Shown: positions 1 to 42,778 of the stretch, in pieces
Layout: each line of letters opens with the position of its first letter
Numbering within the stretch: position 1 is the stretch's first letter
Virus record (IMG/VR): IMGVR_UViG_3300037557_000148
Coordinates: 1 to 42,778 of that record
Direction: 5' to 3' (one strand)
Length of the DNA: 42,778 nucleotides
Source: a virus
Translations under genes and position numbers: made by a program
Notes under the pieces: model-generated
Databases searched by the model: none
What the model was told of the DNA's origin: nothing
What the model saw: only the letters and a program-made list of their open reading frames with translations

Positions 1-1
1 T

Positions 2-790
2 GTGCGATGCTTCGCCATGCGAGATGGTAGACTGCTCTCTCGTAAGGGTAAGGAGTTTCCTCATCTTGACCATCTTAGAGCAGACCAAGACGGGATATTC
101 TACAGAAGTGGGTGGATAAGGAAGGTAAAGGGAGCAGCGATATTCGATGGTGAACTATACTCAGATGACCTGACCTTCCAAGAGTTGGTTGGGTTAGTCA
201 AGCGTGTAACCTTGAAGGATGGAGATGATGAGCGAATGAAGTTAATCAAACTACGAGTGTATGACTGCTACTTATCATCAGACCCTAATTTGGATTTCGT
301 TAATCGCACATCCTTTGTGGATGAAGCAATCGCAAAAGACACAGCCATACCTAGTAGTTGGGAGAAGGTGCAGAACTACACTGCTCACAATGAGGATGAC
401 ATATACAGGTTGCAGAAACAGTTCATCGAAGAGGGCTACGAGGGTGCTATGGTTAGGAATTTTCAGGGTGAGTACGCACTAGGCAAGAGGTCAGCCAACC
501 TTCAGAAGGTCAAGACATTCCAAGATGGGGAGTACAAGATAGTGGGCTTTGATGAAGGAGTAGGTAAAGAAGAAGGGTGCGTTATATGGAAGTGCACAAC
601 AGGGGTAATAGGGTCAAATTTTGTTGGCTTCTTCAAGGTCAGACCAAAGGGAACACAGGCACAGAGGCGAGAGTGGTTCAACAATGCCTCGCAGTATGTC
701 GGTAAGATGCTGACTGTAAAGTATCAGGAACTAACAGATGATGGCATACCTAGATTCCCAGTGGGAATATCAGTGAGGGATTACGAATGA
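2..790 (+). CDS. ATP-dependent DNA ligase (5' end cut by window edge)
   Basis: Joins nicks in duplex DNA through a ligase-AMP intermediate. The reading frame is open to the left edge, so the start and the adenylated lysine (motif I, KxDG) lie just outside; the first visible residues, VRCFAMRDG, fit the stretch right after KxDG. Visible nucleotidyltransferase motifs are SRKGKEF (residues ~13-19), DGELY (~49), EGAMVRN (~149, motif IV) and LQKVK (~169, motif V), followed by an OB-fold-like C-terminal part ending FPVGISVRDYE. With motif I at the very edge, any N-terminal DNA-binding domain must lie further left or be absent. The stop overlaps the next start (ATGA). The family is confident; overall length is unknown. 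Confidence 0.88.
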   Translation: MRCFAMRDGRLLSRKGKEFPHLDHLRADQDGIFYRSGWIRKVKGAAIFDGELYSDDLTFQELVGLVKRVTLKDGDDERMKLIKLRVYDCYLSSDPNLDFVNRTSFVDEAIAKDTAIPSSWEKVQNYTAHNEDDIYRLQKQFIEEGYEGAMVRNFQGEYALGKRSANLQKVKTFQDGEYKIVGFDEGVGKEEGCVIWKCTTGVIGSNFVGFFKVRPKGTQAQRREWFNNASQYVGKMLTVKYQELTDDGIPRFPVGISVRDYE

Positions 791-1041
791 AGAAGAAGAT
801 GACAATATGCTACAGATGTGATGGACATGGTGTTCACACTAACCCATCCATCTATCCTGAAGGTGGTGGCTTCACGCAAAGTGAGTGGGATGAGTTAGAT
901 GAGTTCGCACAAAACACCTACATGCGTGGTGGCTATGATGTCACATGCACTAAGTGCAAGGGTATCAGAGTCATTCCAGAAGAGGATGAAGAGGACTACT
1001 CTTGCGGTTGTGGTAGTAGTAGATGTGGATGGTGTGCATGA
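787..1041 (+). CDS. DnaJ-type zinc-finger-like small protein
   Basis: An 84-residue protein starting in an ATGA overlap with the ligase. It has two CxxCxG-type motifs, CYRCDGHG near residue 8 and CTKCKG near 55, spaced like the zinc-binding repeats of DnaJ-type cysteine-rich domains, and a Cys-rich tail CGCGSSRCGWC. There is no J domain, so it is not a DnaJ co-chaperone. It probably binds one or two zinc ions. Function unknown. Confidence 0.7.
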   Translation: MKKKMTICYRCDGHGVHTNPSIYPEGGGFTQSEWDELDEFAQNTYMRGGYDVTCTKCKGIRVIPEEDEEDYSCGCGSSRCGWCA

Positions 1042-1373
1042 TGACACTTTCACCTAAGCCCTTCCCTTCAAAAGACAAGGGTATAATGTTAGACGCAATC
1101 AAGAAGAGAGACATGGGTCTACTAATGTCGTGTTCAAGAAGTAGACTACTCTACTTTGCACACAATAGGCTTCACGTAATGAGACAAGCGGCGGAAATAA
1201 AAGCACCGTTATTACCATTGGATGGTGCAGGTGAAGTGATTGATTATCCGGCAGGTAGAGGTAGAGGTAAGATAGCAATTGTAGAGTGGTTAATCGATTA
1301 CGAACAGAGGTATCAGGAAATGAACAGTAAACTCATACTCGATGAGAGAATTAACCAGTCACTCTTAAATTAG
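1038..1373 (+). CDS. hypothetical protein
   Basis: About 111 residues, basic N-terminal half, not recognised. ATG 1038 overlaps the previous stop as ATGA; an in-frame ATG 15 bases upstream would bury it deeper in the previous gene and is less likely. It contains SRSRLLYFAHNRLH and a Gly/Arg-rich turn PAGRGRGK, which might contact nucleic acid. It is the last gene before the first conserved promoter, so probably the end of the ligase operon. Confidence 0.65.
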   Translation: MMTLSPKPFPSKDKGIMLDAIKKRDMGLLMSCSRSRLLYFAHNRLHVMRQAAEIKAPLLPLDGAGEVIDYPAGRGRGKIAIVEWLIDYEQRYQEMNSKLILDERINQSLLN

Positions 1374-1390
1374 TATACATGAAGTTAATT

Positions 1391-1416
1391 TTGACTATAT
1401 AAACAAGGAATGAATA
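1391..1416 (+). promoter_or_regulatory. conserved early-type promoter, copy 1
   Basis: TTGACTATATAAACAAGG with TATA box TATATAAA at 1396-1403. It is nearly identical to five other copies at operon heads (6780, 11742, 20012, 27964, 32553). The ATG at 1410 lies inside the conserved element, upstream of the expected transcription start (~25 bases after the box), so it is unlikely to be the translation start of the following gene. Confidence 0.85.
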
Positions 1417-1439
1417 AAGGAATAGAAACGGTGAGTAGA

Positions 1440-4025
1440 ATGACAATTATATCAACAGATGCAAAGGACGATGAGGACAAAGACTCAAAATCATACGATG
1501 ACTTAGGGTCACTAACAGGGTCAGACCTGTTTGAGCATTTCTTTGACGAACTAAAAGCGAAGGTAAAGAGTGAGACTAAGACAGGCATAACAAAGGAGAG
1601 AACAGTTACCAAGAGCAGGATAGACCTAGTAGCAGCGCAGAAGGCGAAAGACTTGTTCAAACTAATCGCTGCACGAAATGCAGGTAATGGTGAGTGGGTT
1701 ATACCTGCCACTGAACTAATCAATTTGGATGACGAGTGGGAAGTTGTAAATAACGCATTCAAGAGGGTCATGTCACATGCTGATAAGCGCGTAGCATTCT
1801 TGAGAGCATGCCCAGAGTATGCAAGGCATGGTGTCCTTGAGTCTCTTGAGGTAAACGTTGACGACTTGAAGGAGAAGTGGACGTATCTTCGTGCTACCAT
1901 GCAGACTCATGATGAGAACGGATGTCTCATACTACAACCATTCATCGCCGCTACAAGCAGTGCAGTGATTGCGCCTACACAATTTGCAGCAATAGCAGCA
2001 GGGCATGATGGTATTACAGCAGGTGGCGCAAGGAAATTATACTTCATCCTCAATTCACAAGATGAAGTCCTATCATCGCACATCTATGCGGTCAACAACA
2101 AGAACGTCGTTGGTAAGTATGAGTGTGAGTTTGTTTATGAGAGAGGTGCTAACTATCGTGCGGCGAAGAAAGCAGTTGGAACACCATACTTAACACAGGT
2201 TCGTGCCGCACCACCGCATACCCCACGTGCTCCACCATTTACATACTACGTTGACCCTCAGACTAGAAAGCCAGTAGCAATACAGTACACTGAGGTAATG
2301 GAAGAGGGAGATACAGAGCCAACTAGGATTGTGGACGAAGAGTGGGCTAAGGACTACGTCAAGTCAATAGCAAATGTAGACTGTGCAATACCTGATGGTG
2401 TAGTGGTAGCAAAAGAGGTGTGGGTAGCAACTGGGCTAGAGGAAGTGGCTTGGTTGGAAGAGAACATCACGAAGGACAAGGTTCCAGAGGGTTTCGTGAT
2501 GTCTCACCCAAGTGGTTCACTGATGTCGCATATATGTGCGCACGGTAGGGAGAATGACATTCCATACATAGTTGGTAAGGTAGAGGTTGGAGATAGATGG
2601 GTGGAAGGCAGCCCCACATGGGCAGCCCTAGACCCCGATGGTGTAATTGAGCCACTGCCATACGACCCATGCATCCCTGCTTACATCAAGAAGTTCCAAG
2701 CAGGGCTGAATAACAGCCGCATCCAATGGCAGAGACAGCAAGGATGGCTTGCACACTTCTTCCATCAGTGGGCTGGTATGAATTACAATGGGGCAGATGC
2801 AGCATATTTAGCGGGAGGATTTGTTGGTTGGATGACTAAGGCTTTCCTTGCTACTTGCATTGGAGAGTTGAGGCATGCACCTAATCACAAAAGAGATTGC
2901 TCAGTTGAATTGATGCCTGTTCTTACAGCAATGATGGGTGGAAACAACTGGGAGTTGATTACATCTAGCACAATAACAGAGGGCAGCAAAATCAAAACAG
3001 TGAAGGGTAAGCCAGTTGCTACATACAACTCACAAGCAAGCAGACAACACTACTACGCTCTAATGGAGATGGTGAACGTAGACTTTGATGAGCAGAGGCT
3101 GGCTCTTAAGTGGGCTGCTAAACAATTCAATAATGGATGGCCCACCCAATATGGTGGTAAGAACTGGGGAATATGCGCTAACCTAGGAGTCAGGGTTTGT
3201 GAAGCAGCCATCGCATTCAACAACAATCCTAACAAGGAGACACTTACTGGACTACTGGGAGCAGTTAATTCAGCCAAGAATGCGGAACACAATAACGGCT
3301 TCCTGTTTGGTAAGTTCCTAAGCCAGAAGGCATTTGATTACAGTAGTGCGCACACAGACAGAGAAGGTAACATTCGTGGGTTGTTTGACCACTCTTCATC
3401 ATCTCTTGGATACATGTTCAAGGCTTATGAGATTGCTGCGGACTTCATGGATGGTGAACCTAATCAGAATTGTTTTGTTCCTAAAATGGATTGGCACACA
3501 CTCTTCTCATTCCTAAGGGGTAAAGGCCCATCTTACTGGAGACAGTGCTTCATCGCTCTTGATGATGATGTGCCTGAACCATTGAGGGATGCTGCACTAG
3601 CATGTGGACCGAAGTTGATGCACCATAGCAACAAGTATTCTCACAAGGAGAACTTCATTCCTTGTGGTATAGACACTTGTGAGTTGTGTAAGGAGCATGA
3701 TGTAGTAGTAATGAAACTAAGATTCGGCAATCATGCACCTAGTTTGCTACTTACACCATCGTATCCTGAGGTATACCCCGCTGGTAAGAAATCACAATCA
3801 TCCACTATGGCCTATGCAGTAACACAACTAATCAGAGACAGGAGATATGATGAGGTTACTCCTGAGATGTGGGTGGATGCATGGAATGGATTAAACAACC
3901 AAGACCCCACTTACCCTGTATTAACCAAGTTCCTAACTAAGTTCGCCAACACGCAGTTAGCAGATGACAAGGACTGGACTGACAAGGTGTTGGCGATAAC
4001 AAAGGAGAATGAAAAGAATGAGTAA
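1440..4025 (+). CDS. large protein with phosphohistidine-swivel-like segment
   Basis: About 861 residues and first gene of its operon. ATG 1440 is chosen because GGTGAG (1430-1435) precedes it by four bases and an earlier ATG at 1410 lies within the promoter. The N-terminal ~60 residues are acidic and low-complexity. Around residues 345-395 the sequence GSLMSHICAHGRENDIPYIV followed by VGDRW and later DPDG resembles the mobile domain of PEP-utilising enzymes (consensus TSHxAIxARExGIPxVVG, then DGD), with candidate phosphohistidine H364. No PEP-synthase, PPDK or ATP-grasp domain is recognised in the rest. A Cys cluster, CGIDTCELC, lies near residue 750. Function unknown; the swivel assignment is by eye. 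Confidence 0.75.
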   Translation: MTIISTDAKDDEDKDSKSYDDLGSLTGSDLFEHFFDELKAKVKSETKTGITKERTVTKSRIDLVAAQKAKDLFKLIAARNAGNGEWVIPATELINLDDEWEVVNNAFKRVMSHADKRVAFLRACPEYARHGVLESLEVNVDDLKEKWTYLRATMQTHDENGCLILQPFIAATSSAVIAPTQFAAIAAGHDGITAGGARKLYFILNSQDEVLSSHIYAVNNKNVVGKYECEFVYERGANYRAAKKAVGTPYLTQVRAAPPHTPRAPPFTYYVDPQTRKPVAIQYTEVMEEGDTEPTRIVDEEWAKDYVKSIANVDCAIPDGVVVAKEVWVATGLEEVAWLEENITKDKVPEGFVMSHPSGSLMSHICAHGRENDIPYIVGKVEVGDRWVEGSPTWAALDPDGVIEPLPYDPCIPAYIKKFQAGLNNSRIQWQRQQGWLAHFFHQWAGMNYNGADAAYLAGGFVGWMTKAFLATCIGELRHAPNHKRDCSVELMPVLTAMMGGNNWELITSSTITEGSKIKTVKGKPVATYNSQASRQHYYALMEMVNVDFDEQRLALKWAAKQFNNGWPTQYGGKNWGICANLGVRVCEAAIAFNNNPNKETLTGLLGAVNSAKNAEHNNGFLFGKFLSQKAFDYSSAHTDREGNIRGLFDHSSSSLGYMFKAYEIAADFMDGEPNQNCFVPKMDWHTLFSFLRGKGPSYWRQCFIALDDDVPEPLRDAALACGPKLMHHSNKYSHKENFIPCGIDTCELCKEHDVVVMKLRFGNHAPSLLLTPSYPEVYPAGKKSQSSTMAYAVTQLIRDRRYDEVTPEMWVDAWNGLNNQDPTYPVLTKFLTKFANTQLADDKDWTDKVLAITKENEKNE

Positions 4026-5385
4026 GAAAGATTGTCACAGCGGAAACCCACTCGTCTTCAAGACAGGAGGCACCAGCGTGTATGCTGGTGGGACGAACAG
4101 AGATGGGGGTTGGCACAGGATGAAGCCCATGCCACAATTGGCTATGGGGCCAATAGGCGTTATACGCTCAGCCAAGACTAGGGACATACTACCTGAGGGC
4201 TGGTCATCATCCTCTCTAGCAATAGGCGGTTCTACTCCTATAGTCATAGAGATTGACTGGCCTGACTATGGTATCCCCTCTAACCTACAAGGAAACTGGT
4301 GGAAGGCACTAGTGCAGGACATCAAGAAGAAGAACATTACAAGCATCTCTACTCAATGTATGGGAGGGCATGGTAGGACCGGCGTCCAACTAGCCATACT
4401 AGCACATCTATTGATGCCTAAGGACGAGCATGAATGGAAGGACGTTAATGAGTTGGTCACATGGGTGAGGACTAAATTCTGTTCACATGCTGTTGAGTCC
4501 AAGAGTCAGCAGACATACATCTCAGAGGTATGTGACATACCTGAAGGAGAGTCTGTAATCAGTATCACTGCAAACCCATGGGCTACAACCAACTTCGATG
4601 CTAGTGCTATCTTCACTGAGGATGAGTTGAAGCAAGCAGAAGCAGATAGACAAAGAGCAGAGAGGGAGAGCGCTGCCCAAAAGAACAGGAAATCACATCA
4701 AGGTGTCGAATGGAAGGGGCACTCTGATGAATCGAAAAACCGCCCACCAAAGAAGAAATACAGTTCACCAATCAAGAAAGGATGGTCGCTCACATGGTGT
4801 CCAGATTGTAACAATTACGAGTGGCGTAAGACGAGCGTTGCGGATATGGAGTGGCCATGTAGGTCATGTGGTAACCACAGAATTGAGCAAAGAGATGTTG
4901 AACTAATGAATGGGGAGGGCTTAGTGTTCTGTATTGATACAGATACACACTGGCATCCTATCGAGATGTTTTCACACAATCGTTCCTTCAAGGCAGAAGC
5001 AACAGATAGACGTATGAAGATAAAGGAACACACTGGAGGCTACTTTGAGATACAAGTGGGTAGTTCATACTGGCCAACGTGGTTCTTGGGAGAGGATAGT
5101 GCAAAAGACATAGTGCCTGTTCATCGTATCTACACTAAGATGAGGAAAGTGGAGAAGGAAATGCTACCTAAGCCTAAGCCTAATCAGAGGAAGATTACAG
5201 ATAACTTCAATGATGCGCCACCGCTTGACATTACTCTCGACCCTGATAGCCAATGGAGTCCTATCAGAGACCCACACAAAGACGAACCATTCGTAAATAA
5301 ACACCGAGATGTATTGGACAAATATGCAGACGAATTGGTGAAAAAGCGAAGACAAAGCAATGATGAAATAGAAACAGAGGACTGA
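4018..5385 (+). CDS. protein tyrosine/dual-specificity phosphatase-like protein with zinc ribbon
   Basis: 455 residues. The N-terminal domain carries both hallmarks of Cys-based phosphatases: a WPD loop in EIDWPDYGIPS (general acid D83) and the P-loop CMGGHGRTG, a CX5R-T signature with nucleophile C114 and R120. It would hydrolyse a phosphomonoester through a phosphocysteine. A charged linker (~200-250) leads to a zinc ribbon, CPDC...CRSC (~262-288), then an uncharacterised domain and a Lys/Asp-rich tail. ATG 4018 is preferred to ATG 4009 because the AAAGGAG site ends at 4006, only two bases before 4009 but eleven before 4018. It overlaps the swivel-like gene by eight bases, suggesting co-translation. 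The substrate (protein, RNA 5' end or nucleotide) cannot be told. Confidence 0.78.
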   Translation: MSKKDCHSGNPLVFKTGGTSVYAGGTNRDGGWHRMKPMPQLAMGPIGVIRSAKTRDILPEGWSSSSLAIGGSTPIVIEIDWPDYGIPSNLQGNWWKALVQDIKKKNITSISTQCMGGHGRTGVQLAILAHLLMPKDEHEWKDVNELVTWVRTKFCSHAVESKSQQTYISEVCDIPEGESVISITANPWATTNFDASAIFTEDELKQAEADRQRAERESAAQKNRKSHQGVEWKGHSDESKNRPPKKKYSSPIKKGWSLTWCPDCNNYEWRKTSVADMEWPCRSCGNHRIEQRDVELMNGEGLVFCIDTDTHWHPIEMFSHNRSFKAEATDRRMKIKEHTGGYFEIQVGSSYWPTWFLGEDSAKDIVPVHRIYTKMRKVEKEMLPKPKPNQRKITDNFNDAPPLDITLDPDSQWSPIRDPHKDEPFVNKHRDVLDKYADELVKKRRQSNDEIETED

Positions 5386-5389
5386 TGAA

Positions 5390-5815
5390 ATGGAAGAAAG
5401 AATGCAAGTAAAATGTAGATATGATGACGAGATGATGCACATTCAGTGCGTCAGCGAGAAAGTGAATAAAGGCAGGGAGTATGGAATGGCAGTAAAAATG
5501 CGAACCACCTCTGATGTGAGTATGTGGTTAAGGGAGCAAACCCCAACCCTAAGGTCAGCAGCATCGGGAGGAGAACCCACCTACACCCCTTTCCAGATAT
5601 ACCAATATCCTAACAAGGAGTGTCAGATATTCATACCCGGAACGCCTCACAATCACCCGCAAGGGTTTGTAGGGAACTTACACGTTCTCTCTGAGAAGGT
5701 AAAGGGATTGCTAGGATTTGCTTCCGAAGCAGGATTCTTGGAACAAGCAGAGGGTGCACCCTACGTAACAGCAGAGCAAGAGACACAGGGATTTGACTTG
5801 GGAAGTGTTGAGTGA
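5390..5815 (+). CDS. hypothetical protein
   Basis: 141 residues, not recognised. The middle (PTYTPFQIYQYPNKECQIFI then GTPHNHPQGFVG) looks globular with alternating strands. The C-terminus is acidic. It follows the phosphatase by four bases and overlaps the next gene by four (ATGA... in GTGATG), so it belongs to the same operon. Confidence 0.65.
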   Translation: MEERMQVKCRYDDEMMHIQCVSEKVNKGREYGMAVKMRTTSDVSMWLREQTPTLRSAASGGEPTYTPFQIYQYPNKECQIFIPGTPHNHPQGFVGNLHVLSEKVKGLLGFASEAGFLEQAEGAPYVTAEQETQGFDLGSVE

Positions 5816-6018
5816 TGTTTTACACACCTACAATACCAGAGAAGCCTTACACTATAACACAAGGGATTTGGGAATCCTTCTACAACGCCCAACAGAAGGG
5901 AACGATGAACATGTATGGTCATCATTTAGTGAGATACTTCCTAGATGACAATGCATACGACAAGGCATACCAGCACTTCGTCATAGACGAAAGAACAGAA
6001 GATGTGGTGATAGAATGA
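5812..6018 (+). CDS. hypothetical protein
   Basis: 68 residues with many aromatics (YTPTIPEKPYTITQGIWESFY) and an acidic C-terminus. Not recognised. It starts in a four-base overlap with the preceding stop and ends in a four-base overlap with the next start. Confidence 0.6.
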   Translation: MMFYTPTIPEKPYTITQGIWESFYNAQQKGTMNMYGHHLVRYFLDDNAYDKAYQHFVIDERTEDVVIE

Positions 6019-6221
6019 AGTTAATGACACAAAGTGGAGAAGCCCACGTATTGATGGAAGAGGTAGTGGCGGTCGTAAGACACTTGCCTAATAGAGACAA
6101 CTTCAATGTAGACGTGCATCTACGCAGTGGCACGATTTTCACTGTGGTTGATGTAGATGTGGATAGACTAGAAGAGATACTAACAGCGTGGGAGTGGGCT
6201 ACTGATGATGCCAAGCAATAA
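6015..6221 (+). CDS. hypothetical protein
   Basis: 68 residues with a predicted beta-rich pattern (VDVHLRSGTIFTVVDVDVDRL) and a helical C-terminus. Not recognised. Both ends overlap neighbours, as expected for a translationally coupled operon. Confidence 0.6.
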   Translation: MKLMTQSGEAHVLMEEVVAVVRHLPNRDNFNVDVHLRSGTIFTVVDVDVDRLEEILTAWEWATDDAKQ

Positions 6222-6771
6222 AACAGACAAGGCCATACTAGCAACACTCTCATTGGTGAGTGAAAATCTAGGAGACGAGTTTGATATTCCGCCTAAGACA
6301 GCAGCACTAATCACAAGCCTGCGGCAAGCAAAAGCACGCCTGCGCCTGCGTATAGATGATAGTCTCCATCTGCATCTAGGGTGGCATATACTAGGGAATG
6401 TAAACGTGATAAACAGCAACATATGGTATACGCTCATAGAAGAATTGTCTGAAATATATGACACACCAATAGGGATTTTTTCCGCACTACAACTAAGCAT
6501 TCGCTCAGACCCCTCATTCATGAAAGTAAGAAATGGCGGGCCATCGCCATTCTTTGTTGACAGTAAGGGTAATCCTACATACGATAGAAAAGGAGCAGAT
6601 AGAACAACTCCCGAATATCTACGGTGTGCATGGGACGGTTCACTAGAGAACATGTGGGATGCTGAAGATTTACTCACAGTGCCAAGAATCTACGGATTAA
6701 CAGATGAAGGCGCAGAGTACATGATGCAGAATGCCAAGACACACAGCGGCCCAGACATAACAGTAGCATGA
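6205..6771 (+). CDS. hypothetical protein
   Basis: 188 residues; starts at ATG 6205 or the adjacent ATG 6208, both inside the previous gene. The N-terminal half is helical and basic (LITSLRQAKARLRLRIDDSLHL). The C-terminal half contains PSPFFVDSKGNPTYDRKG and ends with TDEGAEYMMQNA, which looks like the last helix of a winged-helix or tail domain, but I cannot assign a family. Last gene before promoter copy 2. Confidence 0.65.
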   Translation: MMPSNKTDKAILATLSLVSENLGDEFDIPPKTAALITSLRQAKARLRLRIDDSLHLHLGWHILGNVNVINSNIWYTLIEELSEIYDTPIGIFSALQLSIRSDPSFMKVRNGGPSPFFVDSKGNPTYDRKGADRTTPEYLRCAWDGSLENMWDAEDLLTVPRIYGLTDEGAEYMMQNAKTHSGPDITVA

Positions 6772-6779
6772 TAAACATT

Positions 6780-6805
6780 TGACTATATAAACAAGGAATG
6801 AATAA
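6780..6805 (+). promoter_or_regulatory. conserved early-type promoter, copy 2
   Basis: TTGACTATATAAACAAGG with TATATAAA at 6784-6791, 36 bases before ATG 6820. The downstream stretch GAATGAATAAGGAGAT is also shared with copy 3, so conservation extends well past the TATA box. Confidence 0.85.
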
Positions 6806-6819
6806 GGAGATGAGATAAG

Positions 6820-7416
6820 ATGACAAAACAAGAATCAGTAAATGTACAGATAGTGGGTATGGCCAATAAGGTCGCACTGGATAGCCTATCGAATAAAAGT
6901 AGGGGGCAACACCACCAACTTGGGATAAACAAATACAAGGTGCAAGGCATACAGGCTCTAAGACACAAGAAGACAGGCGAAATCGTAATACCGTCCATGT
7001 ATTATGCTTTGGTAAAAGGAACGATACATTGTTATTGGGATAGTGCTGACAACAAAACTTACAATCTAAACACGTATACTAGCGTTGATGATGACATCAT
7101 AGATACTACTGAAGATTGGTTAAAATCAACAAGTAGAGAGGCGTTGGATAATTACGAGTTAATCTTCATTAAGATGAAGGAAGGGTATAGTATGCCATAC
7201 CGTCATGGATACCATTACTTCAACAATAGCAAAGGAGTAAGAGTAAGTATCTACAATGCAGGTATAGCAGGAATACCAAGAAGCGTATACAACACCATCG
7301 AGGAAATCATCGTCTTGCAAGACACTTTCAATTCACCCAATGCAGATTACAAAGAATCCAAAGAAAATCATCCTAGAGCGCCGAACTCAGAAGAATTTGT
7401 AATTATGGAGGTATGA
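6820..7416 (+). CDS. hypothetical protein, first gene of operon
   Basis: 198 residues, not recognised. No cysteine clusters; Tyr/Asn-rich, with strand-forming segments (GYSMPYRHGYHYFNNSKGVRVSIY). The start follows the promoter and a GGAGATGAGATAAG leader. Overlaps the following start region. As first gene of a promoter-proximal operon it is probably well expressed early. Confidence 0.65.
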   Translation: MTKQESVNVQIVGMANKVALDSLSNKSRGQHHQLGINKYKVQGIQALRHKKTGEIVIPSMYYALVKGTIHCYWDSADNKTYNLNTYTSVDDDIIDTTEDWLKSTSREALDNYELIFIKMKEGYSMPYRHGYHYFNNSKGVRVSIYNAGIAGIPRSVYNTIEEIIVLQDTFNSPNADYKESKENHPRAPNSEEFVIMEV

Positions 7417-7418
7417 AT

Positions 7419-9236
7419 ATGGGAAAAGCAGAGAGACAAGGACAACACACATGGGAGAAATATGTAAAAGCAGGAGTAGTAGACACACATCTTAATTGGT
7501 CAGACGACCCTATTGTAGTAGCACATGCACTGGGTAAGACACGAGAAGCAGTAGGCAAGTGCTGGCCAATGGATGCAGCAGTCGCATACACACTGGCATC
7601 AGCAGGGCCAGATGCAAATCTGACATCGAAGGAAATGGTGAACCAATACACCAAAACAGCAGCGGCGATGATGTCTCAGACTGTTGCCTATGGTAACGTT
7701 CCTGATAGCAGAGTAGACTCTTGTAATCACGACGAAATCAATGGGATGGTGTGTTTAATCAATCAAGTTTTCAAGAATAAACAGGGACATATTTCATTCC
7801 ACCCAGAAAAGCCGATGATAGAGAATGGCATTATCAAAACAGGAGTTGGTAGCACGCGGCGGAAGATACCTAAGGAATTGATGTCACTGCTAACAATTAG
7901 AACAACTAAACAACATGCAAGCAGATTTACGTCATGGCACAAAACAGGAAATGCACCGCCTGCCATAGACGTAAACATTCTTGATGTGTTATTATCTTCT
8001 AAGTTCAAGCCACTAAAGGAATACATAGAGAAGAAACTCAAGACGACCAAGTGGTGTATGTTCTCAGATAGAGCATTTACTACAAGAGAAACACTGGGTA
8101 AGTGCTCGTGGAAAACATGGGATGCTAGCGGTAGTGTAGGAGAAGCGAAGAAAGGACACGATGGTAACGTGATGATTTGTGGTTATCATGATAAACCTAT
8201 GTATAATGGATGGGTTCTCATAAAGAAGATAGACCAAGATGGACAGATTATTCCAAATCGGTTTGAGAGAGTGTGGTTAAGAGGCACTTACGCTGCTGTT
8301 GGTGATGGTTGGAATGCGCGCCAACTCTCTAACCGTTTTGGCTCAGACTGGGTAAGAAATCTAACCCCTGATAGGATAGTAATATGGGATAGAGTATCCA
8401 GAGGGCTATCTAATACCATACCCAGTAAGTTGGTAGTTAAGGAAATTAACGCTGCGTGCAGGAGAATGACTGCAAGGAACTTCAACGTAGTCAGGAAAGA
8501 AGGCTTGAGGAACACGGCGACTTACACTTGGAAAGAGTGGAATTGGCTGGCTAATCTTAAGTCTTGGATTGCACAGACTAGACAGAAGAACAGGAAGGAG
8601 CACGACTTAGTGAACGGTTGGAAGTGGACAAAGTATAACAGCAGAAAATCATACGGTTTTGAGATTGCACAGTTCAAGTGGATTCCGGGCGAAGTGAATG
8701 ATGATTACAACGAAGATATACACAAGAGTGTTCAACAAGTGGGCGATAGTACAATCACCAATTATGCCACTGCACCCGCAGTGAAAATGTCCATGAACCT
8801 ATACAGACTCAGGGTAAAAGCAGGTTACTACAACACATCTAATGTTGATTGGATATGGCGCAGCAAGGCCGAAATCAAGCAATTCATTGACTTTCTACCA
8901 CTCATGGCTAAGAAGACTGGCGCAGTAGGGACAAGCGGAAATAGGGAGTGGGATGCATCTATTGGTGGTGAATCATTACCAATAGAAAAGCCATTTGAGA
9001 TATTCACTGAGGATTTAGTGTCAAGATTTATCATGGATATGGATGCAGACCCTGAGGACTTACCATCACCTACCGAATTGTTTGAAGCACTACAGTGGGG
9101 GAGCCCTCAGGATTTTGATGCAGCGTTAAAGATACTTAGTGACGAAGTGCACGGCTATTGGGAGAGACCAACAATAGTCAACGAGCCAAAGAAAAGTGGG
9201 GACGAGGATGGGGGTGCAACCCCTGTCATCCAATGA
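7419..9236 (+). CDS. large hypothetical protein
   Basis: 605 residues. ATG 7419 is chosen because GGAGGT at 7407-7412 is six bases upstream, whereas ATG 7413 abuts that site. Basic, Trp-rich, with no P-loop, nuclease or zinc motif that I can recognise. The middle (residues ~210-330) has WKTWDASGSVGEAKKGHDG and WLRGTYAAVGDGW, and the C-terminal third is acidic (MDMDADPEDLPSPTELFEAL). No function is proposed. It is one of three very large unassigned plus-strand proteins in this window. Confidence 0.7.
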   Translation: MGKAERQGQHTWEKYVKAGVVDTHLNWSDDPIVVAHALGKTREAVGKCWPMDAAVAYTLASAGPDANLTSKEMVNQYTKTAAAMMSQTVAYGNVPDSRVDSCNHDEINGMVCLINQVFKNKQGHISFHPEKPMIENGIIKTGVGSTRRKIPKELMSLLTIRTTKQHASRFTSWHKTGNAPPAIDVNILDVLLSSKFKPLKEYIEKKLKTTKWCMFSDRAFTTRETLGKCSWKTWDASGSVGEAKKGHDGNVMICGYHDKPMYNGWVLIKKIDQDGQIIPNRFERVWLRGTYAAVGDGWNARQLSNRFGSDWVRNLTPDRIVIWDRVSRGLSNTIPSKLVVKEINAACRRMTARNFNVVRKEGLRNTATYTWKEWNWLANLKSWIAQTRQKNRKEHDLVNGWKWTKYNSRKSYGFEIAQFKWIPGEVNDDYNEDIHKSVQQVGDSTITNYATAPAVKMSMNLYRLRVKAGYYNTSNVDWIWRSKAEIKQFIDFLPLMAKKTGAVGTSGNREWDASIGGESLPIEKPFEIFTEDLVSRFIMDMDADPEDLPSPTELFEALQWGSPQDFDAALKILSDEVHGYWERPTIVNEPKKSGDEDGGATPVIQ

Positions 9237-9525
9237 TGGGTTTGAATTGACTCCTGCCATACTGTGTAAGATAGCAGAAATAGGCACAGCAAATATAGAG
9301 GGAACTACGCTAACATTTGGATGGGGGGATGCAGAAGTCATACTATGGGCAAACCACACAGATATTCCTTGCCCTAAGTGTGGTAAGGAGTGTCGTAAGT
9401 GTGTGGTAATGAAGACCAATACAGGAGATGTCTACGTTTGCTTGCACTGTGATGAATACATACGTAAGATTGACGATGATGATGACGATGATGATGACGA
9501 TGATGATTGGGAAGAAGAAATATGA
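9208..9525 (+). CDS. zinc-ribbon protein with poly-aspartate tail
   Basis: About 105 residues from ATG 9208 (GTG 9196 is an alternative); the N-terminal 28 bases overlap the previous gene. A four-Cys ribbon, CPKCGKECRKC...VCLHC, occupies residues ~50-80 and would bind one zinc. It is followed by IRKI and twelve consecutive aspartates, then DWEEEI. The acidic tail could mimic DNA or contact a basic partner, as in DNA-mimic proteins or SSB tails; this is inference. Confidence 0.7.
   Translation: MGVQPLSSNDGFELTPAILCKIAEIGTANIEGTTLTFGWGDAEVILWANHTDIPCPKCGKECRKCVVMKTNTGDVYVCLHCDEYIRKIDDDDDDDDDDDDWEEEI
9472..9507 (+). repeat. three tandem 12-bp units encoding poly-Asp
   Basis: The unit GACGATGATGAT is repeated three times exactly and in frame, giving twelve Asp residues. 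Tract length could vary between strains by slippage in three-base steps without breaking the frame. Confidence 0.9.
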
Positions 9526-9540
9526 AGGAAGTGAAGAAAA

Positions 9541-10239
9541 ATGACAGATGAATGGAAACCAAACAAGGAACTGATAGACTGGGCAAAGGGACACTTTTCC
9601 CAGATGAGCGTAGGTGGAGTATGGATGCCTGAGGGCAGCGGCCTCACTTATGTAAAAGTGGACGAAAAGAAATGGCGCTTGAAGAGCATGATTGACACCG
9701 ACGAGTCGAAGGCAAACCACGACAGGATGAAGATGCTAATGTGGGATGTGGGTATTGTAATCATTGATGATGAACCAAGCATGTTACCAGTGCCGACATC
9801 GGCAGAAGAGGCATACATGCAAGAGGTTCACATGAAGAGGGAGATTGCCCAGTCATGGGCGGACAAAGATGGAACCTTGCTTGTTGAAATGGGATTGGAA
9901 GAAGTGTATCCTGAATACATCGAGGATAAGGAAATCCTATTGGAAAATGGAGATGTGCAGAACGTAGAGATATGGGCATACAAACCTACTAACTCCAACA
10001 CAGGTGAACAACTTAGCATAGACCCTGATGACTACCACCTACTCATGGGAGACGAATACTTCATGCGCTTCAAGCACGCCGGTATCGTCTACACCGCTCT
10101 AAGTAGACAAGCAATGGTTGAGGCAGTAGATGCCGGAGAGAAAGGCATAGGGGTTGGCTCAAAGATGGAGGGCGGCAAAGTTCCACCGTGGATGTGGGGA
10201 ACTTATTGTTCTCTACGGGATGGGAGTGAAGAAGAGTGA
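9541..10239 (+). CDS. hypothetical protein
   Basis: 232 residues, acidic, not recognised. An AGGAAGTGAAGAAA leader precedes ATG 9541. Segments WDVGIVIIDDEPSM, EIWAYKPTNSNTGE and GIVYTALSRQAMVEAVDAG look like a compact alpha/beta fold. The tail GGKVPPWMWGTYCSLRDG is Trp/Pro-rich. Its stop overlaps the start of a GTG-initiated Zn microprotein. Confidence 0.65.
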   Translation: MTDEWKPNKELIDWAKGHFSQMSVGGVWMPEGSGLTYVKVDEKKWRLKSMIDTDESKANHDRMKMLMWDVGIVIIDDEPSMLPVPTSAEEAYMQEVHMKREIAQSWADKDGTLLVEMGLEEVYPEYIEDKEILLENGDVQNVEIWAYKPTNSNTGEQLSIDPDDYHLLMGDEYFMRFKHAGIVYTALSRQAMVEAVDAGEKGIGVGSKMEGGKVPPWMWGTYCSLRDGSEEE

Positions 10240-10400
10240 AGAAAGGAACTCTAGCCCATTGTGAACCTATGGCACATGAATGGGAAGTGGAAGAGGCTAT
10301 TGGAAATTTTAAGCATAGCCCTTCATTCGGAGAGTCTGTAATACTCAGTTTCAGATGTAAGAAATGTAACGCTTCGTTAAAGGGCGAGGTGAAGAGATGA
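10236..10400 (+). CDS. zinc-binding microprotein
   Basis: 54 residues beginning at GTG 10236, which overlaps the previous stop (GTGA), and ending in an ATGA overlap with the next gene. Metal ligands would be C9, H14 and the pair CKKC (41-44). No family recognised. The tight overlaps at both ends support translation. Confidence 0.6.
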   Translation: MKKGTLAHCEPMAHEWEVEEAIGNFKHSPSFGESVILSFRCKKCNASLKGEVKR

Positions 10401-10666
10401 GGCGGCGAAAAAGAATCACAGTGTCCTACGATATAATGGACGTCGTATTTGGTAAACGGGCTGTAGATAGAGGATACACATTAACTGATTTATTTGAGAC
10501 ATTGAAAACATGGAATACAATTACCCTAGCATGGGAAAACTTGTGGAATGAAGCCAATCAAGGAAGAGACGGTACACAAGAGGAGGCTGAGGAAGACTTC
10601 CATCTCATAGTAAGAATGCGAGAGAAATTAGAAGAGGCGAGGGTAGAAAACGAGGTGGAAGAATGA
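10397..10666 (+). CDS. hypothetical helical protein
   Basis: 89 residues, basic N-terminus (MRRRKRITVSYD) and a long acidic helix at the C-terminus (EEAEEDFHLIVRMREKLEEA). GAGGTGAAG precedes the ATG. Not recognised. Confidence 0.6.
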   Translation: MRRRKRITVSYDIMDVVFGKRAVDRGYTLTDLFETLKTWNTITLAWENLWNEANQGRDGTQEEAEEDFHLIVRMREKLEEARVENEVEE

Positions 10667-10917
10667 ACAAAAAGGATTGGGCTTCAGTGACGGATGAAGT
10701 GATTATGGATTTAGAGAGATATGGGTTGAAGGCTCGTAAAAATCATCCCAACCCCATCGGTTTGTTAATTGCAGAAATCAAACGACTACGAGCAGATGTT
10801 GAGCGGTTGCGTGAAGAAATAAATACATCACTTGAGTATATCAAGCGACCCGATATAGATGATGACTCACACACATTGAGTGTTGTGAAGACGGTGCTGG
10901 AAGATATTGGAAGGTGA
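10663..10917 (+). CDS. hypothetical coiled-coil protein
   Basis: 84 residues with a heptad-like segment (IAEIKRLRADVERLREEINT, residues ~36-55) suggesting a coiled coil or dimer. GAGGTGGAAGA precedes the ATG. Not recognised. Confidence 0.6.
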   Translation: MNKKDWASVTDEVIMDLERYGLKARKNHPNPIGLLIAEIKRLRADVERLREEINTSLEYIKRPDIDDDSHTLSVVKTVLEDIGR

Positions 10918-10920
10918 AGA

Positions 10921-11196
10921 ATGATGAGTGATGAAATCAAGTGGCAATCTCCTAGTATGGAAGGTAAATGGAAGGACGGCAAGGGTGTGATTCACCTACG
11001 AGCAATCGAGTATTACGGCAAGGATTGGATAGACATGCGCGTGATGAACATGAGTAACACACCACCGAACTTCACGAGACACGGCATCAGGCTAACGCTT
11101 GAACAAGCAGAGGAAGTGATGCCCATACTCAGAGAGATGATAGCAACAATGAAAGACAAGAGGGAAGAAGATGAGCGGAAGAGCAGTGAGCGTTAG
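10921..11196 (+). CDS. PC4/p15-like protein (tentative)
   Basis: 91 residues. The order IHLRAIEYYGKDWIDMRVM, then TRHGIRLTLEQAEEVMPILR, resembles the PC4 (transcriptional coactivator p15) fold, where a beta-sheet ending in a 'KKGIsLtleqw' strand-turn precedes a dimerisation helix. PC4-like proteins bind single-stranded DNA and occur in phages and archaea as transcription or replication factors. A charged tail (KDKREEDERKSSER) follows. It overlaps the next gene by 26 bases. The family call is from pattern only. Confidence 0.55.
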   Translation: MMSDEIKWQSPSMEGKWKDGKGVIHLRAIEYYGKDWIDMRVMNMSNTPPNFTRHGIRLTLEQAEEVMPILREMIATMKDKREEDERKSSER

Positions 11197-11395
11197 TCAT
11201 GCAGAATATGAGATAATCAAAGTCCTAATCGAGGACGTGGATATCGAGTCACTGCGAGACATCATGGGAACGGACAAGGTATCGAAGGATAGGTTCGACA
11301 AGGCGGCGGTGAACGTGGTCAATCTAGTGCAGAACATGGCACAGAGACGAGTCCACAAACTACCCAAAGACCATGTGGATTTTGAGGTGAAATGA
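11171..11395 (+). CDS. hypothetical protein
   Basis: 74 residues, helical, with no cysteines. It starts within the previous gene after GGGAAGAAG and ends in an ATGA overlap with a tiny membrane protein. Not recognised. Confidence 0.55.
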   Translation: MSGRAVSVSHAEYEIIKVLIEDVDIESLRDIMGTDKVSKDRFDKAAVNVVNLVQNMAQRRVHKLPKDHVDFEVK

Positions 11396-11481
11396 TGTGG
11401 GATACTGAATGGGATTGGCCTCTAATCATGTTTGGTAGTATAGGTCTGTTCATGCTGTTGTGGTTATTGGGAGTAATATAA
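11392..11481 (+). CDS. 29-residue single-pass membrane microprotein
   Basis: Short reading frame in ATGA overlap with the previous gene and TAATG overlap with the next. After a Trp/acidic N-terminus (MMWDTEWDW) it is a continuous hydrophobic helix (LIMFGSIGLFMLLWLLGVI). The coupled context at both ends supports a real gene. It may be a membrane-acting peptide, but nothing specifies its role. Confidence 0.5.
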   Translation: MMWDTEWDWPLIMFGSIGLFMLLWLLGVI

Positions 11482-11753
11482 TGATTCACTTTTGCATTAG
11501 TAGCGCAACCCTATGTGGTGCTGATTACAAAGAACCTAGTAAGAAGGCTGCGAAGGATGGTAGGTTATGTAACGACTGCATACAAGTAATGTGGAAAGAG
11601 CAGTATCGTAGGAACACGTTGCTACCCTATACAAAGAACATAGACATGAGTAAAATGAAAACGGAGACGACTGATGCCGAGTCAGAGTCAGTCGCCCATG
11701 CTCCTGTGAAGAAGACTGGAGGGTTATACCTAAGAGACTATTTGACTATATAA
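11481..11753 (+). CDS. cysteine-containing hypothetical protein
   Basis: 90 residues from ATG 11481, in TAATG overlap with the membrane microprotein. Cysteines C5, C12 and the pair CNDC (~30-33) could bind zinc. Residues ~60-75 are a Thr/Glu/Ser-rich linker. Its last five codons and stop lie inside promoter copy 3, so coding and regulatory sequence overlap. Confidence 0.6.
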   Translation: MIHFCISSATLCGADYKEPSKKAAKDGRLCNDCIQVMWKEQYRRNTLLPYTKNIDMSKMKTETTDAESESVAHAPVKKTGGLYLRDYLTI

Positions 11754-11767
11754 ACAAGGAATGAATA
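11742..11767 (+). promoter_or_regulatory. conserved early-type promoter, copy 3
   Basis: TTGACTATATAAACAAGG with TATATAAA at 11747-11754, embedded in the 3' end of the upstream gene. ATG 11776 is 29 bases from the first base of the box, about where the transcript should begin, so the message may be leaderless or nearly so. An in-frame ATG at 11761 lies inside the element and is rejected as start. Confidence 0.85.
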
Positions 11768-11775
11768 AGGAGATA

Positions 11776-12072
11776 ATGACAATGAATTATGAGACAGAAA
11801 TTGAGCAACTGAACGAAGAGCGAAAGAAAGCAGCAGAACGCATCAACGAACTGATGAAGATGCGCGACATCAAGAACAACTTGACATCGTGTAAGGACGA
11901 AGGCCACGTATGGTCATTGACTGGTGTCGTCAGTGACATGTGGGAAGTGCAGAAGATTAGCATGGGATGCACAAGGTGCCATGCGGATTTCACGCATGCG
12001 GGAAACAAAGCCATCTACTGGGAAAAACACAATGCTGAGATGCTCAAAGATTTGGTAGAACAAGGTGAGTGA
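11776..12072 (+). CDS. coiled-coil protein with zinc-binding C-terminus
   Basis: 98 residues from ATG 11776 (ATG 11782 is also possible). The N-terminal 35 residues form a charged coiled coil (EIEQLNEERKKAAERINEL). A probable zinc site follows: C37, H42 and the pair CTRC near 67-70, with H72 and H76 nearby. The order C-x4-GHxW...GCTRC resembles small viral Zn proteins seen again downstream at 12312. First gene after the promoter. Confidence 0.65.
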   Translation: MTMNYETEIEQLNEERKKAAERINELMKMRDIKNNLTSCKDEGHVWSLTGVVSDMWEVQKISMGCTRCHADFTHAGNKAIYWEKHNAEMLKDLVEQGE

Positions 12073-12315
12073 ATGAAGAAAAGACTAATCAAAATACTCG
12101 ATGTCAACGATGACGGAGAACTAAGCATAGAAGATGTTAGATTCTTGCTCGTAAGACACGAGTGGTTGTTCGTGGCCGGATTGATAATCTCGACAGGTAG
12201 CCTAGCAAACGTGCTTGGATATACTGACATAGACAGCGACTTATTTTGGACGTGCGCGGGACTTGGAATGGCACTAGAATACATAGATGACATTAGAAGG
12301 AGGCGAAGGAGATGA
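12073..12315 (+). CDS. EF-hand-containing membrane protein
   Basis: 80 residues. Residues 10-21, DVNDDGELSIED, match a canonical EF-hand calcium loop, with oxygen ligands at loop positions 1, 3, 5, 9 and 12 (D, N, D, S, D) and the invariant Gly at 6. A hydrophobic helix (WLFVAGLIISTGSLANVLG, ~31-49) and a second weaker one (LFWTCAGLGMALEYI) follow, then a tail of six arginines. This predicts a small membrane protein with a calcium-binding cytoplasmic or surface loop. A single EF-hand resembles dockerin half-sites. Role unknown; it may act at the cell envelope. Confidence 0.65.
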   Translation: MKKRLIKILDVNDDGELSIEDVRFLLVRHEWLFVAGLIISTGSLANVLGYTDIDSDLFWTCAGLGMALEYIDDIRRRRRR

Positions 12316-12839
12316 AGGATGGCAACGCATGGAAACTAGTGAAGCATGAGGATTTCAAAGAGTGTGAGCATACATGGACTATTACAGGTGCAGAAGACCA
12401 CTACATATTTGCCCGTTGTGGCAATTGCGACAAAGAAATCGACTGGAATCTCGATGTGATGCACCACGTAGGTCAATACTACGATATGAGTGAACCCTCG
12501 ATAAAGAAGTGCACAGAATGCGAATATGCAGAGGACGCGTGCGGGTGCTACAAATGCCCTAAGTGCGGAACGATAGAATCGACATACGATGAGGATGAAC
12601 GCTGTTGGAATTGTGAATGCGAATACTGTGGTGAATATCATGGATGCGAAGTGACGAAATGTTCTGAGTGTGGAGAAGAGACAGGGTGTGAGCACTGTGA
12701 CGATGAGGAATGGGAAATCGCAGGTATGTGCGAAGACTGCTACGCTAAATCACAGATGCCAAAGAAAGAGAAGGAGATAACGGAACAAATCGAAGGGTTG
12801 CAGAAGAAACTCATTGATATGAAGAAGGTGAACGAATGA
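12312..12839 (+). CDS. multi-zinc-ribbon protein
   Basis: 175 residues with about 22 cysteines, mostly as CxxC knuckles (CGNC, CTEC, CPKC, CWNC, CEYC, CSEC, CEHC, CEDC). It could hold four or five zinc ions. The N-terminal part, CEHTWTITGAEDHYIFARCGNC, repeats the C-x-HxW...CxxC layout of the protein encoded at 11776. The C-terminal 30 residues are a basic coiled coil. Possibly a nucleic-acid or transcription-factor binder; no family is recognised. Confidence 0.7.
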   Translation: MKDGNAWKLVKHEDFKECEHTWTITGAEDHYIFARCGNCDKEIDWNLDVMHHVGQYYDMSEPSIKKCTECEYAEDACGCYKCPKCGTIESTYDEDERCWNCECEYCGEYHGCEVTKCSECGEETGCEHCDDEEWEIAGMCEDCYAKSQMPKKEKEITEQIEGLQKKLIDMKKVNE

Positions 12840-13489
12840 AAACAGCATCGAATCTATGTAAAATATGCAATACAGCCTTCACTCGTATAGTGAAGAAGGG
12901 AAGAGCGCCCAGCCTATGCGGAGCAGCCGCCTGCATCAGCGAGAACAGGAGACTAACAAGGAAGCCCAAGCCTAGAGTGGTAAGGGAACACAAGTGCGCT
13001 GATTGCGATGAGATGGTCACGCAGACTGGTAAGGGAAGGACGATACTTCGATGCGAGTCATGCAGAGCCACACTAAGAGCAAAGCAGAATGCTGCATACA
13101 GAGCAGAGACTTTCATCCCCCTTGAGAGAACGCAGACCTGCACAGACTGTGGTTGTGACCTTGGGGTGAAGACTGGTCGGGGCAAACTCAAGCAACGATG
13201 CGAGGATTGTCAGAAGAAGAACCACAACAAACTGGCACGAGAGTCAGCGAAGAAGCACTACAAGGCTGTAGTCAGACAGTATGTATGCTCTGTTTGTGAT
13301 GTTCTAATATCGCAATCAGGTAGAGGTAAATTGAGAAAGACATGCCCCGATTGCATAAGTAGCAAGAAAAAGACAACACCTACCCCTAAGGTTGGGGTGA
13401 TTGATAATGGTGTAGGAGAACTACTCTCCAATCTACAAAAAGAAGCAGACGAACATGCTGACATGTGGTCAGGAATGTTGGATAGTTGA
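12836..13489 (+). CDS. tandem zinc-knuckle repeat protein
   Basis: 217 residues with one divergent and three clear repeats of a ~25-residue unit: CADC...TGKGRTILRCESC, CTDCGC...TGRGKLKQRCEDC and CSVC...SGRGKLRKTCPDC. Each would bind one zinc and presents a basic GRGK loop, suggesting nucleic-acid binding. The basic linkers between the repeats fit this. It overlaps the preceding Zn protein by four bases. Internal duplication is evident; function is inferred only. Confidence 0.72.
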   Translation: MKTASNLCKICNTAFTRIVKKGRAPSLCGAAACISENRRLTRKPKPRVVREHKCADCDEMVTQTGKGRTILRCESCRATLRAKQNAAYRAETFIPLERTQTCTDCGCDLGVKTGRGKLKQRCEDCQKKNHNKLARESAKKHYKAVVRQYVCSVCDVLISQSGRGKLRKTCPDCISSKKKTTPTPKVGVIDNGVGELLSNLQKEADEHADMWSGMLDS

Positions 13490-13506
13490 AATAGTCTGGT
13501 GCAGAT

Positions 13507-14265
13507 ATGAGTTTTAGGACATGTGTGGATTGTGAAAATACATTCAGAGCGCGTTCACATAAATCAAGAGAAAAGAAATGCTGGAAGTGCGAACCTAGAA
13601 TCAAAAATACAACAGTTCAAAAAAAGAAGAGAGATGATAACATGACACAAGATGCGTATAAGAGATTAGAAAAACTAGAGAAGCACTTCAAGGAACTAGA
13701 AGTGGCGATTGATTTCCTTGGGGGTGAAGCGAATACCATAGTGACTGATATAGAAAACACAGCCGCGAGACTACTAGAGCAAGCAGTTGAAAAAGAAGTT
13801 GAACGCTTGTTCGATGAAAAGATACAGATTATTCAGAGTATAAATGAGAGATACAACCAGACAGCGCAAAATATGTTAGACATTTTCACAAAGAAGTTGG
13901 AAAAAGCCAAATTAGACATACCTTCTCCAGTAGTAATAGAGAAGGAAAAGTTGCCCGAACTATCTAAGAAGAAGAAGGACAGATTACTAAGGGCAGAGAA
14001 ATACATAATGAAGGTAGGACCATCCACCATCTCTGATTTAGTGAGCACTGTGTGGTTTGATATAACTAAATCCACAGCGAACAATCTAGCAAAAGAAGGC
14101 GTGCTTCATAAGTATCTCAGTATAGAAGAGAAAGGTAAGGCCGGTAGAGGCAAAGCAACTACATACAATGTCTACCAAAATCCTACAGACATATTAGAGG
14201 ATACCTACATGGAAGAACTGAATGCTAGTGCATACTATGGTGAAGACCCTGAGGGCTTCTCATGA
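13507..14265 (+). CDS. zinc ribbon, coiled coil and winged-helix-like protein
   Basis: 252 residues. The N-terminus carries CVDC...CWKC (residues ~6-27) with a basic loop like the repeats of the preceding protein. Residues ~55-145 are a long coiled coil. The segment LLRAEKYIMKVGPSTISDLV with NNLAKEGVLHKYL (~160-205) reads as a winged helix-turn-helix with a basic wing (GKAGRGKATTYNVY). This suggests a dimeric DNA-binding regulator or nucleoid protein. Starts 17 bases after the previous stop; an internal ATG at codon 46 is an alternative start lacking the Zn ribbon. Confidence 0.62.
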   Translation: MSFRTCVDCENTFRARSHKSREKKCWKCEPRIKNTTVQKKKRDDNMTQDAYKRLEKLEKHFKELEVAIDFLGGEANTIVTDIENTAARLLEQAVEKEVERLFDEKIQIIQSINERYNQTAQNMLDIFTKKLEKAKLDIPSPVVIEKEKLPELSKKKKDRLLRAEKYIMKVGPSTISDLVSTVWFDITKSTANNLAKEGVLHKYLSIEEKGKAGRGKATTYNVYQNPTDILEDTYMEELNASAYYGEDPEGFS

Positions 14266-17200
14266 ACTATCGTGGTAAAGCAGCAATATCCGAAGAAAAC
14301 GTAGTTAGTGAATGTGTATCCCTATTCAATAAATTGACAACTAGAGGTCGATTTAACTTTATGAAAAAGTTCAGACAGAACAAAATGGGAACACAAGAAT
14401 GGTATGATGCTTACTCAATTTACACAGATGTCGACGATGAGCCTCACTTGGCTGCATTCGATACGACTAGTATACACGGATTGAAGACTTACTCTAGCGA
14501 CTTTGGTAAAACAACTACCCAAAAGAAATTTGAACAGGTGTTCTCTCAACAAGTCGCCATTAGTAAGTCACTCGATTGGAACCTTGGAATGAACTGGCCT
14601 ATTAGGTTCGCGCGACTTTCATCTCAAATCTTCTCAAGAACAATGTTCACTGCAACTATGCTCAAAACCACAATGGTGGGATTAAGTAACGAGTTCTTTT
14701 TGAAATATGCATACCATATAGAAAGCCATAGAAATGTGTGGGATATACAATACAAGAGCACCGATTTGGCTGATTGGTATAACGTAGACTCTGACCTGAG
14801 ACTACCTTATCCAGTAGTGTGGTTAGAAGCACCCGACAAGGGATATATTCTAAATCCACCCAAAAAGAAACTTGATGATAGAATACAGAAGCAAAGTCGA
14901 AAAGACAATTGGACTCCACTACACAATCAACCTATTGGCGGTATACTAGTAATAGAAGCAGACATGATTCCGGTAGAAAACACAATACCTGATAAAGGAA
15001 AGGAAAAACTCCTTCTGAAAAATATGATATGGCAGATACCTGATACGCGATATACCATGTTCAACGAAAGAGGAACGCAACAGATAATAGGAGATACGCA
15101 TATTGGTGAACGACGTAAACCACCTTACGATAAATATGTAACCGATATAGAAATTCAGCAACTTTTCAATAATGAAATAAAAATAATCGAAAAATTTCAG
15201 CGCGACCCATGGGATATACCCGCCTTAAAAAACACCGATGGCCCGATGGCAAAACAAAAAGGGTCATCGACCAATCATAATATGCGTTTCATACAGCAGA
15301 CAAACACTTCTAGTCTACCAATGAACTGGATTGAATGCCACGAGAAATGGAAATCAGGATTAGCCAATGAGATATGGGATATTGGTGCATGTAAGCCTTC
15401 CAATATAATGGGGTTATATGGTGTGCCTGAAATACACAAACTGAAGAATAAAGAAGAGATACCCAATGAACTAGCATACTACCAACGTTGTTTTCTTAGA
15501 GTTCTATACGATGGCGAGGCCGAGAAGTTCGTTGTCAAAGACCTTGCAGACGACGAGTATGCGAATCACCCCACATATCATCTCAACATACCAAACTTCC
15601 CTAAGGAAGGTGTAAGCACACAGGGTATTCTAGCGCCAGAAGCGCTCTTGTCTCTTGGTAGCAAGCCCACATTAGAATCATCTGAAGTGGGTGGGGTCCA
15701 CCATAAACAGTGTGAGACATACAATCACCTACCTGCATTCATGGTTACTGGATTCAACAATAAGTGCTTTAGAACTGCTACCCCGATGCAACAATGGTTA
15801 GCAGATATACCCCCACAGGTTATCGAAAGCGCAAACATAACGAAGAATATGCCTAAGACGAGGGAGGGTAAGAGAAGAGCATGGGATACTAACTTTGCAG
15901 AAAGAGAACGGGTCATATTGGGAGAGCAAATGGGTTTCAAATCTAAGGGCATGACGTTAGATTATCAAAGTAAGAACCTTCTTTTAGATGACATGGGAAT
16001 AAGGCAAGATATCTTGAACTACCTACCCTTAGAACAGAAAAATACGGAACACACACGCTCATTAGAAATGCTTACGCTGGAGAATTTAACCTCAGGGCTA
16101 CACTACGGCTTCTCAGATTATTACCAAAGGAAGATAATTAATAGACACATAGAGAGAATATCACGATACAATCTACCCATAGAGGATTACTTCCCTGAGT
16201 ATAACGAAAAGAAACACGAGTCTGTAACTCTGTTTCTTGATGAGAAGAAAAAAGAACTACTGTCTCGTGAACAAGCGAAATTACTAGATATTGCAAATCA
16301 GAATGAAGAATGCGCTGGACACCAACACCCGTTAATTATGGAAATGCAAACTCCATATATCCGTAACACATTGATACGAGAAAAGAAATGGAGTCATGTC
16401 CCTTATGACATATATGGTGCAATAAATGAGCACAGTGTAAGAGCAAAGAGAGATGAGGCATTCTTCGTATCTAAGTGGTTCATAGAAGAAAAAGGATTCA
16501 CTCAACACCCATTTTTCAAAACGAAAAAAGTTCCTACAGCAAATGAGTCTATAGATGAACTTCGTGAACGATTCGTCTTTCCATCTCATAGTCCATTCTC
16601 TTGGGGAGAGACAAGCCCAGTCCTAACAAGACATTTACTAGTAAGCGCCACCACATCTATGGATTGGCACACAAATAGAGCCAAGAAGCCAAGAAAGTTC
16701 ATGATAGCAACTGTATTCGATGTTGAAGGACACGAAATAATGAGGATACCCATACCTTCGCACATGCAGACCGTTGGTGAATTGATGAGGTTCTATGATG
16801 CTCTGTGGCGCATACCCAAAATGACAATGTCAGAGTTTGCAGAAAATATGATGAACGCATGGGATAGAGAAGACGACACAATCAGACCGTTGTCGGTCAA
16901 GAATCGTGTATTCGTTCAGCATGAAAGATACGATGGGACAGAGGGAGTAATTTACGAACATGCGGCATTAGTGCATTTCACTAAGGAGATAGTCAGTCTT
17001 CTATTAGGCATAGGTAATTTCCTGAATAAACCTGACGTTCATACTATTGAGACTCCATTCGCTCTGAGACGTGGGGCAAGAAGAAGAGATGGAACTTTTC
17101 ATACCGAGAGGATAGACACTAACGAGCACCCTCTCATGACTAAAAATCGTAGATTGAAAATGACCGGCATTGTGAAGAAATACTCCGAGATGTCTCCGAT

Positions 17201-17384
17201 AACTAACAGTCGTGGTAAGATAAACAAGCGCTTCCAAGTAAGAAGGCACCCAAGACAACAGCCGTACCCATCTAGAGGAACAGTCGAACAGATATGGATA
17301 GAGCCATATTGGAAGGGCGAAGGTAAGAACGCAGGAAGAGTAATAATTGAACTGCAAGACAAGAGAGGCGATGACAATGCCTGA
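14262..17384 (+). CDS. very large orphan protein with conserved C-terminal RxHPRxQxYPS motif
   Basis: 1040 residues, the longest plus-strand gene here, in ATGA overlap with the DNA-binding-like gene before it. No nucleotide-binding, nuclease or membrane motif is seen. The C-terminus, VRRHPRQQPYPSRG then IWIEPYWKGEG, resembles a tail I recall in unassigned actinobacterial and actinophage proteins (VRGHWRNQWYPS...IWIxPYxKGP), and an internal LRLPYPVVWLEAP may correspond to their N-terminal LP-P motif. That similarity is from memory and untested. The protein is basic at its C-terminus, suggesting nucleic-acid contact. Confidence 0.7.
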   Translation: MNYRGKAAISEENVVSECVSLFNKLTTRGRFNFMKKFRQNKMGTQEWYDAYSIYTDVDDEPHLAAFDTTSIHGLKTYSSDFGKTTTQKKFEQVFSQQVAISKSLDWNLGMNWPIRFARLSSQIFSRTMFTATMLKTTMVGLSNEFFLKYAYHIESHRNVWDIQYKSTDLADWYNVDSDLRLPYPVVWLEAPDKGYILNPPKKKLDDRIQKQSRKDNWTPLHNQPIGGILVIEADMIPVENTIPDKGKEKLLLKNMIWQIPDTRYTMFNERGTQQIIGDTHIGERRKPPYDKYVTDIEIQQLFNNEIKIIEKFQRDPWDIPALKNTDGPMAKQKGSSTNHNMRFIQQTNTSSLPMNWIECHEKWKSGLANEIWDIGACKPSNIMGLYGVPEIHKLKNKEEIPNELAYYQRCFLRVLYDGEAEKFVVKDLADDEYANHPTYHLNIPNFPKEGVSTQGILAPEALLSLGSKPTLESSEVGGVHHKQCETYNHLPAFMVTGFNNKCFRTATPMQQWLADIPPQVIESANITKNMPKTREGKRRAWDTNFAERERVILGEQMGFKSKGMTLDYQSKNLLLDDMGIRQDILNYLPLEQKNTEHTRSLEMLTLENLTSGLHYGFSDYYQRKIINRHIERISRYNLPIEDYFPEYNEKKHESVTLFLDEKKKELLSREQAKLLDIANQNEECAGHQHPLIMEMQTPYIRNTLIREKKWSHVPYDIYGAINEHSVRAKRDEAFFVSKWFIEEKGFTQHPFFKTKKVPTANESIDELRERFVFPSHSPFSWGETSPVLTRHLLVSATTSMDWHTNRAKKPRKFMIATVFDVEGHEIMRIPIPSHMQTVGELMRFYDALWRIPKMTMSEFAENMMNAWDREDDTIRPLSVKNRVFVQHERYDGTEGVIYEHAALVHFTKEIVSLLLGIGNFLNKPDVHTIETPFALRRGARRRDGTFHTERIDTNEHPLMTKNRRLKMTGIVKKYSEMSPITNSRGKINKRFQVRRHPRQQPYPSRGTVEQIWIEPYWKGEGKNAGRVIIELQDKRGDDNA

Positions 17385-18042
17385 CGCCCCTCAGAAAGCG
17401 TGGGCGTTCCTCAAAGGAGAAATTAGATTAAGAGGTTCTACAGGAGCGGGCTTACGCACTTTACCTAGCGGAAAGAGAGTAGCAGTGAAGCGAGGCGGAT
17501 TCGCTGGCGGAGACCCCGAAGGGCACATCAATAACGAGTATGATATGAATAGGTATCTCAATGAGTTAGGGGTGCCTGTTCCAGCAGCGACTATCACGGA
17601 AGAACATGGTAGACCAACTATGCTTACAGATTGGGAAGAAGGTGCTAAGCCAATATCAGACAAAGACACCCCTCAACTAAGAAGAGATGTAGTCCCACAC
17701 GCTCTAATTGCAAATTGGGACGTGTTGGGAATGGACCTAGATAACGTATTGCGCAGACCTGATGGCTCTCTATCTTACGTAGATGTGGGTGGGGCAGGAC
17801 CATATAGAGCACAAGGAGCACCTAAGCATGGTGCTTTTGGAGCAAATGTGAACGAGTTGCACTCATTTCAACAACACATGCCTAGGTTCTATGGAAACTT
17901 GTCTGATGAAGAAATAGGACAATCTTACGACAAGTATGGTGGCGTAGACGCTATGCAAGCAGCAACTAACGTGCTTAGGGATAGGCAAACTAGCAATATC
18001 ATGAATCAAAGAGCCGAAGACATCGCTAGGCAGGTGGCATAA
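17371..18042 (+). CDS. kinase-fold (HipA/APH-like) protein
   Basis: About 221-223 residues; ATG 17371 or 17377, numbering here from 17377. Kinase-like motifs appear in order: RVAVKRG (K38, ATP-binding lysine), an acidic helix HINNEYDMNRYL (E54), the catalytic-loop-like IANWDVLGMDLDN (D115, N123) and VDVGG (D136, equivalent of the DFG Asp), then YRAQG. A similar NWDV-x-DN...VDxGG-x-YRAQG arrangement is, to my knowledge, found in kinase-fold domains attached to phage head-morphogenesis proteins. It might phosphorylate a protein during infection or assembly. It overlaps the preceding gene by up to 14 bases. Confidence 0.65.
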   Translation: MTMPDAPQKAWAFLKGEIRLRGSTGAGLRTLPSGKRVAVKRGGFAGGDPEGHINNEYDMNRYLNELGVPVPAATITEEHGRPTMLTDWEEGAKPISDKDTPQLRRDVVPHALIANWDVLGMDLDNVLRRPDGSLSYVDVGGAGPYRAQGAPKHGAFGANVNELHSFQQHMPRFYGNLSDEEIGQSYDKYGGVDAMQAATNVLRDRQTSNIMNQRAEDIARQVA

Positions 18043-18332
18043 TGAACATCACAGACAAGGAAATAATGATATTAGGGTTGCAATTCGGATTAAAGCCCGT
18101 AGATTTAGTTAATGTGCTAAGAGCATACAACAACATCAGATTAGACGGCGCATGGAGTAATGTCAGGAACAATAAATGCCTAATGATTGATTGCCTATAC
18201 ATCTATGGTAAGAGAGGCGATAGCGACATTACTGTCAAGAAGGCATTCAGTATAACACAAGACCTGTATGGAGTAGGCACTAAACCAAACCCCAATAAGT
18301 GGTTGTCCTCCCACGGACATTTACTGGTCTGA
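18042..18332 (+). CDS. hypothetical protein
   Basis: 96 residues, mainly helical, with the segment GLKPVDLVNVLRAYNNIRLDGAW suggestive of a helix-turn-helix or death-like bundle but not assignable. It shares its first base with the last base of the kinase-like gene (TAATG) and its stop overlaps the next start (TGATGATG). Confidence 0.6.
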   Translation: MNITDKEIMILGLQFGLKPVDLVNVLRAYNNIRLDGAWSNVRNNKCLMIDCLYIYGKRGDSDITVKKAFSITQDLYGVGTKPNPNKWLSSHGHLLV

Positions 18333-19591
18333 TGATGTTATCAATTGCAATCACTTACGAGAGAAGTAAATTGGGCGAAAGGCCCAAGTTCAATACAGTC
18401 TCAAAAACACAAGCGTTGGAAGCATACGCCTTGCTTTTTCCTGATGAAACCTTGACGGAAAGAAGATTGTTGATTGCTGTGGCTAAGCAATTGGAAGTTC
18501 CGTATGAAATACTACGAGAAATGGCTGACGATAATACGCCAAATCTTCTTGCATCAGAGAGTAGTGCATCTAATCCATCGGGCTGGTCAATAGCACAAGC
18601 ACTCGTAGTTCGTGATGCTGTGATAGCGGGGGATTTTGATTTCATCGCACTTAGCAAGCAGATGAACGAGATAGAGGCTAAGTTGTTCTGGTCTTCTATC
18701 ATAGGGAAGCGCCCACCTTTCTATTCAACTCAATTCCTCAAGACTCTAAATCCAGACATAGCACCCGATATAGTGTCTATGAGCAAACAATTCTTGACAG
18801 ATGTGGAGATAATACATGCCATATACGAGGATGACACGAGGCTAATAGACCCCAAGAGGTGGGATGAGAAGCCAACAATCGCACTCAGGAAACGCAGATG
18901 GTTGCCATGGGGTAAGCATGTGGCTCCTGATACCGACGTGTATCAAGCCATACCCAACAAAGGTAGGATAAATGTCGTATACAACGATGAAGAGGATATC
19001 ATAATCGAGCGGGCGGGTAGTGTTGTCACAGACGTAGCATATCCAAAGCACCCATCTCTTTCCTTGAGGGAAAGGCTAACCAAATATGCAAATACACACG
19101 AGGAAGAAATAGCGTGGCCTCTACCAATTCCCACATGGGAAGCAATAATGAAAAAGAAAGAGACAATTAGATTCCCAAATGAAGGCGCATTTACGCTCAC
19201 AGACCATGCTGGACATGTGCTAGTAAAGCAAAGCCATATTCACAATCTTAGATTACGTGGCTATAGGCATACTGATGAATTAGAGATAGAATTAGAGGCA
19301 GTAGATGGAATAGACGACTATATTCTCGTTGCAACTTGCCGAGTTTATATACTCTCAGAAAAAACTGCCTTAGCCTTTGAGTTAGAAAGAATACTTGGCC
19401 CAAAGACCAGTGAAAGTAAGACGTGGAAAGAAATATCTGAGGACACGTGTATAGTTGTCAGAGTAGCGTCACCATTCTTGGATAGAAGAACTGGTATGCT
19501 AGACAATGCCACATTCATAGAAGTGGATAACAACGTAGGCATAGCAGACCTGACACAATACGTAGACTTGGTGGGTGCAGATGCAGATTGA
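18332..19591 (+). CDS. hypothetical protein, possible relative of DNA-ligase N-terminal domain
   Basis: About 419 residues from ATG 18332 (TGATG overlap). The N-terminal ~140 residues are helical, with RRLLIAVAKQLEVPYEILRE and IEAKLFWSSIIGKRPPFYST. They resemble, by eye, the helical DNA-binding domain of ATP-dependent ligases (an 'LIAKALA' helix, then 'LVRLILGxLRIG'). No KxDG motif I or other adenylation motif is present, so it is not itself a ligase. The C-terminal ~150 residues are beta-rich and could be an OB fold. It may be a separate DNA-binding partner, but the homology is weak. Confidence 0.5.
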   Translation: MMLSIAITYERSKLGERPKFNTVSKTQALEAYALLFPDETLTERRLLIAVAKQLEVPYEILREMADDNTPNLLASESSASNPSGWSIAQALVVRDAVIAGDFDFIALSKQMNEIEAKLFWSSIIGKRPPFYSTQFLKTLNPDIAPDIVSMSKQFLTDVEIIHAIYEDDTRLIDPKRWDEKPTIALRKRRWLPWGKHVAPDTDVYQAIPNKGRINVVYNDEEDIIIERAGSVVTDVAYPKHPSLSLRERLTKYANTHEEEIAWPLPIPTWEAIMKKKETIRFPNEGAFTLTDHAGHVLVKQSHIHNLRLRGYRHTDELEIELEAVDGIDDYILVATCRVYILSEKTALAFELERILGPKTSESKTWKEISEDTCIVVRVASPFLDRRTGMLDNATFIEVDNNVGIADLTQYVDLVGADAD

Positions 19592-20009
19592 TGATAGAAG
19601 AGAAGAATGGATGGGTTTGGGTATCATACTCACCGAGATAAGATTTAGGACATGGTTGGAGAATAGACAAGACTCAAAGTTAGGAGTTAGAGCCAAACGA
19701 AGAATTAGTTGGCGCTCTTTGTTTACCACAGGAACTTTGACTCAACAAGCGTGTGTGGAGACTTTTCTATTACCGTTCGGCATCGATTTGAAAGAATCGT
19801 ATCATAGCAGCGATGATGTCTTCAAGTGGCTAGTGTTGATGGATAAGTTGCAATCCATGTATGGGATATCACACGCAATTACTGATTCAGCAGGTTTGCA
19901 CATGATACAATGGGTGACTGACAATCCTTTACCCAAAAAGTGGGATGACTTTGTCGTATGGGCAGATTCATACGATGCAGAGACAGAGATGATAGCGCCT
20001 GAAAATTAA
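19581..20009 (+). CDS. hypothetical protein
   Basis: 142 residues from ATG 19581, overlapping the previous gene by 11 bases; GTG 19575 is an alternative. Basic helical N-terminus (RREEWMGLG...RFRTWLENRQ), then a region with SWRSLFTTGTLTQQACVETFLLPFG. Not recognised. Last gene before the replication operon's promoter. Confidence 0.6.
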   Translation: MQIDDRREEWMGLGIILTEIRFRTWLENRQDSKLGVRAKRRISWRSLFTTGTLTQQACVETFLLPFGIDLKESYHSSDDVFKWLVLMDKLQSMYGISHAITDSAGLHMIQWVTDNPLPKKWDDFVVWADSYDAETEMIAPEN

Positions 20010-20011
20010 CT

Positions 20012-20037
20012 TTGACTATATAAACAATGAATGAATA
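20012..20037 (+). promoter_or_regulatory. conserved early-type promoter, copy 4 (replication operon)
   Basis: TTGACTATATAAACAATG with TATATAAA at 20017-20024. ATG 20045 is 28 bases from the first base of the box, predicting a leaderless or near-leaderless message for the clamp loader. Confidence 0.85.
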
Positions 20038-20044
20038 GTGAAGT

Positions 20045-21067
20045 ATGGAATTATTGGATTTGGCTCAACCCAGAACACTAGCAGACCTAGTGGGATTGGA
20101 GCAACTCGTGGCTGATGTTAGGAAGTGGGATAGCGATACTGCTCCACAGGCTTTGCTCTTTCATGGGCCACCCGGCACAGGTAAGACAAGCGCTGCATAC
20201 GTGATAGCAAGTGTTCTTCTTGATTATCCCGCACAAAAATCCGAGCAAGGAATATATGGTGAAGGTGACTACTTTAACAGGTCTCAGCGTCTACCTAGAT
20301 GGTTAGAACATGACATTAACTTCATCGAAAGCAATGCCTCCGATGACAGGGGAATACAATTCGTTCGTGAGGGTTTGAAGGACGCAATGCGCGTCAAGCC
20401 GCTTGGAGTCAAGCGCAAGGTGATACTACTAGATGAGGCAGATGGTCTCACACCAGCAGCACAGGATGCGATGAGGCAATTGATAGAGAAGTATAGTGGG
20501 AATGCTATGCTTATACTCACATGCAATGAGTTGGAGAAGATACGACCAGCCATACGCTCACGATGTAGTGCATATGCGTTCAAACCTATATCACCACAAG
20601 CAGGAGCAGATAGATTACGAGCGATACTCTATGTGGAAGAACACAACGATGAAGCACTAATACCGTTGTTAGAAACCCTTGTCGAACTGATGAACGGAGA
20701 CTTGAGGGCATGCCTCATGTTCCTAGATTCGATAGACCTTGAGGACTTGAACGATAGAGTGACTGCTCTTGCGGCAATGGCTGAGGATGATTCAGCACTA
20801 ATGGCGATAGATGACGATTGGGTTAGACTACGCAGCAATCTACACGGCATGCTCAGGAATGGGTATGCCCTTAATCAAATTACAAGCGGGTTCTACAGGA
20901 ACTTGTATGACCACTTCGATGGCGAAGACAACATAGATGCCATTTGGAGTATAATGGCAGCATACGGTGACGTGATGACACAAAAATACACGTGGCCGGG
21001 AGATGACTATTCCTACCTAGATTATATGGTAGCAAAAATGAAAGAAAAGGTGAAGAAAAATGAATGA
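20045..21067 (+). CDS. clamp loader small subunit (RFC-S-like)
   Basis: 340-residue AAA+ ATPase that opens the sliding clamp and loads it on primed DNA. Walker A GPPGTGKT (41-48), Walker B VILLDEAD (126-133), sensor 1 LILTCNE (~156-162) and the SRC arginine-finger motif in IRSRCSAY (~168-175) are all intact. The length is typical of archaeal RFC small subunits (~320-340). An insertion after Walker A (about residues 60-95, YPAQKSEQGIYGEGDYFNRSQ) is longer than usual. No RFC large subunit is seen in the window, so the virus may form a homomeric loader or recruit the host's. The acidic C-terminal collar region is divergent. Confidence 0.93.
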   Translation: MELLDLAQPRTLADLVGLEQLVADVRKWDSDTAPQALLFHGPPGTGKTSAAYVIASVLLDYPAQKSEQGIYGEGDYFNRSQRLPRWLEHDINFIESNASDDRGIQFVREGLKDAMRVKPLGVKRKVILLDEADGLTPAAQDAMRQLIEKYSGNAMLILTCNELEKIRPAIRSRCSAYAFKPISPQAGADRLRAILYVEEHNDEALIPLLETLVELMNGDLRACLMFLDSIDLEDLNDRVTALAAMAEDDSALMAIDDDWVRLRSNLHGMLRNGYALNQITSGFYRNLYDHFDGEDNIDAIWSIMAAYGDVMTQKYTWPGDDYSYLDYMVAKMKEKVKKNE

Positions 21068-22388
21068 AGAAAATGAGAAAAACCCGTTCAAGAAAGAGCG
21101 GAAAACAGAAGAATGGCCTGATGAGGTTAGCCTGCGATTCAAGATGCAGGCTGAGCGCACAGGAGAGTCGTTTGATAAGGTCGCTGAGGCGTTTATCAAA
21201 CACATCAACGAAACATGGCAATGCAACGACTGGAAGGCAGAGGACGAAGACGTCCTTGTTGACTGGGCAGAGATGATGTTTGTTGAGGACAGAAGCAGCA
21301 ACATCAGTGGTGGTGGTGGAGAATCTACCACATTCGTAGGACACTGGCTTGGTGTAGAGGACAAGACCAACGATAGAAACGCATGGAACGTCCGTAATGC
21401 AACAAGCAAGTGGAACGATAACTCCAACGAAGCAATCTCCGATGGAGTTGTAGGACACTACTACAAGGAAGAGGGATTGTGGGTTATCAATACCGCCAAT
21501 GGCGCAATAGTAACCAACGAGACCACTGATGAAGAACCATCGCTTGGATTTAAAATTGGAGATGATTGGCTATGCCTACTATCGAAAGCGGGTCGACCAT
21601 ATCCGTCAGAGAGGCTAGGTAGATACTACCGCTTCCTCGGTAACGAGAAGAACACATATTTGAGTGACATACGCAAATGGCGTGTAGACTTGACTGGTGA
21701 AAACAGGAATTTAGAGATAGACATCGGAGTGCCTGTGCAGATACAGGTCAGGCTACCTACTACACAAAACGAAGCATTTCAAGATGTGCTAGGGACTAAC
21801 TACGACTTCGGAGATACTATGCAATACACTGACGAATGGGCACCTGAGGCTACGAAAGCAATCATCAACGACCCCTTCAAAATGTGGACTAGCGCAGAGT
21901 ATGTAGATGATATGGCAGTGCGCTTAACAGAACTAGAGGAAGCATACCACGAGGGCAAGAGAACGTTCACTGGTAGAGATGGCAACGATGGAACAGTTGG
22001 GCCTGAGATTATCATCAGAGGCACTGTAACTCGTATGTCTACAGAAGGTAGGGAGTCCGAATGGGATGAGACAGGCAGAAGTTACAGCCTGAACCTTACC
22101 AGTATGATGCTATCGAATGAACATGGTAATGGAAAGAAGAGCGAAGTGCCTTGCTGGATAAGCGGTGCTTGTAATGCTCTGGCTCATCCGTTCCAATTCA
22201 GAGACGTAGATGACGAACTATGGGGATATGGACAGAAGTCCCAAGTTCTAGTCTTCGGAAGACTGCGACTCAAGTTGCAGGATGGAGAAGCCCAACCGCA
22301 AATGTCGGTAATGGGAGTATACACTCAGGCTGGTAGAGCGCATAGACAGGTCGGTGGGGGAGACACTGGTTCTACACAGTTTGATTGA
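21060..22388 (+). CDS. candidate single-stranded DNA-binding protein (RPA-like)
   Basis: 442 residues between clamp loader and RecA-like genes. The N-terminus is charged. The C-terminal part from about residue 314 (EIIIRGTVTRMS, SYSLNLTSMML, VPCWISGACN, SQVLVFGRLRLK) has the alternating strand pattern of an OB fold, and SRYYRFLGNEKNTY-like aromatic/basic stretches occur in the middle. Position and OB-like pattern suggest RPA function in protecting unwound DNA. It has no zinc finger. The tail GGGDTGSTQFD is reminiscent of flexible SSB tails. The assignment rests mainly on context. Confidence 0.6.
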   Translation: MNEENEKNPFKKERKTEEWPDEVSLRFKMQAERTGESFDKVAEAFIKHINETWQCNDWKAEDEDVLVDWAEMMFVEDRSSNISGGGGESTTFVGHWLGVEDKTNDRNAWNVRNATSKWNDNSNEAISDGVVGHYYKEEGLWVINTANGAIVTNETTDEEPSLGFKIGDDWLCLLSKAGRPYPSERLGRYYRFLGNEKNTYLSDIRKWRVDLTGENRNLEIDIGVPVQIQVRLPTTQNEAFQDVLGTNYDFGDTMQYTDEWAPEATKAIINDPFKMWTSAEYVDDMAVRLTELEEAYHEGKRTFTGRDGNDGTVGPEIIIRGTVTRMSTEGRESEWDETGRSYSLNLTSMMLSNEHGNGKKSEVPCWISGACNALAHPFQFRDVDDELWGYGQKSQVLVFGRLRLKLQDGEAQPQMSVMGVYTQAGRAHRQVGGGDTGSTQFD

Positions 22389-22401
22389 AAGAGGTGAAAA
22401 A

Positions 22402-22629
22402 ATGGTAACAAAGAAAGAAATTGAAGAACTACAAGAACAATACGACAACCTATTGCAAGAGGCTCTTGCACTACAGGAAGTGTCTAAGCAAAGACTCATT
22501 CTCCTGAAAGTGTTTGAGAGTTTCTTCAATGCAATAAACGCAACAGTAAACAGAACAAGAGTTGAGTTCGCTGAACTACAAACAGCCCAAATTACTGATG
22601 CGCCTGCGGAAGAAGAAGGTGCAGAGTGA
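22402..22629 (+). CDS. hypothetical coiled-coil protein
   Basis: 75 residues; GAGGTGAA at 22391-22398 places the start at ATG 22402 rather than further upstream. A coiled coil (IEELQEQYDNLLQEALALQE) is followed by a helix and an acidic tail (APAEEEGAE). It sits between the candidate RPA and the ATPase fragment; possibly an accessory subunit. Confidence 0.65.
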   Translation: MVTKKEIEELQEQYDNLLQEALALQEVSKQRLILLKVFESFFNAINATVNRTRVEFAELQTAQITDAPAEEEGAE

Positions 22630-22892
22630 TGGGCGGCTTTAACAAAGCAAAGCAAGCAGAGTTAGAGGCTGTACACGAAAGTGACAAAGGCGACCCGTTT
22701 GCTAACTTGAGAGAAGAACTACAGGACGTGAATGCGAACCAACCAAAGACGCATATTTTCATGGCACTGGTGGGTAAGGAGAACACAGGCAAGAGCGCTA
22801 TCGTGTTCGACTTTTACAAGAGATACTGTGACACTTTCGATGGAAGACAAACGACACTACTAGAGTTTACAGAAGGTGAAATAAATGAATGA
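22629..22892 (+). CDS. RecA-like ATPase, N-terminal part with Walker A (split gene)
   Basis: 87 residues from ATG 22629 (overlapping stop). After a variable leader, the core HIFMALVGKENTGKSAIVFD contains Walker A (G49-S56) and its following helix. The RecA-type fold then stops, at about residue 73; the final ~14 residues (TTLLEFTEGEINE) do not continue the fold. In phage and archaeal-virus RecA/RadA-like ATPases the next strand with Walker B normally follows within ~25 residues. Here it occurs in a separate gene at 23208, on the other side of a DUF3846-like gene. Confidence 0.72.
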   Translation: MGGFNKAKQAELEAVHESDKGDPFANLREELQDVNANQPKTHIFMALVGKENTGKSAIVFDFYKRYCDTFDGRQTTLLEFTEGEINE

Positions 22893-23211
22893 TATATGGG
22901 TTGAAGTTACACCAAACGATAATTGCATGTGGCAACTCAAAGGTAACACATACGCAGAAAAACCTACACTAGAAATGCTACAGGCAACAGTAGGCGGATA
23001 CATCGAATTTGTGCCCGACTCGTATTTGGCCGAAGATGTCATACACATAATTGTAAATGAAGAAGGTCTACTTAGGGAATTACCTGTGAACAATTTGGCT
23101 TCGCAACAATTGAGCATGACTGCCAACAACCCTATTTTTGGTAATGCGATTCTTCACGTCGATGAAAAATTCATTACGAAGAAATACTGGCTTAGTGAGG
23201 GAGAAGAATGA
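22885..23211 (+). CDS. DUF3846-like protein inserted between the ATPase halves
   Basis: 108 residues. The sequence LQATVGGYIEFV, IIVNEEGLLRELPVNNLAS, then NPIFGNAIL reproduces the DUF3846 pattern (LQxxVGGxIE..., NEEGxLxxLPxN..A, xGxxxI). This small alpha/beta domain is common in phages and on plasmids and is sometimes linked to ArdC/antirestriction neighbourhoods. It has its own ribosome site (AAGGTGAA at 22873-22880) and overlaps both ATPase fragments (8 and 4 bases). It therefore reads as an independent gene that has entered the ATPase locus. Confidence 0.7.
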   Translation: MNDIWVEVTPNDNCMWQLKGNTYAEKPTLEMLQATVGGYIEFVPDSYLAEDVIHIIVNEEGLLRELPVNNLASQQLSMTANNPIFGNAILHVDEKFITKKYWLSEGEE

Positions 23212-23927
23212 GCAAACCAAAGCAACTATGGATAGTAGATTTCGACAACGGTGGTTCAGCCACTAAATCGGCTTACTACGCTACCAATCAGAATATCAAG
23301 TGTTGGGAACCATGGGTATACATGAAGGGTTCTCGTAGCGCTTACGATTACCCAGCAACGCATGACCGTGTGATGAACATAATGCAGTTCGCTCTTGAAG
23401 AGCACGAGAACCTATGGGGAGTTCTTGTTAGTGGTATAGACCAATGGGACAGCGTGGCAACCAACTGTATGCGCATTGCTGATTTGGGATTATCCAAAGA
23501 CGGTATCGAAGCAGCAGACAACAGAGGTGCAGGCGATAACAAGAGAGTGCAGAACCAATGGGATTGGGCTGTGAGAGTGACGCGTTTCCACCAGTTGACT
23601 GCAATGTGCAGAGCGCTCGTTAAGAGAGGGGTGCGTGTGTTTTGGGAGACTCACATGAAAGACGTATACAAGGATGGCAAGGTAACACAGACTGACGGAC
23701 TCCCAGCATGGGAAAAGAGCAGCGCTGGTTACATGTTCCAAATCATACACTGTAAGAGGAAAGACATACGTGATGAAGATGGTAACGCAGTGGGCGAAGA
23801 GTTTAGTGCAACGTTTGTGAAGAGCAAGACGGATGCCTCACTACAGGGGCAAAGGATGGTCGTGCTCACTACCGAACAGGGCAAGCAACCTAACTTCATG
23901 GGTCTACCGGAACTTGAGAGGTTGTAA
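23208..23927 (+). CDS. RecA-like ATPase, C-terminal part with Walker B (split gene)
   Basis: 239 residues. It opens directly at the strand that should follow Walker A: KQLWIVDFDNGGSATKSAYY (Walker B-like D11/D13). It continues through WGVLVSGIDQWDS (second acidic strand), a helical region with RVTRFHQLTAMCRALVKRG and VRVFWETHMKD (sensor-like strand ending in His). There is no Walker A. Together with the 22629 product it would complete one RecA-type core. It probably forms a two-chain ATPase acting in recombination, DNA loading or strand exchange. GGGAGAAG precedes the start, so it is translated separately. Confidence 0.72.
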   Translation: MSKPKQLWIVDFDNGGSATKSAYYATNQNIKCWEPWVYMKGSRSAYDYPATHDRVMNIMQFALEEHENLWGVLVSGIDQWDSVATNCMRIADLGLSKDGIEAADNRGAGDNKRVQNQWDWAVRVTRFHQLTAMCRALVKRGVRVFWETHMKDVYKDGKVTQTDGLPAWEKSSAGYMFQIIHCKRKDIRDEDGNAVGEEFSATFVKSKTDASLQGQRMVVLTTEQGKQPNFMGLPELERL

Positions 23928-24133
23928 TGAGCGTAAGATTGCATTGTGATTTTTGCTATAGACACATGGGCAACGCACAAACATATTCTGAGTATTGGTT
24001 GAAGGTAAGACCACAATTGATGTGTGCATTCTGCCAAGACGAACACGGCGATTACGGCGACACAATTGTTGGGATTGGCGATAAGGCCACTGCCTACACA
24101 AAAGAAGAATGGGAAGAGAAGGTGATTGAATGA
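23927..24133 (+). CDS. zinc-binding small protein
   Basis: 68 residues, sharing one base with the previous stop (TAATG). CDFC near residue 7 and CAFC near 33 form a treble-clef or ribbon-like zinc site. The C-terminal half is acidic. Not recognised. Confidence 0.6.
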   Translation: MSVRLHCDFCYRHMGNAQTYSEYWLKVRPQLMCAFCQDEHGDYGDTIVGIGDKATAYTKEEWEEKVIE

Positions 24134-24255
24134 GAACAAGATTGACTGGAATACGATGCACGAAATGTAGTAAATATGTCGAGATGAAATCTCCGAAGGC
24201 GTATTGGGGTCATTGTGGCTGTTCAACATGGAAATTATCGAGGGTGATTGAATGA
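24130..24255 (+). CDS. zinc-ribbon microprotein
   Basis: 41 residues, ATGA overlap at both ends. IRCTKCSKYVEMK then GHCGCSTWKL gives a CxxC...CxC site for one zinc ion. Basic overall. Coupled placement supports translation. Confidence 0.58.
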   Translation: MRTRLTGIRCTKCSKYVEMKSPKAYWGHCGCSTWKLSRVIE

Positions 24256-24341
24256 GTGTGTTCTATTGCTACGATTGTGACTCACATTGGGATTCGGATT
24301 GGTTAGAACATTGTCCTTGTAAAGAAGGTGAAGAAGAATGA
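24252..24341 (+). CDS. zinc-binding microprotein
   Basis: 29 residues, ATGA overlap at both ends. CYDC (6-9), H13 and CPC (26-28 region) could bind a single zinc. Acidic tail. Its reality rests on the start/stop coupling and the GGTGAAGAAG site it supplies to the next gene. Confidence 0.5.
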   Translation: MSVFYCYDCDSHWDSDWLEHCPCKEGEEE

Positions 24342-24640
24342 TTGACGAATACGGAAATGAACAGACTGTTGGCTCTAAAGAGTTTGAAGAATACTTACAT
24401 TATAGAATGGATAAAGAGTTCTGTAATGATATTGCATGTGGTGATATGAACAAAGACTTAGCAATACAATACGCACATGAGTTTTACACTTATGCTCTTG
24501 GTTTACAATCAAAAGTCAAACGGTTGCGTAAGGAAGTCAAAGATTACCACACTCGTTTGCAGAACCTTTGGGACAGTGAATTGATACCCGAAGACACGGA
24601 CTTTTGGATTGAACTCAAGGAATTATTGGAGGTTGATTGA
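24338..24640 (+). CDS. hypothetical helical protein
   Basis: 100 residues, helical, with a basic coiled-coil segment (LQSKVKRLRKEVKDYHTRLQ) and an acidic C-terminus. It directly precedes the clamp gene with no gap. Not recognised. Confidence 0.62.
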   Translation: MIDEYGNEQTVGSKEFEEYLHYRMDKEFCNDIACGDMNKDLAIQYAHEFYTYALGLQSKVKRLRKEVKDYHTRLQNLWDSELIPEDTDFWIELKELLEVD

Positions 24641-25408
24641 ATGGCACACATGACGCTAGATAAGAAGGAGTGGCTGAGCCATCTAGGTCAGTTCGACACC
24701 AATATCAACGACCTGATGCTCACTATCTACGATGACCCAAAATGCTTGGGCTATGCAGCAGGATATCAGACACACTTCTACAGAGTGTATCAGCAATACC
24801 CGAACACCGATACCAAAGCAGGCGTCATTCACATATCAGATTTGGATAAAGTCTGTGCCTTCTTGAAGAAGTGCAATGGAGATGTCAAGATAAAGCACGC
24901 AAAAGGGGGCAAGACTCTCTATGTGACTGGCGGGAAACTCAAGATGACCCTACCTATTATGGATATGAAGAGCAGCAAATTAGTGCCTACATATGAGAAA
25001 TTAGTAAAGGCGGCTGAGGAATCCAGTTGGGCTTCATTCGGTAACGACACATACACTCTCTATGGTAAAACTCAATTGTCTGATATACTGAAATTATCAG
25101 GCTTGAAGAACATCGTGAAAAGCAATTCGGACTACGTGATATCAGCAGATGCCACAAGCAACGAGATAGCAATATCGGTGGGAAAAACACACAGCACCAA
25201 ATTGTTCGCTACTGGAGAACTCAAGGATGCAGAGGGGCCAAAACACACAGTTACGTCTAACTTCGGTCCATGGTTACTCCCCTGTCTTGGTTTAGTAGAC
25301 CCCGCCATGCCTACACGCATACACTTTGGTGATGCTACTGGCTTCGTTGTGAGACAGGCAGACAACATGGTCAAGCGCCTGCTGATAATTATAGACCAGC
25401 AGGAGTGA
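24641..25408 (+). CDS. PCNA-like sliding clamp
   Basis: 255 residues, matching the ~245-260 of archaeal PCNA. Sequence identity is low, but the two-domain clamp layout can be followed: a first domain ending near residue 110 (GKTLYVTGGKLKMTLPIM), a linker, and a second domain with SNSDYVISADATSNEIAIS and LPCLGLVDPAMPTRIHFGDA. The last matches the PCNA C-terminal 'P.xxxxxxGxxG.xxfxlAP' strands. It sits immediately before PolB in the clamp-loader operon. It would tether PolB and other partners to DNA. GGAGGTTGATTG precedes the ATG. Confidence 0.8.
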   Translation: MAHMTLDKKEWLSHLGQFDTNINDLMLTIYDDPKCLGYAAGYQTHFYRVYQQYPNTDTKAGVIHISDLDKVCAFLKKCNGDVKIKHAKGGKTLYVTGGKLKMTLPIMDMKSSKLVPTYEKLVKAAEESSWASFGNDTYTLYGKTQLSDILKLSGLKNIVKSNSDYVISADATSNEIAISVGKTHSTKLFATGELKDAEGPKHTVTSNFGPWLLPCLGLVDPAMPTRIHFGDATGFVVRQADNMVKRLLIIIDQQE

Positions 25409-25413
25409 AATGG

Positions 25414-27789
25414 ATGATAATCAACCACTACTATCCCGAAGATAACTGGGATGTCGGAAGCCCTCATCTATACTTGAGGTATCGTGGAAAGGACGGGGCG
25501 CTAGTCGTTCGCACCATCGACCCCAATCACGCACACAAGCCATTGGACTACGTGCCTCCCCATTGTTGGATACCTGTTGATACTCATCCAAGGAAACTCA
25601 GCCGCGTCACTGCGCGATATCCGGGACTCAAAATCAACGACACTATACAAGCGACAGGTATAGACCAAGTCAAACTCATGCGACTAGATGTTCCTAATCC
25701 TTCTTTATTGTATGAGGTGAAGAAGGAACTCCAAACTTACGAGGCTGACATTCCATACGAAGACCAAGTAATGATACACATGTATCCCAACACCAAGGAG
25801 ATACCTGAATTCCATCCGAGGATTTGGTATTTTGATATGGAATGGCAGCCACAAGAGCCTCACGAAGGTGCAATCACCATGATTGCAATCGATGACACTC
25901 ATGCAGATGAGCCTGTCATTTTCGCTTGGAACGAAAACACGAAGGAGACAGAAGTAGACCACATAGAAAGAGAGAGTGGATACATGCGTTATCTCTACAG
26001 CAATGAAGAGGACATGCTTACTGGCTTTCTAGAGCATTTGAATGCTTGCGACCCCGATATGTTGGTAGCACACGCTATGATGTGGGCAGATTTACCGAAG
26101 TTAGTAGAGAGATTAGGGCGTAGAGCGAGTCTACTTAGTCCCTTGAAGCAAGTATTAAGGCCGAATAAGAAGGGATACTACAAGGAAATCTCACAACCCA
26201 TTCTAGGTAGATTATGTTATGACACGGCTCTACCATGGATGGAAGGCAGCGGTCTTGAAGCGATGTGGCACAAAAGTGGAAGAGGAACATTCAGGAGTAA
26301 GAAACTGGCTTCGATTGCCGAGGACTTGGAATTAGACAAGGAATTCGGAGAAGAAGGAGTAAAAATGAATGCGGACGTATTTACTTGGTGGGTTGAGAAT
26401 TTCGATGAGTTCGTGGATTATTGTGTGAGAGATACTACTTTGTTGAGAAAATGCAGCGAAAGAATCAAGGCAATACCATATCACTTGGCTATGCAAAAGT
26501 ATTGCGGCATCCCATTCAAAAGCACATGCAAAGTATCGAGATACATACGCGGGCTGATATCTAGGAAAACCGATTTGAAAGCAAAAACGTCCTATAACAG
26601 AAAGAGGAACGAGTATAGAGCAGCAACAGTTCCCGATACCATTGGAGGTAGATGGGAAAAAGTAGCATGTATCGACTTCAAGTCAATGTATCCATCTATA
26701 TTTGTCGATGCTAACCTTTGTCCAACTACCAAGAGGTATTCGGCAGGCGAGAACATCAGAAGCGTGCCCAATGGGACACACTGGGATACAACAAGCACAG
26801 GCATTATTCCATCAGTCATTCAGGGTATGCTAGAATTGAGAGCAGAATACAAGAAATTGCTGAAAGAAGCCAAGACTGATGAAGAGAAGTTACAATACGA
26901 CATGATGCAGACCGCAGTGAAGGTAGCCACCAACGCCGCGTATGGATACGTATCGCAGAAGGAGGTTGGTGGAGCATGGATAGACCCAGACATAGGGGCG
27001 ACCATTACCTATTATGGCAGGCAGTGCATTGAAACCTTGCTTATTGAAAGTGACAAAGCAGGCTACAAGGCACTAGCAGGACACACAGACTCAGGCTATA
27101 TTCAAATCCCATTTGATAAAACAGAAGAACATCTCGCTAAACTGAATAATTACATTCAGAAGAAATACGATTTGCCGAATATGGAAATAGAACTTGAGGC
27201 ATACTTTGACTACTGGTTGACTGCTGATGTAAAGAATCAGAACTTTGGCATCATGGTGTGGCCTCCTGAGAAGAAGGGCCATTTGAAAGTAACAGGGTTT
27301 TCCTACAAGGCATCTATCGTATCGCCTTTGACCAAGGAAATACAGGGACAGATATTCCAAATGATAGGCACAGGGGCAGAAGAGGATGAGGTAACTGCAT
27401 TCATCAGACCAATAGCAAAAGAGGTATTGGCTGGTGAGCGCACAGTAGAGCAACTGGCGCCCTACGGAAGAATTGGACAGGACGAGTATCAGAGAGCACC
27501 ACCTATGGCTGTGAGGGGGGCATACTACTACAACGACCATATCAACTCCAAAGAGCCATTCAGGACAGGGGATAGCCTACAGTGGATATACACAATAGGC
27601 ACACCTGATGATAAGCCCCACACACTAGTGGTAGGATTCAGGGACGCCTCTGAGATTAGCGACTATCACATCGATTACGGAATGTGCGTAGATAAGTTCA
27701 TCAAGGCCAAAATCAAGAACATCTACCGAGTGCTGGATTGGGATTTGAACAGGGCATCAGGAGCACCTATGCCCAAGAAACACTGGTGA
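25414..27789 (+). CDS. family B DNA polymerase
   Basis: 791 residues; ATG 25414 is chosen because GGAG (25402-25405) is eight bases upstream, though GTG 25405 overlaps the clamp stop. The 3'-5' exonuclease domain has Exo I YFDMEW (D141, E143) and Exo III YCVRDTTL. Polymerase motifs are A DFKSMYPSI (D421), B KVATNAAYG (K503, N507, Y510, G511) and C AGHTDSGY (H557, T558, D559). The usual motif C is DTDS, so the first Asp is replaced by His while the essential second Asp is kept. The thumb-region KxY motif is also divergent (KKGH). It is the replicative polymerase of the virus and has no intein. Confidence 0.95.
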   Translation: MIINHYYPEDNWDVGSPHLYLRYRGKDGALVVRTIDPNHAHKPLDYVPPHCWIPVDTHPRKLSRVTARYPGLKINDTIQATGIDQVKLMRLDVPNPSLLYEVKKELQTYEADIPYEDQVMIHMYPNTKEIPEFHPRIWYFDMEWQPQEPHEGAITMIAIDDTHADEPVIFAWNENTKETEVDHIERESGYMRYLYSNEEDMLTGFLEHLNACDPDMLVAHAMMWADLPKLVERLGRRASLLSPLKQVLRPNKKGYYKEISQPILGRLCYDTALPWMEGSGLEAMWHKSGRGTFRSKKLASIAEDLELDKEFGEEGVKMNADVFTWWVENFDEFVDYCVRDTTLLRKCSERIKAIPYHLAMQKYCGIPFKSTCKVSRYIRGLISRKTDLKAKTSYNRKRNEYRAATVPDTIGGRWEKVACIDFKSMYPSIFVDANLCPTTKRYSAGENIRSVPNGTHWDTTSTGIIPSVIQGMLELRAEYKKLLKEAKTDEEKLQYDMMQTAVKVATNAAYGYVSQKEVGGAWIDPDIGATITYYGRQCIETLLIESDKAGYKALAGHTDSGYIQIPFDKTEEHLAKLNNYIQKKYDLPNMEIELEAYFDYWLTADVKNQNFGIMVWPPEKKGHLKVTGFSYKASIVSPLTKEIQGQIFQMIGTGAEEDEVTAFIRPIAKEVLAGERTVEQLAPYGRIGQDEYQRAPPMAVRGAYYYNDHINSKEPFRTGDSLQWIYTIGTPDDKPHTLVVGFRDASEISDYHIDYGMCVDKFIKAKIKNIYRVLDWDLNRASGAPMPKKHW

Positions 27790-27793
27790 TATC

Positions 27794-27967
27794 ATGAAAT
27801 CAATTCAACAGAGCACAAAGAGATTCATCAATTGGAGGCATCGCTGTCGTTTTTGCAATAGTCCAAGAATACCGCTAGTAAAAATGACCTATGGCCCGAA
27901 CAAGAAAGAAGTATTACAATGTAGGAATTGTGGTAAACAAACAGATGCGCTTGTAAGAAATTATTGA
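27794..27967 (+). CDS. zinc-ribbon microprotein
   Basis: 57 residues, started by ATG 27794 after GGTGATATC. Basic N-terminus, then CRFC (18-21) and CRNC (43-46), a classical four-Cys ribbon. Its stop codon lies in the first bases of promoter copy 5. Possibly a polymerase or transcription accessory; function not known. Confidence 0.6.
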   Translation: MKSIQQSTKRFINWRHRCRFCNSPRIPLVKMTYGPNKKEVLQCRNCGKQTDALVRNY

Positions 27968-27989
27968 CTATATAAACAAGGAATGAAAG
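27964..27989 (+). promoter_or_regulatory. conserved early-type promoter, copy 5
   Basis: TTGACTATATAAACAAGG with TATATAAA at 27969-27976, 28 bases before ATG 27997. It overlaps the stop codon of the preceding microprotein. Confidence 0.85.
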
Positions 27990-27996
27990 TGAAATT

Positions 27997-28314
27997 ATGT
28001 GGATTGGAATGAATAATAGTTGGCTAAGCATAGTCAAGAATAGAAATGATGAACGAACGTTATTAGTGAGGGCAAGAGACCTCGAACATATACTAGTGGC
28101 GTTCCCTGATTGCGACCACTTCAAGGACAATACGGCTGACTATCCGTATAGAGCCTACATTGCGAGAGAAGAGGTGGCGGAGAAAATTGCAAAAGAACTA
28201 ACGGAGATACAATATGATAACTTCAAAGCGTCTGTGCTAGACCCCGTTTTATTAGACACATACCATTCCGTATGGACAGAGATTGCTATGTCGTATGCAA
28301 ACCGCATGAGGTGA
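27997..28314 (+). CDS. conserved phage-type protein of unknown function
   Basis: 105 residues. The layout MWIG...LSIVKNRNDERTLLVRAR, DYPYRAYIAREE, IQYDNFKASV and DTYHSVWTEI matches, from memory, a small protein common in actinobacteria and their phages (MWVxTxxGFxSVV...LMVRAR...ADYxYRxxVPR...IDYxNFK...YHxVW). Its function is not established. It opens a promoter-headed operon and probably starts at or near the transcript 5' end. Confidence 0.68.
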   Translation: MWIGMNNSWLSIVKNRNDERTLLVRARDLEHILVAFPDCDHFKDNTADYPYRAYIAREEVAEKIAKELTEIQYDNFKASVLDPVLLDTYHSVWTEIAMSYANRMR

Positions 28315-28318
28315 ATGA

Positions 28319-28519
28319 ATGAGCAGAATTGAAGATGAAGTATGCAAGAAAATACAGGGAAGAGCGGCAGTAGGTAAAGAGAAGTATGGAGTAACTATGG
28401 AAACTGCACCATTAACAAGGATAGAGTGGTTGATACACGCCCAAGAAGAGGCTATGGATTTAGCAGTTTATCTACAGAAACTAATAGAGATGGAACAAAT
28501 GTTTGAGGTAGAACTATGA
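28319..28519 (+). CDS. MazG-like nucleotide pyrophosphohydrolase-type protein
   Basis: 66 residues, all helical. GRAAVGKEKYGVTMETAPLT then EWLIHAQEEAMDLAVYLQKL fits the core of small all-alpha NTP pyrophosphatase relatives found in phages, where a 'kYG' turn is followed by a helix with the metal-binding EExxD (here QEEAMD). It would hydrolyse an NTP or dNTP to the monophosphate, possibly sanitising the nucleotide pool. It is shorter than full MazG domains, so activity is uncertain. GAGGTGAATGA precedes it. Confidence 0.62.
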   Translation: MSRIEDEVCKKIQGRAAVGKEKYGVTMETAPLTRIEWLIHAQEEAMDLAVYLQKLIEMEQMFEVEL

Positions 28520-28641
28520 GTGATTTAGAGAAATGGAGTGAAAGACACTTTGGTGAACTAGCCTTTTGGCGGACACTCGCAGCAGGTGTTAATATCCTTC
28601 TTTCCCTAGTAGTGATAGCGAAGGTCTTTGGGGCGATATGA
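28516..28641 (+). CDS. 41-residue membrane microprotein
   Basis: ATGA overlap with the previous gene and TGATGA overlap with the next. Amphipathic N-terminus (MSDLEKWSERHFGEL), then one transmembrane helix (LAAGVNILLSLVVIAKVFGAI) reaching the C-terminus. Holin-like in size only; no evidence for lysis function. Confidence 0.52.
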   Translation: MSDLEKWSERHFGELAFWRTLAAGVNILLSLVVIAKVFGAI

Positions 28642-28808
28642 TGAAATGTTGCATATGTAATGAAGAAATACCTGTCGAGGCACACGGTTGGGACAAAGGG
28701 CATCACGCTGGCCCAATAGTGCCTGAAGGTAGATGTTGCAATGATTGCCAATACAAACACGTTATTCCTGCAAGGATTAGAAGGATTAAAGGAGATGATG
28801 ATGAATGA
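28638..28808 (+). CDS. conserved phage zinc-binding microprotein (GRCCNDC type)
   Basis: 56 residues. CCICNEEI...AHGWDKGHHAGPIVPEGRCC NDC...VIPARI is the pattern, as I recall it, of a small protein present in very many tailed phages of bacteria (CxxCGxxI...GxNAxPxxxGRCCxxCNxxxVIPARL). Two CxxC-like knuckles bind one zinc. Function unknown. Its presence in an archaeal virus suggests exchange with, or common ancestry among, tailed viruses. It overlaps both neighbours. Confidence 0.65.
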   Translation: MMKCCICNEEIPVEAHGWDKGHHAGPIVPEGRCCNDCQYKHVIPARIRRIKGDDDE

Positions 28809-28930
28809 TATCACAGTGTAATTGCGGATGGTCAGGATTGACTACGACTTACATGTCGCAGGGAAAACCTACGTGTCCGAACTGTCGAAAGCCATTCACC
28901 AAGATGAGATGTGAAGGGTGTTCAGAATGA
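28805..28930 (+). CDS. zinc-ribbon microprotein
   Basis: 41 residues in ATGA overlaps on both sides. CNCG (5-8), CPNC (29-32) and CEGC (near the end) supply more than four Cys ligands. Basic middle (RKPFTKMR). Function unknown. Confidence 0.55.
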   Translation: MISQCNCGWSGLTTTYMSQGKPTCPNCRKPFTKMRCEGCSE

Positions 28931-29208
28931 GCGATAACAGAAAGAAGGCCAAGTTTAGAGATTGTGAGAACTGTTGTGGTCGAAAGACCAATGCTAAGGA
29001 TGGTATATGTCATCGATGTATAGTTGAAGACTATGGTGGAGATAGAGAAATGTTTAGGCGTGAACTCTATTTGAAAACTCATTGTGGTTGTGGGAAGGAA
29101 CTAACAGATTTTCAAGTTGATTATGGGATTGTTATAGATTGGATATATGGTTGCCCTACTCATGATTTTCCGTATAATGATGAGCGAATTAAGAGGTTGT
29201 TACTATGA
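28927..29208 (+). CDS. zinc-binding small protein
   Basis: 93 residues from ATG 28927 (ATGA overlap; an upstream in-frame ATG at 28918 is less likely). CENCCGRK...ICHRC (~13-31) forms a ribbon and CGCGKELTDFQVDYG...YGCPTHDF a second Cys/His site. Not recognised. Confidence 0.62.
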   Translation: MSDNRKKAKFRDCENCCGRKTNAKDGICHRCIVEDYGGDREMFRRELYLKTHCGCGKELTDFQVDYGIVIDWIYGCPTHDFPYNDERIKRLLL

Positions 29209-30203
29209 GCGAGTTCGTGAAGTTTAACCCCAACAAGACAACACTCCTTGAAAGGGGCGCAGAAGCACCAAATGCCGAGTTGCAGAAATCCTATGATGAA
29301 AGCACATACGCATGGCAACCGGGTATGACTAATGACGATGGAGTGCCTCTAAAACTGAGAGTCACTAAGTCGTCATTGGGCAATCACGGATGGTGTCCTC
29401 ACTCATACAAGTTGAATCACATATACAAACTCAAGCAGGAAGAGAACGAGGATATGGTGCGTGGAACAAACGTGCACAACATCGTTGAGTATTTTTGGAG
29501 TGCTATACCTGATGTAATAGATGAAGCGATTGAACACTTGGAGAATGGAGAGAAGAGAGTAGCAAAGGCCACACTTTACTCCGTTATACCTAGCCCACCA
29601 CAACCATATCTTTTGGGTGAAGAGGAAGTAATAGACACGTGGTTTGAATGGCAATGGAATAGATTTGTTATCACAGAAGGCATCGATTGGATGGCTACAG
29701 GTAACGAAGTGTCTGCACATGCCCAGTTAGACATAGAGGTAGACGGACAGATAATACCCATCCATCTGAGAGGCTTCATAGATACGATATTCCCTGATGG
29801 TGACGGCGGTTCTATACTAATGGAATTGAAGACCGGTAAATGGAATCCCAAGAAAGCAAAGAGCATGAGAGAAGAAATGCAATTCTACAAACTCATGCTA
29901 GAAGAAGGTGGGTATGCGAAATATCTACCAATAACTCATTGGGCATGGGAGTTCCCCAGAGGATGGGCCAACGGTGGAACTAAGGCCGAATGGGAATTAG
30001 AGGATACAAGCATCCGAAAAACCAGTTACGCACCGAGAACTGTGATAAACAACATCAAAAAACTAGTGAGAGCGCATATAACAGATTCATTTGAACCCAC
30101 ACCAAAGACATGGCGGGCTAAAAATGGAGAACAAGGCTCTAATTGCCACTATTGTAGTTACATGGACTTATGTCCAGCATGGAGCGCAGAAAAGGAGGAA
30201 TAA
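29205..30203 (+). CDS. Cas4/RecB-type iron-sulfur PD-(D/E)XK nuclease
   Basis: 332 residues. Order of motifs: CPHSYKL (C64), RGTNVHNIVE (motif I His), GFID (D193), MELKTGKW (E207, K209), MQFYKLML (Q226 and Tyr of the QxxxY motif), and C-terminal CHYCSYMDLC (C314, C317, C323). C64 with the three C-terminal cysteines forms the 4Fe-4S site typical of Cas4 and AddB-like nucleases. It should degrade DNA exonucleolytically, for recombination, end-processing or host-DNA breakdown. No CRISPR array or other cas gene is near, so it belongs to the stand-alone viral Cas4-like group. It starts in ATGA overlap. Confidence 0.88.
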   Translation: MSEFVKFNPNKTTLLERGAEAPNAELQKSYDESTYAWQPGMTNDDGVPLKLRVTKSSLGNHGWCPHSYKLNHIYKLKQEENEDMVRGTNVHNIVEYFWSAIPDVIDEAIEHLENGEKRVAKATLYSVIPSPPQPYLLGEEEVIDTWFEWQWNRFVITEGIDWMATGNEVSAHAQLDIEVDGQIIPIHLRGFIDTIFPDGDGGSILMELKTGKWNPKKAKSMREEMQFYKLMLEEGGYAKYLPITHWAWEFPRGWANGGTKAEWELEDTSIRKTSYAPRTVINNIKKLVRAHITDSFEPTPKTWRAKNGEQGSNCHYCSYMDLCPAWSAEKEE

Positions 30204-30204
30204 T

Positions 30205-30546
30205 ATGAACGTGAAAAAAGAAAAGATGAAGAAAAACATAGACCAAACCGAGCAAACTCTCAGAGATTTAGTGTATGGAGACAATAGAAGTATGGAAGTG
30301 AATGTGGTATACGGTCTGTTAGGTGACAAGGATTACGCCTTGAAACTGACCAAGCAACTGACATTAGATGCATATGTGTATACAAAGAATGCAGATGTAA
30401 TAGTGTCATTTCTAGTGTTAGACGTAACTATAAATCGCAGAGCATTCTTGGCTAAAAAGCATAGTAGCAGGCCAATCAGCCCAGAAGGGCTTGCTGTATT
30501 GATACACAAATCCGCTAGGAAATTACAAAATTACAAGTATGAGTGA
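30205..30546 (+). CDS. hypothetical protein
   Basis: 113 residues; AAAGGAGG at 30191-30198 fixes the start at ATG 30205. Lys-rich N-terminus (MNVKKEKMKKNIDQTEQTL), then a strand-rich core (YVYTKNADVIVSFLVLDVTINRR) and a basic tail. It lies between nuclease and primase. Not recognised. Confidence 0.65.
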   Translation: MNVKKEKMKKNIDQTEQTLRDLVYGDNRSMEVNVVYGLLGDKDYALKLTKQLTLDAYVYTKNADVIVSFLVLDVTINRRAFLAKKHSSRPISPEGLAVLIHKSARKLQNYKYE

Positions 30547-30552
30547 TTTGAG

Positions 30553-31647
30553 ATGCCATTTGTGCAACTTGACTTCCCTAGAGAAGTCATGGAACTGAGT
30601 GAAACTGGTAACGGCGGTAGGTGGGTCGTCAACGACTGGATTGAATTAGAGCGTTATTGGAAAGACAAAAACGGAAGAGGCGATGCCTTTTTCAGCGTCT
30701 ATGGATTTAGACAAACACACTCACCTAAGCACACTAGAGCAGTTCACGCAAGCGCTATAGTCAGGCATTTCGTGATGGACTTCGATTGTATAGACTTCCG
30801 CAATAAATCGGCTTCAGTGGATTTCTCCGTTATGCAAGAGCAAGTCAGAAGACTACATAGGCACTTCTTGGAGAATGACTACGAACACTATGTATGGTAT
30901 ACAGGCGGCGGATTTCATATTTGGATGCCGCTAGACCAAACATATCTACCAATAGACGGGGCTGATGTAACTCAAATAAGAAGTAGTGGCAGAATAATGA
31001 TACACAAATGGCACAAAGCGTTCAACTTGTCATGCCATGACCCCGGCGTTGCATTCGACCATGCACGAATGATACGCATACCTAACTCATACTCATACAA
31101 GAGGAAATGTTGGGTGACGCCCATCACATCGGAAGAACTCTTGACTCTTGATGAAGATGATTTATGGGAATTGGCGCAAGAATTTCGTGGCGGCTATTCA
31201 CCTATTGGAGACAAGCAAATCAAAATGCCATTGGTAGAAAAACCGAAGAGAGGGTTCAGTAAGAAGAAAAGGCAGATTGGTGACTTACCTACAGTATCTC
31301 TAGGTAATCTAGTAGTGCTACCTTGTGTTGCTCAAGCCGCGCTAGGGGCAGGTAACCCCACTCATCGTTCTAGGTATCATCTAGCATCATATCTCGCAGA
31401 CAGGCTTCGTTGGTTTTTTCCGATAGATAGCGTGCCCCAAGGTGAACTTCACAAGCATGTAAAACAAATAGTGCAAATATGCTCCGAACAGGGATGGGCC
31501 GATTGGGACGAGGGTATTACCACCACTCAAGTAGAGAGTATAGTGTTCAAAGGATATCCTCATGCTCGATGTGAAACACTGATACAAGAAGGGTTGTGTG
31601 TAGGCAAGTGTAGATTTCATGATGGAACAGGTGAGGAATTGATATGA
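30553..31647 (+). CDS. archaeo-eukaryotic primase fused to PriL-type Fe-S domain
   Basis: 364 residues making primers for PolB. The N-terminal AEP catalytic domain has motif I VMDFDC (D76, D78), motif II YTGGGFHIWM (H122) and motif III RMIRIPNSYSY (R175). The C-terminal ~110 residues look like the 4Fe-4S domain of the large subunit PriL: LPC (C258), a YHLASYLADRL helix, TTTQVESIV, then CETLIQEGLCVGKC (C340, C349, C353). Thus PriS-like and PriL-Fe-S-like parts lie on one short chain, without the PriL N-terminal domain. It overlaps the next gene (ATGA). Confidence 0.85.
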   Translation: MPFVQLDFPREVMELSETGNGGRWVVNDWIELERYWKDKNGRGDAFFSVYGFRQTHSPKHTRAVHASAIVRHFVMDFDCIDFRNKSASVDFSVMQEQVRRLHRHFLENDYEHYVWYTGGGFHIWMPLDQTYLPIDGADVTQIRSSGRIMIHKWHKAFNLSCHDPGVAFDHARMIRIPNSYSYKRKCWVTPITSEELLTLDEDDLWELAQEFRGGYSPIGDKQIKMPLVEKPKRGFSKKKRQIGDLPTVSLGNLVVLPCVAQAALGAGNPTHRSRYHLASYLADRLRWFFPIDSVPQGELHKHVKQIVQICSEQGWADWDEGITTTQVESIVFKGYPHARCETLIQEGLCVGKCRFHDGTGEELI

Positions 31648-31871
31648 GTAGATGGTGCAAAAATTGTGGAACAAAATTATCGCATAGAAACTCCAAACGT
31701 CTGAGATTAGGTATATACAAGGACAGGGGGCTATGTCAGCCCTGTTTCAATAATCCCGATGATAATGAGAAATGTAGTGCCACGACCACGTCCGGCAATA
31801 GATGCAAGCATCGAAAATCAGATGACTCAAGTAAAGGACTTTGTTCCTTTCACAACAAAAGGAGCAAATGA
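31644..31871 (+). CDS. two-module zinc-binding protein
   Basis: 75 residues. An N-terminal ribbon, CKNC...CQPC (5-34), is followed by CSATTTSGNRCKH...LCSFH, the pattern of small Cys3-His modules (CxxxTxxGxxC...CxxH, DUF5763-like) common in phages. Ends in a basic tail (NKRSK). Function unknown; overlaps the primase stop. Confidence 0.65.
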   Translation: MSRWCKNCGTKLSHRNSKRLRLGIYKDRGLCQPCFNNPDDNEKCSATTTSGNRCKHRKSDDSSKGLCSFHNKRSK

Positions 31872-31872
31872 A

Positions 31873-32556
31873 ATGAAATTAATGATTGACAGTAATGAAA
31901 GAGGAAAACTATGCGAGTCCATAATACGGAAAGCAACATCAACAGGCTTGACTTATGAACGAAAGCCGCTAATCGTAGGCGACTATTTACTAGGCGCAGC
32001 ATGCGTGGAGGCAAAATCCGTAAATGACTTTCTTCATTCGTGCGACAGTGGTCACTTATGGAAGCAACTGGATAACATGGATGCTAACTACGAACGTTTC
32101 TTCCTACTGATACATGGTAGTATAGCCGCCTATGTCAAGATGAACAAGAAGCAGTCGTATAGCAGGGTCCAAAGCAAGTTTATGGGTCTAATAGCGCGTA
32201 TAATGTCAGATTTCGATTGTCAAGTGTTATTCACACCTAACGTAACAGAGGCGGCATCGTTCGTTATCAAACTGCACAATAAACTGCACAAACCTGCATC
32301 ACAGCATGGAGCACAAGCAATACGTAGAGTGAGCACAAACGACGCACGTAAGGACGTGCTGATGAGCATACCCGGAATCGGGGGCATTATGGCAGACAGG
32401 CTACTCAAAGAATGCGGCTCGATAGAAGAGATGCTGTTCATAGATTCGCTCAAGAAAGTAAAGGGACTCGGTGACAAAACTGCGAAGAAAATCATCGAGG
32501 TTCTAACAAGCGAGAATGTAGTTCATGTAGAACGCAATGTGTTCAAAAGGCCTTGA
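31873..32556 (+). CDS. XPF/ERCC4-type structure-specific nuclease
   Basis: 227 residues from ATG 31873, with GGAG at 31861. The ERCC4 nuclease domain has IDSNERG (D6), GDYLLG (D37) and VEAKSVNDF (E46, K48, D52). The usual ERKxxxD has Ala in place of Arg (A47). Two helix-hairpin-helix units follow, SIPGIGGIMADRLL and KVKGLGDKTAKKI. This is the minimal archaeal XPF/Hef-nuclease architecture, without a helicase domain. Such enzymes cut flaps, forks and Holliday-like structures, usually with PCNA, which this virus encodes. No C-terminal PIP box is seen. Confidence 0.85.
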   Translation: MKLMIDSNERGKLCESIIRKATSTGLTYERKPLIVGDYLLGAACVEAKSVNDFLHSCDSGHLWKQLDNMDANYERFFLLIHGSIAAYVKMNKKQSYSRVQSKFMGLIARIMSDFDCQVLFTPNVTEAASFVIKLHNKLHKPASQHGAQAIRRVSTNDARKDVLMSIPGIGGIMADRLLKECGSIEEMLFIDSLKKVKGLGDKTAKKIIEVLTSENVVHVERNVFKRP

Positions 32557-32578
32557 CTATATAAACAATGATTGAAAA
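32553..32578 (+). promoter_or_regulatory. conserved early-type promoter, copy 6
   Basis: TTGACTATATAAACAATG with TATATAAA at 32558-32565, directly after the nuclease stop. The following bases (ATTGAAAAGAAGG) diverge slightly from the other copies. First ATG 32594 is 36 bases from the box. Confidence 0.82.
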
Positions 32579-32593
32579 GAAGGATAGAGTCCA

Positions 32594-32686
32594 ATGTTTC
32601 CAATGTATTATCCATACACTAATACAACTATAGACTACTGTATGGTCAGACAATTGGAATACTTAGACAAAGGTGATGAGAGATGA
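32594..32686 (+). CDS. 30-residue leader microprotein
   Basis: Short frame beginning MFPMYYPYTNTTIDY and ending KGDER, in ATGA overlap with the candidate helicase gene. It carries the GGTGATGAG ribosome site for that gene near its 3' end. It is the first frame after promoter copy 6. It could be a translated leader peptide or a real small protein; length and composition do not decide. Confidence 0.42.
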   Translation: MFPMYYPYTNTTIDYCMVRQLEYLDKGDER

Positions 32687-34095
32687 AGAAAGTAACAGAA
32701 TACGAAGTAGTGCAGAAATATCCCATATTCGATGGATACCTCAAACACTTCGGTAACGTATCAATAGACAATGACATACCTGCAATGCTATCGTTCTTCT
32801 TCGTGCAAGGCCAAGTGGCAGTGCCGTGGGTAAGGATAGCATGGAACGAGAGCCACCTAGACCCAAGAGTGCATGCTTTCTGGATACAATCCAGTAGAAC
32901 AGGCAAATCAATCGCTTGGGAATTCATAGGCGAAGTGCTAGACGATAGCAATGTCCCTTGGGACATGTATACGTCGGGAACAGATGCAGGGCTATTAGGC
33001 TCGTTTCACATAGAGAAGGACGATAATGGTCAGGAGACCTACATACACAAAGACGGGTTGTTATCGGGGCGCAAGGCACTAAACTTTGACGAAGGTTCAA
33101 TCATACTAAACCCCAATAGTCACAGTCAGCAAACGGTATTATTCCTGCAATCAGCGTGTAATCCGGTGGGTAGCAATAACAACAAGTTGGTTCTGCAACA
33201 GAGAGGGGGTAGAGCAGAGATAGAGTCGCTAGTATCCCTATGGATAACGACATACCCACCTGCCGGAGTAAAGGAGTATGTGCTCACGAAAGGCATCTTC
33301 CAACGAGTTCTTCTTTACTGGTCACACTGGGATATGAGTAGAAGGAAGAATGTCAGTCTAAAACGAGCAGAGGGCGCTTTCAAGAAAGTGAAGAAGCAGA
33401 AAATTACCAAACAAGATGTAAAGGACTACTTCCTTACTTTGGAGAGACGCCTCAAGAACAAAGTGCTTGAAGTAACTGAGTCGTCGGTGCTTGAGTGGGA
33501 CACCAAGAGCAGAGAAGAGCAAGAGGAACTGCTACTAGATACAATGACACAAGTATTTACAGGATGCCCAAACACATTCCTACCAGCGTTTGCGTCCTCG
33601 ATTGAGGAATACTACGACCTCATGCACGGATTAGGGCCGGGTATTAGCGAAGTTGTGGCATCATTTATACCAGCAATGGAGAACTATACAGTTATCTTCG
33701 CCACACATATAGCAATGATGGATGAAGAGTGGGAAGTAAACGGCGACCATGTAAGAATGGCTACCGAGATATTGTTCGACTTATTCAGGAATCTAATATC
33801 GTGGCTAGAGGGCGAAGTCGAGATTGGACCGAAGGTAGCCGAGAGAGCGACACAGAGGAACAAGTGGATTGTAGCCATGCAAGCCTGTGAGTCGTTCGAC
33901 TTGGAACACAAGGGCGAGGGATGGAGGAAGAAAGCCGATATTATTCGCACTTACATCAAGCAGAACACAGTCACTAGAGCAACCGCCTATGCACACTATA
34001 GCAAGTGGGCTAGCAAGATGTTTAACAATGCAAAGGACGGAACAATCGCATACATCAAGTTGAAGGAGGAATTGAAGAATGACACTAAAGCGTAG
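32683..34095 (+). CDS. P-loop NTPase, candidate replicative helicase
   Basis: 470 residues. WIQSSRTGKSIAWEFI (residues ~66-81) is a Walker A with an unusual SSRTGKS loop and ALNFDEGSIIL (~131-141) a Walker B with Asp-Glu. ESLVSLWITTYPPAG and KGIFQRVLLYWSH could hold sensor/arginine-finger residues. The C-terminal third has a helical domain with IIRTYIKQNTVTRATAYAHYSKW, resembling a winged helix. The architecture recalls DUF3987/primase-associated or SF3-like helicases. No MCM- or DnaB-type helicase is seen elsewhere in the window, so this is the best candidate. The family is uncertain. Confidence 0.62.
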   Translation: MKKVTEYEVVQKYPIFDGYLKHFGNVSIDNDIPAMLSFFFVQGQVAVPWVRIAWNESHLDPRVHAFWIQSSRTGKSIAWEFIGEVLDDSNVPWDMYTSGTDAGLLGSFHIEKDDNGQETYIHKDGLLSGRKALNFDEGSIILNPNSHSQQTVLFLQSACNPVGSNNNKLVLQQRGGRAEIESLVSLWITTYPPAGVKEYVLTKGIFQRVLLYWSHWDMSRRKNVSLKRAEGAFKKVKKQKITKQDVKDYFLTLERRLKNKVLEVTESSVLEWDTKSREEQEELLLDTMTQVFTGCPNTFLPAFASSIEEYYDLMHGLGPGISEVVASFIPAMENYTVIFATHIAMMDEEWEVNGDHVRMATEILFDLFRNLISWLEGEVEIGPKVAERATQRNKWIVAMQACESFDLEHKGEGWRKKADIIRTYIKQNTVTRATAYAHYSKWASKMFNNAKDGTIAYIKLKEELKNDTKA

Positions 34096-34222
34096 AGTAT
34101 GTCATGAATGTAAAGGCAAACAGTATGTGTTTATTCAAAACGCGCATGATGGTTTCGACTGTGAACCCTGCTACTGCTTAGCGTGGGATGAAGACATGAT
34201 TTGGATAGAGGTGGAAGAATGA
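34079..34222 (+). CDS. zinc-ribbon microprotein
   Basis: 47 residues; the start lies 17 bases inside the candidate helicase gene with GGAGGA at 34065-34070. CHEC (8-11) and CEPCYC (28-33) form a zinc site like DnaJ-type CxxCxG knuckles (CHECKGK). Ends with an acidic tail that provides GAGGTGGAAGA for the next gene. Confidence 0.55.
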   Translation: MTLKRRVCHECKGKQYVFIQNAHDGFDCEPCYCLAWDEDMIWIEVEE

Positions 34223-34509
34223 TAGCGAAAGATAGATTGAGAGATAACGAATGGGATTGTGATAGAGGCGTGCCGGGGTCATCCGGCATAGCGCTACCAC
34301 ATTCAGGATTGACTGAACTGCAACTGATGGAACTAATCAGCCATCTGAGAGGCACGCTAGAGGGTGCTCAGTTCATTGAGGGACAGGCGGTCGTTCCACA
34401 TTGGAGACTAGAGCGAATCAACTGGGAGCATGACAAGACCGACAAGGCATGGGACGTGCTAATGGCATTCCATGACCTAACACAGAAGTGGCAAGGTGAA
34501 GAAGAATGA
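34219..34509 (+). CDS. hypothetical protein
   Basis: 96 residues from ATG 34219 in ATGA overlap. GVPGSSGIALPHSGLTELQLMELISHLRGTLEG suggests a helical, possibly DNA-binding, domain. Acidic C-terminus. Not recognised. Confidence 0.62.
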   Translation: MIAKDRLRDNEWDCDRGVPGSSGIALPHSGLTELQLMELISHLRGTLEGAQFIEGQAVVPHWRLERINWEHDKTDKAWDVLMAFHDLTQKWQGEEE

Positions 34510-34634
34510 TGAAACCCAAAGAGTGGATTGTGCCGATACCATGCCCTTCATGTAAGGGACAGGCACTCGCAGACATCAGCAAGGGCACATACACGTGCAA
34601 GTGTGGCGATTACGGGAAGTGTGGATTCAAATGA
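34506..34634 (+). CDS. zinc-ribbon microprotein
   Basis: 42 residues, ATGA overlaps on both sides. CPSCKG (13-18) and CKCGDYGKCG (31-40) form a rubredoxin-like ribbon. Function unknown. Confidence 0.56.
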   Translation: MMKPKEWIVPIPCPSCKGQALADISKGTYTCKCGDYGKCGFK

Positions 34635-34900
34635 CGGACAAAATGAAACACTGTTCTATAGAACAGATAAGCAAGGACTTGTATAGATTGAAGATTATCA
34701 CCGCATTCAAGGATGAACATACAATGACTATAACAAAAGAAACACTCAATGCACTGGTGAACCTGAATATGTCTTTCGTAGGTTCGCCTACTTTTAATAT
34801 CCATAAGACGTATGATGAGTTTGGAGACGTGGAATGGGAAGACGCGTGCTGTGGTCTCCTACCCGTCTTTTGCAGTTGTCAACAGGAGGAAGAGAAATGA
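34631..34900 (+). CDS. hypothetical protein
   Basis: 89 residues from ATG 34631. Strand-rich (DLYRLKIITAFKDEHTMTITKE) with a Cys-rich C-terminus, ACCGLLPVFCSC, that may bind metal. The gene ends with AGGAGGAAGAG, the ribosome site for the next gene. Confidence 0.6.
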   Translation: MTDKMKHCSIEQISKDLYRLKIITAFKDEHTMTITKETLNALVNLNMSFVGSPTFNIHKTYDEFGDVEWEDACCGLLPVFCSCQQEEEK

Positions 34901-35505
34901 CGGACATAATGGCACTAGACATAGAGACGAGCAACTACTCATGGGAGATTGGTGGTTGGGACAACAAAGCCCTCTTCGACACATCAGTCGTGGCCACATG
35001 GGATGGCGAGAACGGACACATCTTCACGAAGGCAGACGTGACCCTCGATGGATGCGAGACACACGACCTACACCCGCGCACGCTAGGAGACCACATCAGC
35101 GAGCATGTCGCCAAGGGCGGTAAGATACTGGGGCACAACATCTTAGCATTCGATTTCCCAGTATTGAAGGAATCACTAGATTGTTGGGCTATCAGAGACG
35201 TTATGCAAAAGGCCGATAATATCATCGACACTAAGATACTATTCAACAAAGCCTCGCTTTCTCATGGAAAAATAGAGACTTCGCTGCAATCGCTTGTTAG
35301 CCACACACTAGGTAAGAGCAAGAGCATGAGTAGCGTTGATGCCCCAAAGGGGTGGAGAGCAGGTAACTACACGGAGGTATGTGACTACTGTCTGAAAGAC
35401 GCTCAACTCACATACGATATATACCGCCATGGCAAAGAGCATGGTGTTTTGAAGTCAAGGTCTTTTGAGACTGGCGACATAATAGAGGTGGAAGTAGAAT
35501 GGTAG
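34897..35505 (+). CDS. DEDD-family 3'-5' exonuclease (RNase H fold)
   Basis: 202 residues. Exo I ALDIETS (D7, E9), Exo II GHNILAFDFPVL and Exo III YCLKDAQLTYDIY place the four acidic ligands of a DnaQ/PolB-exo-like nuclease (DEDDy, tyrosine in YxxxD). The Exo II-III part strongly resembles stand-alone phage and archaeal-virus exonucleases. It would remove 3' nucleotides using two metal ions. Since PolB has its own exonuclease domain, this enzyme may act in repair, recombination or DNA turnover. AGGAGGAAGAG precedes ATG 34897. Confidence 0.85.
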   Translation: MTDIMALDIETSNYSWEIGGWDNKALFDTSVVATWDGENGHIFTKADVTLDGCETHDLHPRTLGDHISEHVAKGGKILGHNILAFDFPVLKESLDCWAIRDVMQKADNIIDTKILFNKASLSHGKIETSLQSLVSHTLGKSKSMSSVDAPKGWRAGNYTEVCDYCLKDAQLTYDIYRHGKEHGVLKSRSFETGDIIEVEVEW

Positions 35506-35732
35506 AATACGAACCGAGGGTAGAATTGCCCCAAGTAGAAGACATGACGAAGAACGAACTATGGGAACTGAGGACAGCCTTCGATACCCTATACATGATG
35601 ATTGTGCGAGGTAACAACCTGCACGATATCTCAAGGGTGGCATACAAGTTAGCGAAGAGGGTGAAATACCCATTCGACAGACGAATGCTAAACCCTGAGG
35701 GACTAGTAGAAGTAGGAGATGAGGAAGAATGA
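35499..35732 (+). CDS. hypothetical helical protein
   Basis: 77 residues, helical (TKNELWELRTAFDTLYMMI), acidic C-terminus. It starts inside the exonuclease stop region after GAGGTGGAAGTAG and overlaps the chaperonin start by four bases. Not recognised. Confidence 0.6.
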   Translation: MVEYEPRVELPQVEDMTKNELWELRTAFDTLYMMIVRGNNLHDISRVAYKLAKRVKYPFDRRMLNPEGLVEVGDEEE

Positions 35733-37261
35733 AAGAAGGAGATAGCGAGACGACGCTGAGAAGCAACATAGAGGCAGCAAGAACGATTGTGAATACGGTG
35801 AAGACGACACTAGGACCACTTGGGCGCGACAAGTTGTTGATGGACTCGGGCGGTAACACCATCGTAACCAACGACGGTGCGACTATCTTACGCGAACTGG
35901 ATGTCAGTCACCCCACTGGTAAGATGATTATCGAATGCTCACAGACACAGGAGACCGAGTGCTATGACGGCACAACGACTGCGACTGTGCTAGCAGGAGA
36001 ACTACTGACTAACAGCGAGGGACTGCTCAACAGGGGGCTACACCCAAATGTGGTCTGCAAAGGCTACCACGACGCTGCACAAATTGCAATCAAATACTTG
36101 GAGAGAATAGCCCCACCGTTGCATGAAGCGACTCATATACAAAACACAGATAGAGACTCTGATAATCCATTAACATTGGAGGATGTTGCTCGCACGGCAA
36201 TCACAGGAAAGACCGTAGACGCTTCGCTAGACGATGTGGCTAAACTCTGCGTTTTAGCAGTGGATAAGGCAGGAAGTGCTGACAAGGTGAAAGTGTTATG
36301 CCTACCCGGAGGGAGCCTGTCAAACTCATATCTCTTTAATGGTGCAATCGTCAATAAAGATTTGGTGCATGAAGCGGAGATAGACGGTGAGCAGAATATC
36401 ATCCTAGTGAACACAGGGCTAGAAGCACAGAAGACTGACGAGAACATACAGGTTCAATTAGACATGCAAGGCTATACCGAGTTCAAGCAATCATCTAAGG
36501 ATAACTTACTCAAGCAAGCCAAGATGATTGTTGAGCATCTGCCTAACGGCGGCATTGTATTCGTCAGAGATGGTGCTCTAGACCATGTTATCGCCTATCT
36601 CAAGAAGAACGGCATACACATCGTTAGAAGGCTCCCAGAGAGCACTATGCGTGCGCTCTCGTCCACTCTAGGTATCTCAGTGGCTCAAACCCCCTCTGAC
36701 ATAGAGTGCGGGGCTGTAGGTAAGGTTCGCAGAGAGAAGCACTACGACGTCTATTACCTGTTTGTATCAGGTAAGGTAGACTCAGACCAATCAACTCTCG
36801 TCTTGCGTGGCGCTACAACTACCACCTTAGATGAAATTGAGAGAGGCTTTGATGACGCACTAGGCGTGGTATCACTGGTGATGAATGGAGACAAGATAGT
36901 AGCAGGGGGCGGAAGTGCCTTCGCTGCTATGGCACATCATGTGCGCTCTGAGGCAGCGAGTGCAACAGGTAGGTCACAAATGGCCATAGAAGCCTTCGCA
37001 GACTCATTGGAAATAATTCCTGCCACCATTGCGGAGAACGGCGGTCAAGACCCACTGGATTGTATTCTAGCGTTGAGACACAAAATACAGAGCGGACACA
37101 CTAATTTTGGGCCAGACTTAGAGAACGAAGGTATAACTGATATGTGGGAGTTAGGAGTAATCGAACCAATGTCTCTTATCAGACAAGCAGTTCTGAGTGC
37201 AACCGAAGTAACGACCGCAATCCTCAAAATTGACGACATGATTGCCAAGAGGGGTGAGTGA
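35729..37261 (+). CDS. group II chaperonin (thermosome subunit)
   Basis: 510-residue ATP-driven folding machine. Nucleotide-site motifs are present: TLGPLGRDKLLMD (28-39), VTNDGATIL (D49), DGTTTATVLAGELL (D80), and GGGSAFAAMAHHV in the C-terminal equatorial segment. It ends KIDDMIAKR, typical of the last equatorial strand, without the GGM-rich tail. The N-terminus is ~20 residues shorter than cellular thermosomes (usual length ~540-550), and the apical region is somewhat divergent. It probably forms its own ring or mixes with host subunits to fold virion or replication proteins. A virus-encoded thermosome is a known hallmark of magroviruses. It overlaps the previous gene and abuts the next. 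Confidence 0.93.
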   Translation: MKEGDSETTLRSNIEAARTIVNTVKTTLGPLGRDKLLMDSGGNTIVTNDGATILRELDVSHPTGKMIIECSQTQETECYDGTTTATVLAGELLTNSEGLLNRGLHPNVVCKGYHDAAQIAIKYLERIAPPLHEATHIQNTDRDSDNPLTLEDVARTAITGKTVDASLDDVAKLCVLAVDKAGSADKVKVLCLPGGSLSNSYLFNGAIVNKDLVHEAEIDGEQNIILVNTGLEAQKTDENIQVQLDMQGYTEFKQSSKDNLLKQAKMIVEHLPNGGIVFVRDGALDHVIAYLKKNGIHIVRRLPESTMRALSSTLGISVAQTPSDIECGAVGKVRREKHYDVYYLFVSGKVDSDQSTLVLRGATTTTLDEIERGFDDALGVVSLVMNGDKIVAGGGSAFAAMAHHVRSEAASATGRSQMAIEAFADSLEIIPATIAENGGQDPLDCILALRHKIQSGHTNFGPDLENEGITDMWELGVIEPMSLIRQAVLSATEVTTAILKIDDMIAKRGE

Positions 37262-37507
37262 ATGGAATATCTGTATGTTGAGAATAACATTGGTGAAGGC
37301 AAGGATAATTGTTTCAATTGTGCTTCTGAAATGGTTGAAGAATACCCTGTTTATGATAGACTTGGTCGTGAGTTATCAACCGCTATCCTTTGTATTGAGT
37401 GCGGGGCTTTGTGGAATAACATCACCCGCCGAGTCATAACCAAGAGAGCGAGAATATACATGAAAGAAACCCGTAAATTGCTACTAAAGTTGAAGGAAAG
37501 TGAGTGA
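37262..37507 (+). CDS. zinc-ribbon small protein
   Basis: 81 residues, directly after the thermosome stop (GGGTGAGTGAATG). CFNC (17-20) and CIEC (~44-47) with LWNN form a ribbon; the C-terminal helix is strongly basic. Not recognised. Confidence 0.62.
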   Translation: MEYLYVENNIGEGKDNCFNCASEMVEEYPVYDRLGRELSTAILCIECGALWNNITRRVITKRARIYMKETRKLLLKLKESE

Positions 37508-37645
37508 ATGTTGCTACATTGGATAACAGAACTTGCGTTGTTGGGAGTGTTGTCCTTTACCTTAGTTTACGGAATGTGGTATGTCGGTTTATTCATGGAT
37601 GCATTTATGCGCTCCGTATACGGAATGAGGGATTCTAATGAGTGA
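37508..37645 (+). CDS. 45-residue membrane microprotein
   Basis: Starts at ATG 37508 directly after the previous stop (TGAATG). Hydrophobic stretch ELALLGVLSFTLVYGMWYVGLF spans a membrane once; a short basic/acidic tail follows (MRSVYGMRDSNE). Function unknown. Confidence 0.52.
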   Translation: MLLHWITELALLGVLSFTLVYGMWYVGLFMDAFMRSVYGMRDSNE

Positions 37646-37769
37646 TTATTGCGATTGCATAAAGAAAGATTGGGGAATAGAAGATTTTCATTACGCAAGA
37701 TGTATGAAATGCAAAAAATGGATTCCTGCACATGAAGTAATCATAGGGTGGCATGAATGGGACGTTTGA
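37638..37769 (+). CDS. zinc-binding microprotein
   Basis: 43 residues, overlapping the previous gene by eight bases. CDC (5-7) and CMKC (22-25) ligands; Trp-rich C-terminus (WIPAHEVIIGWHEWDV). Function unknown. Confidence 0.53.
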   Translation: MSDYCDCIKKDWGIEDFHYARCMKCKKWIPAHEVIIGWHEWDV

Positions 37770-37933
37770 TGGATAGACTCAAGGTTCATTGTCGTGAGTG
37801 TGATTACAAACATATTCCTTTGAGACTTTCTGCTCGTTATCATGATGATAGTGGAACAAGAATCCAACTATGGCAGTGTAAGAAATGCGAACATTTTTGG
37901 CAAGATTCGGTCTTCAAGAAGAAAAGTCCATAA
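37757..37933 (+). CDS. zinc-ribbon small protein (Ogr/TFIIS-ribbon-like)
   Basis: 58 residues. CREC (12-15) and CKKC (41-44) frame a 25-residue loop ending LWQCKKCEHFW, like the zinc ribbons of Ogr/Delta and TFIIS-type transcription factors, which bind nucleic acid or polymerase. Overlaps the previous gene by 13 bases. A role as a late-gene activator is possible but only by analogy. Confidence 0.58.
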   Translation: MGRLMDRLKVHCRECDYKHIPLRLSARYHDDSGTRIQLWQCKKCEHFWQDSVFKKKSP

Positions 37934-37937
37934 ATAG
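37929..37937 (+). promoter_or_regulatory. possible TATA element CATAAATAG
   Basis: CATAAATAG begins 27 bases before ATG 37956, the spacing expected for a leaderless archaeal transcript; the following gene has no clear ribosome site. The same nonamer occurs in reverse orientation at 38925-38933, before the minus-strand operon's last gene. Confidence 0.35.
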
Positions 37938-37955
37938 TGGTGCACTTTCTACACC

Positions 37956-38246
37956 ATGAGTTTGTTCCGCTGGATAGCGCGAAAATTAATGTCCATAATG
38001 GGCAACCTCTACGTATGGTTAGACAAACGAATAGAATACACAGATGACGAAGTCTCAAAAGTTCTCGGTTTGAATATAGATGAAGATTTGAGGACAAGTT
38101 CAAGATACGAATTATGCCAACTAATAGAGGCAGAGTTCAAAGTGCCGAAAGATTCCTTCTGGTATCTACACAGCACACAGAAAATTAGGTTCGCAGCACA
38201 GCAAATTCGTGAGATGAAAAAACCTAGTAAGATAGAAATAGGGTGA
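37956..38246 (+). CDS. hypothetical protein with hydrophobic N-terminus
   Basis: 96 residues. The N-terminus (MSLFRWIARKLMSIMGNLYVWL) is amphipathic or membrane-associating; the rest is helical and basic. It follows a 22-base gap, one of the few in this operon, and may have its own promoter (CATAAATAG). Not recognised. Confidence 0.6.
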   Translation: MSLFRWIARKLMSIMGNLYVWLDKRIEYTDDEVSKVLGLNIDEDLRTSSRYELCQLIEAEFKVPKDSFWYLHSTQKIRFAAQQIREMKKPSKIEIG

Positions 38247-38249
38247 ATA

Positions 38250-38333
38250 ATGATGTTTGGAGTAATTGATGTGCTATTGAGCATGTTTGAATGGGATTTT
38301 GACGACCTCATTCTAGAGGATGATACCAAATGA
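38250..38333 (+). CDS. 27-residue microprotein
   Basis: ATG 38250 follows GGGTGAATA. Short amphipathic helix (VIDVLLSMFEWDFDDLIL) with acidic tail. Stop overlaps the next start (ATGA). Supported only by coupling. Confidence 0.38.
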   Translation: MMFGVIDVLLSMFEWDFDDLILEDDTK

Positions 38334-38407
38334 TATTGGTAGATTTACTATTGACACCATATAGGCTAGTAGTTGGTATCATTGCATTGGGTAAATTCCG
38401 CCCATGA
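38330..38407 (+). CDS. 25-residue hydrophobic microprotein
   Basis: ATGA overlap with the preceding microprotein. MILVDLLLTPYRLVVGIIALG is membrane-like, ending in KFRP. It is the last plus-strand frame before the convergent junction; supported only by coupling. Confidence 0.38.
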   Translation: MILVDLLLTPYRLVVGIIALGKFRP

Positions 38408-38420
38408 AATTAGATTGCAA

Positions 38421-38532
38421 ATTAGAAATAAATATGCCTCTCAAAGTAGGGGGTATACGCACACGGTTTTACAGTTTCTGATAATTACCACAATAACAGC
38501 AGAAAACCCCACCCCCACTGCAAATTTCTAAT
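38421..38532. repeat. inverted repeat ATTAGAAAT / ATTTCTAAT
   Basis: Nine-base arms at 38421-38429 and 38524-38532, separated by 94 bases, too far apart for a simple terminator hairpin. Heptamer TGCAAAT occurs beside each arm and again at 38555. Could be a protein-binding site; chance is not excluded. Confidence 0.35.
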
Positions 38533-38563
38533 GGCCGATAAGCCAAACAGAATATGCAAATGG

Positions 38564-38570
38564 TTTTTTT
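38564..38570 (+). terminator. T-run terminator of plus-strand operon
   Basis: Seven consecutive T after TGCAAATGG, about 155 bases past the last plus-strand stop. Archaeal RNA polymerase terminates at such oligo-T tracts without a hairpin. It lies just beyond the 3' end of the opposing operon. Confidence 0.5.
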
Positions 38571-38574
38571 CATA

Positions 38575-38901
38575 TTAACAGTCTACGCCGTCAGTAAACC
38601 CATCCACCGTTTTCAAGTGAATGTAGCATTGTTTCACTATGTTATACTGAGTCTTAGCAGCAGAATCATTCATTTCCAATCTACCATTAAATCCGCCGAT
38701 AGGTGAAGCCCCATCATCATACGCAGATTCACTAGCATATATTTTTCCACTGAAATAAATTGGGTATGTCTTTGTCTCAACTTCTTCACCATCAACAATA
38801 GAGTGTTCTATCTCTCTATCACATCCAGTATTAGTTACCACGCAATGCGCGTATTCACAAGTTATTCCATAAGGTGTTTCGTATTCTATTCTTAGTGCCA
38901 T
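38575..38901 (-). CDS. putative virion/tail-associated protein
   Basis: 108 residues, beta-rich. MALRIEYETPYGITCEYAHCVV resembles small proteins often encoded after phage tail fibres (MALxLxYTTxxGVTxxxAYhxI), here from memory. Four cysteines near both ends are unusual for it. Last gene of the minus-strand operon; GAGATGATAAA precedes the start. Confidence 0.6.
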   Translation of the reverse strand: MALRIEYETPYGITCEYAHCVVTNTGCDREIEHSIVDGEEVETKTYPIYFSGKIYASESAYDDGASPIGGFNGRLEMNDSAAKTQYNIVKQCYIHLKTVDGFTDGVDC

Positions 38902-38924
38902 TTTATCATCTCGTTTAATTCATT

Positions 38925-38933
38925 CTATTTATG
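38925..38933 (-). promoter_or_regulatory. possible TATA element CATAAATAG (minus strand)
   Basis: Reads CATAAATAG on the minus strand, starting 32 bases before ATG 38901, in the short gap after the preceding minus-strand gene. It is the same nonamer as at 37929. May give extra transcripts of the last gene. Confidence 0.3.
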
Positions 38934-38936
38934 TGT

Positions 38937-39188
38937 TCATATCCAATCAGGTTCTGTTGGAAAGTTATCTGCCGCTTCATTAGCCGTTTCATAATCTGTT
39001 ATGTCTCTTAATGCTTGTCTGTATGTAGTTAATTCTGTTTGTTGCTCAGTAGTAAGATTGTTGAATCTATCTGATAGCATCCATAGGTCTGATTGTCTGA
39101 ATCGCATTCTTCTTTCAGCATCAATAAACCCCCAATCACATTCCTCAAGCGTTATTATTCCATCAGTTACTGCTTGCCTTAAACTCAT
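38937..39188 (-). CDS. tail-fibre assembly chaperone-like protein
   Basis: 83 residues. RRMRFRQSDLWMLSDRFNNLTTEQQTELTTYRQALRDIT...FPTEPDWI closely follows the pattern of phage tail-fibre assembly and related proteins (R...RDxLLxxTDW...LTxEQxxxWxxYRQALRDIP...FPxxPxWP). These assist folding or trimerisation of the fibre. Position directly after fibre genes supports this. GGATGGATTGAT precedes the ATG. Confidence 0.75.
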   Translation of the reverse strand: MSLRQAVTDGIITLEECDWGFIDAERRMRFRQSDLWMLSDRFNNLTTEQQTELTTYRQALRDITDYETANEAADNFPTEPDWI

Positions 39189-39189
39189 A

Positions 39190-39822
39190 TCAATCCATCC
39201 TCACTAATACTTGAAGTTTACCCGGCGACCAATAGAAATGGAAATTACCACCTGCTAAAGTCGCTGTTGAAGGTAAAGATGATGAATAACTTTGACTTTT
39301 CATCATGTTTGAACTTCCTGTTGATGCTGCGCTAGGTTGTCCTCCAAATGTTGAACCCAAATAACCAATGTTTAGAATATATACATTAGGTGCATTACTT
39401 TGACTGGTTCTTGTCCACCCAATCCAATACTGTGTATCTTTTACAAGGGTAGGTGTTCCGCCTGACCACGAACTTTCATATATTGCCCCAGTATTGCTTG
39501 TTGAAAAAGTTAATTTACCCAAAAGAGTATTTGGTTGACCATTTGAATCTGAATAAACGCCTACCTCTATACTGTTAGTAAGGCTTGTGTTATTTCGTAT
39601 TCCTAATTGGTCTATTGTTCCTGATGCATATGAGATAAATGGATAGTATAAGACATGAGGGGCCCAAGTAGCGGATGATGATTGGTAGCCACCCGCACCA
39701 TAAGGCAAGACAGAATGAGCATAAAAATCAGTTGTTGTTTCAACTACTCTTAAGTCATTACCTGTTGAGCCATCATCTATTGTTCCATCGCTTTTTGTCC
39801 TTCTAAACGGATGCCTACCCAC
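39190..39822 (-). CDS. putative distal fibre/receptor-binding protein
   Basis: 210 residues from GTG 39822, chosen because GAGGTGA (39834-39828) is five bases upstream; GTG 39831 overlaps that site. Ser/Thr/Gly-rich and strand-forming throughout, e.g. NSIEVGVYSDSNGQPNTLLG and VKDTQYWIGWTRT, like carbohydrate-binding beta-sandwich modules of tail fibres. No catalytic motif. It lies one base after the long fibre gene and probably supplies host recognition. Confidence 0.65.
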   Translation of the reverse strand: MGRHPFRRTKSDGTIDDGSTGNDLRVVETTTDFYAHSVLPYGAGGYQSSSATWAPHVLYYPFISYASGTIDQLGIRNNTSLTNSIEVGVYSDSNGQPNTLLGKLTFSTSNTGAIYESSWSGGTPTLVKDTQYWIGWTRTSQSNAPNVYILNIGYLGSTFGGQPSAASTGSSNMMKSQSYSSSLPSTATLAGGNFHFYWSPGKLQVLVRMD

Positions 39823-39832
39823 TTCAATCACC

Positions 39833-42778
39833 TCATATTAATTTGTTATGCAATACTACTGCATGGAATGCAACTGAAATAGCAGCAGTGCTGCCTTGTT
39901 TATTTTGATACCTAATTCTAAGTGTATCATCTGATGAATCGTAATCAGCATCCAACGTTCCTATTCTAGACGCTCCGGTATACATGATAGCCCATTCTGT
40001 GAAATTGACATATCTTGTCCATGTTCCTAACACTTGTCTTTCAACCCCTTGAACTAATGCTTTGAAAGATTCTATTTCATCAGCAGTTCCATCTTCTACT
40101 GATACGGTTAATTCAATTGTTTGGTGTCCTCCTGTGCCTGTCAAATCATCTAAATCAAAGTTCATCAATTCAACATAACCATCATCAGCAAGAGATGAAT
40201 CACTCACTGTTCCGGCTACTATACCCGAATCATCGTTAGCACCTGTGTAATATCCACTTGTAGTTCCACTACTTCCTGTCCCTATGGTTACATCTGTAAT
40301 GATTGATGTAGCCGTTCCTGATGCTGCTGCCCAAGAGGTAGTCCCATTTGTGTTAGCAGTTAGGACATAGCCCGTTGTTCCAGTGACGGCAGTTGGGAGA
40401 GTGTATGCTTCATTGATTGTGACACCATCTTCTATTTCTAACACGATTTCTTGAGTCCCTGCAACCATTGTTTTGAACTGTAAAGCACCATCATTTGTTC
40501 CGCTTGTTACATCTTTTGCTATTGCAGAGATTTTGGCATAAGTGCGTTCTCCCCCTGCACTATCTTCACCATTAAATCCTATGTTACCTAAAGCGTCATT
40601 ATCTGCTGGTGAAGAACTATCCCTGTATAATTTTAAAGATGGGCCATTATTAGCATCATCGTCTCCATCAAGAAGAAGTAATGTTGGGCCAGTTGCAGTA
40701 GCATCATCTCTTGATACAGTAAGCATTCCTTCGGTTACAGGAGAAGTTAATGAGCCAATTTTAATTTTACCGGCTGAGTCACCTGTAATCCAAACAGGGC
40801 TACCGTCGCCCGAAGAAATTGAGAGTTGGTCGTCACCTGTTGCACTCGCTACATCAGCCGCACCGATGACCACATTGTTGTCGCCCGTAGTGATATTGTC
40901 GCCAGCGGTCCACCCTATGGTGATGTTTTTATGCGCCGCCGCAGCGAGATTGTAGCCCGACTGGTAGCCTAACCCGATATTGTAGTCACCAGTCAATGCG
41001 CCATTCGATACGGCTCCGTAACCAATACCTATGTTATGGCCACCCGTATTATCAGGATTACTTAGTGCGCTATATCCTACAGCAATACTGTATGTGGGGT
41101 CACCATAGAACATAGCCTGATAGCCAATTGCAGTATTACCTCCCTCTGTATCTAATTGCGTCCCTGTTTGGTGACCTATCAGAGTGTTGTAATCTCCACT
41201 GGTAAGGTCTTCACCGGCATAGTTTCCCATAACTACATTTTTTATGCCACCATTAGAGAGACGCATAGCCTCGTAGCCAATGGCGATGTTGTCATCATGG
41301 GTGTCTGAGTCATGTAAAGCCGTGTACCCAATAGCGATATTTCGTGAGCCTGTGGATATAGTAGCACCAGCAGATGTCCCTAACATTGTATTGTAATCTC
41401 CTGTTGTTACAGAATCGCCAGCACTTGCACCTATGGCTATGTTGTCCCTTCCACCATCTGCTAAGTAGAGGGTTCTATACCCAATACCTATGTTATTCCA
41501 ATCTCCTGTTGAAGTATAATTAGATTCATAACCTATTGCTATTGTCCTGCTCGCCCCATCTGTTATGTTTTTCCCGGCTGAATTACCCAATAGAATACTA
41601 CCGTCAGCAGTTGTGAGAGCCTCCCCTGCTCTGTAACCAATGGCGATGTTATTATCTCCGGTAGTAATATTTTCAAGAGCCTCGTTACCAATTGCTACAT
41701 TCCATTTTGCGTGGCTACTTACACCATACATTGCACTTGCGCCTATTGCTACATTGAATCCACCACTTGTATTAGCCCCTTGATGGGCCATGTAACCAAT
41801 TGCTACATTTGAATTACTTACTGTGTTCCTTAGTGCCGCATATCCTAATGCGGCATTATTCGTTACTGTTTCTGCTTCTTTGAGTGTTTGACCACCAATT
41901 GTTGTATTGTAGTCGCCGGAAGTAATCTTTTCCTGAGAGTATTGACCAATAGCAATATCCTGAGTTCCATTTGTTATGGATTTGAATACATCTGAACCAA
42001 TACCTACATTGTAATTTGCACTACTTAGTGTTCCTGTCGTTGGTGCGCTTCCATCACTATTAGTCTGTATTAGAATTGAATCTGTGAAGTTAGTAGCATC
42101 CATTAGCACATCATCTAATGCACCAATATCAGAAGCACCACCGACTGCTGAACCTGCTACTGTTAGAGAGCCGGGTATATTCACTACACCTGCTGAACTA
42201 CCTTCAATCCAAACAGGACTTCCATCTCCTGATGCTATTATTAAAGTATCATCTGTTGAAGCCGAAGCCGCACTTGCATCACCTATAATCACATTGTTAG
42301 AACCAGATTGGAGATTATTTCCAGCAGTATTTCCTATTAATATGTTTTTAGCACCCGTAACTTGTTGCCCTGCTTGTGTGCCAATACCAATGTTATATCC
42401 ACCTGCGGCTGAACCGTTTAAAGATTGATAACCTACCCCGATATTATGATTACCTGTTACCGCATTACCGTTTAGGCTGTAATAACCAACCGCAGTATTG
42501 TAATCTCCGCTTGTGATATTAGAACCGGCTGATTTACCAATACCTGTATTTCTATTACCGCTACTTAAGGAATCTAAAGAGTTTCCACCTACACCTACAT
42601 TATCGCTACTTGTAATAGCATCAGATAACTCATTGAGAGCAGAAGCACCACCGACTGCTGAACCAGCAACAGTTAGAGAACCTGCAATGTTTACTACACC
42701 AGCAGCAGATATAGTCATTCTTTCTGTTCCAGCAGTTGAGAATCCTAATATGTCTGTTCCGCCTCTATACATTCCTGT
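39833..42778 (-). CDS. long tail fibre with ~30 YadA-head-like repeats (5' end cut off)
   Basis: At least 981 residues; the frame is open at the right edge, so the N-terminus is missing. Most of the first ~690 residues are about thirty ~20-residue units of the type NxAIGYxAxxxxTxGDxN, resembling the left-handed beta-roll repeats (Hep/Hag) of trimeric adhesin heads, also common in marine phage fibres. A linker block, SLTVAGSAVGGAS, occurs twice and DGSPVWIxGxSAG twice. The C-terminal ~280 residues are a non-repetitive domain with a beta-rich receptor-binding look. No peptidase S74 chaperone is seen. The protein would be a trimeric adhesion fibre. Confidence 0.82.
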   Translation of the reverse strand, partial: TGMYRGGTDILGFSTAGTERMTISAAGVVNIAGSLTVAGSAVGGASALNELSDAITSSDNVGVGGNSLDSLSSGNRNTGIGKSAGSNITSGDYNTAVGYYSLNGNAVTGNHNIGVGYQSLNGSAAGGYNIGIGTQAGQQVTGAKNILIGNTAGNNLQSGSNNVIIGDASAASASTDDTLIIASGDGSPVWIEGSSAGVVNIPGSLTVAGSAVGGASDIGALDDVLMDATNFTDSILIQTNSDGSAPTTGTLSSANYNVGIGSDVFKSITNGTQDIAIGQYSQEKITSGDYNTTIGGQTLKEAETVTNNAALGYAALRNTVSNSNVAIGYMAHQGANTSGGFNVAIGASAMYGVSSHAKWNVAIGNEALENITTGDNNIAIGYRAGEALTTADGSILLGNSAGKNITDGASRTIAIGYESNYTSTGDWNNIGIGYRTLYLADGGRDNIAIGASAGDSVTTGDYNTMLGTSAGATISTGSRNIAIGYTALHDSDTHDDNIAIGYEAMRLSNGGIKNVVMGNYAGEDLTSGDYNTLIGHQTGTQLDTEGGNTAIGYQAMFYGDPTYSIAVGYSALSNPDNTGGHNIGIGYGAVSNGALTGDYNIGLGYQSGYNLAAAAHKNITIGWTAGDNITTGDNNVVIGAADVASATGDDQLSISSGDGSPVWITGDSAGKIKIGSLTSPVTEGMLTVSRDDATATGPTLLLLDGDDDANNGPSLKLYRDSSSPADNDALGNIGFNGEDSAGGERTYAKISAIAKDVTSGTNDGALQFKTMVAGTQEIVLEIEDGVTINEAYTLPTAVTGTTGYVLTANTNGTTSWAAASGTATSIITDVTIGTGSSGTTSGYYTGANDDSGIVAGTVSDSSLADDGYVELMNFDLDDLTGTGGHQTIELTVSVEDGTADEIESFKALVQGVERQVLGTWTRYVNFTEWAIMYTGASRIGTLDADYDSSDDTLRIRYQNKQGSTAAISVAFHAVVLHNKLI
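40850..42650 (-). repeat. imperfect tandem repeats encoding fibre beta-roll units
   Basis: Roughly thirty degenerate ~60-base units, each encoding an N-x-x-I/L/V-G core. Two near-identical blocks (GCACCACCGACTGCTGAACC around 42136 and 42648) are separated by ~510 bases, showing duplication of a larger module. Confidence 0.8.

Follow-up and report, generated by a model that had tools for sequence, protein, structure and literature searches.

Can the core of a RecA-type ATPase be encoded by two genes with a third one lying between them, and which came first, the split or the intervening gene? This question is raised by the virus record IMGVR_UViG_3300037557_000148 (IMG/VR), a stretch of 42,778 bases that is called the window below. 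The first-pass annotation had offered two explanations: either the ATPase gene was split by an inserted DUF3846 gene and now gives a two-chain enzyme, or an intron-like element carries the DUF3846 frame. The reading favoured here, with a probability of about 0.78, is a two-chain ATPase of RecA fold with one rebuilt active site, in which gene fission came first and DUF3846 followed as a later passenger, and which would play a Sak4/RadB-like role together with an SSB-like protein.

Organization of the Locus

The N-terminal half of the ATPase (N-half, 87 aa) is encoded on the plus strand, as are all genes described in this section, from ATG 22629 (or GTG 22626) to 22892. This ORF aligns to the first 80–90 positions of the intact homologues L013 and L006 and comprises an N-terminal tail, strand beta-1, the Walker A motif GKENTGKS (22773–22796), seen directly in the sequence, and the P-loop helix. 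The C-terminal half (C-half, 239 aa; 23208–23927) runs from strand beta-2 to the C-terminus and is 78–83% identical to L013/L006 and L001. The DUF3846 gene (108 aa; 22885–23211) lies within the fission site. Its product matches Pfam PF12957 with 42.8 bits against a cut-off of 27.5 (E 6.5e-11) and belongs to PHROG 3777, which bears out the first assignment of the middle gene; a literature search for DUF3846 returned one passing mention. The three frames, with a ribosome site at the start of each, and their overlapping ends all lie where they had been placed before: the N-half and DUF3846 frames overlap by 8 nt, the DUF3846 and C-half frames by 4 nt (ATGA).

The gene order RFC, SSB-like, small coiled-coil gene, ATPase, PCNA, PolB is conserved among the loci. 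In the window, a clamp-loader ATPase resembling the RFC small subunit (20045–21067; PF13177, 2.5e-16; PF00004, 5.4e-15) is followed by an SSB-like protein of 442 aa (21060–22388), which neighbours the ATPase in nearly all loci, and by an ORF for a 75-aa coiled-coil-like protein (22402–22629), which overlaps the ATPase start and keeps its position in the relatives. Downstream lie the PCNA sliding clamp (24641–25408) and a family B DNA polymerase, PolB (25405–27789; PF00136, E 1.1e-30). The PCNA gene gave no match by sequence profile and was identified by predicted structure alone (AlphaFold2, pLDDT 89): the closest solved structures are all PCNAs (E 1.4e-12), and the best matches are archaeal ones.

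Whole and Split Forms in Related Viruses

Relatives were collected from IMG/VR, the C-half and the intact family serving as queries for the scans (10, 36 and 80 loci). The uninterrupted gene, which the first-pass annotation proposed to seek in related viral genomes, was found: L013 and L006 encode a single 320-aa chain that spans both halves (about 78% identity over the C-half), so that the two window ORFs together match one chain, and a single chain is also encoded by the majority of the remaining relatives, at identities as low as about 40% (dozens of loci). The break seen in the window recurs in 13 IMG/VR contigs (L012, L014–L020, L025, L028, L039, L040 and L074). Since 13 other contigs share the break and so many relatives encode one chain, the split is neither chance nor an assembly error. 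In most split forms nothing intervenes and the two halves meet in an ATGA overlap; Walker A, of the form G[KQH]ENTGK[ST], is kept in all split forms. No relatives of the ATPase were found among isolated phage records or in a cellular genome collection.

A separate observation concerns two sets of intact relatives, L044, L100, L101, L103–L106 and L120–L127 on the one hand and L037, L086, L087 and L116 on the other. Their Walker A is altered, the glycine of GK being replaced by Cys (GHDGTCKS) or Ser (NTSKT), and the gene is still conserved.

Both halves are under strong purifying selection (L017/L019 dN/dS: N-half 0.147/1.34, C-half 0.084/1.16), hence both are needed. That the gene is broken, one half being a remnant while a host or other recombinase is used, is very improbable. 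The C-half of L020 does carry a nonsense codon (CAA to TAA at codon 7; L020 7886–7906), which is a sequencing error or a real variant in a contig otherwise near-identical to L017. However, dN/dS is low in both halves, Walker A and the C-half motifs persist across saturated synonymous divergence, and 14 related records, some longer than 100 kb, gave no Rad51-family match above cut-off.

Translation of the halves as one fused protein, by programmed frameshifting at the ATGA overlap, could be imagined for the split relatives without DUF3846, where the overlap is only 4 nt. It is scarcely credible, as in L017 and L018 a stop in the C-half frame stands directly 5' of the ATG (0 nt open), no slippery run is present, and in the window the halves are kept apart by 108 codons belonging to another gene. 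The ribosome sites at the split C-half starts are strong (-7.2 to -11.7 kcal/mol), which points to re-initiation rather than frameshifting; the annotation was right that this is not a simple frameshift. Balanced supply of the halves is favoured by translational coupling, in which stop and start codons overlap and the last part of the upstream gene contains a strong ribosome site.

Position of the Cut in the Predicted Fold

The intact L013 protein was modelled with AlphaFold2 from an alignment of 19 sequences. Model confidence is moderate (mean pLDDT 69.5), the overall value being lowered by disordered parts, with core blocks at about 80–88. In a Foldseek search against the PDB all 50 of the listed matches were RecA (E 2.5e-9, probability 1.00), with TM-scores of about 0.45 against RecA, and phage RecA/AAA ATPases were matched in a viral structure library. 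The model contains beta-1 (47–52), a helix (58–75), beta-2 (86–91) and a later strand (149–155). The RecA-fold core order (beta1-Ploop-alpha1-beta2-...-WalkerB-...) is thus predicted for the intact homologue, and the intact chain probably has the RecA fold.

The segment LWIVDFD (23226–23246), previously taken for Walker B, corresponds to model strand 86–91 and is therefore beta-2, which follows the P-loop helix. About 60 residues further on comes the Walker B-type strand, LWGVLVSGID (23412–23441); it corresponds to model strand 149–155, and its W, G and D are invariant in the alignment. In RecA, beta-2 carries Glu96. The third acid of the DFD/DFE segment is D in the window lineage and E, as in RecA, in deeper relatives.

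The cut site lies in the loop that connects the P-loop helix with beta-2; in the alignment this loop is of variable length among intact relatives. The P-loop is consequently on the 87-aa chain, while the catalytic-acid strand, Walker B and the remaining sheet are on the 239-aa chain. Beta-1, which is missing from the C-half, is a central strand in the RecA topology. To our knowledge, there is no known RecA-fold ATPase with its P-loop and catalytic strands on separate proteins. The earlier claim of a RecA-like ATPase in two genes is thus upheld as regards the split, the intact homologues, the predicted fold and the selection on both halves; its two-chain assembly is presumed.

By sequence the family stands apart. 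Neither half alone exceeded the Pfam cut-off for any family, searches of Pfam, PHROGs and PDB sequences with either half or the intact family gave no named recombinase, the RecA, Rad51, AAA_24 and Sak4 profiles gave no significant match to the ATPase family, and hhalign of the ATPase against E. coli RecA found nothing. One weak match to PHROG 124 was obtained, in 1 of 19 family members. Lacking a significant match to these profiles, the ATPase is classed by fold only, outside the named sequence families. The AAA_24 matches seen in related records belong to the clamp-loader gene. The viral ATPase is like bacterial RecA and archaeal RadA in its predicted fold and in the modelled order of Walker A, beta-2 acid and Walker B; unlike them, it gives no sequence match and in this virus would consist of two chains.

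Order of Events at the Junction

A replisome tree was built from the SSB-like, PCNA and PolB proteins. The intact L013/L006 are nested in the split clade as sister to the split L012/L028 (support 100/100), and the split L074 is sister to the intact L026 (100/99). A split clade excluding L013/L006 is rejected by SSB+PCNA+PolB (p-AU 2e-28) and likewise by the C-half alone (p-AU 3e-4). On this tree at least three changes of state occur at a single hinge: either two fissions with a single re-fusion or a single fission with two re-fusions. A history of fissions without any re-fusion takes more steps, and the simplest history includes re-fusion. L013 and L006 have an internal Met at the exact position of the split C-half start, where the ribosome site is -2.1 and -3.7 kcal/mol; a Met retained without a ribosome site is apparently what would be expected of a re-fused gene. 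The states present in the family are whole, split, split with an extra gene and, apparently, re-fused.

DUF3846 lies between the halves only in the window, L012 and L025, where it is orthologous and at the same site. It was not found elsewhere in 30 related records, several of them longer than 80 kb and many of them fragments. L025 and L018, whose neighbouring SSB-like, PCNA and PolB proteins are 98–99% identical, form a filled/empty-site pair: at the junction they are distinguished by a single, cleanly delimited cassette with an 11-bp repeat, AATGAGCGATA, at its edges. DUF3846 therefore arrived at, or left, a gene that was already split. This pair, together with the predominance of split relatives without DUF3846, means that insertion of DUF3846 as the cause of the split is not the most economical history.

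An insertion of DUF3846 that caused the split, followed by deletion wherever the gene is now missing with a scar left behind, is rather unlikely. Such a history would be in keeping with DUF3846 orthologues at exactly one site in three separate split lineages (window, L012, L025), and the L025 repeat might equally serve for precise removal of the gene. However, the presence of DUF3846 on the tree requires three gains and thus only three changes, whereas one gain with many losses requires more; moreover, L074 is split outside the main clade without DUF3846, and L025 is placed among close relatives that have none.

The position of DUF3846 within a conserved enzyme core, frequent for introns, is what could speak for an intron-like or splicing element, from which a single mRNA or protein is restored. 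This proposal of the first-pass annotation does not withstand comparison with the natural empty sites (L014–L019, L028, L074), which retain the N-half stop and an ATGA start in another frame. Excision of the DUF3846 gene leaves the N-half and C-half in separate frames, and each edge coincides with an ORF boundary and a ribosome site. There is accordingly next to no likelihood of splicing here.

In the favoured fission-first history, a stop codon together with a ribosome site, placed in a loop that tolerates change, would be enough to split the gene. DUF3846 would be a passenger that three lineages later acquired at the coupled junction; the probable route is recombination where start codons provide microhomology.

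Possible Function of the Proposed Two-Chain ATPase

The 87-aa and 239-aa chains would assemble and rebuild one active site; we infer physical assembly, ATPase activity, a recombination role and PCNA binding of the halves. The rebuilt ATPase could act in annealing or recombination beside the adjacent SSB-like protein, PCNA and PolB. Since no Rad51-family protein above cut-off was found in 14 related records, the ATPase stands out as the best candidate for a recombinase. By analogy, it is most likely a Sak4/RadB-like ATP-dependent single-strand annealing or recombination protein, with the SSB-like neighbour as its putative partner.

The 442-aa neighbour presumably acts as an SSB. It gave no profile match, and an OB fold was not found by profile search. 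Its C-terminal tail, GGxTxxxQF, is near-invariant across more than 100 loci and resembles SSB interaction tails. Sak4 of phage HK620 is a RecA/RadB-like ATP-dependent annealing protein with a cognate SSB, whose C-terminal tail matters (PMC5928155). The resemblance is that an ATPase with a predicted RecA fold is here encoded next to an SSB-like gene, whose product has a near-invariant C-terminus. Unlike HK620 Sak4, which is one chain, the ATPase here is encoded as two, and the sequence searches gave no more towards homology with Sak4 than the single weak PHROG 124 match.

Close to its C-terminus the N-half carries a tail resembling a PCNA-interacting peptide, QTTLLEFT (22848–22871, plus strand), recognized by motif conservation; the tail peptide reads GRQTTLLEFTEGEINE. 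The ending [GS][RK]QTxLxxF is conserved in three split lineages (window, L014–L016 and the L017–L019 group). The pattern Qxx[LIM]xx[FYW] within the last 22 residues occurs in 1 of 64 window ORFs, namely the N-half, and in 1.4% of 2796 ORFs of the related loci. Compared with a Qxx[LIM]xx[FY][FY]-like PIP box, the eighth residue of QTxLxxF is not aromatic. We take this tail to resemble the peptide with which archaeal RFC large subunits bind PCNA. PIP-like matches within the intact proteins were discarded, as they represent the beta-2 strand (QLWILDF). The tail is missing from L012, L028 and L074, so the split does not depend on it, and it can be no more than a peculiarity of the new C-terminus in certain lineages. 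In some lineages this tail may serve to tether the ATPase to the viral PCNA. A further-reaching proposal, that the fission is reversible and selected, that the tail lets the clamp deliver the ATP-binding piece for fork-controlled assembly, and that DUF3846 regulates assembly in some viruses, is doubtful.

The gene content (RFC-S, PCNA, PolB, chaperonin, ligase) fits the order Magrovirales when compared, by gene content alone, with that given in PMC10768690, and the virus is probably a magrovirus-type, marine archaeal tailed virus. The neighbourhood of a halovirus PolB gene gave no clue.

Other genes of the window may be mentioned. An archaeal-type chaperonin (Cpn60/TCP-1, E 1.4e-120) is encoded at 35729–37261. 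A gene of 81/82 aa (MxYLYVENNI...) follows it at 37262–37507 and in L025 stands between the C-half and PCNA (10722–10970); thus, small genes shuffle between junctions in these viruses. A 979-aa protein with NIAIG/NTxIGxxA repeats, similar to trimeric adhesin head repeats (39833–42772, minus strand), is probably a tail fibre. A 458-aa protein (4009–5385) has a tyrosine-phosphatase-type domain (PF00102, E 2e-5) and zinc-ribbon-like cysteines.

Comparison with Known Split Genes and Significance

Split enzymes of T4-like phages include Aeh1 NrdA (mobE), the T4 topoisomerase large subunit (mobA) and DNA polymerase 43A/43B; in Aeromonas phage 25, the gene may have been in two pieces before the endonuclease entered it (PMC2988022). 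As in those phages, a core replication enzyme is encoded here as two genes, its reassembly being known there and presumed here, and the history in two steps, a split and then a passenger, resembles that of Aeromonas phage 25 (PMC2988022). Unlike the T4-like cases, the passenger is DUF3846 rather than a homing endonuclease, most split forms are free of any passenger, the cut parts Walker A from the rest of the RecA core, and the tree implies re-fusion. The mitochondrial cox2 of Campsomeris, an insertional fission, is likewise a pair of complementary genes for one protein with other ORFs between them; the gene and the genome are different, and the intervening cluster there holds a putative nuclease thought to be the cause of fission (PMC5374615).

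Split phage replication enzymes that reassemble are therefore already known. New are the protein class, the virus group, the non-endonuclease passenger, the inferred re-fusion and the separate P-loop chain. A prior description of the split ATPase was not found in the literature; an earlier mention in work on Poseidoniales viruses is possible.

The natural series of whole, split, split-plus-passenger and apparently re-fused genes in close relatives makes the order of gene-fission events directly readable. The family offers a natural two-piece RecA-type ATPase for testing how little of such an enzyme needs covalent joining, and it gives a hint of clamp-tethered recombination in viruses of abundant marine archaea.
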